Source of the DNA: an uncultured Verrucomicrobiales bacterium
Lineage (GTDB): Bacteria > Verrucomicrobiota > Verrucomicrobiia > Verrucomicrobiales > Akkermansiaceae
DNA length: 55,534 bases
Assembly: GCA_949373085.1 (NCBI GenBank)
Contig: CASICJ010000036.1
Coordinates: forward strand, 1 to 55,534
Direction: 5' to 3'
Positions within the stretch are counted from its first letter, which is position 1; every line of letters starts with the position of its first letter. Positions 1 to 55,534 of the stretch are shown one piece after another. The notes beneath the pieces were generated by a model. The model had not been told where the DNA came from and did no database searches. It was given only the letters and a program-made list of their open reading frames with translations. Made by a program: the position numbers and the translations under genes.

Positions 1-192
1 ATACAGTTTACCATTATAAACGATAAGCTTTGTATGTCTGTCTATATGCGTTCTAATGACATCTGGTACGGTTTCTGTAATGATCAATATCAATTTTCAT
101 CGTTACAAGAATTATTGCTAGAGATCTACATAGAAATAGGTTGGTATTACCATCACGCACACAACATGCACTTATATAACAATAAACTATAA
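1..192 (+). CDS. thyA: thymidylate synthase, C-terminal part (phage)
   Basis: The frame open from base 1 gives 63 residues ending at TAA 190-192. It contains MRSNDIWYGF followed about 30 residues later by YYHHAHNMHLYN. These resemble the Arg-Ser-x-Asp phosphate/dUMP-binding segment and the late His-x-Tyr segment of ThyA-type thymidylate synthases, in the variant found in marine phages. The enzyme makes dTMP from dUMP with methylene-tetrahydrofolate. The 5' part lies outside the window. Neighbouring mazG and nrdB fit a phage nucleotide-metabolism module. The DNA is AT-rich, unlike the sequence after about 2.9 kb. The family call rests on motif memory over a short fragment. Confidence 0.6.
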   Translation: MQFTIINDKLCMSVYMRSNDIWYGFCNDQYQFSSLQELLLEIYIEIGWYYHHAHNMHLYNNKL

Positions 193-196
193 AAAT

Positions 197-399
197 ATGT
201 ATTATTTATACCACATACCAGGTAAAAAGATAGGCGTAACACGTAATCTTAATAACAGAGTTACCCTTATACAAGGCTATAAGGCAGACGAATACGAAGT
301 TCTTGACTAGTCAGATGATATAGATTATATATCAGACAGGAAATAGAACTTCAAAAGTCTTATGGCTACAAAGTTGATAGACAAAAATATAATAATTAA
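197..399 (+). CDS. GIY-YIG-like small phage protein, broken
   Basis: ATG 197 starts five bases after thyA. The first 37 residues read MYYLYHIPGKKIGVTRNLNN and continue to EYEVLD, followed by TAG 308-310. The Tyr-x-Tyr, Lys-Ile-Gly-x-Thr-Arg-Asn-Leu and Arg pattern resembles the core of a GIY-YIG nuclease-like domain. After the TAG, coding sense resumes (SDDIDYISDR, then after a one-base shift ELQKSYGYKVDRQKYNN) and ends at TAA 397-399. The intact protein would be about 67 residues. The TAG may be a misread TGG. Whether the intact protein cleaves DNA cannot be told from this short sequence. Confidence 0.5.
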
Positions 400-414
400 T
401 ACAAATCTAATAAA

Positions 415-672
415 ATGAAAATAAACGCAACAGAACAAACATCTACGTTTCCCTGTCCAGTAAATAAACTAAAAGGTAAGCTAATGGATAACATAGGTTT
501 ACAATGGGAAACACGACATGGTACTTTTAGAATAACTAGAGATCAATACCTTGGATAATTACAAACGCTAAAGCTTCTATGTTTAACGACAAAGATGCTT
601 ATATATATAATAAAGCTTTTGCTATAAGACTTTGTAGAAAGCAGACACAGATAAAGCAAAGTGAAAGCAGTT
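415..672 (+). CDS. hypothetical phage protein, frameshifted
   Basis: ATG 415 opens a frame beginning MKINATEQTSTFPCPVNK and running to RITRDQYLG, then a stop. Coding sense continues in another frame as ITNAKASMFNDKDAYIYNKA and AFAIRLCRKQ, up to the mazG start near 672. I do not recognise a family. The amino-acid composition and the AT-rich codon use match the flanking phage genes. At least one indel near position 553 is needed to join the parts. Function unknown. Confidence 0.4.
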
Positions 673-954
673 TGATCTTAATAAGAGAGTGGGCTGAAGA
701 AAGAGGTATATACAAAAGGGTACTCTAAAACTCAGTACATTAAACTTATGGAAGAAGCTGGTGAACTTGCTCAAGCTATACTAAAAGACGATGAGCCAGA
801 AGTTGTAGATGCTATAGGTGATATGGTTGTAGTATTAACAAACTTAGCACACTTAGAGGCGTTAGATAGAACACTGTATTGAATCAGCTTACAATGTTAT
901 AAATCAAGAACAGGTAAAATGGTTAATGGAACTTTTGTAAAAGATGACATATAA
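672..954 (+). CDS. mazG: MazG-type nucleotide pyrophosphohydrolase (phage), frameshifted
   Basis: Translation begins near TTG 672 (LIREWAEERGIYK). After a one-base shift in the run AAAAGGG at 714-720 it continues as KTQYIKLMEEAGELAQAILK and EVVDAIGDMVVVLTNLAHLE. The EEAGEL and VVDAIGDMVVV segments are the E-E-x-x-E and E/D-x-x-D metal-binding helices of MazG proteins, which hydrolyse NTPs or (p)ppGpp to monophosphates. A second shift near 868 precedes the tail KSRTGKMVNGTFVKDD, which ends at TAA 952-954. MazG is common in marine phages and fits the nucleotide-metabolism neighbours. The family call is secure; the reading frame as assembled is broken. Confidence 0.75.
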
Positions 955-1212
955 TGAAAATAGAACTAAAGATAAGATAGTTTAACTGTACTAGATAAGA
1001 TGGATCAACGTAGTTTAGTAGGCTCAAAAAAGTACGGAGCTACATGATGCAAGAAATATGGTCAAAAAAAGATCTTAGATAGATTTCTTAGTTGACGTTC
1101 AAGAAGAACTAATGGATGCATTATTATATCTAGAAGCAGCTAAGCGTTGTTTACAGATGAGATCGAAGAAGCTGTATTAAAGTATATACAAGTTAACGTG
1201 AGGAAGCATTAA
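954..1212 (+). CDS. hypothetical phage protein with EELMDALLYLE motif, frameshifted
   Basis: Starts at ATG 954, overlapping the mazG stop by one base, and ends at TAA 1210-1212, which overlaps the next ATG. Joined across several indels it reads DKMDQRSLVGSKKYGA, then a segment ending in DVQEELMDALLYLEAAKRCL. The Lys-Tyr-Gly plus Glu-Glu-Leu-x-Asp-Ala pattern is seen in small phage proteins of unknown or nucleotide-hydrolase-like function. It may be another all-alpha NTP pyrophosphatase relative, because EELMDA resembles a MazG metal-binding helix. That is inference. Confidence 0.45.
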
Positions 1213-1644
1213 TGAAAAAATTTAGAAACGAAGCCGGAAACAAGGACCTGTAAGATGCAAAGAAAGTAACATATGATGGTATCAACTTTGCTTCAGGTCT
1301 TGAGAAGTATATGTATATGGCTCTTAGAAAAGCTAAAATTAAAGCTAAGTACGAAGGAGAAACGTTTGTTTTACTACATGGTTTTCATTTTGATAACGAA
1401 GTCTATGAAAGACAAGCTAATGGTAAAGGTGATTATAAAAATAGAGGTAGTAAAAGAATACTTACCTATTAAAGTATACACCTGATTTTATTGGCAAGAC
1501 TTTATAATTGAAACTAAAGGTAGAGCTAATGAATCATTTCCAATGAGATGGAAGTTATTTAAACAGCTTATAGTAAGACAGTTTCCAGGCTATACATTAT
1601 ATAAACCACAAAACCAAAAAGAATGCGACGAGACAGTAAGTTAA
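1212..1644 (+). CDS. phage endonuclease I-like Holliday junction nuclease, frameshifted
   Basis: ATG 1212 to TAA 1642-1644. Joined over several indels, the protein has DGINFASGLEKYMYMALRK, then KYTPDFIG, DFIIETKGRANESFPMRW and KLFKQLIVRQFPGYTLYKP. The order (Phe-x-Ser-Gly-Leu-Glu, then Thr-Pro-Asp-Phe, then Glu-Thr-Lys-Gly) matches T7 endonuclease I, a PD-(D/E)XK Holliday-junction nuclease that debranches replicating phage DNA. The acidic residues in GLE, PDF and ETKG would be the metal ligands. An in-frame TAA at 1251-1253 and shifts near 1475-1510 interrupt the frame. DUF1064 nucleases share this pattern and are the main alternative. Confidence 0.65.
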
Positions 1645-1789
1645 TCCTGTAGAAGCAAAACGAATAGCTAGACAAAAGTACGCTGAGCGTCAAATAGATA
1701 AGTGGATAAAGTGGAGCTGGGAAGCTAAAGGTAAAGTATATATAAAGACTTATAGAACAATACATAAAAGATATAATATAGTTGAATGA
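1645..1789 (+). CDS. hypothetical phage ORF or tail of the nuclease gene
   Basis: A frame without a clear start codon follows the nuclease stop and reads PVEAKRIARQKYAERQIDKW, then KTYRTIHKRYNIVE, ending at TGA 1787-1789. It is Lys/Arg-rich like its neighbours. It may be the C-terminal tail of the endonuclease displaced by one more indel, or a separate small gene. No family recognised. Confidence 0.3.
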
Positions 1790-1799
1790 AGAAAAGAAA

Positions 1800-1926
1800 A
1801 TGAATAGATGGAGATTAGAATTAGGTTTTACCCTGGATACTGCTAGGGTTAGATCGTACGAAGATAGATAAACAAACACGTATTGTATTTACCTTTTGTA
1901 GATTAGCATTAACAGTTTATAAGTAA
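1800..1926 (+). CDS. small hypothetical phage protein, frameshifted
   Basis: Begins MNRWRLELGF at ATG 1800 and ends LALTVYK at TAA 1924-1926, with indels between. In the alternate frame near 1830 the text is GFYPG, and near 1876 it is HVLYLPFVD. These resemble a short conserved protein often found beside ribonucleotide reductase genes in marine phages, but I cannot name it. The stop overlaps the nrdB start by one base, so the two are probably translated together. Confidence 0.4.
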
Positions 1927-2885
1927 TGGGTTTATTTGATGAGCGCATAGCGTACAAACCGTTTGAATACCCTGAGTACTACACTGAGGGTTGGTTAAAA
2001 CAAGCTCAAGCATTTTGGTTACATACTGAAATACTCAATGCAAAGTGATATTAAAGACTGGAACGAAAAACTAACTGAAAAAGAAAAAAACCTAGTAGGT
2101 AATATATTACTTGGCTTTGCTCAAACAGAATGTGCTGTGTCTGATTACTGGACTCAAAAAGTTGTTGGTTGGTTTCCTAAACACGAGATACAACAAATGG
2201 CAATGATGTTTGGTTCGCAAGAAACTGTACATGCAGTAGCTTATAGTTATTTAAACGAAACATTAAAACTAGAAGACTATGAAGCGTTTTTACACGAACC
2301 TGCGACAGCCGATCGTTTTGATAACCTTGTTGCTTACGATGGTAATGACACTGTGGGTATTGGTAACTCCCTTGCTATATTCTCTGCCTTTGCAGAAGGT
2401 GTTAGCTTATATTCTGCCTTTGCTGTCTTTATTCTTTTCAGCTACGTAATTTACTTAAAGGTATCGGCCAACAAATGAAATGGTCTGTAAGAGATGAATC
2501 ACTTACACAGTAAAATGGGTTGTCAATTATTTAGACATATGTGTGAAGAAGACAATCACTTGTTAGATCTATGTAGAGAAGATATTATAATGCAGCAGAA
2601 ACAATGGTTGAGCTTGAAGAAAAGTATATAGACAAAATGTTTGAAATGGGTGATATAGAAGGTATATCAGCTAATGATCTTAAAACAATTTATAAGAAAA
2701 AGAACAAATGAAAAACTTATTGAACTTGGTTACTCGACATGGGAAGTATTTCGCATATGACACAAAGCAGCGGCTAATCTTGATTGGTTTTACCATCTTA
2801 CCGGGGGCGTCACTCATACTGATTTCTTTGCTATTAGGCCACTGATTATTCGAAAGCAAACGAAGGAGAATTCCACAAGCGTAAG
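1926..2885 (+). CDS. nrdB: class I ribonucleotide reductase small subunit (phage NrdB), frameshifted and cut
   Basis: ATG 1926 (MGLFDERIAYKPFEYPEYY) runs to 2036, then a shift leads to DIKDWNEKLTEKEKNLVGN. The iron-ligand helices are visible in FAQTECAVSDYW and GSQETVHAVAYSY. A further shift near 2425 leads to LLKGIGQQMKWSVRDES, then FRHMCEEDNHLLDLCRED and NAAETMVELEEKYIDKMFEM. Further on, LDWFYHLTGGVTHTDFFAIRP and, after one more shift, SKANEGEFHKR are still NrdB-like. The protein makes the tyrosyl-radical or metal cofactor for dNTP synthesis. It needs at least five indel corrections and loses its own stop at the junction with chromosomal DNA near 2,880. The family call is strong. Confidence 0.85.
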
Positions 2886-2900
2886 TCAGGTGTTTTTCAA
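2850..2900. other. junction between phage-like and Verrucomicrobiota DNA
   Basis: Left of this segment the plus strand encodes phage NrdB up to about EGEFHKR (2854-2880). Right of it the minus strand encodes FtsI (RNLSKEEVIEKHLTYA, down to about 2880). Both genes are truncated here, base composition changes sharply, and no repeat, integrase or att-like sequence is visible. The exact breakpoint cannot be placed to the base. Confidence 0.7.
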
Positions 2901-3298
2901 TCACCTCTTCTTTGCTAAGATTTCTCTTAACCAGCGTGCGAGCTTCACTAAGAGAGGCCTTCCGTTTGGCCTCGTCAAAATCTCTCCAACCGTCTTTCTG
3001 GCTAGCGTAAAAATGCGCAACCGCGCGGGTGGAGAATTGATTCCGATTTGAGGTGATTCAAATCCGCAACCAACGTTGCCTCCTGCCGATTCTGGGCAAT
3101 CACGGTAGAATTACGATCAACAATAAAACCACGCCGGGCAGGAATCACCTCATGGGATCTAAATTGTGGGACATCAGAGGTGTCGGATAATTTTCTATTC
3201 CAAACTTGGAGCGAAATCAGTTTTACTGAAAGCGCACTCAGCCCGAAAACCAGCGTCAGGCAGACTAAAAAAGCTCGGTATTTGAAAGTAGCATCCAT
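2880..3298 (-). CDS. ftsI: peptidoglycan transpeptidase FtsI/PBP3, N-terminal fragment, frameshifted
   Basis: Starts at 3298 with MDATFKYRAFLVCLTLVFGL, one membrane-spanning segment. PARRGFIVDRNSTVIAQN follows, the start of the penicillin-binding-protein dimerisation domain (R-G-x-I-x-D-R-x-x-x-x-L/V-A). Near 3045 the frame shifts; the true continuation is STRAVAHFYASQKDGWRDFD, then KRNLSKEEVIEKHLTYA. The catalytic transpeptidase domain is missing because the contig leaves the chromosome here. It follows ftsL by five bases, in normal dcw order. FtsI makes septal peptidoglycan in the inner membrane. The position after rsmH and ftsL supports the call. Confidence 0.75.
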
Positions 3299-3303
3299 AG
3301 TTA

Positions 3304-3643
3304 TTAGCGGCGTGCTACCGAATTTTCGGGTGGCGATTCTTCGTTAGCTTCAAGAAGAGGCTCAACAAAATCGATCTCAGTGAGGGGTGAATTAATTTTT
3401 TTAAGTTTTTGACGCAGCTGAAAAATTCCCAGTGCTTCCTCGATTTCAGAGTCATGCAGTAAAATGGAAATTTGATGGTCTTGTATTCTACTCTGAACTT
3501 CGGAGATCTGACTACGAGTCGAAATCTGTCTGTTCTTCATGACGACATATCCAATCCCACTGCTCGAAACGATTACGACCGCAATGCCGAGTAGCACAAG
3601 GGACGAAAAACCAAGACTTGAGGTGCTTTTTTTTACGATTCAT
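3304..3643 (-). CDS. ftsL: FtsL-like cell-division membrane protein
   Basis: A small protein with one N-terminal membrane helix (LVLLGIAVVIVSSSGIGYVV) followed by a charged region with coiled-coil character (ISEVQSRIQDHQIS to LRQKLKKI) and an acidic tail. Size, topology and place between rsmH and ftsI match FtsL, which forms a complex with FtsB and FtsQ and activates FtsWI. The best start is ATG 3643, giving MNRKKKSTSSLGFSSL. Reading it requires one base fewer or more in the eight-T run at 3627-3634. As assembled, only a GTG start at 3597 gives an open frame. FtsL sequences are poorly conserved, so the name rests on context. Confidence 0.65.
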
Positions 3644-3646
3644 TTT

Positions 3647-4713
3647 TTAATGAGCTGAATTCTGAATTTTCTCAACAACACGCAGTCGTGAGCTTCGAGA
3701 TCTGGAGTTACGGGCTATTTCTTGACCTCCAGGGGCAACACCCTTCCGGGTCAAGAGTCTGTACGCATAATGGGGATTGGGTTGAGGAGCCGGCCACTCG
3801 GGCCGATCAATCTCCTCCTTCGAAGCATCGCGAAAGGTCTGCTTAACGATACGATCTTCAAGGCTGTGAAAGGTGATGATAGCAAGTCGTCCGCCTGGTT
3901 TCAAAAGATCAGGCGCCACTTGCAAAAAACGGCGGAGCTCTCTCCCAGTTCGTCATTCACCTCCATCCGAAGCGCTTGAAAGACCTTCGTCGCAGGATGA
4001 GTGCGACCTCGGCGACCCAGTAATTTCTCAATACCGTTGGCAAGCTGACTCGTTCTTTCAAATTTTACTTTCTCGCGCTCTGAAACAACCCAAGCGGCAA
4101 TCTTTCGGGCAAATTTTTCTTCTCCTAGATCCCAAAAAATTTGTCGTAATTCTGCTTCGCCCCAGTCGTTAACAAGCTCAGCAGCAGTAGGCCCATCACC
4201 ACCCATCCGCATGTCCAGAGGACCATCCAAACGAAATGAAAATCCACGGTCTCCACAGTCGAGCTGGTGGGAGGAAACGCCCAAATCAAGCAAGATACCA
4301 TCAAGCATCTCCCATCCTCTAACCTGCGCCAGAGTTGCAATATCTCCAAAGCAACCGTCAACCGCTTCGAAACGATCTCCAAAGCGCGCCAAACGCTCAT
4401 TGGCATAGGCTCGAGCATCAGCGTCTCGATCGATCCCCTTTACCGTTGCGCCCGCTTTCAACAAAGCCTCGGTATGACCACCGCCACCCAAAGTGCCATC
4501 AGCCATCAATTTACCAGCTGCGGGCTTTAAGAATTGGACCACTTCATCAAGGAGAATCGATTCATGGTAAAACGGCTGTTCCGGTGATTCGCTGACCGGT
4601 TCGACTACCGCACAAGCAGCTCTCATCCCTCTCCGCCCGAAGAGAGAGCCGACCGAAACATCGTTAAGCCAACCGAAATCGGGAGACGTCTTGATGTGGG
4701 AAGTGGATAACAT
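3647..4713 (-). CDS. rsmH: 16S rRNA m4C1402 methyltransferase RsmH (MraW), frameshifted
   Basis: RsmH methylates N4 of C1402 in 16S rRNA using SAM. The N-terminal part has YHESILLDEVVQFLKP, ADGTLGGGGHTEALL (SAM-binding loop), DGILLDLGVSSHQLD and GFSFRLDGPLDMRM, all hallmark RsmH motifs. The C-terminal part, VAPDLLKPGGRLAIITFHSL followed by EDRIVKQTF, is in another frame. One base is gained or lost near 3905-3935 (around GESSAVFCKW against RRFLQVAPDLL). Starting at ATG 4713 the protein is about 355 residues, roughly 40 longer than usual at the N-terminus, so a start nearer 4625 is possible. It lies 23 bp after mraZ in a standard dcw order. Confidence 0.9.
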
Positions 4714-4736
4714 GGTGAAAGTCGAAAAGGGAATTT

Positions 4737-5204
4737 TTAGAAGCCAAGCATACCAGAAACCATCGTATCGGTTTCACGAGCGCTTTCCTCAGCAGCCTGA
4801 ATCGCTTTGCCATTTTCAGGGGTGAATATTTCAAACAGTTCTCCCCGGCCCACCAAGCGAACGGCACCAGGAAGAGTGAGACCGTGATCCTCAGCCAAAG
4901 CCTTGGGAATAGTCAATTTCCCCTGCTCGTTGACTTTCGACTCGATCGCCGACCCGAATAGGATACCCCGAGCTCGGTCGCGCTGAGCCGGAGTGGCATC
5001 TGTTGTTGTTTCAATATCAGAGAGTTTCCGATCAAAAGCGGTTTGAGTAAAAACCCTAAGGGCTGGAATCTCCTCGACCCTAACTTTCACGAAGTAAATG
5101 CTTTCGCCGTAGACCGGGCGCCAGTCAACCGGAAGGGAAAATCTTCCCTTCGGATCAAGTTGACGGTCCAATTGACCAGAACGATAATGTTCGCATTTTT
5201 TCAT
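4737..5204 (-). CDS. mraZ: transcriptional regulator MraZ
   Basis: A protein of 155 residues with two AbrB-like half-domains: YRSGQLDRQLDPKGRFSLPV near the N-terminus and ESKVNEQGKLTIPKALAEDH in the second half. The Asp-x-K-G-R and x-x-x-G-K-L-x-I-P motifs are diagnostic of MraZ, an oligomeric DNA-binding repressor of its own dcw operon. I chose ATG 5204 (MKKCEHYRSG). The longer frame from 5249 would run through the operator repeats and adds 15 residues with no MraZ similarity. The gene heads the operon mraZ-rsmH-ftsL-ftsI. Confidence 0.92.
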   Translation of the reverse strand: MKKCEHYRSGQLDRQLDPKGRFSLPVDWRPVYGESIYFVKVRVEEIPALRVFTQTAFDRKLSDIETTTDATPAQRDRARGILFGSAIESKVNEQGKLTIPKALAEDHGLTLPGAVRLVGRGELFEIFTPENGKAIQAAEESARETDTMVSGMLGF

Positions 5205-5229
5205 AAAAACGCCCTTCCAAGTGTTTTGG

Positions 5230-5269
5230 AAGTCACCGAAGTACACCAAGAATCACCAAAGATCAACCA
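5230..5269 (-). promoter_or_regulatory. MraZ operator: four direct repeats with 10-bp period
   Basis: On the plus strand four adjacent decamers read AAGTCACCGA, AGTACACCAA, GAATCACCAA and AGATCAACCA; on the coding strand the core is TTGGTGA/TTGGTGT. They end 26 bases upstream of the mraZ ATG at 5204. Known MraZ operators are several short direct repeats spaced by one helical turn just upstream of mraZ, which this matches in position, spacing and copy number. The repeat sequence differs from the E. coli TGGGA core, so the assignment is by arrangement. Confidence 0.75.
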
Positions 5270-5280
5270 GAAAGCCTAAA

Positions 5281-5895
5281 TAATCAGAGCTTCCGAATAA
5301 TTAATGACAATTTCTGACCAGAAACCAGAAAAGAGGCTCCACCTGAAGGGGAAATATTACTTAAGATACTTAAGATCAGTTATTTAAGTTTTTATTCGGA
5401 CTTCAGTAGACCCTTCAGATACTTTTTCCCTTCAAATAATTCTACCAAGATCACCAACTCGCTCCATTCGATAATATTTCCCAAGAAAATGCCTTCAGAT
5501 TGTTGATTAACGAGCCCTCCGCCTCTGCATTCAAAATCACCGCGATCATATCGCCAAAAGATAAGCATCGCTGGATGAACCTTCACCGGAAATCTCGGGG
5601 GCCGTGTCACGTTCTTTCGCGATATCGGTTTACTCTAGCCAGATTACTTGGTTAGCCCCCCAGAGGAATCTAAACCCCTCATTTAAAGTGCTTTAGAAAA
5701 TACGACTGAAGAAGAAACTAAGAGCGACAAATGCCATAATTCTTTTGAACCATTTCAGGGGACTATCAACCTTCACCCTTCAAAGACGGCTATTGATGAT
5801 TGTCACGGTCGAATCCAAAGATAATAACCATCCTAAACCACTTATTTGTCACTTCCTTACCTCTCTCGGACCAACGAACAATTTTCCTAAGCCTC
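5281..5895. other. intergenic region between mraZ operator and porin gene
   Basis: About 615 bp upstream of the dcw operon and downstream of the porin stop. It holds one weak minus-strand ORF (5392-5610) and otherwise no gene, tRNA or strong hairpin that I can see. An AT-rich stretch at 5355-5395 with the repeated word ACTTAAGAT may belong to the mraZ promoter region or to the end of the small ORF. Confidence 0.4.
5392..5610 (-). CDS. small hypothetical ORF, doubtful
   Basis: A 72-codon frame from GTG 5610 to TAA 5392 (starting MTRPPRFPVKVHPAML, with an acidic-aromatic centre and tail EGKKYLKGLLKSE). It has no signal peptide and no motif I recognise. It is oriented like mraZ and lies about 120 bp upstream of its operator. 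It may be chance; the balanced residue composition is the only argument in its favour. Confidence 0.3.
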   Translation of the reverse strand: MTRPPRFPVKVHPAMLIFWRYDRGDFECRGGGLVNQQSEGIFLGNIIEWSELVILVELFEGKKYLKGLLKSE

Positions 5896-7085
5896 CTAGA
5901 AAAAGAAGCGCAACGCCCCCCAGACCGTAGTCGCCTCAGTATCAGCATTGCCCCCAGTCAGCGTCTCGTGTTCGATTCCAGCCATGAGCTTAAGATTATC
6001 TTCACAAAAATAATAATTTAGACCCGCGTAAAGAGTATGGTTTTCGTCACCTTTGGATATCTTAACTCCATCGGTCTCAGCAAAAGCGCGAACGGAGGTA
6101 TGTCCACGTCGTCCCGGTCGCAGCTGTAATTCGGTCGACGATGCCCACTGATAACGAAATACAGCTTCAAGCCGATCCTCAATAATGAAAATCGATGGCA
6201 TAACAACAACTCCGTAGATGTCACCACTATCGAAGCGGCCATAAGTCCCATTCACAAATAAATTCCAATTTTCGATATCTTTGTCGTATGACAAAGAAGT
6301 CGCCCATTCGAAGCCAAAGATCTCATCTTCCACTTCAGTTGCATCGACGTAGAGAAGATCTGCCCGCGCTTTGCCCTTACCGACCTTCGTCCGGATCGAG
6401 GTGAAGTAGCCACGACCACCATCCCAGTCTGCGAGTGCGTAGTTGTGCTCCCGAGATGAGAAAACTCCCAAAACAAGATCAAAGTCTTCAACTTCCGCTG
6501 CGAATAGAGAAAACCCGTGGATCGGTTTGGAGAATATAGGTTGGAGAGGTTACTTCGCTCCACAGTCTTGATCTCTTTTGAAGTCGCATACCACTCGCCA
6601 CCGAAATCGATTTTGGTGAGACCGTAACCTATCGAAGGCTCATTGAAAAAAAAGAGATCCTTCGACTCATAGCGAATGATCAATTCATCAAAGTCGTCAT
6701 GTCTGATTTTGGTGTCATTAAATCCTCCCTCTTCCAAGTTGATCCGGCCGTGTATTTTCCAGCGGTCAAGGAACTCAACTGAGGCACCTACCCGGAATCG
6801 ACGCAATTCTTGGCCATAGCCACTAAAATCGCGTCCCCGATCAGAGCCGTCAGAATAAGCCCACTGCTGTTGGTAACGGCCGAAAATTTCAACCTTCTGG
6901 ACATACGGGTTATTTTTTTTCTTCACATCATAGAGGGTCCCGAAATCCTGCAAAGTCTCGCACCAATCGCCTGAGCTCTCCTTTTTCTTTGTCTCAGGAT
7001 ACTCCGCTGAAAATCCCCCTGCCTGAAGAGCCAGAGGCCCCATAGTCAAAGCCGAACCGGCTAGTAATAAAAATCTGTGTATCAT
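5896..7085 (-). CDS. phosphate-selective porin O/P-like outer-membrane protein, frameshifted
   Basis: Begins at ATG 7085 with the signal peptide MIHRFLLLAGSALTMGPLAL and a cleavage region near LQAGG. A beta-barrel pattern of alternating aromatic residues follows: VEIFGRYQQQWAYSDG, ELRRFRVGASVEFLDRWKIH and FDELIIRYESKDLFF. These match the OprO/OprP (PF07396) type common in this phylum. Near 6505 one base is lost; the true continuation is SLFAAEVEDFDLVLGVFSSR. The C-terminus ends in a Phe run (ALRFFF), as expected for BAM recognition. The repaired length is about 396 residues. Substrate is unknown; the family includes phosphate/polyphosphate channels but also general porins. Confidence 0.75.
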
Positions 7086-7242
7086 TGAGGTAGTTACGAT
7101 CCTTCGCTCACAGACAAAGATGTCGCGAGGAGACTATAAAACCACAGGGAATTCTGTTTTCCAAACTCATTTTAACTTTACAGATCTTACCTTTAAGCTC
7201 CCACAGCCTTGGTGAGGTTCACCATCTTCTTCCTAGTCAAAA

Positions 7243-7270
7243 TAAAAAAGCCTGAGGGTAAACCCCTTAG
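7243..7270 (-). terminator. probable intrinsic terminator after lexA
   Basis: On the minus strand, CTAAGGGG-TTT-ACCCTCAG forms a seven-pair stem with one mismatch, followed after GC by TTTTTTATTTT. It lies 36 bp past the lexA stop at 7306 and upstream of the porin start, so it would separate the two transcripts. Confidence 0.65.
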
Positions 7271-7305
7271 ACTTTAATACAAAAAACTAATCGAGCAAAT
7301 CGAGA

Positions 7306-7923
7306 CTACATCAGCCCCGTCCGCAGTAATCCTACTAACACCCCTTGCACCACAAGCTCGCGAGCCGGCATCAAATCAGGGAAATTTTTATTCTCCGCGC
7401 GAAGAAAGGGGCGGCCGTTCTCCAACACAAAACGCTTTAAGGTTGTCTCGCCATCAATCAAAGCCGCCACAATGTCCATGTGTCGTGGCTCCCTGAACTC
7501 GAGCAACACAGTATCGCCATCACAAATATGGGCGTCGATCATGGACTCCCCACGAACTTTAAGAGCAAAGGTGCGGGCATTCCGTGGGATTCCGAGCGAA
7601 GCAATGTCGATGGAAATACAACCTTGTTTCTCCTCCTCCACTGCTTCCGCCATTCCTGCTGCGATCGAACCATATATTGGGATGTCGACGACTTCCTCTC
7701 GTTCCAAATCCTCAGGAAAAACCACAGCCCTTGCCTTACCTGGTAGGCGAACGATAACTCCCTTTTTTTCAAGCGCCCGCAGATGACTCATTGCCGCAGT
7801 TTGACTTGCAAAACCGAAATGCGCCTGAATTTCACGGGTCGAGGGCATTAAACCATTCTTGTTTTGAGATAACTTGAGAAAGTCCAACAGCTGTTGTTGG
7901 CGCTGAGTGAGTTTGTGAGCCAT
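7306..7923 (-). CDS. lexA: SOS repressor LexA
   Basis: 205 residues. The N-terminal winged helix (LTQRQQQLLDFLKL, TREIQAHFGFASQTAAMSHL) binds SOS operators. The C-terminal S24 peptidase-like domain has an Ala89-Gly90 self-cleavage site in SIAAGMAEA, the nucleophile Ser127 in RGESMIDA and the general base Lys163 in TTLKRF. RecA filaments trigger autocleavage, releasing SOS genes. Length and motifs are complete. A palindrome matching the Verrucomicrobia LexA site lies 10 bp upstream of the start, so the gene is probably autoregulated. A terminator follows the stop. Confidence 0.96.
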   Translation of the reverse strand: MAHKLTQRQQQLLDFLKLSQNKNGLMPSTREIQAHFGFASQTAAMSHLRALEKKGVIVRLPGKARAVVFPEDLEREEVVDIPIYGSIAAGMAEAVEEEKQGCISIDIASLGIPRNARTFALKVRGESMIDAHICDGDTVLLEFREPRHMDIVAALIDGETTLKRFVLENGRPFLRAENKNFPDLMPARELVVQGVLVGLLRTGLM

Positions 7924-7933
7924 GCAAGACTAT

Positions 7934-7947
7934 TGTTTCAATGAACA
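7934..7947 (-). promoter_or_regulatory. LexA operator of lexA
   Basis: Plus strand TGTTTCAATGAACA is one mismatch from the palindrome TGTTC-N4-GAACA reported for Verrucomicrobia LexA. It lies 10 bp before the lexA start codon, where an autoregulatory SOS box is expected. Confidence 0.75.
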
Positions 7948-8130
7948 CTATTTGTCCAGTCGGAAATATCAGCTTACCTCCCCTCATCTAACTAACAAAC
8001 TGCTGAAACTAGACGGACCTTAAATCGGCACTCTTAAAGGAGAACGCCACCTTGCCCAAACCACTCGGAAAACAAGGCCCTCCTCCAGACATCAGATTTT
8101 TTTGACGCGCCTCAAGCCAGTTTTCACCTT

Positions 8131-8817
8131 ATGACTCGCAGCGTGAAAAAGTGGAACCACCGAGATCGCATCATCGCCCCCTCCCTCCTCGCCGCCGACT
8201 TCGGCAGAGTCGCGGCGGAAACCTCCCGTGCTATTAACGCCGGAGCAGATTGGATGCATCTGGATGTCATGGATGGACATTTTGTCGATAACATCTCTTT
8301 TGGACCAGCAATGATCCAAGCGGTTCATGAGACAAACGATATCTTCCTTGATGTGCACCTCATGATCGCTCGGCCGGATCACTATTTGCCACGATTTGTG
8401 GCGGCTGGAGCCGACCTAATCACAGTTCATGTCGAACCAGAAGCAGGCCACAACGTTCCCTCTACAATTAAAGCGATTCGTGAGGCGAATTGCCTTGCCG
8501 GCTTGGCTCTGAACCCAGCAACGCCCTTTGAAGCGGCCCTCCCTTTTTTGGAAGATATTGACCTCCTTCTTGTAATGACAGTAGTGCCTGGGTTCGGGGG
8601 CCAGTCGTTCATGGAAGAAGTCATGGTCAAGGTCGAAGCCGGAGTAAAACACCGGACCGAAAACAAGCTGAACTACCATATCGAAGTGGATGGTGGGATC
8701 GGCCTAGAGAGCGCCGCAGTAGCGAGAGCAGCAGGTGCCAATGTCTTTGTTGCGGGATCATCCACTTTTGGCGCTCCTGACATGGCCGCCGCAGTTCGAG
8801 GTATCCGAGAAGCATAA
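8131..8817 (+). CDS. rpe: ribulose-phosphate 3-epimerase
   Basis: 228 residues of a complete TIM barrel. It interconverts ribulose-5-phosphate and xylulose-5-phosphate in the pentose phosphate pathway. Visible signatures are IIAPSLLAADFGR at strand 1, WMHLDVMDGHFVDN and FLDVHLM (metal-binding His/Asp), VPGFGGQSF (phosphate loop) and IEVDGGI (second catalytic Asp). ATG 8131 is chosen; the first 13 residues are charged and more variable than the rest, so a slightly later start is possible. It stands alone, between divergent lexA and a secreted hydrolase on the same strand. Confidence 0.95.
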   Translation: MTRSVKKWNHRDRIIAPSLLAADFGRVAAETSRAINAGADWMHLDVMDGHFVDNISFGPAMIQAVHETNDIFLDVHLMIARPDHYLPRFVAAGADLITVHVEPEAGHNVPSTIKAIREANCLAGLALNPATPFEAALPFLEDIDLLLVMTVVPGFGGQSFMEEVMVKVEAGVKHRTENKLNYHIEVDGGIGLESAAVARAAGANVFVAGSSTFGAPDMAAAVRGIREA

Positions 8818-8872
8818 GCCATGAGCTCTCCTGGCCTTTGACATCGATTCTGAACGACCGTAAGTTAACTCC

Positions 8873-10025
8873 ATGAGGTCTTACCATCGATTCGCGATCC
8901 TACTCTTCACAATTTCTTCATATGCAGGGGCGGTCGAGCCGACCAAATTACGGATCTGGCACTCTAAGAGCGGGAGTAAAATTTCCGCCAAAGCGAGCGA
9001 AATGACCCAGAACGGTTCCATCCAACTGATCACGGAAGACGGCCGTGAGCTCACCTTGGGGATCGACGAATTTTCAGAAGAAGATCAGGCATTGCTCGAG
9101 AAACATTTCAGAAAGAAGGAGATCCAATTCGCCGCGAACGCCGGGACTATAGAAGGACCTAGTCGAAGCAGACGCCAAGACATCTTACTTCGTTTACACT
9201 CCAAAAAATCTCGACCCCGGAACTCGCGCTCCGGCGATGATTTGGACCCAATCGGATGGCGCTAAGCAGGAAACCTTGCAACGCTTTACTGAAGCTGCCG
9301 ATGTTCTTGGCATGATTATCGCAAGCCCGATCGAGGCTCGTCACGAGGGTCAAGTCACACTACTTAACAATTTTGTCCACACCCAAAATGTCCTCTCGGA
9401 TGTGAGACGTGACTACAAAATCAGCGGCCATGGTATTCATTTTGGCGGCGATAAAAGCGGTGGCGCCGCTGCCTTATATAATTCACTCAAGATCCGAAGC
9501 GCCGGCACCTACACGGTCTCGGGATACCTTACTCCAAATATGACCGGAGCTAATCAAGGTCATCACTTTTTGGCAGGCAGCACGAATAGTAGCCATCGCT
9601 ACATGACCGCTTATGCCGCCGCAAAGTTCGAAGATGATGCGACTCACATGCTCTATTTTGGTTCCCGTGAAATGCCAGATTCCCGGAATATCACGATTGG
9701 CATGATCTGGATGTATGCCCAAGGCCTTTATGAAAACGCCTCAAGTAGAGGCGATGAAATCGAAACATTCGAAGAGCGGGTCCTCCCATGGCTTAAAGAG
9801 CTTGCCTCGATCTCGAAAGGACAGGCCGCCTACCTGACCCGCATGCTGAGCTCAGATTGCAGGCTGAAGGGCCTCTTTAAGCAAGAGATCGGAAAGCTTC
9901 ACACCCAACTTCTGCAAAGCAACGAAGCCGTAGCTCATGTTCAAGGAACAGATGCCCTTGATAGTTTTTCCGGAACCCAACTCGCCAAATACGGGAGCCA
10001 CTTCAAACCACTCGACCGAGCATAG
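8873..10025 (+). CDS. SHD1-domain secreted hydrolase-like protein, frameshifted
   Basis: Starts at ATG 8873 with the signal peptide MRSYHRFAILLFTISSYAGA. Residues about 25-80 (RIWHSKSGSKISAKASEM, IQLITEDGRELTLGIDEFSE) form an SLA1-homology (SHD1) domain, common in secreted proteins of this superphylum. Near 9155-9165 the frame shifts. The correct continuation is TSYFVYTPKNLDPG, then APAMIWTQSDGAKQETLQRF, and the second part has GIHFGGDKSGGAAALYNS, which looks like an alpha/beta-hydrolase nucleophile elbow. The protein ends at TAG 10023-10025, about 383 residues after repair. Substrate unknown. It converges on smpB with about 125 bp between. Confidence 0.6.
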
Positions 10026-10149
10026 CCCAAAAAAATTTGAGCGCATGATGGCGAACCTTCGAAAGGACCTATGCAAAAGCTCAGAGAGCTTCAAGCCAGT
10101 CCTCAAGGCTCTCGCCAAGCCGACCCATCGGTAGCCGGAAGGGATCAGC

Positions 10150-10617
10150 CTAGAGCCCGCGTCCCTTATTGAAGCGAGCGACTTCTCGCTGGGCCTCGCG
10201 AAGTTCGGTCTTCTTTTTAAGATCGTGTCGCTGATCGTTGTGCCCTTTGCCCTTACCGAGGCCAAGCTGGACCTTCACCCGACGACCCTTGAAATAGAGC
10301 TTGAGGCAAATCAACGTGAAACCTTTTTGTAAGGTGGCCTGGGAAAGCTTTAAAATCTCGTTCTTATGAAGAAGAAGTTTACGGGGTCGCTTCGCCTCGT
10401 GCTGAAAAAAGGTTCCGGCCGTTTGCCACGGCTGAATATCACATCCGTAGAGCCAACACTCGCCACGCTCGATCCTTGCGAAAGATTCAGTGATGCTCAC
10501 CTTTCCCTCCCGGATCGATTTGACCTCAGTGCCACGAAGAACAAGCCCGCCTTCAAAGGTGTCCGTGATATTATAATCACGACGCGCCCTCTTGTTAGTG
10601 GCTACTTCTTTCGACAT
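10150..10617 (-). CDS. smpB: SsrA-binding protein SmpB
   Basis: 155 residues, full length. SmpB binds tmRNA and brings it to stalled ribosomes for trans-translation. Motifs: NKRARRDYNITDTFEGGLVL at the N-terminus, GTEVKSIREGKVSI, then AKRPRKLLLHKNEI and a basic C-terminal tail (GKGHNDQRHDLKKKTE) that enters the decoding centre. It lies 42 bp downstream of rpoZ on the same strand, likely one transcript. No tmRNA gene is seen nearby. Confidence 0.95.
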   Translation of the reverse strand: MSKEVATNKRARRDYNITDTFEGGLVLRGTEVKSIREGKVSITESFARIERGECWLYGCDIQPWQTAGTFFQHEAKRPRKLLLHKNEILKLSQATLQKGFTLICLKLYFKGRRVKVQLGLGKGKGHNDQRHDLKKKTELREAQREVARFNKGRGL

Positions 10618-10659
10618 GACACCTAGAATTGCGTCTGCCCGGAAAAAAGCAAACTCGCT

Positions 10660-10926
10660 TTAGGAATTGGATCCCTCAACAAGCTTGATCTTACCTTCGA
10701 TAATTTCGGTAAGAGCAATATCAGCAAAACCCATACTGGGAAGCGCCTCGATTAAAGGGGAGCGGCCCTGATTCAATTGAGCCACGCGCTTCGACACAAG
10801 GTTGATGAGCACGAGGGGATCGGCGACAATTTCAGCAGCCTGTTCGACAAGATCGTTTTTCATAGGGATCGCACTGGAACGAGGAGGGGTAGGTGCTTCA
10901 AACGGAACGATATTGTCTGCATCCAT
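10660..10926 (-). CDS. rpoZ: RNA polymerase omega subunit
   Basis: 88 residues. The core DPLVLINLVSKRVAQLNQGR, followed by ADIALTEIIEGKI, matches the omega fold (x-x-L-V-x-x-x-A-x-R-x-x-Q-L-x-x-G). Omega helps fold beta' and assemble RNA polymerase. The N-terminal 25 residues, rich in Pro and Ser, are a non-conserved extension. The upstream gap to the TonB receptor gene is about 95 bp and smpB follows by 42 bp. Small size and one conserved block leave minor doubt. Confidence 0.8.
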   Translation of the reverse strand: MDADNIVPFEAPTPPRSSAIPMKNDLVEQAAEIVADPLVLINLVSKRVAQLNQGRSPLIEALPSMGFADIALTEIIEGKIKLVEGSNS

Positions 10927-11022
10927 AACCTCAAATTTTTAACAAGCGAAAGTTCGCCTGCGGGCGGAAGGGAAAACCACAAAACCGCCTCGCTGGCAAG
11001 CCCAATCTATTTCTGAATTGTT

Positions 11023-13062
11023 TTAGAATTCCAAACCTATCCGAACCCCATACATTTCAGGGTCACCAGCAACTCCTGCCGAGATCGAATTATTCATAAA
11101 GTTGTAGTAATCTTCGTCGAGAAGGTTACTGGCAAAAATCGCGGCATTCCAGCTGTCTCCTTGGTAGCCGAGCTGGGCGTCCAAAACCTCGTAAGACCCT
11201 TGGCGATAGTCGCTATTGTTTGTCTCATCAAAGAAGGTAGCACCCACGGATCGAACACCAGTCTGGGCGAAAAAGCCATTCTCAAAATCATACCTGACAA
11301 CCATTCCAGCCGTAAACTCCGGTAAAAACGGAACATCATTCCCAGCTAAATCTGCTCCGGCCACCCCGATGTGTTGCTCAAACTCGATCTGGTTCCAACC
11401 TGCACTCGCCTGAACGGTCAATCCACTCACTGGCTTCCAGATAACCTCGCCCTCAACACCAAGAGCCTCCACTCGGTCTGCATTAGCGATAATGAAATCC
11501 GTGCCCATTGGAACGCTTTGATTAAGTTGATAGTCGTCGATCTGCTTAAAGTAACCACGCAACTCCGCACCAACTGATTGATCGGAACTTTGATAACGGA
11601 CCCCAATCTCGGTTTCCAGGGACTGCTCTTCGTCAAATTCCGTGGTGGCCGCATTGTCACTGTAAGCCGTAAAACCCTGAGGTTTGTAGGAAAGTGAGGT
11701 TCTCGCAAATACGCTCGTCTCAGAGCTCACAGCATAGGCAGCTCCAAGAGAGGGCGAAAAATAGACCCCATTACTTTCGCTCGCAAAGGCTGGTGGAAGA
11801 GGAATGAATAATCCTCCACTTGGATCGGTCTTACTCCGGCTAATGGAATTATCGACAGACTCAAGACGGCCCCCCACTTCAACGGTAAGATTCTCAACCG
11901 GATCCCACTGAACGTTTCCAAAGAGCGCAACACTCTCTTCGTCAATGTCAAAGCGAGTGAATTGATTCGCCGAGATATTATCAAAAAGAGGAAAGACTCG
12001 GTTAGCCACGCCCTGATTATCTTTGTTCAAGTAGGCCAATCCACTGAGCCACCTGACGTCGGCATCTTGATCGGACTGAAGGCGAAATTCCTGACTAAAA
12101 AGATTTTGCTCGTGCCTAATTGAGGATCTTGAGAGATCGAATGCCGTCAAATCAAGATCCACGACGTTTGGTCCGAGCTTCCAATTCGAGTAGGCGGTAA
12201 TAGACTTGAGATTCGCCCACCCGAAATCCTGATCAAGGTGCATCGAAAGCTGAAAGCGATCAATCTCGGTCACTCCCGAGAGATTGCTGGCCACTTTAAA
12301 AGGATCTTTCACAAGTTGCGAATCAACAAAATCTCCAAAAGCCGAAGTCACACCCGGTAATGCAGAAAGGCGCTGACTTCCATCACGCGTTCGCTCATAC
12401 ATCAAGCGGAACCGAACCTCAAGATCCTCACTTGGATTGTAGTAAAGGCTACCCAGAGTGCCGAACTGCTCACGAGTATCGGTGTCGCGGCCAAGAGTTA
12501 CATTATCAACAAAACCATCACGCTCTTTCAAATAAGTCTGAAAGGCGTAGGACCAATCCTTGTCGAGAGGCCCGCTGGAACGGAAACGCAAGTGAGTGAG
12601 ATTGTAACTACCATACTCAGCGCTAAATCCATGCTCGTGCTCCTTGGTTGGCCCAGGTGTTCTCAATTCCATGAGCCCACCCACCCCGTTACGCGCAAAC
12701 CGGGACCCCTGGGGTCCTCGGTGGAGCGTGAAAGATTCCAGATCAAAAAACTCAGTCGAATATCCTAAAACATCACCATATGGAACATCATCGACAACCA
12801 TTGCAACCCCCGCGCCTCCAAAAAATAGGGTGTTTGTGGAGCCACGCACCCCTATAATATCGCCGTATCCAGCTGAATCAGAAGCAACTGATGCAAATCC
12901 TGGAAGATAGCCGAGAAGCTCATTAACCCGCTCTGCATCGAGCGCCTCCACAGCTACATTTCCAAAAGCATCGCCCTCAACAACTAAGGGCTTTAGAAGA
13001 TCCTGAGCTTGCAATAAACCACCGAAAACTAATGCACTGACGCAAAATTTTATTTGTTTCAT
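11023..13062 (-). CDS. TonB-dependent outer-membrane receptor
   Basis: 679 residues with signal peptide MKQIKFCVSALVFGGLLQAQ. The plug domain spans about residues 25-150: LVVEGDAFGNVAVEAL, VNELLGYLPGFASVAS, IIGVRGSTNTLFFGG and FTLHRGPQGSRFARN. The rest is a 22-strand-type barrel with alternating aromatics and the terminal sequence MYGVRIGLEF ending in Phe. Such receptors import siderophores, vitamins or glycans with TonB energy. I see no clear TonB box or ligand-specific feature. It is divergent from the formylglycine-enzyme-like gene, sharing a 95-bp regulatory region, which suggests use in polysaccharide uptake. That last point is inference. Confidence 0.88.
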   Translation of the reverse strand: MKQIKFCVSALVFGGLLQAQDLLKPLVVEGDAFGNVAVEALDAERVNELLGYLPGFASVASDSAGYGDIIGVRGSTNTLFFGGAGVAMVVDDVPYGDVLGYSTEFFDLESFTLHRGPQGSRFARNGVGGLMELRTPGPTKEHEHGFSAEYGSYNLTHLRFRSSGPLDKDWSYAFQTYLKERDGFVDNVTLGRDTDTREQFGTLGSLYYNPSEDLEVRFRLMYERTRDGSQRLSALPGVTSAFGDFVDSQLVKDPFKVASNLSGVTEIDRFQLSMHLDQDFGWANLKSITAYSNWKLGPNVVDLDLTAFDLSRSSIRHEQNLFSQEFRLQSDQDADVRWLSGLAYLNKDNQGVANRVFPLFDNISANQFTRFDIDEESVALFGNVQWDPVENLTVEVGGRLESVDNSISRSKTDPSGGLFIPLPPAFASESNGVYFSPSLGAAYAVSSETSVFARTSLSYKPQGFTAYSDNAATTEFDEEQSLETEIGVRYQSSDQSVGAELRGYFKQIDDYQLNQSVPMGTDFIIANADRVEALGVEGEVIWKPVSGLTVQASAGWNQIEFEQHIGVAGADLAGNDVPFLPEFTAGMVVRYDFENGFFAQTGVRSVGATFFDETNNSDYRQGSYEVLDAQLGYQGDSWNAAIFASNLLDEDYYNFMNNSISAGVAGDPEMYGVRIGLEF

Positions 13063-13117
13063 AAAGGCCGTATCCTCACTATTTTGTGTATTCGGTCAAA
13101 CAAGAAACGTTGGTAGT

Positions 13118-13134
13118 TTTAACGATCGGTTAAA
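13118..13134. promoter_or_regulatory. inverted repeat in divergent promoter region
   Basis: TTTAAC-GATCG-GTTAAA is a perfect 6-bp inverted repeat with a 5-bp centre. It sits between the divergent starts of the TonB receptor (13062) and the formylglycine-enzyme-like gene (13158). The shape is that of a dimeric repressor operator (LacI-like). The cognate regulator is not identified. Confidence 0.4.
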
Positions 13135-13157
13135 CAACTCTATTAGAAAATGTTATA

Positions 13158-14366
13158 ATGTTCCGTTCCTGCTCTTTTCAAATCGTCACTCTGTCGTTCT
13201 TCGTTTTTCTTAGCTCATGCGGCGAACGCGAACTCTACCCTTTTCTTCCAGCAGAAAAATCCGAACCCAAGCCAGAAGCCCCAAAAATCGATGCTAATAG
13301 TTTGAACATTATTCTCGGCGATATGCCAGACAGCGCCACCGCGTTTCTTCCCGTCTCCGAAAAAATCTTCGCCGAGCTTGAACCCATCCCTGAAGGTGAC
13401 CTCAAGGCCTACACCGAAACGGTAGCCGGAGCAGAAAATGCCACCTTTGAGATGCTCCCCATCTTGGGTGGTGAATTCACACTGGGAAGTCCCGACAGCG
13501 AAACCGATCGATCCGACGACGAAGGCCCGCAAAAAAAAATCCAAATCGAGCCCTTTTGGATGGCTTCAACCGAAACCACTTGGGGCCTTTACCGGGCTTT
13601 CATGGAGAACGGTAAGAATCGTAACAAGGACGGCACTCTCGACCTTGATGGCAACAAGCTCTCAACCGAAGCCCCCCTTCAAAGTAATCCTAATCTCATC
13701 GACGCTATTTCTCAGCCTACTCCACCTTATATGCCTATGCACAACAGCATGGGAGATAACGCAGGCTACGACAGGAAATACCCGGCCGTCGCTGCGACCC
13801 AACATTCCGCTTCCAAATTTTGTGAATGGCTAACGGCTCAAACCGGTCACTACTACCGACTCCCCACTGAAGCCGAGTGGGAATATGCCTGCCGCGCCGG
13901 AACCACCACCGCCTATTCCTTTGGAGATGACTCTTCTAAGCTCGACGAATACGCATGGTATTTTGAGAACTCTGATGGTTCCTATCAACCCGTCGCTACC
14001 AAAAAGCCAAATCCTTGGGGGCTTTTTGACATGCATGGCAACGTGAGCGAGTGGACCATAGACGCCTACCTTCCTAATTATGGCAAACACCCTGAAGGAA
14101 CCATCAATCCTTTCGCACTTTCTCCCAAACGCTACCCTCGCGTCACCCGTGGTGGCCACTGGGATTGCGACCCCGAAGAGCTGCGTTCAGGCCAACGTCT
14201 TCCGTCTGACAAAAGCTGGAAAAACACTGACCCTCAGGACCCAAAATCTATCTGGTATCACACCGATAACTGGGGCTTAGGGTTCCGCGTCATCCGCCCC
14301 GCCAAGAATCCCACTCTTGAAGAAATGCACCTCCTCTGGAACACCGGACCCGGCGAACGTTTTTAA
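13158..14366 (+). CDS. formylglycine-generating-enzyme-like (SUMF1 domain) lipoprotein
   Basis: 402 residues. The N-terminus MFRSCSFQIVTLSFFVFLSS ends in a lipobox (LSSC-G), so it is probably a lipoprotein. From about residue 95 it has the FGE-sulfatase fold: ILGGEFTLGSPDSE, PFWMASTETTWGLYRAFM, YRLPTEAEWEYACRAGTTTA, NPWGLFDMHGNVSEWT, RVTRGGHWDCDPEELR and LGFRVIRP. FGEs oxidise sulfatase Cys to formylglycine. Three sulfatases follow within 9 kb. However, the active-site Cys pair is not intact: in GGHWDCDPEELR the first Cys is present but the second, five residues on, is Glu/Leu. It may not make formylglycine. The family also includes binding or structural proteins. Confidence 0.82.
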   Translation: MFRSCSFQIVTLSFFVFLSSCGERELYPFLPAEKSEPKPEAPKIDANSLNIILGDMPDSATAFLPVSEKIFAELEPIPEGDLKAYTETVAGAENATFEMLPILGGEFTLGSPDSETDRSDDEGPQKKIQIEPFWMASTETTWGLYRAFMENGKNRNKDGTLDLDGNKLSTEAPLQSNPNLIDAISQPTPPYMPMHNSMGDNAGYDRKYPAVAATQHSASKFCEWLTAQTGHYYRLPTEAEWEYACRAGTTTAYSFGDDSSKLDEYAWYFENSDGSYQPVATKKPNPWGLFDMHGNVSEWTIDAYLPNYGKHPEGTINPFALSPKRYPRVTRGGHWDCDPEELRSGQRLPSDKSWKNTDPQDPKSIWYHTDNWGLGFRVIRPAKNPTLEEMHLLWNTGPGERF

Positions 14367-14421
14367 GAGCTTCCAAAAACCTACCTTTCTTTATTTCCAA
14401 AACTCCACAACCAAACCCCAA

Positions 14422-15813
14422 ATGAAAATCGCACTTTCCTTAACCTTCGTCCTCAACTGCCTCTTCGCAAGCGCTGCAAAAAAGCCTAACTTCATAATTA
14501 TCTTCACCGATGATCAAGGTTATGGAGATCTCGGCTGCTTTGGCTCCACTAAGATCAAAACACCAAACATCGACCGCCTCGCCAAAGAAGGCCGAAAATT
14601 CACGAACTTCATGGTCGCTTCCCCTGTCTGCTCCCCCTCACGCGCTGCCCTTCTTACCGGCTGCTATCCAAAACGGGTCAGCATGCACCAGCACGTCCTC
14701 TTTCCCTCTTCTCAGAAAGGCCTCAACCCCAAAGAACATACCATTGCTGATCACCTGAAAGATCAGGGATACGCCACCGCTTGCTTTGGCAAGTGGCACC
14801 TTGGCCACCACCCTGAAACTCTCCCGCAGAGTAATGGCTTCGACACCTATCTCGGCATCCCATACTCAAACGACATGAATCACCCCGATAACAAGGGGAA
14901 ACCCAAAGGTGGTTGGGCCGGAATGGATGCCCTTTGGAAAGACCCCGAGTCTACCCTCACTCAGTGGAAAACCCCTCTAATGGAGAACGACAAAATCCTC
15001 GAAGTCCCCGTCGATCAACGCACCGTCACCCGCCGATACACCGACAAGTCGATCGAGTTCATCAAAAGCAATAAGGACAAACCGTTCTTCCTTTATCTAC
15101 CCCACTCCATGCCGCACATCCCGCTCTACGTGCCAGATGAAATCCGCGACCCAAATCCGCTCAACGCATACACTAATGTTATTGAGCACATCGACTCCGA
15201 AGTCGGCCGTATTTCAAACCTTCTTCGCGAACTGAAGCTCGCCCAAAACACCTACCTGATCTTCACAACCGACAATGGCCCGTGGCTTCAGTTCAAACAC
15301 CATGGTGGATCGGCAGGACCTCTCCGCGAGGGCAAAGGCACCACTTTTGAAGGCGGCCAACGCGTGCCTTGTGTCATGTGGGCTCCCGGCCGCATTCCAG
15401 CTGGCACCACTTGCGATGAACTCTGCGGCACAATCGATCTTCTTCCCACCATCGCATCCCTCACTGAAGCTCCCCTCCCGAAAGAAAATAAAATCGATGG
15501 CCTCGACATCTCAAACCTTCTTGCCGGTGGCACCAAAAGCCCCCGCAACGAATTTATTTACTACACCTCGCGCGGCGATCTCGAAGGCCTTCGCCAAGGT
15601 AAATACAAGGTCCTCATTAAAAAAAATCGTCGCCGCAAAAACCAACCCGCAAGCGGCGGGCAAGTCATGCTCTTCGACCTCGACTCTGACCTCGGTGAAA
15701 AAACAAACCTCGCGGACAAGCATCCCGAAATCGTCGCCAAACTTGGCTCTCGCATGAAAGAACTCGACGCCGAAATCACCAAGAACCAGCGCCAGCCTTG
15801 GCTCAAAAAATAG
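14422..15813 (+). CDS. type I sulfatase, secreted (first of three)
   Basis: 463 residues starting at ATG 14422 (MKIALSLTFVLNCLFASAA, a signal peptide). An upstream in-frame start overlaps the previous gene and adds non-homologous residues, so it is rejected. It has the metal site FTDDQGYGDLGC, the maturation motif C-x-P-S-R at Cys70 (PVCSPSRAALLTG), GKWHLGHHPE and TTDNGPW. The Cys would be converted to formylglycine. The enzyme hydrolyses sulfate esters of polysaccharides in the periplasm or outside. The neighbourhood suggests algal sulfated glycans. It follows the FGE-like gene by 55 bp on the same strand. Confidence 0.93.
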   Translation: MKIALSLTFVLNCLFASAAKKPNFIIIFTDDQGYGDLGCFGSTKIKTPNIDRLAKEGRKFTNFMVASPVCSPSRAALLTGCYPKRVSMHQHVLFPSSQKGLNPKEHTIADHLKDQGYATACFGKWHLGHHPETLPQSNGFDTYLGIPYSNDMNHPDNKGKPKGGWAGMDALWKDPESTLTQWKTPLMENDKILEVPVDQRTVTRRYTDKSIEFIKSNKDKPFFLYLPHSMPHIPLYVPDEIRDPNPLNAYTNVIEHIDSEVGRISNLLRELKLAQNTYLIFTTDNGPWLQFKHHGGSAGPLREGKGTTFEGGQRVPCVMWAPGRIPAGTTCDELCGTIDLLPTIASLTEAPLPKENKIDGLDISNLLAGGTKSPRNEFIYYTSRGDLEGLRQGKYKVLIKKNRRRKNQPASGGQVMLFDLDSDLGEKTNLADKHPEIVAKLGSRMKELDAEITKNQRQPWLKK

Positions 15814-15841
15814 CCGGGCAGAGGACCCCTCACAAAGAACC

Positions 15842-16549
15842 TCAAGGCTGTCCTTTCGAGTCAGGCTCTTCCCCTTTAATTAACAGCACCGCCTGACGCG
15901 CGAGACGCTGGCCGAATAGATCATAGCCTTCCTTGGTGTAATGAAGGTCGTTGTGAGCCTTCCCGTTCTTCACCTTGTTGTTTGTGTCATCGGTATCAAC
16001 CCACGATCCACGAGAATCGTCCTTGGCAACCTTTACCTGGGCAGCTCTCACAGCTTCCCAATGCTCTGTGGTTGAAAAATCACTGAGCCGGCCAATCACG
16101 AAATTCATCTCGGACGCATCGAGATCCTTGCGCAGGTTCGCAATTAGGGTGTTCATACTTTCCTCGTAAGCAGCCGAAAGCCTTTCCTTGGCATCACGCT
16201 CTCCCTGCATCCAAAGGAAAGTGATCGTCTTCGGTTTATTAGCCGCAATGCTGGCACGAGCTACCTTCAAAGTTTGATCATAAAAGGCCCCCGGATCTTT
16301 CCTCGGCGACAAATGACTTTTGGCCGAAATTTCATCGAAGTTTTTGACCCACTTCCGTATCGGCTGACCTCCCTTCGCAAACTTAACGTGCTGGATCTCA
16401 TCGTCGGGCAGCAGCTTTTTAAGCTCCGGTAAAAAAGTATTCTCCGGCTTCAACCCCGCCATATTTGACTGACCGGAAAGAATAAAGAGATGCACATCGC
16501 CCGCGTAACCAAAGGACGTTAGCCAAAGAAAGAAAAACAATTGCTTCAT
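15842..16549 (-). CDS. secreted SASA-type acetylesterase
   Basis: 235 residues, signal peptide MKQLFFFLWLTSFGYAG. HLFILSGQSNMAGLKPE is block I of the SASA/sialate O-acetylesterase branch of SGNH hydrolases, with the catalytic Ser in GQSN. ITFLWMQGERDAKE is the conserved Gln-Gly-Glu-x-Asp block, and NDLHYTKEGYDLFGQRL carries the Asp-x-x-His dyad. It probably removes acetyl groups from glycans. It converges with the first sulfatase and is followed, in the upstream direction on the same strand, by a DUF1080 gene, so the two may form an operon. Confidence 0.85.
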   Translation of the reverse strand: MKQLFFFLWLTSFGYAGDVHLFILSGQSNMAGLKPENTFLPELKKLLPDDEIQHVKFAKGGQPIRKWVKNFDEISAKSHLSPRKDPGAFYDQTLKVARASIAANKPKTITFLWMQGERDAKERLSAAYEESMNTLIANLRKDLDASEMNFVIGRLSDFSTTEHWEAVRAAQVKVAKDDSRGSWVDTDDTNNKVKNGKAHNDLHYTKEGYDLFGQRLARQAVLLIKGEEPDSKGQP

Positions 16550-16574
16550 AAAGCCTATAATAAAGAGCCTAAGC

Positions 16575-17255
16575 CTATTTCACTTCCCGAATTTTAATAT
16601 TCCGGAAGGACACAACGTTCCCGTGATCTTGAAGACAAAGGTGGCCTTTTGTTGCCTTACCGAAATTCTTAAATTTTCTGAACTTCGAAGCCGCCACTTT
16701 TTGATCCCAATCATCTGAGCCCTTAATGTATTCGACGTATTTCGTTCCGTTCATCCATTGCACGCACTTTTCCGGCGTGATCAAAATTTTAAGAGTATTC
16801 CACTCACCTGCTGGCTGAGTCGCGTCAACGCCCTTTGCCGGGCGGTAAAGTTGATAAAGCCAGCCTGCTTTTTGAGCATCATGTCCGTCGACGTTATCTT
16901 GGATCTGGATTTCCGGCCCGGTCTGCCACGGACTAGACTCCGTCTCTTTCACATGAAACATCAATCCCGAGTTACCACCCTTTGAAATCTTATAATCAAC
17001 CGTGAACTCGAAGGCTCCATACTCCTTCTTCGTGATGATATCGCCCCCACCTCTACCACTCAGGGTCAATACCCCATTCTTAATTTTCCACTTCGAAGAA
17101 ACACTGTCTTTCTTATAGTTCCGGAAGTGCTCGGTCGATTTTCCATCAAACAACAAGGTCCAACCCGCCTTCTTTTCAGAGGCGGTCAGTTCGTTCGACT
17201 TATGATGGTCGGCAGCAAGAGGAAGAGTCAGTAATAGGAAGGCAAGAGCTTTCAT
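16575..17255 (-). CDS. DUF1080 (3-keto-disaccharide hydrolase-like) secreted protein
   Basis: 226 residues from ATG 17255 (MKALAFLLLTLPLAADHH, signal peptide). The upstream in-frame start at 17291 adds 12 residues before the signal peptide. The LamG-like DUF1080 fold is seen in GWTLLFDGKSTEHFRNYK, GVLTLSGRGGGDIITKK, YGAFEFTVDYKISKGGNSG and WNTLKILITPEKCVQWMNG. The family is abundant in this superphylum and includes 3-keto-glycoside hydrolases. It lies 26 bp before the SASA esterase gene and would be transcribed with it. Substrate is not known. Confidence 0.88.
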   Translation of the reverse strand: MKALAFLLLTLPLAADHHKSNELTASEKKAGWTLLFDGKSTEHFRNYKKDSVSSKWKIKNGVLTLSGRGGGDIITKKEYGAFEFTVDYKISKGGNSGLMFHVKETESSPWQTGPEIQIQDNVDGHDAQKAGWLYQLYRPAKGVDATQPAGEWNTLKILITPEKCVQWMNGTKYVEYIKGSDDWDQKVAASKFRKFKNFGKATKGHLCLQDHGNVVSFRNIKIREVK

Positions 17256-17370
17256 AAGTGGTAGGGTAGAAAAAGTATCCACCCATTCCAAGCCTCAAGA
17301 AGTCCTACTTCTCTAAAGCTCCTACAACTTCCCCCTTGATGCCCGATCCCCAAATGACAGACTAGACCTC

Positions 17371-18678
17371 ATGTTTGTCCGAGCCCTTGTTTTTTTCTTT
17401 CTAGTTGTTCCCGGCCAAGCTGAATGGCCCGCGTTCCGCGGCCCCACCAACGACGGCCACTACCCACCAGCTGCAGACGGCAAGATTTATGGATTTCCCA
17501 CCGAGTGGAGCGAGGAAAAGAATATCATCTGGAAGACCCCCGTCACCGGCCGAGCATGGTCCACCCCTGTCATCATGGACAATGAGGTCTGGGTCACTAA
17601 CGCGACTCCTGATGGCAAAAAGATGTATGCTGTCTGCCTCGACAAGGCGACCGGAAAGAAAACCCACGACATTCTCCTCTTCGAAAACGAGAACCCGGAG
17701 CCGCTCAGCAACCACGTTAATGGCTATGGATCCTGCTCACCCGCCATTGATTCAGAGCATGTTTACATCCACTTCGGTAGCTACGGAACTACCGCCCTCG
17801 ATCGGAAAACTGGCAAAGCAGTCTGGGAACGCCGTGATCTTCCCTGTCAGCACTTCCGTGGTCCCGGCTCATCCGTCGTTCTTCACAAAAATCTCGTTAT
17901 CCTCACCATGGACGGGGTTGACGTCCAATATCTGGTCGCACTTGACCGGAAGACCGGGAAAAACGTGTGGAGAACCGAACGTAATACCGACTTCGGCGAC
18001 GTGGAAGCAGATGGCAAGATTCGGGGTGGTGGAGATTTCCGAAAAGCTTACTCCACTCCAAACTTCGTCACCCTGAACGGAGTCAGGCAGCTCGTCTCGC
18101 CTGGGGCAAAGGCCTGCTACTCATACGATGCCGATACTGGTAAAGAGCTCTGGAAGATTCTTTACAAAGGCTTCTCCAATGCTGCTGCTCCCGTCTTTAT
18201 CGGCAACGATATGGCACTCATCAACACTGGCCTCGGTAAACCTCACCTCCTCGGAGTCAGATTAGATGCCAAGACTCAAGGTGACATCACCAAAAGCCAT
18301 ATCGAATGGGATATCTTCAAACGTATTCCTGGTCGCTGCTCACCCGTAGTTATCGGTAGCAATGCCTACTTCACCTCCGAATCCGGCATCCTCAGCGTCC
18401 TCAACTCTGAGAAAGGAAAAATTGAAAAATACAAAGCTCTCAAAACCGCATTCTCAGCTTCCGGGGTTTATGCTGACAAGCACCTCTACTTCGCTGACGA
18501 GAAAGGAAAAACCTTCGTCGTTAAACCCGGCCCAGAACTGGAAATCGTTGCGACAAATCAACTCGACGACGGCTGTATGGCCTCGCCGGCTCTCAATGAA
18601 AAAGCCATTTACTTGCGTACTAAATCGCACGTTTATCGGATCGAGAAAAAAAATGATTCCACAGGGAAAGTTCAGTGA
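17371..18678 (+). CDS. secreted PQQ-like (BamB-type) beta-propeller protein
   Basis: 435 residues; N-terminus MFVRALVFFFLVVPGQAEW is a signal peptide followed by PAFRGPTNDGHYP, the typical opening of planctomycete/verrucomicrobial PQQ-like proteins. Repeats of the form AVCLDKATGKK, TALDRKTGKAVWERR, VALDRKTGKNVWRTE and YDADTGKELWKIL mark the blades of an eight-bladed propeller with Trp-docking motifs. Such proteins may be scaffolds or quinone-dependent dehydrogenases; I see no residue set proving cofactor binding. It lies between divergent DUF1080 and a sulfatase on the same strand. Confidence 0.85.
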   Translation: MFVRALVFFFLVVPGQAEWPAFRGPTNDGHYPPAADGKIYGFPTEWSEEKNIIWKTPVTGRAWSTPVIMDNEVWVTNATPDGKKMYAVCLDKATGKKTHDILLFENENPEPLSNHVNGYGSCSPAIDSEHVYIHFGSYGTTALDRKTGKAVWERRDLPCQHFRGPGSSVVLHKNLVILTMDGVDVQYLVALDRKTGKNVWRTERNTDFGDVEADGKIRGGGDFRKAYSTPNFVTLNGVRQLVSPGAKACYSYDADTGKELWKILYKGFSNAAAPVFIGNDMALINTGLGKPHLLGVRLDAKTQGDITKSHIEWDIFKRIPGRCSPVVIGSNAYFTSESGILSVLNSEKGKIEKYKALKTAFSASGVYADKHLYFADEKGKTFVVKPGPELEIVATNQLDDGCMASPALNEKAIYLRTKSHVYRIEKKNDSTGKVQ

Positions 18679-18816
18679 CCTCCCACGCGGCATTACGATT
18701 GAGTAATCCCAATCACAACTACTGGATTACATTCTGCATTCTGGAACCGTTAGTCTTATAATCATCGAGATTGATTTGACCTTGCTCTGACATCCGGCTC
18801 CGACAACCTTAAGCGT

Positions 18817-20358
18817 ATGCAGAATCTACTCTCAGTCTTTTTTGCTTTGCCCCTCCTTGCGGCAGACAAACCCAACATCCTTTTCATCCTCGCGGATGAT
18901 CTAGGGATCAAGGACCTCTCCTGCGAAGGCTCTGCCTTCTACGAGACGCCTCATATTGACTCTATTGCCGTCAGCGGTATGCGCTTTACCAACGGCTACT
19001 CCACCTGCCAAGTCTGCTCCCCCTCTCGTGCCTCCATTATGAGTGGACAATACCCTGCCCGAATTGGCATCACCGACTGGATTGGCGCCGCCACCGGAAT
19101 GAAATGGAAGCGCAACGACAAAGTCCTCCCACCCGAAAACGGATCACAACTTCCAGCAAAAATCACGACCGTCTCAGAGGCGCTGAGGTCGGGTGGTTAT
19201 CGAACTTTCTTTGCCGGAAAATGGCATATCGGCGGCGAAGGATCCGGCCCCGAAGACCATGGATTTGAAGTAAACAAAGGAGGATATTACTCAGGATCAC
19301 CACGCGGTGGCTATTTTGCTCCCTTCAATAATCCAAAACTCAAAGACGGCCCTAATGGCGAAGCTCTTCCTATCCGCCTCGCCACGGAAACCAACAACTT
19401 CATTAGCGAAACGAATTCCAAAAAACCTTTCTTCGCTTTCCTGTCTTTCTACTCCGTTCACGGCCCAATCCAAACGTCGCCCGACCTCTGGGAGAAGTAT
19501 CGTAAAAAAGCTAGTGCAACCGGCCTTTCCAACGAAAGATTCAAAAACGATCGCACCCTTCCCGTCCGTCAGGTGCAAGACTGTCCAATCTACGGAGGAA
19601 TGATGGAGTCTATGGATAATGCCATCGGCCTCGTCATGAACAAGCTCAAGGAACTTAAGCTCGATAAAAATACCATTGTGATTTTCACCTCAGATAATGG
19701 TGGTGTTTCCTCAGGCGATGCTTTCGCAACATCCTGCCTTCCCCTGCGTGGCGGAAAAGGGCGCCAATGGGAAGGTGGGATCCGTCAACCCTTCTACATC
19801 GTTGCACCTGGAGTCACCAAGCCCGGATCAACTTCCAGCCAATTTGCAACCGGCACTGACTTCTACCCCACTCTCCTTGAACTCGCTGGACTCAAAAAGC
19901 TTCCGGCTCACCACATCGATGGCATCTCACTTGTCCCCGCACTCAGAGGAGAATTTTCGGAACGCGTTCTCTATTGGCACTACCCGCACTATGGCAATCA
20001 AGGCGGCGAACCGTCTAGCATCATTCGCGATGGCGACCACAAGCTCATTCGCTACTACGAAGACGGCCATGAGGAACTCTACAACGTCAAGGAAGACATC
20101 AGCGAAGCTAATGACCTCGCTGCAATACACCCGGACCTCGTTAAGAAGCTTTCGGCTAAGCTCACCACTCACCTCACCGAAGTCGGGGCTAAAATCCCCA
20201 AGCCTGATCCCCGCTTCAACGCGGAGAAAAAAGCTCAGCAAATTAAAGAACTCCACACCAAAAAGAAAATTCAACTTGAAAAGCAGCACGCCAATTTCCT
20301 GAAACCTGGCTACCAACCCAATAAGACTTGGTGGGGTTCAGTTCAAACTAAAGACTAA
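18817..20358 (+). CDS. type I sulfatase, secreted (second of three)
   Basis: 513 residues, signal peptide MQNLLSVFFALPLLAAD. Metal ligands are in ILADDLGIKDLSCEG, the formylglycine motif is Cys67 in QVCSPSRASIMSG, and later blocks are FFAGKWHIGGEG, VIFTSDNGG and HHIDGISLVPALRG. The C-terminal 50 residues are Lys-rich and helical (DPRFNAEKKAQQIKEL and after), longer than the average. It acts on sulfate esters of carbohydrates outside the cytoplasm. It is 139 bp after the PQQ-like gene and may be co-transcribed with it. Confidence 0.93.
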   Translation: MQNLLSVFFALPLLAADKPNILFILADDLGIKDLSCEGSAFYETPHIDSIAVSGMRFTNGYSTCQVCSPSRASIMSGQYPARIGITDWIGAATGMKWKRNDKVLPPENGSQLPAKITTVSEALRSGGYRTFFAGKWHIGGEGSGPEDHGFEVNKGGYYSGSPRGGYFAPFNNPKLKDGPNGEALPIRLATETNNFISETNSKKPFFAFLSFYSVHGPIQTSPDLWEKYRKKASATGLSNERFKNDRTLPVRQVQDCPIYGGMMESMDNAIGLVMNKLKELKLDKNTIVIFTSDNGGVSSGDAFATSCLPLRGGKGRQWEGGIRQPFYIVAPGVTKPGSTSSQFATGTDFYPTLLELAGLKKLPAHHIDGISLVPALRGEFSERVLYWHYPHYGNQGGEPSSIIRDGDHKLIRYYEDGHEELYNVKEDISEANDLAAIHPDLVKKLSAKLTTHLTEVGAKIPKPDPRFNAEKKAQQIKELHTKKKIQLEKQHANFLKPGYQPNKTWWGSVQTKD

Positions 20359-20416
20359 TACGAGCGTTCACGGCAGCGACAGACTCGGCAAAAGAATCCG
20401 TGAAAATTTAAATCTG

Positions 20417-20435
20417 CTCATAACAGAATTATGAG
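20417..20435. promoter_or_regulatory. perfect inverted repeat upstream of selO
   Basis: CTCATAA-CAGAA-TTATGAG, a 7-bp perfect inverted repeat with a 5-nt loop, lies 66 bp before the selO start and 59 bp after the sulfatase stop. No T-run follows, so an operator or RNA hairpin is more likely than an intrinsic terminator. Confidence 0.35.
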
Positions 20436-20500
20436 TCACTCACCAAAACCCGTGTTTTTCAGAGATAGCGGTTCAGTCATTTCACGATAGAATCACTCTA

Positions 20501-21898
20501 ATGAAGCTCAACTTCCAAAACACCTTTGCCCGGCTACCCAAGGGCTTCTTTGAAAAAACTGAACCCACTCCGGTCATTCAGCCCTCCATTATCGCGGTGA
20601 ACGATAAGCTAGCCAAAGAGCTTGGAATTGATCCCAATTTTCTCAGGAGCGACGAAGGACTAGCCATTCTTGCTGGCAACTCGATTCCTGAGGGAGCCGA
20701 ACCTCTTGCCATGGCTTATGCCGGTCACCAATTCGGAGGATTCTCTCCGCAACTCGGTGACGGCCGAGCCATTCTGATTGGAGAAATCGGGGGGAAGGAT
20801 ATCCAACTGAAAGGTGCTGGCCCCACCCCTTTTTCCCGTCGTGGCGATGGCCGGTCCGCTCTTGGACCTGTCCTTCGAGAATATCTCGTCTCGGAAGCGA
20901 TGCATGCATTGGGTATCCCCACAACCCGCGCTCTCGCCGCAGTTCTGAGCGGAGAATTAGTCCTTCGCGAAAAGCCTGAAAAAGGGGGGGTTTTCACCAG
21001 AGTTGCCAGCTCCCACCTTCGAATCGGAACCGCGCAATATTTTGCCGCCCGAGACGACACCGAAAGCCTCAAAGCGCTCGTAGAGTATGCCATCCAGCGC
21101 CACAATCTTCAAGCATCGACCGCGTTCGAACTCTTCCAAGATGTCATCCGTAAACAAGCCCAACTTGTCGCTCAGTGGATGGGACTCGGTTTTATTCATG
21201 GAGTTATGAATACCGACAATATGAGCCTATCCGGCGAAACAATCGACTACGGCCCCTGCGCCTTCATGGACCAATTTAATCCCACGCAAAAATTTAGCTA
21301 CATCGACCAAAATGGTCGCTACGCTTATTCGAACCAACCCGGTATCGCCCAATGGAATTTAACCCGCTTCGCCGAGGCCCTCCTCCCACTCTTCAATAAG
21401 GATCAGGAAAAAGCAGTCCAAATGGCAAAAGGTGAACTGGAAAAGTTTCCCAACCTTTTTGATGAATCTCACCTTGAAATCTTCTCAAAAAAGATCGGAC
21501 TTCCCCAAAACCAAGATCCCGAACTCATTCAGGCCCTGCTTGACCTTATGGCTTCGCAGAAAACCGACTTCACTCTTACCTTTCGCAGTCTTAGCAACAG
21601 CCCCGATTCCTTCCTCTCAAATTTTGAAGACAAAGAACCAGCCCAAGATTGGCTGGCAAGATGGAATGCTGCAGGAATACCAGACACCTCTCTCATGAAG
21701 GTCATGAACCCAGCTTATATCCCCCGCAACCATCGGATCGAAGAAGTAATCGAAGCCGCCCAGCAAGACAACTTCGCTCCTTTCCATGAGCTACATAAGG
21801 CGCTTCAGAATCCTTACAACGAACAGGAAGGCTTCGAAAAACTGCAGCAACCTCCAACACCAGAGGAGATTGTCTGTAATACTTTCTGCGGGACTTGA
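20501..21898 (+). CDS. selO: protein adenylyltransferase SelO (YdiU family)
   Basis: 465 residues. SelO is a pseudokinase-fold enzyme that transfers AMP from ATP to protein hydroxyls and links to redox stress. Motifs: AYAGHQFGGFSPQLGDGRAI, DIQLKGAGPTPFSRRGDGRS (ATP-binding Lys/Arg), FTRVASSHLRIGTAQYF, and GFIHGVMNTDNMSLSGETID leading into DYGPCAFMD (metal-binding Asn/Asp). The C-terminus is CNTFCGT; eukaryotic SelO has selenocysteine near this end, but here the codon is an ordinary Cys. Length is normal. It stands alone between two sulfatases. Confidence 0.93.
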   Translation: MKLNFQNTFARLPKGFFEKTEPTPVIQPSIIAVNDKLAKELGIDPNFLRSDEGLAILAGNSIPEGAEPLAMAYAGHQFGGFSPQLGDGRAILIGEIGGKDIQLKGAGPTPFSRRGDGRSALGPVLREYLVSEAMHALGIPTTRALAAVLSGELVLREKPEKGGVFTRVASSHLRIGTAQYFAARDDTESLKALVEYAIQRHNLQASTAFELFQDVIRKQAQLVAQWMGLGFIHGVMNTDNMSLSGETIDYGPCAFMDQFNPTQKFSYIDQNGRYAYSNQPGIAQWNLTRFAEALLPLFNKDQEKAVQMAKGELEKFPNLFDESHLEIFSKKIGLPQNQDPELIQALLDLMASQKTDFTLTFRSLSNSPDSFLSNFEDKEPAQDWLARWNAAGIPDTSLMKVMNPAYIPRNHRIEEVIEAAQQDNFAPFHELHKALQNPYNEQEGFEKLQQPPTPEEIVCNTFCGT

Positions 21899-22055
21899 AG
21901 AGAATTGAAATCAAACCCGAGAACCGCAAGCAGTCTGGCCGAAAGCTTTACGAAATTTTGAGGAACATATCACATAAAGTAATTTCAAATTATCTCACTC
22001 CCTAAGACCAAGGAATAACTCGACGAAGGGCCTCTCATTGGAAAAGCTCCTCTTC

Positions 22056-23465
22056 ATGAAGAGAGTTTTTCTTTTGATCCTACTTTCATCCGCACTTTCA
22101 AAGGCGCTAGATAAGCCGAACGTGATCTACATCCTCGCCGATGACCTTGGCTTGGGTGATCTTTCCATCTACGGACAGAAGAAATTCAGGACCCCTAATA
22201 TTGATAGGATTGGCAACGAGGGTCTAAAGTTTACAGCCCACTATTCCGGCAATACTGTTTGTAGCCCTTCGCGCGCGGTTCTCATGACTGGCCAGCAACC
22301 CGGAACAGTTTACCTCCGCGGCAATGTCACTGAAAATAAAGTTGCGCCTCTTGACCCGAAGCAGACCGTCCTTCCCGAAATCTTTAAAGCCGCCGGCTAC
22401 ACTACCGGCGCCTACGGAAAGTGGGGACTCGGACATACCCATGTCGAAGGAAACGCCAATCCCCTCACCCACGGTTTCGATGAATTCGTAGGCTGGAAAA
22501 GCCAGACGATTGCTCACACCTACTACCCCACTACTTACGTTCACAACGGGAAAGAGAAGCCGCTCAAAAAGGGGAAATACGTCCACGACATCATCATGAA
22601 CCACGCCATGCAGTTCATGGAGTCGAACGCAAAAAGCAAAACCCCTTTCTTTTGCTATATCCCAACAGCCGTTCCCCACGCTGCCATGCATGCACCCAAA
22701 GAACTCCATTCTAAGTGGCGCAAGAAATACCCGCAGTTTGATAAGATTATTGGAGAATACCGGATCCACGGTGGCGACGGCACCGAAACGGTTCCAGACG
22801 TGATTAATCCCATTGCAGGATTTGGAGCCATGATCGAGAACCTCGATAACCAAATTGGTGATGTCCTAGCGCTCCTCGATCACTATGAAATTGCCGATAA
22901 CACCATCGTCATCTTCGCTTCCGACAACGGTGCACACCGCGAAGGTGGACACGATCCTCGCTTCTGGAATTCCACTGGATCACTTCGTGGCATGAAACGA
23001 GATATGCACGAAGGTGGCATCCGTACTCCTATGCTCGTCCGTTGGCCCTCCATCATCGATCCCGGCCGCACCACTGATCATATCAGTGCCTTCTGGGATA
23101 TCCTCCCCACAATGGCCGAGCTCACCAAACAACCAATACCCCAAAAAATCGATGGCATCTCGTTTCTTCCTCTTCTGAAGGGAAAGAAACAAAAGAAGCA
23201 CGACTTTCTCTACTTCGAGTTCTGCAAAGGTGACAACCAAACCATTTTTTCACAAGCGGTTCGAAAAGGAAATTGGAAAGCCTACCGCCAAGCCAAAAAA
23301 AGCGGAAGTATGTCTCCTGTTGAAATTTATAATCTTACAGATGATCCCTTCGAGAAGAAAGACCTGGCAAGAGACCAACCGGAAATCGTTAAGGAGATGG
23401 TCGCTATCATCAATGAAGCGCACACTCCACTCGCTGGGCAACCCAAAGCCGGAACGGTTAAATGA
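22056..23465 (+). CDS. type I sulfatase, secreted (third of three)
   Basis: 469 residues from ATG 22056 (MKRVFLLILLSSALSKALDK, signal peptide). A TTG at 22038 would add six residues in front and is less likely. Motifs: YILADDLGLGDLSIYG (metal), Cys69 in TVCSPSRAVLMTG (formylglycine site), GAYGKWGLGHTH, TAVPHAAMHAPKE and VIFASDNGAHREGG. The last resembles the arylsulfatase A / N-acetylgalactosamine-6-sulfatase group more than the other two. It ends about 60 bp before the stop of the convergent alpha/beta hydrolase. Confidence 0.93.
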   Translation: MKRVFLLILLSSALSKALDKPNVIYILADDLGLGDLSIYGQKKFRTPNIDRIGNEGLKFTAHYSGNTVCSPSRAVLMTGQQPGTVYLRGNVTENKVAPLDPKQTVLPEIFKAAGYTTGAYGKWGLGHTHVEGNANPLTHGFDEFVGWKSQTIAHTYYPTTYVHNGKEKPLKKGKYVHDIIMNHAMQFMESNAKSKTPFFCYIPTAVPHAAMHAPKELHSKWRKKYPQFDKIIGEYRIHGGDGTETVPDVINPIAGFGAMIENLDNQIGDVLALLDHYEIADNTIVIFASDNGAHREGGHDPRFWNSTGSLRGMKRDMHEGGIRTPMLVRWPSIIDPGRTTDHISAFWDILPTMAELTKQPIPQKIDGISFLPLLKGKKQKKHDFLYFEFCKGDNQTIFSQAVRKGNWKAYRQAKKSGSMSPVEIYNLTDDPFEKKDLARDQPEIVKEMVAIINEAHTPLAGQPKAGTVK

Positions 23466-23524
23466 GGATTTACAAGGAATAGAAAACCCATCTGACATCT
23501 TTCAAATTTTCACGTCTGCACGTT

Positions 23525-25159
23525 CTAAAAAAAGCCATATTTTTCCATCCAATCTAAAACTTTATTGCGCTGAGCACTCGGCGTTAAAAGCCACCGGTCT
23601 GTGTGAGGATGAACCCTTGTTTCTGTGGGGTAGGTTCCAAAAATTGCTCTTGTATCAACATCCAAAAAAGAAATATTGCCCGGTGAACCTATCACTTTGC
23701 GGATCTCGCTGGTTCCACCATTTTGACAGATCAAAACTGGCCTTCCATTGATTCTTTTAAATCTTTTGGCAGCAGTCTTCCGATAACCCGAAAGCGGAGC
23801 TCCCCACTTCGTGCCCCGCCATTCAATTACTCCGTCATAATGGTCATGCGTCACGAAGCCCGCCCACAAAGCTGCTATCTCATCATCATGCAAGCCGATA
23901 TAGTTTACGGCAATCGCTCCACGTGAAAACCCACAAAGAATTACGCGATCAGGATCGATTCCATATTCTGCGATAATTCCCGGAACAACCTTTTTGGCGT
24001 AGGCAACTGTTGCGGCTTCATCGCCCCACCAGTTAAGCTGATTCGCCTGACCTTTCACGTCCACAAATGGTAGATTTAGCCAAACCGCCTCACCGCTACT
24101 TAAGCCATACCCCAAAACTGAATCTTCAATCCGCCCACTGGAGCCAAGCGAAGGCGCCCGATTACCAGAATATTCTACGATCAATGGGTAGCTCTCCTTC
24201 TTTTCTCTCCAATCCGGATTCCAGTTCTCTGGAAGATAAAGGGTATGGTGGACGTTTGTTCCCGCATAGTCAGGAGCAGTGATTAGAACGCGCTTTCCCG
24301 AAACTGGATGCCCTGCAACCACCTTTGATTTACTGAGAGTTCGGTGACGTCGAACCTGAGCTGGAAAATCTTCTTCATACCGTTTGATGAGCGTGGAAGT
24401 ATCATTGGCCATTACATAAATGGCACCCCGGATTACCTTATCTTCACCCGCCTCCAAACCACCGATCCGAAAGTCTGAATGCAAACAACGAATCACGCCT
24501 TGAAAAAGCTCCTGATAAGGATCCCAAGCCGTGGCCATCAACCATTTTTTATCAGCGGAAATACAGCCAATCAATCCATTTGAAGGTCGATCCATTGAAA
24601 GCGGACGCGGGTTAACATCCGTTTTCGGAATATGACAAGGACACCAAACTTGGCCTGGCACGTAACGCGCGCTTGTCGCCCAGTTATCAGTAGGCATGAA
24701 GGATTTCTTATTGTTGAGAAACACAAATGAGTTCTTTAGGTAAGCATACTTGTTTGCATCCTTGCGGGTCCCCGTAAACTCTCCGACCCGAATACACGGT
24801 TGGCCCCAATGGGCCTCAGATTTCTGATCGGTAGGGTTCTTAGCAATAAGACGAAATGAAACCTTATCTTCATCAGCTTTAATTAGATGATCAATGATCA
24901 CGCCATCAGCTAGTTGGCACCTCAATTTAATTTCAGTTTCAGTCGCAGAAATGAGCTTGGTCTCATGATCGATCACAGTCTCATTCCATTCCCGATCAGT
25001 TGATCCCGAACGGCAGTAGGCCTCTACATACCAAACCTCAAGTGCCCCGCCCGGATTTCGGTTATCGCTGATCGTCAAAAAGTTCTCCTTCCAGCTGATC
25101 GTCAACTTTCCAGAAAGACCACTGCTGAAAAAAAACAGCATGAAAAAAACGATTCGCAT
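23525..25159 (-). CDS. large secreted alpha/beta-hydrolase
   Basis: 544 residues from ATG 25159 (MRIVFFMLFFFSSGLSG, signal peptide). The open frame runs further up to 25420, but it overlaps the next gene and lacks protein sense, so that start is rejected. The N-terminal half (to about residue 280) is a beta-rich region of unknown role. The C-terminal half has a hydrolase fold: YPLIVEYSGNRAPSLGSSG, DPDRVILCGFSRGAIAVNYI with the nucleophile Ser in GFSRG, and HPHTDRWLL, where a His may complete the triad. Possibly a carbohydrate or peptide esterase. Substrate unknown. Confidence 0.7.
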   Translation of the reverse strand: MRIVFFMLFFFSSGLSGKLTISWKENFLTISDNRNPGGALEVWYVEAYCRSGSTDREWNETVIDHETKLISATETEIKLRCQLADGVIIDHLIKADEDKVSFRLIAKNPTDQKSEAHWGQPCIRVGEFTGTRKDANKYAYLKNSFVFLNNKKSFMPTDNWATSARYVPGQVWCPCHIPKTDVNPRPLSMDRPSNGLIGCISADKKWLMATAWDPYQELFQGVIRCLHSDFRIGGLEAGEDKVIRGAIYVMANDTSTLIKRYEEDFPAQVRRHRTLSKSKVVAGHPVSGKRVLITAPDYAGTNVHHTLYLPENWNPDWREKKESYPLIVEYSGNRAPSLGSSGRIEDSVLGYGLSSGEAVWLNLPFVDVKGQANQLNWWGDEAATVAYAKKVVPGIIAEYGIDPDRVILCGFSRGAIAVNYIGLHDDEIAALWAGFVTHDHYDGVIEWRGTKWGAPLSGYRKTAAKRFKRINGRPVLICQNGGTSEIRKVIGSPGNISFLDVDTRAIFGTYPTETRVHPHTDRWLLTPSAQRNKVLDWMEKYGFF

Positions 25160-25329
25160 GACAGGAACTTTAACGGTCGGCCACGACAAAGCGAATGCTT
25201 TTACTTCAGCAGCTCTGCTTGAGGACTTTAATCTATCACAACAGATATCACCAAACTCGTAGGATAAGCTTCCTAGTTCATTTACCAGAAAGCTCAGCTC
25301 TTTGTTAATATCCGAACTTTCCTGAACAA

Positions 25330-25743
25330 CTAACCGTTCCCATGTGATTTTCGAAATCCCCAGGCCACTCCGAGAGGCCCAAACATCACACACGTGATTG
25401 CAATGACCCAATCGTCCCAAATCTTATTAGCAAAGAAAAAGACACCAAACGCACCTGCGATACCCGCGAGCAAGCCTAGCCATTTATTTTTTTGATGCTC
25501 CTTTATCCGCTTCTGAGCCTCATTCGTAGAAACAAACGGCGTATTAAAATCATACCCAGATCCAATCAGCGGTTTAACGCTATTTTCTTTAGAAAGATCT
25601 TTATCAAAATCCACAACATTCATTTTTGGTGGGCCATTGCTCTCTTCGATCCGAAACGTAGCGAAGCCAACAACCTCAACGCACCAAGCCGCAACCAAAA
25701 AGCCGCAAACTCCAATCAGTCGAAAAATGTGAATACCGTCCAT
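25330..25743 (-). CDS. small membrane protein of unknown function
   Basis: 137 residues with three hydrophobic segments: IFRLIGVCGFLVAAWCVEVV near the N-terminus, LGLLAGIAGAFGVFFF in the middle, and WVIAITCVMFGPLGVAWGF near the C-terminus. A soluble loop of about 65 residues (IEESNGPPKMNVVDFDKDLS and after) lies between the first two. I recognise no family. It is 170 bp upstream of the hydrolase start on the same strand, possibly co-transcribed. Confidence 0.65.
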   Translation of the reverse strand: MDGIHIFRLIGVCGFLVAAWCVEVVGFATFRIEESNGPPKMNVVDFDKDLSKENSVKPLIGSGYDFNTPFVSTNEAQKRIKEHQKNKWLGLLAGIAGAFGVFFFANKIWDDWVIAITCVMFGPLGVAWGFRKSHGNG

Positions 25744-25948
25744 CTCCTATCTTGAATTTGTCTCGCATGGATCAACAACCTCTACAAGTAGCGAAGCAAA
25801 AATAGTCGCCATGAAGATTCCTTCTCTCTCCTAATCCAAGATCTTGCCTTTTTGAAATATCCTCCAATCTAGAAACAAAAAAATAATGATGACGGCATAG
25901 ATGTTTATAATCTACACCCCCCTAATCTAACTATTAAGTGATCAACAA

Positions 25949-26920
25949 ATGACAAAATTAACAATCATCTTTTGCAGTCTCTTAGTCCTCTCTCCTGTCA
26001 CTGCCAAAGACCCCATCCGAATTGGCCTGATTGGTCTCGACACCTCCCACGTCACAGCCTTCACGAAGATCATCAATGATGAAACCGCAAAGGACCACGT
26101 AAAGGGAGCCAAAGTAATCGCAGCCTTCAAAGGTGGAAGCCCGGACATCGAATCTAGCATCTCACGAGTCGATGGTTATACCAAAACTCTGGTGAAAAAC
26201 TTTGGGGTAGAAATTTGTCAAACGATTGAAGAACTCTGCGAAAAGGTGGATGCCGTTATGATCGAAAGCGTCGACGGACGGCCCCATCTTTCACAAGCGA
26301 GGCCAGTCATAGCAGCAGGCCTACCCCTCTTTTTAGACAAACCAGTCGCTGGAAGTCTGAGTGATACTTTGAAAATCTACCAACTCGCCAAAAAGGCCGG
26401 GGTCCCCATCTTCTCATCATCTTCACTTAGATACGGGGAAAGCACCCAGGCCGTTCGCAGAGGATCAATTGGAAAAGTGACTTATGCTCGTTGTTCCAGT
26501 CCAGCCAAAATCGAATCTCATCATCCTGATCTTTTTTGGTATGGCGTCCATGGCTGTGAGTCACTCTTCACGGTTATGGGAACTGGATGCCAGTCAGTAA
26601 TTCGCAGGACGACCCCCGAGGGGTTGATCGAGGTCGAGGGCACTTGGGAAGGTGGCCGAACCGGAATCTTCAGAGAAGGGAAAGGCTACTCTGGCATCGC
26701 TCGAAACTCGAAAGGTGAAGAGGTCCTTGTCGGAGCCTATGATGGTTACGCCCCTTTGGTTGCCGAGGTCATCAAATTCTTCAAGACAAAGCGGCCACCC
26801 GTTTCAGCAGCTGAGACCATTGAATTATTCGCTTTCATGGAAGCAGCCGATGAAAGCAAACGCAGGGAAGGCAAACTCGTAACCCTCAACGAAGTTCTCG
26901 CCAAAGCAGCTCAGAAATAA
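25949..26920 (+). CDS. secreted Gfo/Idh/MocA-family oxidoreductase
   Basis: 323 residues. A signal peptide MTKLTIIFCSLLVLSPVTAK precedes a Rossmann domain starting IRIGLIGLDTSHVTAFTKII, with IEELCEKVDAVMIESVDGRP and LFLDKPVAGSLSDTL; the EKP-like motif is represented by DKP. Such proteins oxidise or reduce sugars with NAD(P). Export with a bound cofactor would usually need a Tat signal, but no twin-Arg is visible here. Many exported members of this superphylum are uncharacterised. A DUF1080 gene follows on the same strand; both families occur in 3-keto-sugar degradation. Confidence 0.82.
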   Translation: MTKLTIIFCSLLVLSPVTAKDPIRIGLIGLDTSHVTAFTKIINDETAKDHVKGAKVIAAFKGGSPDIESSISRVDGYTKTLVKNFGVEICQTIEELCEKVDAVMIESVDGRPHLSQARPVIAAGLPLFLDKPVAGSLSDTLKIYQLAKKAGVPIFSSSSLRYGESTQAVRRGSIGKVTYARCSSPAKIESHHPDLFWYGVHGCESLFTVMGTGCQSVIRRTTPEGLIEVEGTWEGGRTGIFREGKGYSGIARNSKGEEVLVGAYDGYAPLVAEVIKFFKTKRPPVSAAETIELFAFMEAADESKRREGKLVTLNEVLAKAAQK

Positions 26921-27037
26921 ACTTATTACCTATCAAAGCTCTTCACGCTAATCCAAAAACTTTTCAGCTTACATTAGCTGGGCATAATTCTCTATTCTAT
27001 TAAGAGATTCTCGATTTATTTCAAAATTCGCACCTCA

Positions 27038-27646
27038 ATGATTCGTCTTCTCATTTTCATCTTCTCCGGTTACATTCTTCACTCTGAAGAGCTCTCGCTA
27101 TTTCCCTCCGAATCCCTAGATGATTGGAACGCTAAAGGGAGTGCCAAGTGGTCCTACAAAAATGGCACCCTCTCAGGCGGTCAGGATGGCGACCCCAAGC
27201 GCTCTGGTCTCCTAATTTCTAAAGCGAAATATCAAGACTTCGATCTCAGTCTAGAATTCAAGATTGATGAACACGGGAAATATAACAGCGGTATCTATCT
27301 CCGCTATCATTCGGAACAAAAAGGCGATCGACTTCAAGTTAACATCGGCCGAGGTGCGGCGGATGAACCTGTGGGCCTCTACCTCAATGATTGGCTGGAC
27401 AAAGGAGACGCCAAAGATGAATTTCGCAAACCCAAAGTCTGGAATTCACTGCGAATAAAAGCTCTCGGCCCTCATATCCAGGTCTGGCTCAATGGTAGAA
27501 AAATCGTCGATTATCAAGACGCCAAGCGCCTCGCTAATCACCTCGCTCCAGGCCACCTCGCCATTCAAACCTATGGCGCCGAAGGCCACGCCGGCTGGAT
27601 CAAGTTTCGTAAAATGAGCGTCAAACCAGTTCACCAGAAGAACTAG
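27038..27646 (+). CDS. DUF1080 (3-keto-disaccharide hydrolase-like) secreted protein, short form
   Basis: 202 residues with signal peptide MIRLLIFIFSGYILHSEE. LamG-like DUF1080 features: FPSESLDDWNAKGSAKWSYK, GTLSGGQDGDPKRSGLLIS, FDLSLEFKIDEHGKYNSGIY, WNSLRIKALGPHIQVWLNGR and GHLAIQTYGAEGHAGWIKFR. It is shorter than the DUF1080 protein at 16.6-17.3 kb and only distantly similar. It lies 117 bp after the oxidoreductase gene on the same strand and may act with it on oxidised sugars. Confidence 0.85.
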   Translation: MIRLLIFIFSGYILHSEELSLFPSESLDDWNAKGSAKWSYKNGTLSGGQDGDPKRSGLLISKAKYQDFDLSLEFKIDEHGKYNSGIYLRYHSEQKGDRLQVNIGRGAADEPVGLYLNDWLDKGDAKDEFRKPKVWNSLRIKALGPHIQVWLNGRKIVDYQDAKRLANHLAPGHLAIQTYGAEGHAGWIKFRKMSVKPVHQKN

Positions 27647-27698
27647 AAACCGCTTAAAAAACGGCAGAAGCGAACTCATCCATCTGCCCGAAAAAATA

Positions 27699-27720
27699 GC
27701 CGCCTGAAAAATCCGGCGGC
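27699..27720. other. GC-rich hairpin between DUF1080 and ABC-F genes
   Basis: GCCGCC-N10-GGCGGC forms a 6-bp GC stem 53 bp after the DUF1080 stop. It has a T-run only on the minus-strand side (TATTTTTTC), where no gene ends. It may be a rho-aided stop for the DUF1080 transcript. The rest of 27,647-27,945 shows no gene. Confidence 0.35.
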
Positions 27721-27945
27721 CTCCGGTGCTCCAAGCCCGTCAACATAGATCGTTAGAGAGATTACCCGTGTTATTTGAAGAAAAGATCAATGCTTGGCTC
27801 CAGAGGGCCTATTATGGTTGTTAATTCCTTTAAAAGTGGCTCTCCCCCTCTAAATCGATCCGCAGCTTTAATATTAAGTTTTTACTTCAGATTTCCTCGT
27901 CGCTTTTTGATTCTAAATTTCGCCCGACTCGACTAACCCTCCCAC

Positions 27946-29925
27946 GTGCTCGCTGTCAAAAACCTCCGCGTGGAATTCGGACCCCGTGTGATCTTCAAAG
28001 ACCTTACCTTTTCTATCGGAGAAAGGGAGCGAATCGCTTTCGCTGGCCACAATGGAGCCGGAAAATCTACCCTTATGAAATGCATCGGAGAAGTCTTAGA
28101 ACCCAACGCCGGCGAAATCACCAAACCAAAGCACCACCGAATCGGTTATCTTCCCCAGGAAGGGATCCATATTAAGGGCATCTCACTTTATGAGGAAGTC
28201 GAATCCGCCTTTGCCGAAACCAAGGCCATTCAGGAAGATATCGAGAGATGCTCCACCGAGCTCGAGAAGCTTGATCCTCGCTCGGCGCCCTTCTCCGATC
28301 TACTCGATAAGATTGGAGAACTAGAACTCCGGCTCGATGGCCATGATCCCTCACGTATGAGGCCCAAAATTCAAGCCGTTCTGACTGGTCTCGGTTTCAA
28401 GCACGATGACTTTGATCGCGACTGCGGTGAATTCTCTGGTGGCTGGCAAATGCGTATCGCCATGGCTAAGCTCTTCCTTGCCGAACCGGAAGTCCTTCTT
28501 CTCGACGAACCAACCAACCACCTCGACATTAAAGCTCAGCGCTTCATGGAGTCCTACCTCCACAGCTACAAGGGCGCAATCATCCTCATCTCTCACGACC
28601 GCTCCATGATGGATGGCCTCACCACCCGTACTATCGCCTTCCACCATGGCCGCGCCGAAGAGTTTACAGGTAACTACTCATCTTACGAAACTCAGCTCAA
28701 GGAGCGTCAGGACAATCTGCGCAAACAAAAGATCAATCAAGATCGCGAAATCGCCAAAACAGAACAATTCATCAACCGCTTCCGTGCCCAAGCCAACAAA
28801 GCATCCCAAGTCCAATCTCGCATTAAGCAGCTCGCTAAGATCAAGCGTATCGAGATCGATGCCGAAGACTCGGTAATGTCTTTCCGCTTTCCAGATCCTC
28901 CTGCCTCCACTCACCTTGTCGCTAAGCTCGAAAATGCCGCACAACAATATGGCGAACTCAACGTCTTCCGAGACCTTAATCTTGAGGTCACTCGCGCGGA
29001 GAAAATTGCCATTGTTGGCCCAAATGGCGCAGGGAAATCGACCTTTTGTCGTATGATCACTGGCGAGGAAGCACCCTTCACAGGCGACCAAAACCTTGGG
29101 CCCAAGACTCTCCCGTCCTTCTTCAATCAAAACCACGCTGACGAACTCGACCCCACCCTGACGGTTTTAGAAACAGTCGAGCGAATCCAAACACGTGGCT
29201 CTAACATGTCTGCTCGTGACGTTCTCGGCTGCTTCCTTTTTAAAGGTGACGACGTTTTCAAAAAAATCGGCATCCTTTCTGGAGGCGAACGTTCACGGGT
29301 CGCTCTGGTCCGCATGCTCGTTCGCCCCGCAAACTTCCTGATTCTCGACGAACCTACAAACCACCTCGACATGCAGTCGCAGGACATTCTGCAAAAGGCT
29401 CTTATCGATTACCCAGGCACTCTCCTCATCGTATCCCACAACCGAGATTTCCTCGATCCCATCGTTCAAAAAACAATGGAATTCCGCCAAGGTTACGACC
29501 CACGCATGTTTGCGGGAAATCTCACCTACTACCTCGATAAAATCGAGGCTGAGGAGAGCGGCATAACGACTCCCGTTGTAAACTCCTCTGCTAACCCATC
29601 TCACTCAACGCCAAACCAACCTCAACTTTCCTCAAAAGAGCGCCGTAAGCGTGATGCCTCTATCCGTGAAAGGCGCAACAAAGTTCTCAAGCCTCTGCAG
29701 AACGAATTCACCTCTGTCGAAAAAGCGATTAACGAACTCGAATCTGCGCAAGCAACGCTCACCACCCACCTTGAGTCACCTGAAGTCATGGGAGATCCTG
29801 AGAAGCTTCGCGAAACCACCAATGCCTACGAGTCCATTTCCCAAAAACTCGAGAACGCCTATTCAAAATGGGAAGATCTAAGCGCCCAGATTGAAAAACT
29901 TGAAGCAGAACTCGATTCTGCATGA
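27946..29925 (+). CDS. ABC-F family ATPase
   Basis: 659 residues from GTG 27946. It has two ABC ATPase domains with no membrane segments. Domain 1: GHNGAGKSTLMKC (Walker A), GEFSGGWQMRIAMAKLF (signature), VLLLDEPTNHLD (Walker B). An interdomain linker (NLRKQKINQDREIAKTEQ) follows. Domain 2: GPNGAGKSTFCRM, GILSGGERSRVALVRML and FLILDEPTNHLD. The C-terminal 110 residues are charged and helical (SKERRKRDASIRERRNK), as in Uup/YheS-type proteins. ABC-F proteins act on the ribosome E site. No antibiotic-resistance specificity can be inferred. It stands alone and ends 53 bp before a convergent gene. Confidence 0.92.
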   Translation: MLAVKNLRVEFGPRVIFKDLTFSIGERERIAFAGHNGAGKSTLMKCIGEVLEPNAGEITKPKHHRIGYLPQEGIHIKGISLYEEVESAFAETKAIQEDIERCSTELEKLDPRSAPFSDLLDKIGELELRLDGHDPSRMRPKIQAVLTGLGFKHDDFDRDCGEFSGGWQMRIAMAKLFLAEPEVLLLDEPTNHLDIKAQRFMESYLHSYKGAIILISHDRSMMDGLTTRTIAFHHGRAEEFTGNYSSYETQLKERQDNLRKQKINQDREIAKTEQFINRFRAQANKASQVQSRIKQLAKIKRIEIDAEDSVMSFRFPDPPASTHLVAKLENAAQQYGELNVFRDLNLEVTRAEKIAIVGPNGAGKSTFCRMITGEEAPFTGDQNLGPKTLPSFFNQNHADELDPTLTVLETVERIQTRGSNMSARDVLGCFLFKGDDVFKKIGILSGGERSRVALVRMLVRPANFLILDEPTNHLDMQSQDILQKALIDYPGTLLIVSHNRDFLDPIVQKTMEFRQGYDPRMFAGNLTYYLDKIEAEESGITTPVVNSSANPSHSTPNQPQLSSKERRKRDASIRERRNKVLKPLQNEFTSVEKAINELESAQATLTTHLESPEVMGDPEKLRETTNAYESISQKLENAYSKWEDLSAQIEKLEAELDSA

Positions 29926-29977
29926 ATTCAACTTTCTAGATGGCTCTCGAAAAATCTCGATTCCCCCGATAAGGGGT

Positions 29978-31135
29978 CTAAGTCTCCGGATTCCAATATC
30001 CCGGAGCCCACCGAATCCCTTGAGGAGGAATCCGGTCACTCGCTCTCTTTCCATCCGATAAGCGGAAGACCTGCCCCATCGGGGTCTTTCCAAGTCGAGA
30101 ACCTTGAGTGTGTTTGCTATATCCCCAATGCTTTCCAAGCACCAAAAAGTCGAACCTGGTCAGCCGCCCCTTATCCACTGTAATCGAACCCTTAATCTTC
30201 CCCTCATAGCCCATTTCCCCATCAGACGAGCTGATAAGAAAATTCCCACTCACTTTTCCTTTTCCGTCCACCTTCAAAGACCATTCTTTAAGTTCATCCT
30301 TTTTCCAATCACGAGGTTCTCCCCTCGTGTTGTCACGGAGATGGAACTTCGCGATTCGAAGGGAAAGCCCGCCCGAGATTTGTCCGCCGCCAGAGACAAT
30401 GAGCTTCCCGAGTTTCTTCACTTCCGAATGCTGTAACCAAAGGTGATCCACCGCTGATAGATTTCCTATTTTATTCTCAGCAAGCTTTTGCAACCGCCCA
30501 TTTCTTTCCTCCAAACACCGGGTGTAAACTTTCACAATCTGCCCGTCTTTAGGTAATTCACGATAGAACCCCTGATCGTTCTTCCCATGTTCTGGGATAT
30601 CGACCAGCCGTTCGTCTTTGGAAAGCTTATCCCACTTTGATAAAGCATCCTTCATCATCGCTAAACGTTTTTCAGGTCCTCGATTGTTATTAAAACCCAG
30701 CAACTTTCCAGGCGCCGTAAAAATATAATGCCCCTGTTTGGTGTGAACACCTTTTCGTGGACTTTGATCTACCACCTTAGCGAAATATTCCCCCACTTTA
30801 TCCTTTCGCCTTCTCTGATACCAGTCATCAGCAGCTACCGTAACAAAATTCTCCTTAAGAAGCTTCTGCACCTCGGAATTTGCAAAGACCAACAACCTAT
30901 CAGCCACCCCGTTGTTTCAAACACAGCCAAGCGGATGCCCGTCCATCTCCCAAAGATAAATAGGCTTACCCGTCCGCGCAGCCTCTTTTCGAGCTTCCCA
31001 GAGATCAGTCTTCCAATCGATTTCGAGCCATGCCGACTCTACTTTTGAGGGGATAATTTCTTTGACCACAACCTCATCTGCTTGAGCCCCCAGAACGACT
31101 AAACCAATCAAAACTATCTGAAACAGATTGCACAT
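29978..31135 (-). CDS. secreted thioredoxin-like protein with in-frame TGA (candidate selenoprotein)
   Basis: One 385-codon frame from ATG 31135, interrupted only by TGA at 30919-30917 (codon 73). Signal peptide MCNLFQIVLIGLVVLGAQAD, then a thioredoxin-like segment WEARKEAARTGKPIYLWEMD, GHPLGCV, TGA, NNGVADRLLVFANSEVQKLL and NFVTVAADDWYQRR. The frame is unchanged across the TGA and the fold continues through it, so the TGA is likely read through, giving Cys71-x-Sec73. A GGU-loop hairpin starts 11 nt after the TGA. The C-terminal half (from about residue 200) is an unknown beta-rich domain. A misread TGG or TGC is the alternative. It is divergent from the DUF2237 operon. Confidence 0.7.
30887..30905 (-). 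promoter_or_regulatory. candidate bacterial SECIS hairpin of the thioredoxin-like gene
   Basis: In the mRNA, GGCUGAUA-GGU-UGUUGGUC folds into an eight-pair stem (four Watson-Crick, four G-U) with a GGU apical loop. The loop starts 19 nt after the UGA, close to the 18 nt of E. coli fdhF. The many G-U pairs make it weaker than the two UnbV elements. Confidence 0.45.
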
Positions 31136-31228
31136 TTCCAGCTTATACCCTCGAAGTCATCTTCCTTGCCAGCCAATATCGAGCTCACTCTGCTTGCCAG
31201 ATGGCAACACTCGTTCCAAGGTCATCCC

Positions 31229-31588
31229 ATGGCACACCTCAACGTCCTCGGAGAAGACCTTGCAACCTGTTCGACCAATCCCATGACCGGCTTCTTTCGT
31301 GATGGTTGCTGCCGAACTGGTGCAGGTGACCGCGGTCTTCATTGTGTTTGCGCGGTAATGACGCAGGAATTTCTAGAATTCAGCCGTAAGCAGGGCAATG
31401 ATCTCATGACTGCGCGACCTGAATTCTCTTTCCCCGGCCTCAAAGCTGGCGATCAATGGTGTCTTTGCGTTCTTCGCTGGAAAGAGGCTTTTGACCACGG
31501 CTGCGCGCCAAAAATCGATCTTAATGCCACTTCGGTAGTGGCCCTCGAATTCGTCGATCTTTTGGACCTTAGAAAAAACTCGGTCTGA
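31229..31588 (+). CDS. DUF2237 family protein
   Basis: 119 residues from ATG 31229 (MAHLNVLGEDLATCSTNPMT). The frame extends up to 31166, but family similarity begins at NVLGEDL. The sequence LATCSTNPMTGFFRDGCCRT, then GLHCVCAVMTQEFLEFSRKQ and GLKAGDQWCLCVLRWKEAFD, matches the highly conserved DUF2237 family, which has several invariant Cys. Function unknown; the Cys pattern suggests metal binding (inference). Its stop TGA overlaps the ATG of the DUF3293 gene, so the two are translationally coupled. Confidence 0.9.
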   Translation: MAHLNVLGEDLATCSTNPMTGFFRDGCCRTGAGDRGLHCVCAVMTQEFLEFSRKQGNDLMTARPEFSFPGLKAGDQWCLCVLRWKEAFDHGCAPKIDLNATSVVALEFVDLLDLRKNSV

Positions 31589-31974
31589 TGAAGGAAGATT
31601 ACCATCAAACTCAATTCGTCACCAGGCTTGAGGGAGCAAGCTCTCCCGATCACTTCTTCATCATCCCCGCGCATAATCCTTTCGGAAAAGTAACGTCCGA
31701 TGAAACGAACGACGAAAACAACACTCTTCTTCTCGAAGCCATCGAGGCTTCAAAGTGGAATTCCTTTCCCGTCACTGGCCAATGCGAAAAACACGCTGAG
31801 GCTGGGTATGGAATTAAGTGTTCCCGCGCCGAAGCGATCGTGCTGGGCAAGCAATTCCGACAAGACGCAATTTACGGAATCTGCAACGATCAAGTTGTCC
31901 TCGTCGACTGCCAGAATATCGAAGCAGATAAAGTGATCGGAACATGGTCCAAACTCCAAGCACCCACTTCATGA
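31588..31974 (+). CDS. DUF3293 family protein
   Basis: 128 residues from ATG 31588, overlapping the DUF2237 stop by one base. FFIIPAHNPFGKV near residue 25, DENNTLLLEAIEA, and KQFRQDAIYGI near the C-terminus fit the DUF3293 pattern (I-x-A-x-N-P, later G-Q-x-A-I/V). No function is known. The stop overlaps the next ATG in an ATGA arrangement, so it is part of a three-gene coupled operon with DUF2237 and a uracil-DNA glycosylase. Confidence 0.75.
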   Translation: MKEDYHQTQFVTRLEGASSPDHFFIIPAHNPFGKVTSDETNDENNTLLLEAIEASKWNSFPVTGQCEKHAEAGYGIKCSRAEAIVLGKQFRQDAIYGICNDQVVLVDCQNIEADKVIGTWSKLQAPTS

Positions 31975-32693
31975 GTAAACATTCTCTTATTGCTGCCGCT
32001 GATGATCTCCGAAAAGACCTGCGCGGTCTGGAATTTCCGGATCCTGTCGCTTACACTTACAATCCACTCGAATATGCTTGGGCTCGCCATTGCGACTACT
32101 TGAAAAAATTCGGAAGCGGAACCAAAAAGGTTCTCTTCCTCGGCATGAACCCCGGACCTTATGGCATGGCACAAACTGGCGTGCCCTTTGGGGAAATCCC
32201 TCACGTTCGCGATTGGATGGGTATCTCCGGCCCCGTTGACAAACCCGACCCCGAACACCCAAAGCGCCCGATCACCGGCTTCAACTGCGAACGCTCTGAA
32301 GTTTCAGGGCGACGCCTTTGGGGGCTATTCTCCGAGCTCTTTGATTCAGCCGAAGCCTTTTTCGAAAACCATTTTGTCGCAAACTTCTGTCCCCTTGTTT
32401 GGATGAAAGATACTGGAGCTAATCTCACACCGGACAAACTTCCACACGATTGTATGGAGCCGGTTGAAAAATCCTGCCGTGAATCGCTCGCCCGCATCAT
32501 CGAAATCCTCCAACCCGAAAAACTTATTGGGGTTGGAGCCTTTGCCGAAAAGCAACTCGCCTCGGTCAAGAATGACCAGCATCAACTCGGAAAGATTCTG
32601 CACCCTTCCCCGGCTTCCCCGGCTGCAAATCGCGACTTTGCCGGCACCGTCACTCGACAACTGGTCGAACTGGATATTATTGACAGCTTCTAG
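31971..32693 (+). CDS. SMUG1-type uracil-DNA glycosylase
   Basis: 240 residues from ATG 31971, which overlaps the DUF3293 stop. The frame goes up to 31944, but the coupled ATG is preferred. Motifs: VLFLGMNPGPYGMAQTGVPF (motif 1, with the catalytic Asn), PKRPITGFNCERSEVSGRRL, then ANFCPLVWMKDTGANLTPDK, and late GKILHPSPASPAANR (the His-Pro-Ser-Pro DNA-insertion loop). It excises uracil, and in homologues also 5-hydroxymethyluracil, from DNA. The link to the two DUF genes is unknown. Confidence 0.93.
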   Translation: MSKHSLIAAADDLRKDLRGLEFPDPVAYTYNPLEYAWARHCDYLKKFGSGTKKVLFLGMNPGPYGMAQTGVPFGEIPHVRDWMGISGPVDKPDPEHPKRPITGFNCERSEVSGRRLWGLFSELFDSAEAFFENHFVANFCPLVWMKDTGANLTPDKLPHDCMEPVEKSCRESLARIIEILQPEKLIGVGAFAEKQLASVKNDQHQLGKILHPSPASPAANRDFAGTVTRQLVELDIIDSF

Positions 32694-32830
32694 CGTCCGC
32701 CTCTGCTTTCCGTAACATGCCGCTTAGGTGAGTTGCGATCGTCACTTCTCTCATTCTGCGCTACTTCCTCAGCCACAATAACCAAAAAATAAAACTCTCA
32801 CGTCACCGAGAACGGATCAGCGTAAATGAT

Positions 32831-33808
32831 TCACTTGTCGGAACATAGGAGGTATTGGAAAGCCCTTCGGAATTTGGTAATCTTAGGAGAGATCACTACC
32901 TGACAATAACCTTGGCCCGGATTACGATTGTAATAGTCATCGTGATCTTCGGGAGCAGGATAAAATTCATCAAAGCTTTTCACTATTGTGACAATGTCAG
33001 ATTCAAAGGTGTCTGAAATCTCCTCCAAAAGATTCTCAGCGATCTGCTGTTCCTCAACGCTCCGGTAAAGAATGGTGCTGCGGTATTGGGTTCCGATATC
33101 AGCACCCTGAGCATTCAGCGTAGTCGGATCGTGGGTTCCCATATGAATCCGAAGGAGTTCCTCATAGCTCACCACTTTAGGGTCATAATTAATTTGGACT
33201 ACCTCAGCGTAGCCCGTCGCTCCTGTGCAAACCTCTTTGTAGGTCGGGTCAGCTGCCTCGCCGTCACTAAAACCACTCTGAACCGAACTCACGCCTTTCA
33301 CACTCCGAAAAACAGCCTCGGTACACCAGTAACACCCACCACCAAAAGTAGCGACAGCTTCGGTCTCCTCCACCCTTTTGAGAGCGACTGCATTCATACA
33401 GTAACGGAGACCACTCGGTGCTGGGCCATCAGGAAAAACATGTCCAAGATGCGCGTCACAGGCATTGCACAGAGTTTCGATACGCGTCATCCCCACCGTG
33501 CTATCTCCATGATAAGAGATCGCGTTTTCCTTCGCAGGTTGCGTAAAAGAAGGCCAACCTGTCCCACTGTTAAACTTCTCACCAGCATCAAATAATAAGG
33601 CGCCACAGCAGACACAGGCATACTTCCCCGGCTCAAATAATTCACACATCCCGGAGCTAAAGGGGCGTTCGGTTCCGTGTTGCCGGGTAACGTGAAACTG
33701 CTCCGCCGTAAGTTGCTCGCGCCATTCGTCTCCCGACTTCCGAACCCCACAATCAGGTTCAGGATTTCCATCCGTCGCAAAATTAATAATATTTTTCCAA
33801 GTTAACAT
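32831..33808 (-). CDS. msrBA: methionine sulfoxide reductase MsrB-MsrA fusion
   Basis: 325 residues. The N-terminal MsrB domain (1-145) has Zn ligands in CVCC (Cys65/Cys68) and CNAC (Cys114/Cys117), FNSGTGWPSF, and the catalytic Cys137 in LRYCMNAVALKR. The C-terminal MsrA domain (150-325) has FGGGCYWCTEAVFRSVKGV with the catalytic Cys159, GYAEVVQINYDP, THDPTTLNAQGADIGTQYRS and RNPGQGYCQVVI with a possible resolving Cys. It reduces both R- and S-methionine sulfoxide. No signal peptide, so it is cytoplasmic. The B-A order is less common than A-B. Confidence 0.95.
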   Translation of the reverse strand: MLTWKNIINFATDGNPEPDCGVRKSGDEWREQLTAEQFHVTRQHGTERPFSSGMCELFEPGKYACVCCGALLFDAGEKFNSGTGWPSFTQPAKENAISYHGDSTVGMTRIETLCNACDAHLGHVFPDGPAPSGLRYCMNAVALKRVEETEAVATFGGGCYWCTEAVFRSVKGVSSVQSGFSDGEAADPTYKEVCTGATGYAEVVQINYDPKVVSYEELLRIHMGTHDPTTLNAQGADIGTQYRSTILYRSVEEQQIAENLLEEISDTFESDIVTIVKSFDEFYPAPEDHDDYYNRNPGQGYCQVVISPKITKFRRAFQYLLCSDK

Positions 33809-33862
33809 TTCTGTATGAGTTTGACTCTTAGGAAGGAATCCTATTTCCCGAAAAATGCAAGA

Positions 33863-34552
33863 TTACCGGCGGCGGGCGAGCAAGATGCAATGGCGGGACC
33901 GCTTCGACTTCTCGTGGGGCTTGGAGGCAAACTCCTCGACCTGAAAACCAGCCTTGATCAAAAGCTTCTTAAATCGAGGAGCAGGTTCGGATAACCAGTA
34001 AGTAAGACATCCTTTCGCGGTAAGAACATTACGCAATTTATCAAGGAACTCCGGCGAGTAGAGCCGTGAGTTTCCAGATGTGATAAGATCATCCGGGGTA
34101 TTATCGATATCAAGGAGCAGTGAATCGTAAGAACCCAGATTCGTGTCGGAAATGATGTTGTAAAGATCGCCCTGAATAATGTGAGTCCGAGGATCTTCCA
34201 AGAGTGGCCCGTTGTACTCGACAAGGTGAGTCCGATTCCAATCGATCAGCGGAGGCATCAACTCGGCAACATCAACCGTCGCAGGGCTTCCCACCAATTC
34301 TAAAGTTCGCTTCAAGGTGAATCCCAAGCCAAGCCCACCGATCAAGACTTTAGGATGGCCGGGCCTCGATCCCTTCCCCTCTCTCAAAGCTTGGCACCCG
34401 TAATCAGCCAGCATCTGCTCAGAGTAGGTGAGCGCGGTACTCATCAACTCGAACCCGTTATACTTAAGATAAATTTTCCCGTCGTGCTTGTGGAGCGAAT
34501 AAATCGTGCCGTCCGGCATGGTGGACTCGGCAAGCTTAACGTAGGGTTTCAT
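33863..34552 (-). CDS. spermidine synthase-like SAM methyltransferase
   Basis: 229 residues with a Rossmann methyltransferase fold: KVLIGGLGLGFTLKRTLELV (SAM-binding Gly loop), ATVDVAELMPPLIDWNRTH (acidic ribose-binding residues) and YDSLLLDIDNTPDDL, near where spermidine synthases carry the catalytic Asp. It lacks the N-terminal beta domain of true spermidine synthases and may be a methyltransferase-like relative of unknown substrate. It is 55 bp upstream of msrBA on the same strand. Confidence 0.7.
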   Translation of the reverse strand: MKPYVKLAESTMPDGTIYSLHKHDGKIYLKYNGFELMSTALTYSEQMLADYGCQALREGKGSRPGHPKVLIGGLGLGFTLKRTLELVGSPATVDVAELMPPLIDWNRTHLVEYNGPLLEDPRTHIIQGDLYNIISDTNLGSYDSLLLDIDNTPDDLITSGNSRLYSPEFLDKLRNVLTAKGCLTYWLSEPAPRFKKLLIKAGFQVEEFASKPHEKSKRSRHCILLARRR

Positions 34553-34596
34553 CTCTAATGACCTTGTCCACTAAAGCCAGATGATCAAGGCAAACC

Positions 34597-36603
34597 CTAA
34601 CGATTCATCGCCCTGATCATCTCGCGCCCCAAGGCATCACCAATCAAAAAATAACTCTCGGCATTCCCATACCAATGGTGACCATGGCCAGTATTTGGTG
34701 AGAGCTCCGGTGGACGGGAAAATTCCTTAGTACTAGTCAACCAAGCTTGCTGGATTTTTTTGACCCCTTCATTTTGCGCTATGCGAAATTTATCCATTCC
34801 AGAACCAGATTTAGCTTCGCCCCCATTTCCAAGTTCACCGACAATGAAAGGTAGATTCTTGATCGAAAATTCCTTCCTTAGATCTGCGACAAAGTGAACA
34901 AGGTTTTTAGAATACTCTGCCGTTGCTTCTTGCGAGACCATATCGTTCCAGCCCTGCATCCAGACAAACCCTCCGAGATCATAAGTATCGGGCGCAAATT
35001 CATCGAGGCCAGCTCGAATCTCACCAACCATTTTAGTGTAATACTCACCGGTTTTACCTTGTGAACTTGGTGGCCGGAAATCTTTGAAAAGACTCTTCCC
35101 TCCCCACGCGGTTTTGATGAGGTAAACCTCCCGATCATGGAAATACTCCCCAACCACGTGGCCAAATTGTAACTCGGGCCCAATATGACTAGTGCCACCG
35201 TAACCTGTATACCCGACTGTCAGCGGGCCACTCCGAACCTCATCTTTCTGCTTATATCTGATTATTACATTCTGGGGACTAACCCAGTGACCCTGGTCAT
35301 CCCGGAGGTGCTTCATCTTCTCCTTACTTTGGGAATGTTCCATCGACCAGATTAGGTTTCCCTTCCCAGCATTATAATACTTCTCATGGTCCATCGAAAC
35401 AACCCCTTGGCCCTGCATATTCGATTGGCCTGCAAGAACAAAAACCACCGCCTTCTTTTTCTTAAGCTCCTTTGACAACCAAGGCTCTACCTTATCAACC
35501 CAAGCCTTACCGTGAGCCCGCAAACCCTTCCCGCTGAAATGCACTCCTTTCCCATCGTGATCGCGATTCTTTCCCGTCAGCGAATCAGTATCCGGACCCT
35601 CTAAGGCAAGGCCTGATTTCCAAAGAGCCCGTTGCGCCGCACGAATATCTTCTGACCCAGAGTCATCCGGAGTATGATAACTCGCCTGAGCCACAACCCA
35701 AGGACACTCCCAATTCAGATCCTTCTGAGTCGCTTTGATCAGCTTTCCAAGATACTCCCGATATAATTGACCTGACAAGGTCCGGCTTTGATCCTTTTGA
35801 TTGGCATCCGATTCACCCTGATGCCACAACACTGCTCGAAATCCGTATCGACCCAGAGGCTTCACCCTTGAGATTAAATTTCGATAAATATCACCTTTAC
35901 TCATCCAGCCACCTTCAGAATGAGAGACAACTTTATTCATGATGGTAGGAGGATTCGGGAACCGCTCTCCCTTCGGCAACCACTCACGCACGCTCGTCGC
36001 ACCAACCCCAGTCGAAATAATCCCCACTGGAACATTGAATGCCCTCACCAACTCGTTGGCAAACGGCGGAATAAAACTGCCTCCCTGTCCACTAGCGCCC
36101 GGCTGTGGGTCATCAGCAATCCGCCACACCTTCCCATCAAAATTAGAGACCTTGCGAATATTTATCTTTTGTTTTTCCTCACCGTGATTCGCCGAGTTTG
36201 ATTGCCCGGCAATCACGAAGACCTCACCGATTCCGACATGTTCGACGACCGCCTTCCCCACAATTTTCTCACCTGCCACAGCCCGAACCTCCAAACGATG
36301 CCAACCGCCTGCCAGATGCCGTGACTTAAAGCTAAACCGAGATTTACCTTTCTGAATCATTCCCAAAGTAGAAATACCCCCATCATCCTGTTCCTGTTGA
36401 GGCCGACCAAACTTCACCTGAATTTTCGTAAGCTCGACTGCGGGTTCGCTAAGCTGCCCTCTAATAATTAAAGCCCCTGAGCTTTGATTACTTCGCTGGA
36501 AGACTTGATAATCCAAAGGTGAACTCAAAATGATTCCAGGAGCTCCTGCACACAGGAAAACGAGACTGCCCAAAACACCTAAAAACAAGGCACTGAATTT
36601 CAT
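34597..36603 (-). CDS. secreted protein with two SASA esterase domains
   Basis: 668 residues from ATG 36603 (MKFSALFLGVLGSLVFLCAG, signal peptide). After an Ig-like region (residues about 25-130) the first SASA domain begins at VFVIAGQSNSANHGEEKQ and has VLWHQGESDANQKDQ and GVHFSGKGLRAHGKAW. The second begins near residue 390 at VVFVLAGQSNMQGQGVVS and has FVWMQGWNDMVSQE. Both have the catalytic GQSN Ser, and the second replaces Gly-Glu by Gly-Trp in the QGE block. It probably deacetylates glycans outside the cell. It differs from the single-domain SASA gene at 15.8 kb. Confidence 0.82.
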   Translation of the reverse strand: MKFSALFLGVLGSLVFLCAGAPGIILSSPLDYQVFQRSNQSSGALIIRGQLSEPAVELTKIQVKFGRPQQEQDDGGISTLGMIQKGKSRFSFKSRHLAGGWHRLEVRAVAGEKIVGKAVVEHVGIGEVFVIAGQSNSANHGEEKQKINIRKVSNFDGKVWRIADDPQPGASGQGGSFIPPFANELVRAFNVPVGIISTGVGATSVREWLPKGERFPNPPTIMNKVVSHSEGGWMSKGDIYRNLISRVKPLGRYGFRAVLWHQGESDANQKDQSRTLSGQLYREYLGKLIKATQKDLNWECPWVVAQASYHTPDDSGSEDIRAAQRALWKSGLALEGPDTDSLTGKNRDHDGKGVHFSGKGLRAHGKAWVDKVEPWLSKELKKKKAVVFVLAGQSNMQGQGVVSMDHEKYYNAGKGNLIWSMEHSQSKEKMKHLRDDQGHWVSPQNVIIRYKQKDEVRSGPLTVGYTGYGGTSHIGPELQFGHVVGEYFHDREVYLIKTAWGGKSLFKDFRPPSSQGKTGEYYTKMVGEIRAGLDEFAPDTYDLGGFVWMQGWNDMVSQEATAEYSKNLVHFVADLRKEFSIKNLPFIVGELGNGGEAKSGSGMDKFRIAQNEGVKKIQQAWLTSTKEFSRPPELSPNTGHGHHWYGNAESYFLIGDALGREMIRAMNR

Positions 36604-36844
36604 AGACGACATCCTCTCAACAAAGTCGCTCCAGATTAAGCTTAAAGAAGGAATTTTCGAAACTCCGCCCAAAATTAGCCCGTAAAACTCACTTACCCTG
36701 GATCTGAAAACGGAATCTTCTCGCTACCTATGGGGGGTCATTCAAAACTTTCTTTGTTGCTTTATTCCGCCTCAATTCGGGGCTTGCCGAATGGTGAAAA
36801 ACTGGTCTAAAGCCCTCCTCCGATTTGCCCCAAACCCCAAAACA

Positions 36845-38097
36845 ATGATCAAACTCATTCTCTTTCCCATCCTTTTTCTTTGCCTCCCAATTGCTGCAAA
36901 GGAGACAAAAATTAAACCTCTTCCAGTCAGCACTCCCGGGGAAGTCGGCATGTCACCAGAAGTTCTCGCGAAAATCGATCCAGCGCTCGAAGGGCTCATC
37001 GAGAAAAAGAAACTTTCCGGCGGATCCGTTTTAATTCTGCGCGAGGGAAAAATTGTTTACCAAAAATAATTTGGCCACGCCAACCGGACCGCCAAGGTTC
37101 CGATGAAAAAAGATACTATTTTCCGTATCTACTCGATGACCAAAGCCATCACTTCGGCGGCGGCTCTAATGCTTTACGACGAAAAAAAATAACCCTCGAC
37201 GATCCTATCACAAAATTTCTTCCTGAGTTCGCACTCCTAAATGTTTGGCAAAGAAAAGGCGATCCCACCCCTGCCGAACCGCTACCCACTATTCGCGACC
37301 TCCTTCGTCATACCGCTGGATTCTCCTACGGCTGGAGCGGACACCCAGTCGATCGCTTCTATCAGCGCTCCCAGCCGCTTGACCGTGATAAAACGCTTGC
37401 CGAAATGTCTCGTTCCATTTGCGGAGCTCCCCTTCTCTTTCAGCCGGGAACAAAATGGAATTATGGCATCAGCACAGATATTCTCGGTCGAGTCGTCGAA
37501 ATCGCCTCAGGTCAAACCTTTGACGAATTCCTCCAGAAACACTTCTTCGCTCCCCTCGGCATGTCTGACACCGGCTTCTACGTTCCTGCCGAAAAAGCTC
37601 ACCGTCTCGCCGACGTCTATCAAACTAATGGTATTTTTCTTACTACTTCTGAACCTGGAAAGACCTCTCCATTCCTCAAAAAACCTGCGAACTTTTCGGG
37701 CGGTGGTGGACTTATCTCAACGATCAACGACTATTCGCGCTTTCTTCAGATGATTGCTAATGGCGGCAACTTCCAGGGAAAACAATACCTCAAGGAAGAA
37801 ACAGTCAAGCTCATGACTACAAGCCAACTCCCTGACGAGATCGGCTCTATTTCGCTCGGAGAACAACGCCACGGCACCGGGTTCGGCCTCGGGTTTTCCG
37901 TTCGTGGCGCCCCTGATAAACGCTGGGACAAGGACTCAGTGGTTGGCGAATACGGTTGGGGTGGTATGGCATCCACCCACTACTGGATCTCTCCCAAACA
38001 CAAGCTCGTAGTCGTCACCATGGAACAGACCCTTCCCTATAACTGGAATCTCGAGCACCTCTTGAAACCTATCATCTATCAAGCCATTAAAGAATAA
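36845..38097 (+). CDS. secreted serine hydrolase (beta-lactamase family), broken by one stop and one frameshift
   Basis: Starts at ATG 36845 with signal peptide [36 protein letters not shown] is followed by TAA 37067-37069, then the same frame continues [20 protein letters not shown] and [14 protein letters not shown], with the Ser-x-x-Lys active site. An A-run near 37182-37190 lacks a base; the next frame continues [28 protein letters not shown] and [16 protein letters not shown] (catalytic Tyr in YGIS), ending at TAA 38095-38097. Class C beta-lactamase/esterase EstB type, about 417 residues. The TAA was probably CAA. Errors or a young pseudogene are both possible. Confidence 0.75.
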
Positions 38098-38121
38098 ACT
38101 CTTGTGAAGAGGCCACTAGCT

Positions 38122-38138
38122 CTGGGCTGGTTGCCCAG
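38122..38138. terminator. possible bidirectional hairpin between convergent genes
   Basis: CTGGGC-TGGTT-GCCCAG is a perfect 6-bp inverted repeat lying between the convergent stops at 38097 and 38161. There is no strong T-run on either side, so termination would be weak or rho-aided. Confidence 0.4.
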
Positions 38139-38160
38139 CAATAAGTGATCGCCCATTGAT

Positions 38161-39396
38161 TCACTTACCCTTCTTCAAATGTTTGGAAGCGAACTGAATG
38201 AACTTCTCCCAATCCCCCTCTTCAATCGAATGTCCGCCATTCCGAATGTGGTACCCGACTTCACCATCCATCATCGCTTTCCCAACCTCCGGCGATTTCT
38301 CACTTTCCATGCCTTTCTTACCAAGCAAGCGATAGACCTCACTCGCATGATAGGCAGATAAATATTCTCCCCGTCCATCAGCCCACGTGTCTTTCACACC
38401 ACTGTGCACGTAAACCGGGCGCGGTGCGATACACGCCAACAACATGTGCTGGTCCACCGGAAGATCATCTTCCTGCTCGACAAACTTCTGGGCATTGCGA
38501 CACAACCAGTACGGAAACCGAGTCACCATCTTCTTCAAGGTCTCACCTGATTTCCTCCTCCATAAGGCGGCCCCGGCGCACCCCGACTGAGACGAGATTG
38601 CCATTGCAAATCGCTCATCCTGAGCCGCCGTCCACAACGCCGTCTTTCCCATCTTAGAGTGCCCCATAATGGCCACCCGTTTGGCATCCACATCGGCATC
38701 GGTTTCCAAATAATCCAGCGCACGCATTCCACCCCAGGCACAAGCCGAAAGCACACCCCACTCATGAGCTTTCGGAAAACTCTGCCCCTCGGGATAAAAT
38801 AGCCGATGGATACTATCTCTAAATTCCACCTCGTTGTGCTTCACCAAATCCTCATGGTAAACCGCACAAAATGCGAAACCAGCATCCAGAATTTTTCCCA
38901 GCGGCCATCCATTTTTCAGTCGATCCCTCCTGAGGAATCCCACCTCAAAATCACCCGACCGTGTATTGTTAAAACTGTGCTTCATGATCACCGGTACTGG
39001 CTTCGTGACACCATTCGGAACAAAGAGCAAAAACCTCATCGTTTTCTCGCCCTTCTGAGTTTTGATTTGGATATCGATATCCTTCCGCGTTGCCTTCCCC
39101 CTCATAAAAGCCTCGTTTTTTTTCACCTCCCGAAAAGTAAGCTTCATCGGTGTTGAACGCTCTGGAACCCGTCCATAGACCAGATTACTGAAAAGTGACA
39201 TGATCTGAGGTCTTCTTAAGGTATGCCACTCCTCCACTGTCGTGATTCGCTTCCCCTCTGCCGTCACCAATAACTCGGGCAAATCATAAGCCGGAACCTT
39301 GGCCTCATCATAATTGACATCCTTGTCGCCTTCCTTCGCCTGGCGACCGAAATTCACTCCCATCATTACTAACATGAGAACCACTTGATATTTCAT
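38161..39396 (-). CDS. secreted CE15-like glucuronoyl esterase family protein
   Basis: 411 residues, N-terminus MKYQVVLMLVMMGVNFG. The hydrolase domain shows PVPVIMKHSFNNTRSGDFEV, GVLSACAWGGMRALDYLETD, VDAKRVAIMGHSKMGKTALW (nucleophile Ser in GHSKMG), FAMAISSQSGCAGAALWRRK and NGGHSIEEGDWEKFIQF (catalytic His). This set matches bacterial CE15 glucuronoyl esterases, which cleave ester bonds of glucuronic acid units in lignocellulose or other polysaccharides. Marine members act on algal material, and exact substrate is open. It is divergent from the multidomain gene at 39.5 kb. Confidence 0.85.
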   Translation of the reverse strand: MKYQVVLMLVMMGVNFGRQAKEGDKDVNYDEAKVPAYDLPELLVTAEGKRITTVEEWHTLRRPQIMSLFSNLVYGRVPERSTPMKLTFREVKKNEAFMRGKATRKDIDIQIKTQKGEKTMRFLLFVPNGVTKPVPVIMKHSFNNTRSGDFEVGFLRRDRLKNGWPLGKILDAGFAFCAVYHEDLVKHNEVEFRDSIHRLFYPEGQSFPKAHEWGVLSACAWGGMRALDYLETDADVDAKRVAIMGHSKMGKTALWTAAQDERFAMAISSQSGCAGAALWRRKSGETLKKMVTRFPYWLCRNAQKFVEQEDDLPVDQHMLLACIAPRPVYVHSGVKDTWADGRGEYLSAYHASEVYRLLGKKGMESEKSPEVGKAMMDGEVGYHIRNGGHSIEEGDWEKFIQFASKHLKKGK

Positions 39397-39484
39397 TGTC
39401 CCAATATGCGTTCCCTAACTGTCCCCCGTCAATCAGACAACCTCAACTTATGATTTTTTATCCAATCTCTAACTTCCACCTCTC

Positions 39485-42400
39485 ATGAAGCTTTTCCTCA
39501 CCCTAGCTCTTTTTTTCTCAATTCCTGCTCTTGCTCAGATCTCATATGAGGGCACGTCCGGCCCTGGAAAAGGAAAGCACATCGTCTTCATTGCCTCCGA
39601 TCACGAATACCGTGCCGAGGAAACCTGCCCCGCCCTTGCTCGAATCCTCACTAAATATCACGGCTTTAAAACCACTGTTCTTTTCGGAGTCAACGACAAG
39701 GGGGAAATTACCGCCGGGGCTTCCAACATCAAAGGCCTCGAGGTTCTTAAAGAGGCCGACCTCATGTTCATCTTCACACGCTTCCTCGATCTTCCTGACG
39801 AGCAAATGGTTCACATTGACGAATACCTCCAGCGCGGCGGCCCCGTCGTCGGACTCCGCACCTCTTCTCATGCCTTCAAGATCCCCAAAGGCCGAAAATA
39901 TTCCCACTACGATTTTCAATACAAAGGCAAGGACTTCGATCGCGGCTTTGGCCACCAAATTCTCGGTAACACTTGGGTCGGCCATTACGGACACAATCAC
40001 AAGCAATCCACCCGCCTTCAGATCACCTCAAAAAATAAGGACCACCTCATCCTCACTGGAGTCGGTAACAACGCTCATACGATTGCTGGGGCCTACACCG
40101 GCATACCTGATCAAACCTTCACCGTTCTCACCGAGTCCCAGCCCCTCAATGGCATGAACAAAGATTCTGCTGCCGATGAGACTAAAAAACCTTCACCTTC
40201 AACCTGGACCCGTCACTACACCAGCAAGAGCGGAAAGAAGGCACGCGTTTTCCACTCAACTCAGGGAGCTTCCCAAGATTTCCTGAACTCCAATTACCGC
40301 CGACTTGTCATCAATGGAACCTACTGGGCCATGGGTCTTGAAAAACAAATTAAAGCCGACTCGAGCGTCGATCTTGTGGGCTCATACAAGCCCACCGCCT
40401 TTCGAAATGGCGGCCACGTCCGTGGCCTCAAACCCGAAATTTACCGAGACATCAATTCCCCAGTCCCCGGAAAAGGCACTTCGGCTTCCACCAATGATCG
40501 CCGTGAAAAAAACGCAACCAAAGCAAAGGACGCAAAAAATTCAAAGACTGACCGTAAAGCGCCATCTAGAGATCCAGAGCTCACTAAATACTATATCAAT
40601 CGCAAAACCTCGCCCCGCCCGGAAAAAATCCAACCAGTCAAAACCGAGCTTCCTCTAAGAATCTCCCCCAGCTCTCGTATCACTCTTATCGGTAACCTTC
40701 TCCTTGATGCCGAACGCCGCTTCGGCCACCTCGAAACCCTCCTCCACCAGCACCATCCAACGCATAAGCTCACCATTCGCAACCTTGCCTGGCCAGCTGA
40801 TGAAGTCGATCTCATGCCTCGCCCAGATAACTTCGGTGACCTTGACCAACATCTCCACTACTTCAAAAGCGACCTCATCATTGCCGCCTACGGCTACAAT
40901 GAATCCTTCGGCGGAAAAGAAGGCCTCTCTGACTTCAAGAAACGCCTTGATCAATTTTTGACCCATCTCAAATCTCAAGCATACAACGGAAAAACCGCCC
41001 CCCAAATCATCCTTCTTTCTCCCATAGCCAGTGAGAACATCGCTGCACTTAATGCTGGTGATCGAAACAACGAAAACCTCGCACTTTACACCCAAGCTCT
41101 TGCCGAAGGAGCGAAGAAGCACTCCATCGGTTTCTGCAACGTCTTTGATGGCGCCAAGGCCCACATCATCGCCAGTAAAATCAATCAACGAACCATTGAT
41201 GGCCATCAAAACAACATCCATGGGCACCAACAATTCGCGAACATCGCCTTCAAGGCTCTCTTCGAAAAAGACCCCTCCGCTCTCAACGAAGACCTCCGGC
41301 AACTGGTCGTCGATAAAGCCACCCAATTTCACTACCGCTACCGCCCTCTCAATACCTTCTACTATACTGGGGGGCGCAACAAATCCTATGGCTACCTCGA
41401 TTTCCTTCCCGCCATGCGGAACTTCGATCTCATGGTCGCCAATCGCGACACTGCCATTCACAAAACCGTCGCCACCGGTAAACTCGTCAAACCGAATGAC
41501 TCCAATCTCCCAAAACTAGACGACGTCCTCCTGTCACGCGGAGCCAACAAGTTTCTTTCCCCGGCCGAAGAACTGAAGGCCTTCAAAATCGATCCACGTT
41601 TCGAGGTCAATTGCTTTGCCTCCGAAGAAGATTTCCCCGAGATGGCCTGCCCCATCCAAATGCGCTGGGATAAACATGGCCGTCTTTGGGTCTCCACCTC
41701 CGTCACCTACCCTCATGTTTATCCCGGCCAAAAACCCTGCGATAAAATTATCATTCTCGAGGACACCGATCAAGATGGCAAAGCCGACAAATGCACGACT
41801 TGGGCCGATAACCTTCACATCCCCCTCTCTTTTGTCCTTGATGGAAACGGTGGTGTTTTCTGCTCCGAAGAACCCCACCTCACCCATCTCACTGATACCA
41901 ACGGCGACGGTAAAATGGACCACCGTGAAATCGTCTTTACCGGCTTCGGGTGCGAGGATTCGCACCACGCCCTCCACGATTTCACCTGGACTCCCGGAGG
42001 AGACCTTCTCTTCCGCGAATCCATCTTCCACAACTCCCAAACCGAAACTGCTTACGGCCCTATCCGCGCCAAAAACTCCTCCTGGTTCCTCTACCACCCT
42101 TCCACAAAAAGACTCACCGCCTTCGGAGCCTACCCAAATACGAACCCCTGGGGGGTCACCTTCGACCCATACGGAAACCACGTCGCTTCTCACCCCGTCT
42201 TCGCCTCCACCTTCCACGCCACCAATCCCGATTATCCTAGCCAGCATCCCGGAGCCAGAGGCATGCAAGCCTACTCCGGAGTCTGTGGACAAGACTTCGT
42301 CTCCCACGACTTCTGGCCCAAGGAAATGCAAGGTGGCTTCATCAAGGTTCGCTACAAGCCAACCAACCGCGTCGAGTTCCACCACTGGAATGAAGAATCT

Positions 42401-43657
42401 GCCCACTTTGCCGAAAAGTATCAATTCGACCTCATCTTCTCCACCAACCTCTCCTTCATCCCAGTCGACTTCCGCTTCGGTCCGCGCGGGGCGGCCTATG
42501 TCTGTGATTGGTATAACCCAGTCAAAGGCCACGCTCAATACTCCCTTCGTGATCCCCGCCGCGACCGCAAATCGGGCCGTATCTGGCGTATTATTCCCAA
42601 GAAAGCCCAACTCGATTCCGCGCCAAAAATCGCCACAGCCTCCATCACCGAACTCCTCGACCATCTCAAGTCCCCCCACTACCGAACCCGCTACTGGGCA
42701 AAGCGTGAACTCCGGAGCAAGTCTCCTAAAGAAGTGCTCAGCCCGCTTTTGACTTGGACAAAAAAACAAAAGATCCCGCTGCATCTTCTCGAATCTCTCT
42801 GGCTTCATCAAGCCTTCGACCAGCCCAACGTAGAGGTTTTGGAAAAACTCATCCGCTCCGACAACCACCTCGTAGCCGCTTCCGCCTTCGGACCTCTCCG
42901 TTTCTGGGCTTCCAAGCTTCCACCCTCGAAATCACTCAGCCTTCTGAATTACGGAATTTCCCATCCTTCCCAACATGTCCGCCGCGAAGCTGTCCTCTGT
43001 GCTTCCTATCTAGTCCCTTCACACAGCCACCGGACGGATTCTTCAATCACCCCATCCTCAGTCATAAATACCCTTGCCCCGATATTCGATCAAGAAGCAG
43101 ACACCCACCTTGCCTACGCAATCAGCACCACTCTCAATTCCTCGGCTCTGAAACCTCACTGGCAGGATTCGCAATACGCCCCCACCATCACCAAGGCCCT
43201 CGCGGATTTCAAAAAATTAAACAGGCTTAAACCTGACACAAAAAACGCTAACGAAGCTTCTTTCGACGCCCAAAAGGGCCTTCAAACCATTGATATTTCC
43301 TGCATCCCCGAGCGACTCCTCTTCACCAAAGATAAGTTTAATGTGAAAGCAGGCAAACCGGTTCGTCTTCACTTCTCAAACCCGGACGTCACGGAGCACA
43401 ACCTGCTCATCCTCGACCAAGGTACCTCCATCCAAGAAATCGGTGAAGCCGCCAATCGTATGGCGGCCGATCCAGAAGCCGCGAAAAAGGGCTTTATCCC
43501 AAACGATAAACGTATCCTCCACGAAACTAAACTTCTTAAGAAAGATACGGTTCAAACCCTTCGCTTTATGGCTCCTCAGACGCCTGGGAAATATCCTTTT
43601 CTCTGCTCTTACCCCGGGCACTGGACCATCATGAAAGGTGTCATGATCGTGAGATAG
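39485..43657 (+). CDS. secreted multidomain protein: ThuA, SGNH hydrolase, Piru_Ver propeller, HEAT and cupredoxin
   Basis: 1,390 residues, signal peptide MKLFLTLALFFSIPALAQ. Domain order: ThuA-like (about 28-300, KHIVFIASDHEYRAEETCPA, QILGNTWVGHYGHNH); low-complexity linker (320-385); SGNH-hydrolase-like (390-610, ITLIGNLLLDAERRFGHLET, IIAAYGYNESFGGKEG); Piru_Ver membrane-bound dehydrogenase-type beta-propeller (about 690-1040, LWVSTSVTYPHVYPG, IPLSFVLDGNGGVFCSEE); HEAT-like helices (1060-1230); and a C-terminal cupredoxin with copper-ligand pattern in VTEHNLLIL and FLCSYPGHWTIMKG. The family often has a C-terminal haem c (CxxCH); here a copper domain replaces it. Probably a periplasmic redox or carbohydrate-oxidising protein (inference). 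Confidence 0.82.
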   Translation: MKLFLTLALFFSIPALAQISYEGTSGPGKGKHIVFIASDHEYRAEETCPALARILTKYHGFKTTVLFGVNDKGEITAGASNIKGLEVLKEADLMFIFTRFLDLPDEQMVHIDEYLQRGGPVVGLRTSSHAFKIPKGRKYSHYDFQYKGKDFDRGFGHQILGNTWVGHYGHNHKQSTRLQITSKNKDHLILTGVGNNAHTIAGAYTGIPDQTFTVLTESQPLNGMNKDSAADETKKPSPSTWTRHYTSKSGKKARVFHSTQGASQDFLNSNYRRLVINGTYWAMGLEKQIKADSSVDLVGSYKPTAFRNGGHVRGLKPEIYRDINSPVPGKGTSASTNDRREKNATKAKDAKNSKTDRKAPSRDPELTKYYINRKTSPRPEKIQPVKTELPLRISPSSRITLIGNLLLDAERRFGHLETLLHQHHPTHKLTIRNLAWPADEVDLMPRPDNFGDLDQHLHYFKSDLIIAAYGYNESFGGKEGLSDFKKRLDQFLTHLKSQAYNGKTAPQIILLSPIASENIAALNAGDRNNENLALYTQALAEGAKKHSIGFCNVFDGAKAHIIASKINQRTIDGHQNNIHGHQQFANIAFKALFEKDPSALNEDLRQLVVDKATQFHYRYRPLNTFYYTGGRNKSYGYLDFLPAMRNFDLMVANRDTAIHKTVATGKLVKPNDSNLPKLDDVLLSRGANKFLSPAEELKAFKIDPRFEVNCFASEEDFPEMACPIQMRWDKHGRLWVSTSVTYPHVYPGQKPCDKIIILEDTDQDGKADKCTTWADNLHIPLSFVLDGNGGVFCSEEPHLTHLTDTNGDGKMDHREIVFTGFGCEDSHHALHDFTWTPGGDLLFRESIFHNSQTETAYGPIRAKNSSWFLYHPSTKRLTAFGAYPNTNPWGVTFDPYGNHVASHPVFASTFHATNPDYPSQHPGARGMQAYSGVCGQDFVSHDFWPKEMQGGFIKVRYKPTNRVEFHHWNEESAHFAEKYQFDLIFSTNLSFIPVDFRFGPRGAAYVCDWYNPVKGHAQYSLRDPRRDRKSGRIWRIIPKKAQLDSAPKIATASITELLDHLKSPHYRTRYWAKRELRSKSPKEVLSPLLTWTKKQKIPLHLLESLWLHQAFDQPNVEVLEKLIRSDNHLVAASAFGPLRFWASKLPPSKSLSLLNYGISHPSQHVRREAVLCASYLVPSHSHRTDSSITPSSVINTLAPIFDQEADTHLAYAISTTLNSSALKPHWQDSQYAPTITKALADFKKLNRLKPDTKNANEASFDAQKGLQTIDISCIPERLLFTKDKFNVKAGKPVRLHFSNPDVTEHNLLILDQGTSIQEIGEAANRMAADPEAAKKGFIPNDKRILHETKLLKKDTVQTLRFMAPQTPGKYPFLCSYPGHWTIMKGVMIVR

Positions 43658-43669
43658 CCGCAGACCAGA

Positions 43670-45220
43670 TCACCTCAATTCCTTCCGGGCCCACGCCATC
43701 GTCTTCTTCGTCATTGGGTCTCCGGAGGGTTCCTTTCCCAAAATTTTTCGGGTTAACTCTGCCTGAAAGAGATAAGCAAAAATTTCATTGGGGTGATCGT
43801 ATCCGGCACGGATTGGGAACTGCTTTTTCCAGTCTCTCATAAGATTTGGATTAATAACTTCAGGTTTCTTTTCTCCTTTTCTCCAAATTACCCGATAGGT
43901 CTCACCCGTTTTTTGGAGAGGCATGATCGCCTCTCGGAAGGAAGCTGGCATCCTTGCCGGATCATCCTTCTCATCGAGGATTGTCTTTAACCAATAATGA
44001 TTACCCTCGTAATCCACCACCCAACGATTTCCTTCCAGTCCATCGGGATTCTGGATTTCGTTGCGCCCCACCCACTCATCGTGCTCCACCCTTCCATCGA
44101 TTAATCCGTAAGCCCCAATATAAAGCCCAGAAAACTTTCGAGGGAAGCACCGCTGAAGCACATGGATTTGTTCGTGAACAATAATCGTTCCTGCCCCCGC
44201 GAGCGCCTTCTTACTTTTGCCGTGCCGGCGATAGTCTTTCACCATGCGATTAAGCGCGCCCTCAGCAATTACCACCGACAAGCCACGAGTATGGCAAAAC
44301 CCTCCACAATGATCGCTCTTCACCTTAACAACCTGCCATGGTTGGTTGGCTAGAAGGGGAAAATCTTCCACCAATAGCTTGCGATACTCCCCGACCATCC
44401 AGAGAACAACTTCCCTTTCTTCCCGAGTAAAATCCATCACAGCATTTCCGAACCTCTTTCGCGCTTCTTTTTCCAAAGCTTCACCTTTCAGAGCTTTCCC
44501 CACCACTTTCCCGGTCATCGCCTCAACTTCGCGACGATTGAGTTCCGTGTAATAAGCCTCAAAATTCTCCCCAAGATAAGCTCGCCGTCCTTCGTCTACC
44601 TCAAGGCACTTTACTGTCTCGCGAACCAAGGGGCTTTTTAAAATAGTCGCAGCTTGATCCCTTGTGATTCCATCTTCCCAAATACGATCCAAAAAATCAC
44701 CATCACCCATCACATTAGGAATATCTGACGGCACCTCGGCATCATCCACAGTGTGAGACAGTCCCAAATTGTGGGCCACCTCGTGCACCACCACAAAGGC
44801 ATCTTGCCCAAGCGGAGGATTATCACCCTGCGCAATAAAAGTGACCCATCCGGGCTCCTGTCCAAGACCATTTGGAGCCGATCTTCCATTAATCTTGCGT
44901 GCGAAAAATATATTTGCAATTCGCCGAGGTTGCCGAAAAACGCCCTCTTCCATCGCCGCCTTCACGATCACGTCTACATCAATCTCACCATCCCTAAACT
45001 CGCGGCGCGACCATTTCACTGGCTCAAGAATTTGAAAATCGAGATCCCATCGACGAAATGGCAAATCAAGCAACTCCTCCTGCAAGTTGGCCTTGGCCGC
45101 ACCATCGCCCGCATCGTTAGTCAATATAATCGGACGAAGTAATATGGTGTGCCCAGTTAGTTCATGACTAGAGGCCGAATGAACTGACAAAAGCCCGGCC
45201 AAGAACAACTCCCGGATCAT
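43670..45220 (-). CDS. secreted metalloprotease-like protein with two HExxH motifs
   Basis: 516 residues from ATG 45220 (MIRELFLAGLLSVHSASSHE); the frame continues to 45313, but a signal peptide begins here and the ATG overlaps the upstream stop. An N-terminal metzincin-type motif HEVAHNLGLSH is at residues 146-156 (His, Glu, His plus the third His). A second HExxH, HEQIHVLQRCFP, is at 349-360, followed by an acidic region. It is probably a zinc protease with two separate HExxH centres, but family names escape me. It is translationally coupled (ATGA overlap) to the DUF3500 gene. Confidence 0.65.
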   Translation of the reverse strand: MIRELFLAGLLSVHSASSHELTGHTILLRPIILTNDAGDGAAKANLQEELLDLPFRRWDLDFQILEPVKWSRREFRDGEIDVDVIVKAAMEEGVFRQPRRIANIFFARKINGRSAPNGLGQEPGWVTFIAQGDNPPLGQDAFVVVHEVAHNLGLSHTVDDAEVPSDIPNVMGDGDFLDRIWEDGITRDQAATILKSPLVRETVKCLEVDEGRRAYLGENFEAYYTELNRREVEAMTGKVVGKALKGEALEKEARKRFGNAVMDFTREEREVVLWMVGEYRKLLVEDFPLLANQPWQVVKVKSDHCGGFCHTRGLSVVIAEGALNRMVKDYRRHGKSKKALAGAGTIIVHEQIHVLQRCFPRKFSGLYIGAYGLIDGRVEHDEWVGRNEIQNPDGLEGNRWVVDYEGNHYWLKTILDEKDDPARMPASFREAIMPLQKTGETYRVIWRKGEKKPEVINPNLMRDWKKQFPIRAGYDHPNEIFAYLFQAELTRKILGKEPSGDPMTKKTMAWARKELR

Positions 45221-46206
45221 ACCGACTTCTTGATATGCATCCAGGCATGAACATGCGGTTTGCCGCGGAAGTAACAAACCATGTTCGGTCCCTCCAACTG
45301 CCAGACATCCCAAATCTCATCCTCCCCGATATTTTCCTCTTTGTAGAAAGCCATATGAATATTGTCCAAGCCTCCAGCTTCGACCAACTTTAGCGCTTCC
45401 TTGGAATCCTTTTCGCGGAAAGGTGCCATGAGATCGCCAAGCACTTTACGAACATGCCCTTTCTGGTCCCCGCTCATATCGCCAACGCGAATACCATCGA
45501 GTCCCTTTTTCTTTCCAGTCAACTTCACGGTAGCCCGGCCTTTTTCACCGCGACTCTTTCCACAGAGCGCTGATTGCCGCTGCTTGCCATCAAGCATTTG
45601 ATAAACCTCATTCGCACGAACCGCCTGATACCAATAAGCATTATCCTTATGATCCGACTTCTCATTAAAACTATCGGCCGCATGTCCGTAAAACAAGGGT
45701 CCGCCAAAAGCAGTTCCTTCATTCGAGTCTCCATCACAACGACGCGTGCAATGACGCCCAGTCAAAACAAACTCAAATTTCCCCGTCCCTGGAATCCCAA
45801 AGATTGCCACCGATGACCCACCCTCAAAACCATCAAGACCACTATCCCATTCCACCTGGTCGTAAACTTTTTCAGCATACTCCTCACTATGAATCCCCAT
45901 GAAGATCTCCTTGATCATCGCCTGTTGATCTTTGGTGTAATGCTCAACGAGGATCTTCGTGATCAGCCAGTTATTTTCAATCTTCAAGCGAAGCTTGTGA
46001 TCATAAGGAAAACACATCGCCTTCTTCTGCTCCTCGCTGAGAGAATCATAAAAGGTCTTCACCAAAGTCTCTGCCTCTGGCTTCTTTTTCTCTTTTTCAG
46101 CCCCGATAATAGGAATCGCTCCAAATCCCAGTCCTGCCGCGGCGACAGACGAATGACGAAGAAAAGAACGGCGGTCAACAGAGAGTGGATGGTTTTCTGG
46201 CTTCAT
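45217..46206 (-). CDS. DUF3500 family Tat-exported protein
   Basis: 329 residues from ATG 46206 (MKPENHPLSVDRRSFLRHSS); the frame reaches 46248, but the twin-arginine signal RRSFLRHSSVAAAGLGFG fits the later start. DUF3500 features: YDSLSEEQKKAMCFPYDH, GLDGFEGGSSVAIFGIPGTG, FEFVLTGRHCTRRCDGD, GPLFYGHAADSFNEK and DVWQLEGPNMVCYFRG. The function of the family is not established. Its stop overlaps the start of the downstream metalloprotease gene, so they form an operon. Confidence 0.88.
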   Translation of the reverse strand: MKPENHPLSVDRRSFLRHSSVAAAGLGFGAIPIIGAEKEKKKPEAETLVKTFYDSLSEEQKKAMCFPYDHKLRLKIENNWLITKILVEHYTKDQQAMIKEIFMGIHSEEYAEKVYDQVEWDSGLDGFEGGSSVAIFGIPGTGKFEFVLTGRHCTRRCDGDSNEGTAFGGPLFYGHAADSFNEKSDHKDNAYWYQAVRANEVYQMLDGKQRQSALCGKSRGEKGRATVKLTGKKKGLDGIRVGDMSGDQKGHVRKVLGDLMAPFREKDSKEALKLVEAGGLDNIHMAFYKEENIGEDEIWDVWQLEGPNMVCYFRGKPHVHAWMHIKKSV

Positions 46207-46590
46207 GAATTTTCGTGAGTTATCTAAATATGTTAACACCTCAGTCATACTCTTCGACCATTTTTTATTTCACTCTTGGCGATTTCCTTTTCATGCGCTG
46301 GCCGCTCGGCACACTCTGGGAAGCGAAAGGAGCGTGAGCCATTCGATCTCTCTTCAATCCTATTGTCAGAGAAAGACTCGTCTGATTCACTTACCCTGAG
46401 TGCAAAATTCTCGCTCTTCGGGCCATTAGATCGATGCTTCATCCTTTTTCTTCAAAAACCTAAGATCTTAATTACTGGCGTAATAGCTTCCAAAAAAAAG
46501 TCCTTTTTCCTCCCCTTTACTTGGGATCTCCTCCATTATCTTAGAGCCCACATTCGGATAGTAGCTACCAATAGTCTTATTAATTTTAGC

Positions 46591-46857
46591 GTGAAATCAC
46601 AACATCGTAAGCGAATTCTACTCGAAATCGAAACCGCGATCGCCCCAGGACGAGACATGCGACTGGGTATCTCAAAGTTTGTAGGCGAGATTAATCGCTG
46701 GGATGTTCACCACAACGCCGGGAGCTGGTCTCTCCACGGACACAACTCTAGTCCGTCTCATATTGAACCTCTTGATCCAAAGATGCCGGTCGATGGAGTC
46801 ATAACCCGGATCAGCAACAACTGGATTCACCCCAGGAGCCTTCCGCGAAAATCATAG
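46591..46857 (+). pseudogene. N-terminal remnant of a XylR-like (AraC family) regulator
   Basis: From GTG 46591 the frame reads VKSQHRKRILLEIETAIAPG, RDMRLGISKFVGEINRWD, a short spacer, then MPVDGVITRISNN, and stops at TAG 46855-46857. The first 70 residues match the start of the periplasmic-binding-like sensor domain of XylR regulators (L-x-I-E-T, G-R-x-x-L-x-G-I, D-G-V-I-x-R). Full-length members have about 400 residues with a C-terminal AraC DNA-binding domain, absent here. The break is followed at once by the UnbV gene at 46864, suggesting a deletion. Upstream codons of the same frame (46276-46590) show no protein sense. Confidence 0.6.
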
Positions 46858-46863
46858 CCTCCG

Positions 46864-49216
46864 ATGAAACTACTACTCTTCCTTTGCATTATTCTTGCTT
46901 CATGCAGGGAAACCCAAAAAAGCCCAAGCCCTCCTTTACAGGATCAGACTGGAGCCTCGCCAGACGAAATTGTAACTCGCCTAGTTCACACCGAGGAAAT
47001 GGTTCTCAAGCTCACTCCTCATCTCAAAAATCTCGCTGAAGATCTCCGCTCAAAAAACGTTCCCGCTGAACGAATCCCACCTGCATGGCGCCCATATCTC
47101 GCTCCAAATTACACATGGCTCAATGCGTCTTTTGGTATTCTCTCTGGAAGCTATGAAGAAAAAAAATTCATCACAAAAACTAAGTTTGAAGGACTCCTCA
47201 AAAACGAAGATGGCTCTCTTGTTGGAATCCAAGCCAAACAAGACCTCACCTGGGTTTCTCCCAAAGAATCCCCATCACTCATCAACTGGTCCCAACTCGA
47301 CTTCCACTCTTTGGCTTCTCCGCAAACCCTTTTTCAAGATGTCACAAACCAGGCTATTCCCTCCTCCTATTCCCGCGACGAAGCTCAACGCTCTAAGCAT
47401 TACGAAATCACCGAACAAGCCCTCGCTGAAAAAAAACTGATTCTTCCAAAACGAGAATACGCGGGTGTCCCAGACATGGAAAGTGCTCTCCAGTATCCCT
47501 CTGTTAGCGTTGTCGATTACGACTCTGACGGACACGATGATCTCTTAATCACAGCCCGATACCTCGAGCCACAACTCTTTCGCAATCTTGGTAACGGAAC
47601 TATTTAGAGACACAACTCTCGAATCTGGACTCACTCCTGGCTACTGTGTTAATTTCATCCTATTTGCCGACTTTGATAACGATGGCGACCCTGATGCTCT
47701 TGTTTGTCGCTCTCTTGAACCGACGCTGTATTTTCAAAACAGCGGGGGCCGCTTTGAAAATGTCACCTCACGCCTCTCCGACCTCGGTAAGCAATTTTTC
47801 GTCGTTTCTGCCTGTGCCACTGATGTCAATCGTGACGGCCTTCTCGATGTTTATCTCTCCACCTACACTCCCGGCACTGACGTCAACCCCTCGTGGATGG
47901 ATAATTACCTCCCAACTGCCGATAAAGCGCATCTCAATAAACTCTCCCAAAGCTCACACCCTTATTTCGATGATAGAGGTGCCGCGAATATCCTCCTAAT
48001 GAACCGTGGAAATGGTCGACTCGAACGAGCGGGCGGAAACGTGATCAAACTTTGGCGAAAAAGCTATCAACCCACATGGGCCGATTTTGACAATGATGGC
48101 GATGACGATCTCTACGTCTGCAACGACTTCTCACCCGACACCTACCTCCGAAACGACACGCCGAAAGGAGTCTCAGCGAATCCCGTCTTCGACGGAAGCC
48201 TTTACGCCGAGAACTTTCCCGGACGGAGAGATGGCCTTCGGCATGGGCGCCTCACTTCGGAGACTACGATCAACGATGGCGATCTCGACCTCTTCGTCTC
48301 CAACATGTATTCCAAAGCCGGCAATCGGATCATCGACAGCTCGTCGGCGAGGTCGACCCCCGCATCAAGGTTTCCGCTGCGCGAGGCAACTTCCTGTATC
48401 GCGAACGACGACGGAAGTTTTCGGCAAGACGCCGCACCCGACGCTCCCGAAACCCGCACCGGCTGGTCATTTGGCGGCCAGTTCGCCGACTTCAACAACG
48501 ACGGCCATCCTCGATCTCTACGTTCCCAGCGGCTACTACACCGCGCCAAAAGCAGTAGCCACCGAGCTCGACTTGTGAAGTTGCTTCTGGAGCACGGTCG
48601 TGCTCGCCGACCCCACACAAGTCCGAAGGATATTTCGTCAGTCCGAGCGCCTGGCAAGTCACCCCTCCTAAACTTCCAGCTCCGCGTCGAACAAGACAAC
48701 CCCGGCGGGCCCCGCATACCGGAGCAACTCCCTCAGCGGCAACGAGCGAAATCGCCTCCTCATCGCTCGGCCCCGGTGGCTTCACCGACCACTCCCTCAT
48801 CAGCGGCATCGACTGCCCGCGAGGACGCACGCTCCTTCGCGCTCTTCGACTACGACAACGATGGCTGGCTCGATATTGCTCTTGCTAGCACTTCATTCCC
48901 ACGCCTCCGTGTTTTTCGCAATCGCTTCTCAGAAATTGGCAATCACGAAAAAGGTCGTCTTGTGCGCCTCAATCTCATCGGCACAACAAGTAACAGGGAT
49001 GCCGCTGGCGCTGTCGTTATCGCCCACACCTCAAAAACCAAACGCGCTTTTCGAAAAAATCTAGGCCAAGGCCTCTCTTCCCAAAATTCACCCTCGATCT
49101 TTATCACTGTCCCACCCAAGGACAGTCTTGAGAACCTCACCGTCCATTGGCCGTCAGGAAAAATTACCAATTATAAACCAACCGGATCGGAAACGGTCAT
49201 TTCGATTACCGAGTAA
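46864..49216 (+). CDS. UnbV/ASPIC (CRTAC1-like) FG-GAP lipoprotein with in-frame TGA, candidate selenoprotein; frameshifted
   Basis: Signal and lipobox MKLLLFLCIILASCRETQ. VCBS/FG-GAP repeats: VVDYDSDGHDDLLIT, ILFADFDNDGDPDALVCR, CATDVNRDGLLDVYLSTY, WADFDNDGDDDLYVCNDF and LDLFVSNMYSKAGNRI. The C-terminal UnbV/ASPIC domain includes SFALFDYDNDGWLDIALAST and VRLNLIGTTSNRDAAGAVV. One indel near 47590-47602 and several at 48,220-48,840 break the frame. In the correct frame, YYTAPKAVATELDL is followed by TGA 48576-48578, then SCFWSTVVLADP. The paralogue at 49.2-52.1 kb has TGA at the same place. A perfect GGUC hairpin follows 17 nt later in DNA. I infer Sec at about residue 571. No thioredoxin tail here. 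Calcium-binding propeller, role unknown. Confidence 0.8.
48590..48605 (+). promoter_or_regulatory. bacterial SECIS element of the first UnbV gene
   Basis: GAGCAC-GGTC-GTGCTC: a perfect 6-bp stem closing a GGUC apical loop. The loop starts exactly 17 nt after the TGA at 48576-48578. E. coli fdhF has a GGUC loop 18 nt after its UGA. Six Watson-Crick pairs, no mismatches. Confidence 0.8.
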
Positions 49217-52118
49217 ATGACCTTAAATCCGATAACGTTGGAGTGCCTTTCATCACCTTCAAAATTCTTCCTTCTTTGTCCAAAATAAAACTCGAAGGTA
49301 ACGGGGTCTCACCGAAATTCTTCTCCAAAAGAGCCTCCACTTCACCCCTCTTATTTACTTCACGTAAAATCTTATAAGGTGGTTTGAAGGCTACCTCAAA
49401 CTTTCCCCACTCCTCCTCACCCTCCTTTTCATCTATTGGAAAGGCGTAGAGTCCCAGCCCCTCCACCTTCTTCGAAAGCCATTTTAAATGCTCTATTTCC
49501 CCTTGGCAAATTGGGCACCAAGTTGCCAAGGTTACCACCACATTCAATTCCTGTTGGACTGTTAAATCTAAACGATCCAGCTTTGGCGAAATAACTCTTT
49601 CGGGAATAACCGATCTCGGAACTTTAAGAACTTCGACCTCATCGATTCTCTCGTCAATCGTTACCAAATCTCCCGCTTTTACGATTCCCACTTCACTCTT
49701 TTTTCCCGAAGGCCAAAGCACCGTCACCTCATCCGCGTGGTCCGAATTTCCAATACCAATTAGTAAGGTCTCACTATTTTGCGCTGCAAAACCATCACCT
49801 GCCCGCAGTTCACGACGCAGGGTCTTTTCGCCAATCCTGACCAACACATGAGCTCCAATTCCATCCCTAGGACTCCATTCCTCAGACACCTGAGCCGTTA
49901 AATTACCTCCAATCAACTTTACCCGAATTGCGTGGCCTAGGTCTTCTATTTCATTTCTGAACAGCTGCAACTGTGGCTTGTTCGTATTTGTCAAAATGAC
50001 GTCGTTCCGCCCGTCCCGATCAAAGTCAAAAAACGCAAATGCTCTCCCATCTGCTATACTGTCTAAGCCAGTCACCCCAGAAATGTCCTTGAATGCCTCC
50101 CCCCCTTGATTCCAGAAAACACTGTTACTTTCTTTCCCACTAAATGAGTGACTCCTCAGGACTGGATTACCATCAAGCTTCTTACTTGTGTCAATTACCC
50201 CCGGCATCACCCCATACTGCCTTACATCAACTCCCTCTTCGGAAAACTGCTTACTGAGATTGCTATCCGAACGCACGACCGCGCGCCACAAACTACTTCA
50301 CAAATCAACTTCTGTTTCAGTCCCTGAAGGCGGCGTATAGAGACCATTCGCAACATAAAGGTCTAAAAAACCATCATTATCGAAGTCAGTAAACTGCCCA
50401 CCCCACGACCATCCAGCCTGAGATACCTCACAATTAACGGGTTGGAACTTGGCCCCTGTATTACGCAACAACTTATTTCCTTTGACCCCTTCATACATTC
50501 GCTCCTCTAGACCATCGAACATTTTGGTAATTCGACTCCCAGCCTTGGAATACATGTAAGTGAAGTAAGGATCGAGAAACCCATCATTGTTATAGTCTCC
50601 CAAGGATACCCCCATTCCAAAACCCTGTAATTCATTTCCTGCCACTTCGTTCGTAACATCTACCAAACGTCCTCCCTCGTTTCGAAAAACATAATCGGGC
50701 GCATAATCATTAGCCACAAATAAATCCGGATCGCCATCATTGTCATAGTCTGACCACGTGCCCTGGAAACTCGACAACCATAAGTCTGCTCCTCCAGCTT
50801 TTAGTGATCTTGAAAATCGCCCATTCCCCTGATTGATCAGCAGAACATTTGGTGGCCCGGTTAAACGAAAAACCGGATGATCCTGCCCTCTCCTCCGTTT
50901 CCATTCGACTTGTTCCTCCGGTGTCAAAAATTCGGTTGCTAAAATATTTCGAGGCCGAGAAATCGGCAATCGATATGTCGCCAAATATAGATCCAATAAT
51001 CCATCTCCATTCACGTCAGCTGATGACATTGCTGAAGTCCAATAAGGCATTCCTCCAAGCACATTCTCCTCCGTTCGATCAACGAACACTCCACCTACAT
51101 TTATGAAAAACCGCCCTCGCTCCAAACTTCTCCCGATGAAGACGTCTTTGTCTCCGTCATTATCAAAATCCGCAAAAAGAGAACAATTACACACTCCATC
51201 CAGGTCCAAGCCTACTTTTTGCGCAACTTCCTCAAAGGTTCCATCACCTCGATTCCTCCACAACTGGTTGCGACCCCACCGAGCCGTCACATAAAAATCA
51301 TCCCACCCATCCTCATCGACATCTACAACTGATACCGAAGTGTGCTGATCCAACGAATCCCAAGTTGCGATATAATTCCAGTAGTGTCGCGGGTATGAAA
51401 ATTTCGTTCCACCTGTAAAAAACACATCTCGAACGTACTGGTCATGGACCGAATTCTGCGCTTTCTCCAAATCCTCGGGTGACCTTAGAACTCGATCTAA
51501 AACATCGGAGAAAAACGGTTTTTCACAAACCATCTCTTTCAACTCCAGATTTTCAATTAGACGGATTAGCCACTCTCCCTCTCTCTTGACCCACCAAATC
51601 CCCAATTTACCATTCCATGCCCCCAACTTTCCTTCAGCTGTAGTACCGCGCAAAGTCACTTTTAGCTTCGTATGAAAATCTCCCACTTTACCAAAAGCTC
51701 CCTCCAAAGTCCCAAAACTAATTTTTTCTAATCTCCACACCCTTTCAAATAAGGCCTTCCAAATTTCACGTTCCCCTCCCAGTTCCAGCTCTTCTTTCCC
51801 AAGAGAAAACTCACCCATTTCGACCCCGGGGAACTCCCCTTGTGAAAATTTCAAATCGACAATCGCGTTAAACCTAGCTCCCTCGATAAATAGCTTTTCA
51901 TTCCAGCCAACTTTCATATTTGCTACGGCCCGCTTTAACCGATTCACGGGTCCAACCAACTCCGCTATCACTTCCTCTGTCTTCACCATCTTAGCATAAG
52001 CCTCTTCGGCTGAAATCTGCTGATCCCTTGTCTCTTGTTCACTCTCTGGTCCACTCCTCTCACCACACGAAACAATAAACGCGAGACACGCTGCCCAAAA
52101 TAGCCGGAAAATCCTCAT
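49206..52118 (-). CDS. UnbV/ASPIC lipoprotein with in-frame TGA (candidate selenoprotein) and C-terminal thioredoxin domain
   Basis: One 970-codon frame from ATG 52118 to TAA 49206, broken only by TGA 50300-50298 (codon 607). Lipobox in MRIFRLFWAACLAFIVSCGE. FG-GAP/VCBS repeats: VVDVDEDGWDDFYVTARWG, LFADFDNDGDKDVFIGR, SADVNGDGLLDLYLATY, WSDYDNDGDPDLFVANDY and FTDFDNDGFLDLYVANGLY. Then SGTETEVDL, TGA, SSLWRAVVRSDSNL, and the UnbV domain (IRVKLIGGN, RAGDGFAAQNSETLLIG). The end is a TlpA-like thioredoxin domain with VVTLATWCPICQGEIEH (Cys868, Cys871). A GGUC hairpin follows the TGA by 17 nt. Sec607 plus a CxxC domain suggests a redox function in the periplasm (inference). Confidence 0.85.
50270..50287 (-). 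promoter_or_regulatory. bacterial SECIS element of the second UnbV gene
   Basis: In the mRNA, GGCGCGC-GGUC-GUGCGUU gives a seven-pair stem (four Watson-Crick, three G-U) and a GGUC apical loop, starting 17 nt after the UGA. Compared with the first UnbV gene, one pair is A-U there and C-G here, and two more are changed with pairing kept, so the stem is under selection. Confidence 0.8.
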
Positions 52119-52466
52119 AAATAAAAACTATCTTTAAATTTACTTTCTCGTCTACACCAAGCTTATTTTACGAAACAAAATGAACAAATAAAAACGGCCA
52201 CAGGCCAATTTTAGCAACAAGTTTCCAGGCAACAAATACCTAAGCTTCTAAGGGATCCAAAACTACTCAAAAACTCATTTTTAAAAATAAGGCATTAACG
52301 CAGTTAAACTATTATTAGTACTTTGGTAAAGTTAGCATAACAATACAAGTCCTCCAAGATCTCAAAACCTTCCCTATACGGCACAAAACTATCTAAACTT
52401 TAGATTTACACTCCACGGCAAGCTGGGTTATCCCTGTGATGTTAATTTAACAATTTGAAATAAATC
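52119..52466. other. AT-rich divergent intergenic region
   Basis: About 350 bp between the divergent UnbV gene and the first LamG gene. It must hold both promoters. I see AT-rich tracts, a short GGCC-ACA-GGCC inverted repeat at 52197-52207, and no ORF, tRNA or clear operator. Confidence 0.35.
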
Positions 52467-53213
52467 ATGAGAACACATTTCATTCTAACTTCTGCGTTCG
52501 TAGTCGGGATAGCCAATGGCGCTACACTCGCTCATCGATATTCCTTCGATACTGATACGACAGACTCGGTCGGTGGCAACACCGGTATTCTCGCAGGCGG
52601 ATCGACTGTCTCGTCCGGAAAACTGAGTCTAACAGGTCTTGGTGCTAGCACCGCGGCCAACCGAATGACGTTCACCAATCCCGTTGATATTGGTGGAAAC
52701 TTCGGAACAACCGGCGTGACCGTCGAGACGTGGTATACTGATTCTGGAACCGGTACTTGGGGTAAGCTTTTCCAATTCGGTAATAGTGCCGCAGGACAAG
52801 AACTTGCCTTTACCTTTACTCGAGGAAATGGACAACAAACCGGCGTCGATCGAGATGGAGCAAAACTCTTCGGAGAACAAATCTCACAAAACGCTCAACA
52901 CCATCTTGCTATCACCATATCCCCAGACGGCAATCTCAACACTTGGATCGACGGAAACCAAAAACTCACTGATGTCGACACCAACGATCTCTCCTCTATC
53001 AATACTACCTTCGAAGCGATCGGTGCCACAAGCTGGGGTGACCCTGGTATGAACGGCTCGGTCGACGAATTCCGAATCTGGTCTGGCGAACTCAGTGCGG
53101 CCGAAGTTGGAACTAACTTTGCATCTGGACCTAATAATTTAGTGCCAGAACCCAGTGGGATTCTTCTTACCCTCGCCGGAGGCCTTCTCTTCTTTCGTCG
53201 TCGACGGGCCTAA
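52467..53213 (+). CDS. LamG-domain PEP-CTERM protein
   Basis: 248 residues. Signal peptide MRTHFILTSAFVVGIANGAT, a LamG/concanavalin-like domain (residues 20-220: TLAHRYSFDTDTTDSVGGNT, TWYTDSGTGTWGKLFQFGNS, WIDGNQKLTDVDTN, GSVDEFRIWSGELSAAEV), and a PEP-CTERM sorting tag VPEPSGILLTLAGGLLFFRR followed by Arg. The tag means cleavage and surface attachment or export by exosortase, typical of exopolysaccharide-producing bacteria. The domain is closely repeated in the next gene. It ends with a strong terminator. Ligand unknown. Confidence 0.88.
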   Translation: MRTHFILTSAFVVGIANGATLAHRYSFDTDTTDSVGGNTGILAGGSTVSSGKLSLTGLGASTAANRMTFTNPVDIGGNFGTTGVTVETWYTDSGTGTWGKLFQFGNSAAGQELAFTFTRGNGQQTGVDRDGAKLFGEQISQNAQHHLAITISPDGNLNTWIDGNQKLTDVDTNDLSSINTTFEAIGATSWGDPGMNGSVDEFRIWSGELSAAEVGTNFASGPNNLVPEPSGILLTLAGGLLFFRRRRA

Positions 53214-54070
53214 AAGAGGATATCACCTTCAATTTTTTCCAAGGCCCGCCTCCTTCTTGGAGCGGGCCTTTTACACAAAATCTTTCATGTTAGCGCAAAT
53301 TAGCCCCAACCATTAATTTACAAATAGCTTTCATCTTTGAATCTCGAATTGGGGAAGCTTATTTTTACAAACACCCCATTAACCCCAAAACAATTTTTGT
53401 TCTCATTCTATGAAAAACATCACCCAACTCTTCAGTTTTATCCTTTGCTTAGCGCCTTTTCTGCCCACGCAAGGTGCCACTCTTGCCCACCGCTATTCGT
53501 TCGATACTGATGCGACTGACTCGGTCGGTGGCAACACCGGCATTCTCGAAGGCGGAGCGACCATTTCCTCTGGACAACTAAGTCTCACAGGTCTGGGGTC
53601 ATCTATTGATGCTAACCGTATGACCTTCACCAATCCCGTCGATATCGGCGGAAACTTCGGGGCTACTGGCGTGACCATCGAAACATGGTATACCGATACA
53701 GGCACCGGCACCTGGGGCAAGCTCTTCCAATTTGGTAATAACGCCGCTGGACAAGAACTCGCTTTCACACATACCCGAGCGAATGGACAACAAACCGGAG
53801 TCGACCGTGATGGTGCCCAGCTCATAGGAGAGCAGGTCAATCAAAACGAAGAGCACCACCTCGTAATCACCGTCTCACCTGACGGCAATCTCAACACCTG
53901 GATAGACGGCGTCCAAAAACTCAGCGACCTCGACACCAACGACCTCGCCAACGTTAACACTGAGTTTGAAGCCATCGGCGCCACTAACTGGGGTGACCCG
54001 GGAATGACCGGATCCGTCAACGAATTCCGTATCTATGAAGGCGAACTCACCCCTATCGAAGTCGCCGCTA
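52514..54070 (+). repeat. tandemly duplicated LamG coding block
   Basis: The DNA of the first LamG domain at about 52,520-53,075 is repeated at about 53,475-54,025 with long identical stretches (for example GACTCGGTCGGTGGCAACAC in both) and only scattered substitutions. A more diverged third copy is at about 54,490-55,075, inside the second gene. This indicates recent gene duplication followed by domain duplication. Confidence 0.75.
53241..53272 (+). terminator. strong intrinsic terminator after the first LamG gene
   Basis: AAGGCCCGC-N12-GCGGGCCTT followed by TT: a 9-bp GC-rich stem, 28 bp after the stop. The adjoining AAAGG/CCTTTT bases give a U-tract on the plus strand. Confidence 0.85.
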
Positions 54071-55392
54071 GCACCGAAGCCGGACCCGAGGAGCTCTTTG
54101 TCGTCTCCGATTCCGATGGCGATGGCCTCCCCGATACCTGGGAAAGAAAATGGTTCGGTGAGAATAATCTCTCCCAAGGTGCTAACGATGATCCCGACTC
54201 AGACAATCTCACGAACCTAGAAGAATTTACCTTCAACATTAATCTTAACCCAAACAAAGCAGATACCGACGAGGATGACCTAAACGATGGTCGTGAAATA
54301 AATGAAGAAAAGACAGACCCTCTGTTGAAAGACTCAGATAACGACTCACTCACCGATGGTGATGAAATCTTAGTTCATCTTACTAACCCACTTAATAAGG
54401 ATTCCGATGGCGACTTTTATTTTGATAACGTTGAAATCAAGAACAACTCTGACCCCAACGATGCCAATGACCCGAGTCCAGCTACTCCGACTTTAGCTCA
54501 CCGATGGTCCTTTAATACTGGGGCAGAACTTACCGATTCAGTCGGTGGAAATACTGGAATCCTTCGTGAAACAGCGTCCGTATCCGACAATCAACTACAA
54601 CTCGATGGCTTCGGCACAGGACCTGCTGCATCTAGCATGGGATTTACCTCCCCGGTCGACCTCGGTTCCAACTTCGGCGGCACTGGTTTTACGATTGAGA
54701 CCTGGTATACAGATACTGGAACAGGGACCTGGGGTAAACTCTTCACCTTCGGCACCGACGCTGTGGGCCAGGAAATTGCCTGGACAAACGAAAGAGGTGG
54801 TGAAGATCTCGCTCCCGGACTCGATAGAAACGGTGCCAAAGAAATCTCATCAATCCCTTTTGGCTCTGGTGGTCGCCTTTCTCTCGATGAAGAACACCAC
54901 CTCGTTGTCAGTGTTGAACCTGACGGCACAACTAATCTTTGGGTCGACGGCACGAAAGAGATAAGCGAAGTGCCGACCAACCCAGTGAGTAATATCGTCA
55001 CTAATACGGAATCGATCGGCTCAACCGCTTGGGGTGATCCCGGCCACTTCGGCAGCGTCAATGAATTTCGAATTTGGGAAGGCGCGCTGACCGAGGATAA
55101 TGTCACTGTTAACTTAGCCGCTGGTCCTGACTTCCTGCCGGGTGAAAAGGAATTCGCGATCACGAGCATCACGAGAAATCCAAGCAATAATTCCGTGATC
55201 ATTACCTTCAATTCTATAGTCGGTCGGAAATACCGTATTGACCGATCCCCCGAACTCCTTTCTGCCGACTCGACTCTTTGGCTAGACATTGACGATGAAT
55301 TCGTTGCAACCTCCGACCTCTCAACCTTTACCGATCCCACGGCCCTAGGAAAGCGACTTTTCTACCGTATCAAGGATATCACGAATCAATAG
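53410..55392 (+). CDS. two-LamG-domain protein with thrombospondin-3-like linker
   Basis: 660 residues, signal peptide MKNITQLFSFILCLAPFLPT. First LamG domain (about 25-220) is nearly the same as in the preceding gene. A linker with Ca-binding acidic repeats (VSDSDGDGLPDTWERKWFG, DDPDSDNLTNLEEFTF, KADTDEDDLNDGREIN, LKDSDNDSLTDGDEIL, NKDSDGDFYFDNVEIKNN) spans about 228-360. A second LamG domain (about 360-570: TLAHRWSFNTGAELTDSVGG) follows, then a C-terminal beta domain (FAITSITRNPSNNSVIITFN). There is no PEP-CTERM tag. Probably surface glycan-binding (inference). Confidence 0.85.
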   Translation: MKNITQLFSFILCLAPFLPTQGATLAHRYSFDTDATDSVGGNTGILEGGATISSGQLSLTGLGSSIDANRMTFTNPVDIGGNFGATGVTIETWYTDTGTGTWGKLFQFGNNAAGQELAFTHTRANGQQTGVDRDGAQLIGEQVNQNEEHHLVITVSPDGNLNTWIDGVQKLSDLDTNDLANVNTEFEAIGATNWGDPGMTGSVNEFRIYEGELTPIEVAASTEAGPEELFVVSDSDGDGLPDTWERKWFGENNLSQGANDDPDSDNLTNLEEFTFNINLNPNKADTDEDDLNDGREINEEKTDPLLKDSDNDSLTDGDEILVHLTNPLNKDSDGDFYFDNVEIKNNSDPNDANDPSPATPTLAHRWSFNTGAELTDSVGGNTGILRETASVSDNQLQLDGFGTGPAASSMGFTSPVDLGSNFGGTGFTIETWYTDTGTGTWGKLFTFGTDAVGQEIAWTNERGGEDLAPGLDRNGAKEISSIPFGSGGRLSLDEEHHLVVSVEPDGTTNLWVDGTKEISEVPTNPVSNIVTNTESIGSTAWGDPGHFGSVNEFRIWEGALTEDNVTVNLAAGPDFLPGEKEFAITSITRNPSNNSVIITFNSIVGRKYRIDRSPELLSADSTLWLDIDDEFVATSDLSTFTDPTALGKRLFYRIKDITNQ

Positions 55393-55471
55393 GCCATTGA
55401 TCTTACCCGAGCATCATTATCGCTATTTATAGATCCCAGAAGTCTTCTGCGTTCTGTAGTATTCTTTGTAT

Positions 55472-55534
55472 ATGAAGTCCCTTTTTTTCTTTTTCTCGCT
55501 TCTTTCGCTCTCCCAGGCTGGCACCCTTGCTCAC
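55472..55534 (+). CDS. start of a third LamG paralogue, cut by the window end
   Basis: ATG 55472 opens MKSLFFFFSLLSLSQAGTLA followed by His, a signal peptide running straight into the same Thr-Leu-Ala-His that begins the LamG domains of the two upstream genes. It is therefore a third tandem paralogue. Only 21 codons lie in the window. Confidence 0.7.
   Translation, partial: MKSLFFFFSLLSLSQAGTLAH

Follow-up and report, generated by a model that had tools for sequence, protein, structure and literature searches.

A probable selenoprotein family among the CRTAC1-like proteins of Verrucomicrobiota, Planctomycetota and Acidobacteriota

Sequence comparison indicates that the in-frame UGA of a family of CRTAC1-like proteins is very probably decoded as selenocysteine (Sec). 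Two genes of this family lie in the window analyzed here, a stretch of 55,534 nucleotides from an uncultured Verrucomicrobiales bacterium. A new selenoprotein family appears to be the best reading of the SECIS-like hairpin that follows the UGA, the Sec machinery of the genomes, the Cys of a sister clade, and the absence of such a family from a review table and from literature searches. A preliminary description of the window had already proposed a probable new selenoprotein family, and the proposal is supported. It had spoken of two proteins; both do carry the TGA, but they belong to a family that spans three phyla and for which a single genome can give as many as 16 pattern matches.

The two genes of the window

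When TGA is counted as a residue, the minus-strand gene (positions 49206-52118) reads as a single frame of 970 codons plus a stop. Its sole internal stop is the TGA at 50300-50298 (codon 607), predicted to encode Sec in the context ETEVDL-U-SSLWRAVV, so that reading through the TGA without a frameshift, as first described, was confirmed. The relatives that were read show the same motif around their TGA. The annotation as a CRTAC1-like protein gene read through TGA is based on the open reading frame, on the relatives, and on purifying selection on both sides of the TGA: in the two of six orthologs close enough for the calculation, dN/dS was 0.09-0.13 upstream and 0.15-0.16 downstream, and the low values past the TGA indicate that the frame beyond it is under protein-level selection.

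The product begins with a likely lipoprotein signal peptide (MRIFRLFWAACLAFIVSC; 52065-52118, minus strand), judged by eye from the translation. It continues with an FG-GAP beta-propeller region (approximately residues 260-722; 49953-51341) and a UnbV_ASPIC domain (residues 753-818; 49665-49862; Pfam PF07593, 1.9e-14), which in this protein does lie downstream of the TGA, as had been claimed. Both domains scored over the Pfam cut-offs (142 bits against 26.9 for FG-GAP, and 53.7 against 23.4 for UnbV_ASPIC), and a structure model predicts a CRTAC1-like, propeller-shaped fold. The C-terminal domain (49215-49529) is thioredoxin-like, of the ResA/TlpA type, with a WCPIC motif, and ResA structures match residues 864-967 or 864-968. 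It resembles ResA/DsbE oxidoreductases without apparent membership in the NCBIfam subfamilies, as the scores of the ResA/DsbE models (28.1 and 25 bits) missed the curated cut-offs of 123.15 and 170 bits, respectively.

The second gene (46864-49216, plus strand) is a convergent paralogue, delimited by open reading frames, Pfam and NCBIfam scans, and tblastn. As the preliminary description stated, it carries a TGA at the matching position (48576-48578, context ATELDL-U-SCFWSTVV), although the copy is also frameshifted: it is split over the open reading frames 46864-47607 and 47588-49216, and tblastn segments fall in frames 1, 2, and 1, with one frame change close to 47600 and a second one somewhere from about 48260 to 48820. 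These changes would reflect either an assembly error or early decay. The copy is therefore not a clean open frame in this assembly and is safely readable only around its TGA; in the matching copies of seven relatives (L018-L024, 7/7), the available flank shows an open frame both before and after the TGA. Pfam found FG-GAP repeats and UnbV_ASPIC in both copies of the window, and the thioredoxin-like domain was found only in the minus-strand protein. Among the matches listed, a convergent pair of this kind occurs in eight relatives (G004, G006, G011, G016, G020, G023, G025, and G026), and G068 has a tandem pair.

Two adjoining genes at 52467-55392 encode laminin-G-like lectin domains, one of them with bacterial TSP3 repeats. 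The neighbors at 38161-46248 include a glucuronyl-esterase-like protein, a DUF3500 protein, and a protein of 1390 aa that carries DUF7133 and weakly matches cupredoxin.

Extent of the family, its Sec machinery, and the hairpin

The read-through protein was searched over 97 genomes, including that of the window, and matched 38 of them at E 1e-30. Every match listed that spans residue 607 includes a TGA, and the three stop-free ones fail to cover this residue. Extra stops are found in a few: three TGA and one TAA in G066, and a single TAG in matches of G002, G004, and G006. A motif pattern matched 37 of the 97 genomes; G026 gave 16 matches and the genome of the window 11, from which up to about 16 family copies in one genome are likely. 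Since the reversed control pattern also matched 10 of the 97 genomes, once each, single pattern matches are unsafe; the pattern matches in G031, G061, G081, and G084, which lack selA and have no family protein match at E 1e-30, were taken as chance.

A scan of named genomes returned at least 108 stretches, and the 80 loci analyzed (Verrucomicrobiota, 41; Planctomycetota, 24; Acidobacteriota, 13; phylum not given, 2) contain 83 sites. In 79 of these, an FG-GAP-like motif lies upstream in the open frame, the other four having at most 97 codons upstream. The TGA follows Asp-Leu at the family motif in all three phyla. In the 19 matching genomes of other phyla with Sec machinery, 49 of 57 family matches have TGA, seven have no stop, and one has only TAG; in one genome (G383), TGA is found in 14 of 15. 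Family members often have a ResA-like domain; a CxxC motif was detectable in 60 of 93 complete open reading frames and in none of the other 33. Clear family members with TGA occur in two metagenome bins titled Akkermansia muciniphila (L116 and L124), a species name that seems doubtful for them. Very divergent paralogues were also seen in genomes reached through Planctomycetota loci, with the TGA in DDC-U-GEFF (L213), DDL-U-MDF (L225), and DG-U-TCLW (L226). By their sequences, the family extends beyond the search motif.

The preliminary description had suggested a search for selA, selB, selC, and selD in the source genome. In this genome (81% complete), selA, selB, and a tRNA-Sec with anticodon TCA were each found over the cut-off, and selD was over the cut-off but partial (model positions 82-310 of 311). 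Across the 97 genomes, selA was present in 53, among them all 31 with TGA copies in the matches listed; the 44 selA-less genomes contribute no TGA copy to that list. The hypergeometric probability of this association is 2e-11 on the assumption of independent genomes, which they are not. Three selA-less genomes (G086, G089, and G094) have weaker family matches without a stop. In 28 of the 31 genomes, selB was also over the cut-off, the exceptions being G005, G008, and G015 (65-88% complete). Of the 53 selA-positive genomes, 22 add no TGA copy to the list; pattern matches and weaker protein matches were obtained in two of them, G010 and G046, which were left out of the 31. Because tRNA-Sec scores near the cut-off overlap those of tRNA-Ser, the tRNA-Sec count was kept out of the association. 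For 28 loci chosen of 37 from Planctomycetota and Acidobacteriota, selA was found in 23 genomes and none was matched in five, perhaps owing to incomplete assemblies. Sec-containing SelD is a known family; among these relatives, SelD was matched in 21 genomes, and in 19 of them it is itself read through one TGA.

In bacteria, a SECIS element is a hairpin immediately downstream of the UGA with G and U in its loop. A predicted hairpin of this kind, with a 7-bp stem and a GGUC loop starting 17 nt after the TGA, lies at 50270-50287 in the minus-strand gene, and another (GAGCAC-GGUC-GUGCUC) at 48590-48605 in the paralogue. Individually they fold no better than shuffled sequences (z-scores of -0.94 and 0.08, respectively), and Rfam gave no match at either; their support is comparative. 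Over 128 sites, two registers of the hairpin were seen, a GGUC tetraloop in 52 and a GGUCG pentaloop in 69, with others in seven. At the six pair positions adjoining the loop, 43 to 52 of the 52 tetraloop sites and 66 to 69 of the 69 pentaloop sites have standard pairs, and compensating changes in the stem are present across the sites. The observed number of full five-pair stems was reached by none of 2000 shuffles, which ignore relatedness.

As 78 of the 128 sites come from loci fetched with a pattern that contains GGTC, and the site filter itself requires a Trp codon, the codon counts over these sites are biased, and the hairpin test was repeated on 60 sites from protein searches, 10 of which sit in genomes reached through the pattern. 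GGTC was in the loop of the best hairpin at 50 of these 60 sites, compared with four of 1200 control positions upstream in the same genes; the other 10 lack GGUC in their best loop, and GT is in the loop at 58. The sites are related to each other, so that the shuffle and binomial values are not probabilities. The divergent paralogues L213 and L225 have the GGUC loop on unrelated stems, and L226 has CGUGUC instead. No GGUC-type hairpin was found when the Sec-less paralogues L220, L222, and L223 were folded.

The Sec column in relatives and the reading of the UGA

Of the best 120 of 7974 homologs of the window protein, 49 stop immediately ahead of the UGA and one stops at another point upstream of it; the other 70 have a residue at the column, with Glu in 68, Gly in one, Asp in one, and no Cys. 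Among the best 120 of 7991 homologs of the larger form, 96 were tried and 93 had a readable motif, with Asn in 77, Ala in six, Ser in four, Glu in three, Leu, Gly, and Asp in one each, and again no Cys. The stop-free paralogues L220, L222, and L223 have Glu, Ala, and Asn, respectively. When the Glu form P0079 was compared with 288 genomes of the phylum at E 1e-100, one matched, that of the window, perhaps because the genome draw was rich in one genus. P0213 (35% identity, motif absent), the sole row of 120 with Cys at the column, was taken as misaligned.

Cys had been expected in relatives. This holds for a distant sister clade, in which all of the 120 members listed (best 120 of 6475) have Cys at the column and 114 a second Cys five residues on, but not for the nearest Sec-less homologs, which mostly have Glu, Asn, Ala, or Ser. 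The clade was reached through a distant homolog, with DYCTKFWC at the site, which occurs in four relatives that lack a pattern match (G074, G086, G089, and G092) and to which the 6475 matches belong. The other conserved cysteines of the Cys clade are absent from 102 aligned Sec forms, and over the propeller and UnbV region the Sec forms share no conserved Cys column, the best reaching 54%.

In a tree of 58 rows, for which the Sec column was masked and the Cys clade served as the outgroup, the Glu group nests within the short Sec forms, and the Asn/Ala/Ser group falls in one clade with the large Sec forms (support 90). A single clade of all Sec forms was rejected (AU p 1.6e-58), and an earlier tree of 101 rows agrees in outline. 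This topology suggests an early presence of Sec in the clade and its later replacement, in some lineages or paralogues, by Glu, Asn, Ala, or Ser. Both trees come from quick searches and have the outgroup on a long branch, so this order is the likelier one, not a proven one, and two gains of Sec would be a less probable alternative.

Two other explanations deny that the TGA stands for Sec at all. Reading of TGA throughout the genome as Trp or another ordinary amino acid would let the frame run on as it does, and yet most matches have one TGA per gene at one motif, Trp elsewhere in the minus-strand gene is encoded by TGG, and tRNA-Sec, selA, and selB are present. Moreover, other long open reading frames of the window are terminated by TGA, at 29923 (plus strand) and 43672 (minus strand), in agreement with the earlier remark that TGA is a normal stop elsewhere in the window; we consider such recoding highly improbable. 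More improbable still is that pseudogenes or sequencing errors created the TGA, for although the plus-strand copy is frameshifted and a few related rows have further stops, the same TGA recurs across many assemblies and paralogues, and dN/dS is low on both sides of it. A true stop followed by a separate gene was rejected on these grounds together with the observations on the frame given above.

With UGA decoded as Sec, SelB and tRNA-Sec would act on the UGA after Asp-Leu by means of the GGUC-loop hairpin within a few codons. The lipoprotein-like leader read by eye suggests that the proteins are exported, and Sec would begin a helix that lies between propeller strands, ahead of UnbV_ASPIC. There it might serve as an exposed selenol in extracytoplasmic redox chemistry, to be reduced by the protein's own CxxC domain where present and elsewhere by other thiol proteins. 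This redox role is a tentative guess, to which we give somewhat less than even chances, because a thiol is missing from the column in the nearest Sec-less homologs and the Sec forms have no conserved Cys column in the propeller and UnbV region. Sec could instead be a metal ligand in the propeller, replaceable by Glu or Asn in Sec-less relatives, but Ala, Gly, and Leu are likewise found at the column, and we think this unlikely. Slightly less probable again is that the UGA is a programmed regulatory site, at which Sec insertion, depending on selenium, would decide between the full protein and a short one that stops before residue 607, the inserted residue having little effect of its own. Relatives do have Glu, Asn, Ala, Ser, Gly, Asp, or Leu at the column, so that many residues are tolerated; against the switch, a genome can retain TGA at up to 16 pattern matches, TGA is retained across three phyla, and every listed member of the sister clade has Cys.

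The wider picture, which seems to us reasonably probable though less assured than the decoding itself, is of a selenoprotein family on a non-thioredoxin fold, spread over three phyla and reaching about a dozen or more paralogues in a single genome, in which Glu, Asn, Ala, or Ser, and not Cys, took the place of Sec on more than one occasion. This would be a sign that Sec can fill a role for which thiols are not chosen as substitutes, and finders built on Cys homologs would tend to overlook such a family.

Significance and comparison with known systems

Table 1 of the 2026 review PMC13188914 gives 119 prokaryotic selenoprotein families or subfamilies, and neither that table nor section 7 of the review contains an FG-GAP, UnbV, or CRTAC1 family. 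Literature searches, with subscription papers and preprints outside their scope, returned no paper that joins selenoprotein with UnbV or selenocysteine with FG-GAP, and those joining selenoproteins or selenoproteome with the three phyla returned none on a CRTAC1-like Sec family. CRTAC and ASPIC have no mention in the main texts of PMC12013277, PMC9312934, and PMC4807772 (the last on planctomycete selenoproteins). In the passages of PMC3174227 consulted, ASPIC/UnbV is mentioned and selenocysteine is not.

If the reading is true, many predicted proteins of three phyla are annotated as fragments, like the 49 homologs that stop directly before the UGA, and the known use of selenium in Verrucomicrobiota, Planctomycetota, and Acidobacteriota would be enlarged. 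The bacterial CRTAC1 family would gain a chemical handle. The family would also put to the test an assumption on which the deep-Sep finder is built, the existence of Cys homologs of selenoproteins (PMC12013277).

Like the CRTAC1 family (Pfam PF07593 and PF13517; murine CRTAC1, 9etn), the family of the window combines FG-GAP repeats with UnbV_ASPIC. It differs in the in-frame UGA with its SECIS-like hairpin, the Sec-less sister clade having Cys, and in a thioredoxin-like domain and, in the large forms, TPR-like repeats towards the C-terminus, with NCBIfam matches below cut-off; no NCBIfam model scored over its cut-off in the family proteins scanned. The window protein shares its C-terminal WCxxC domain with the ResA/TlpA/DsbE thiol-disulfide oxidoreductases, but here this is one domain of a larger protein, and the motif has Cys, not Sec. 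With aldos-2-ulose dehydratase (4a7y and 4a7k), the identity is 12%, and the likeness is one of fold, which shows no function. The UGA, the hairpin directly downstream, and the sel genes are as in the known prokaryotic selenoprotein families. PMC13188914 describes a thioredoxin-like fold in most characterized selenoproteins. According to PMC12013277, all known selenoproteins now seem to have Cys homologs, whereas here Cys stands in a distant clade and the nearest relatives mostly have Glu or Asn.
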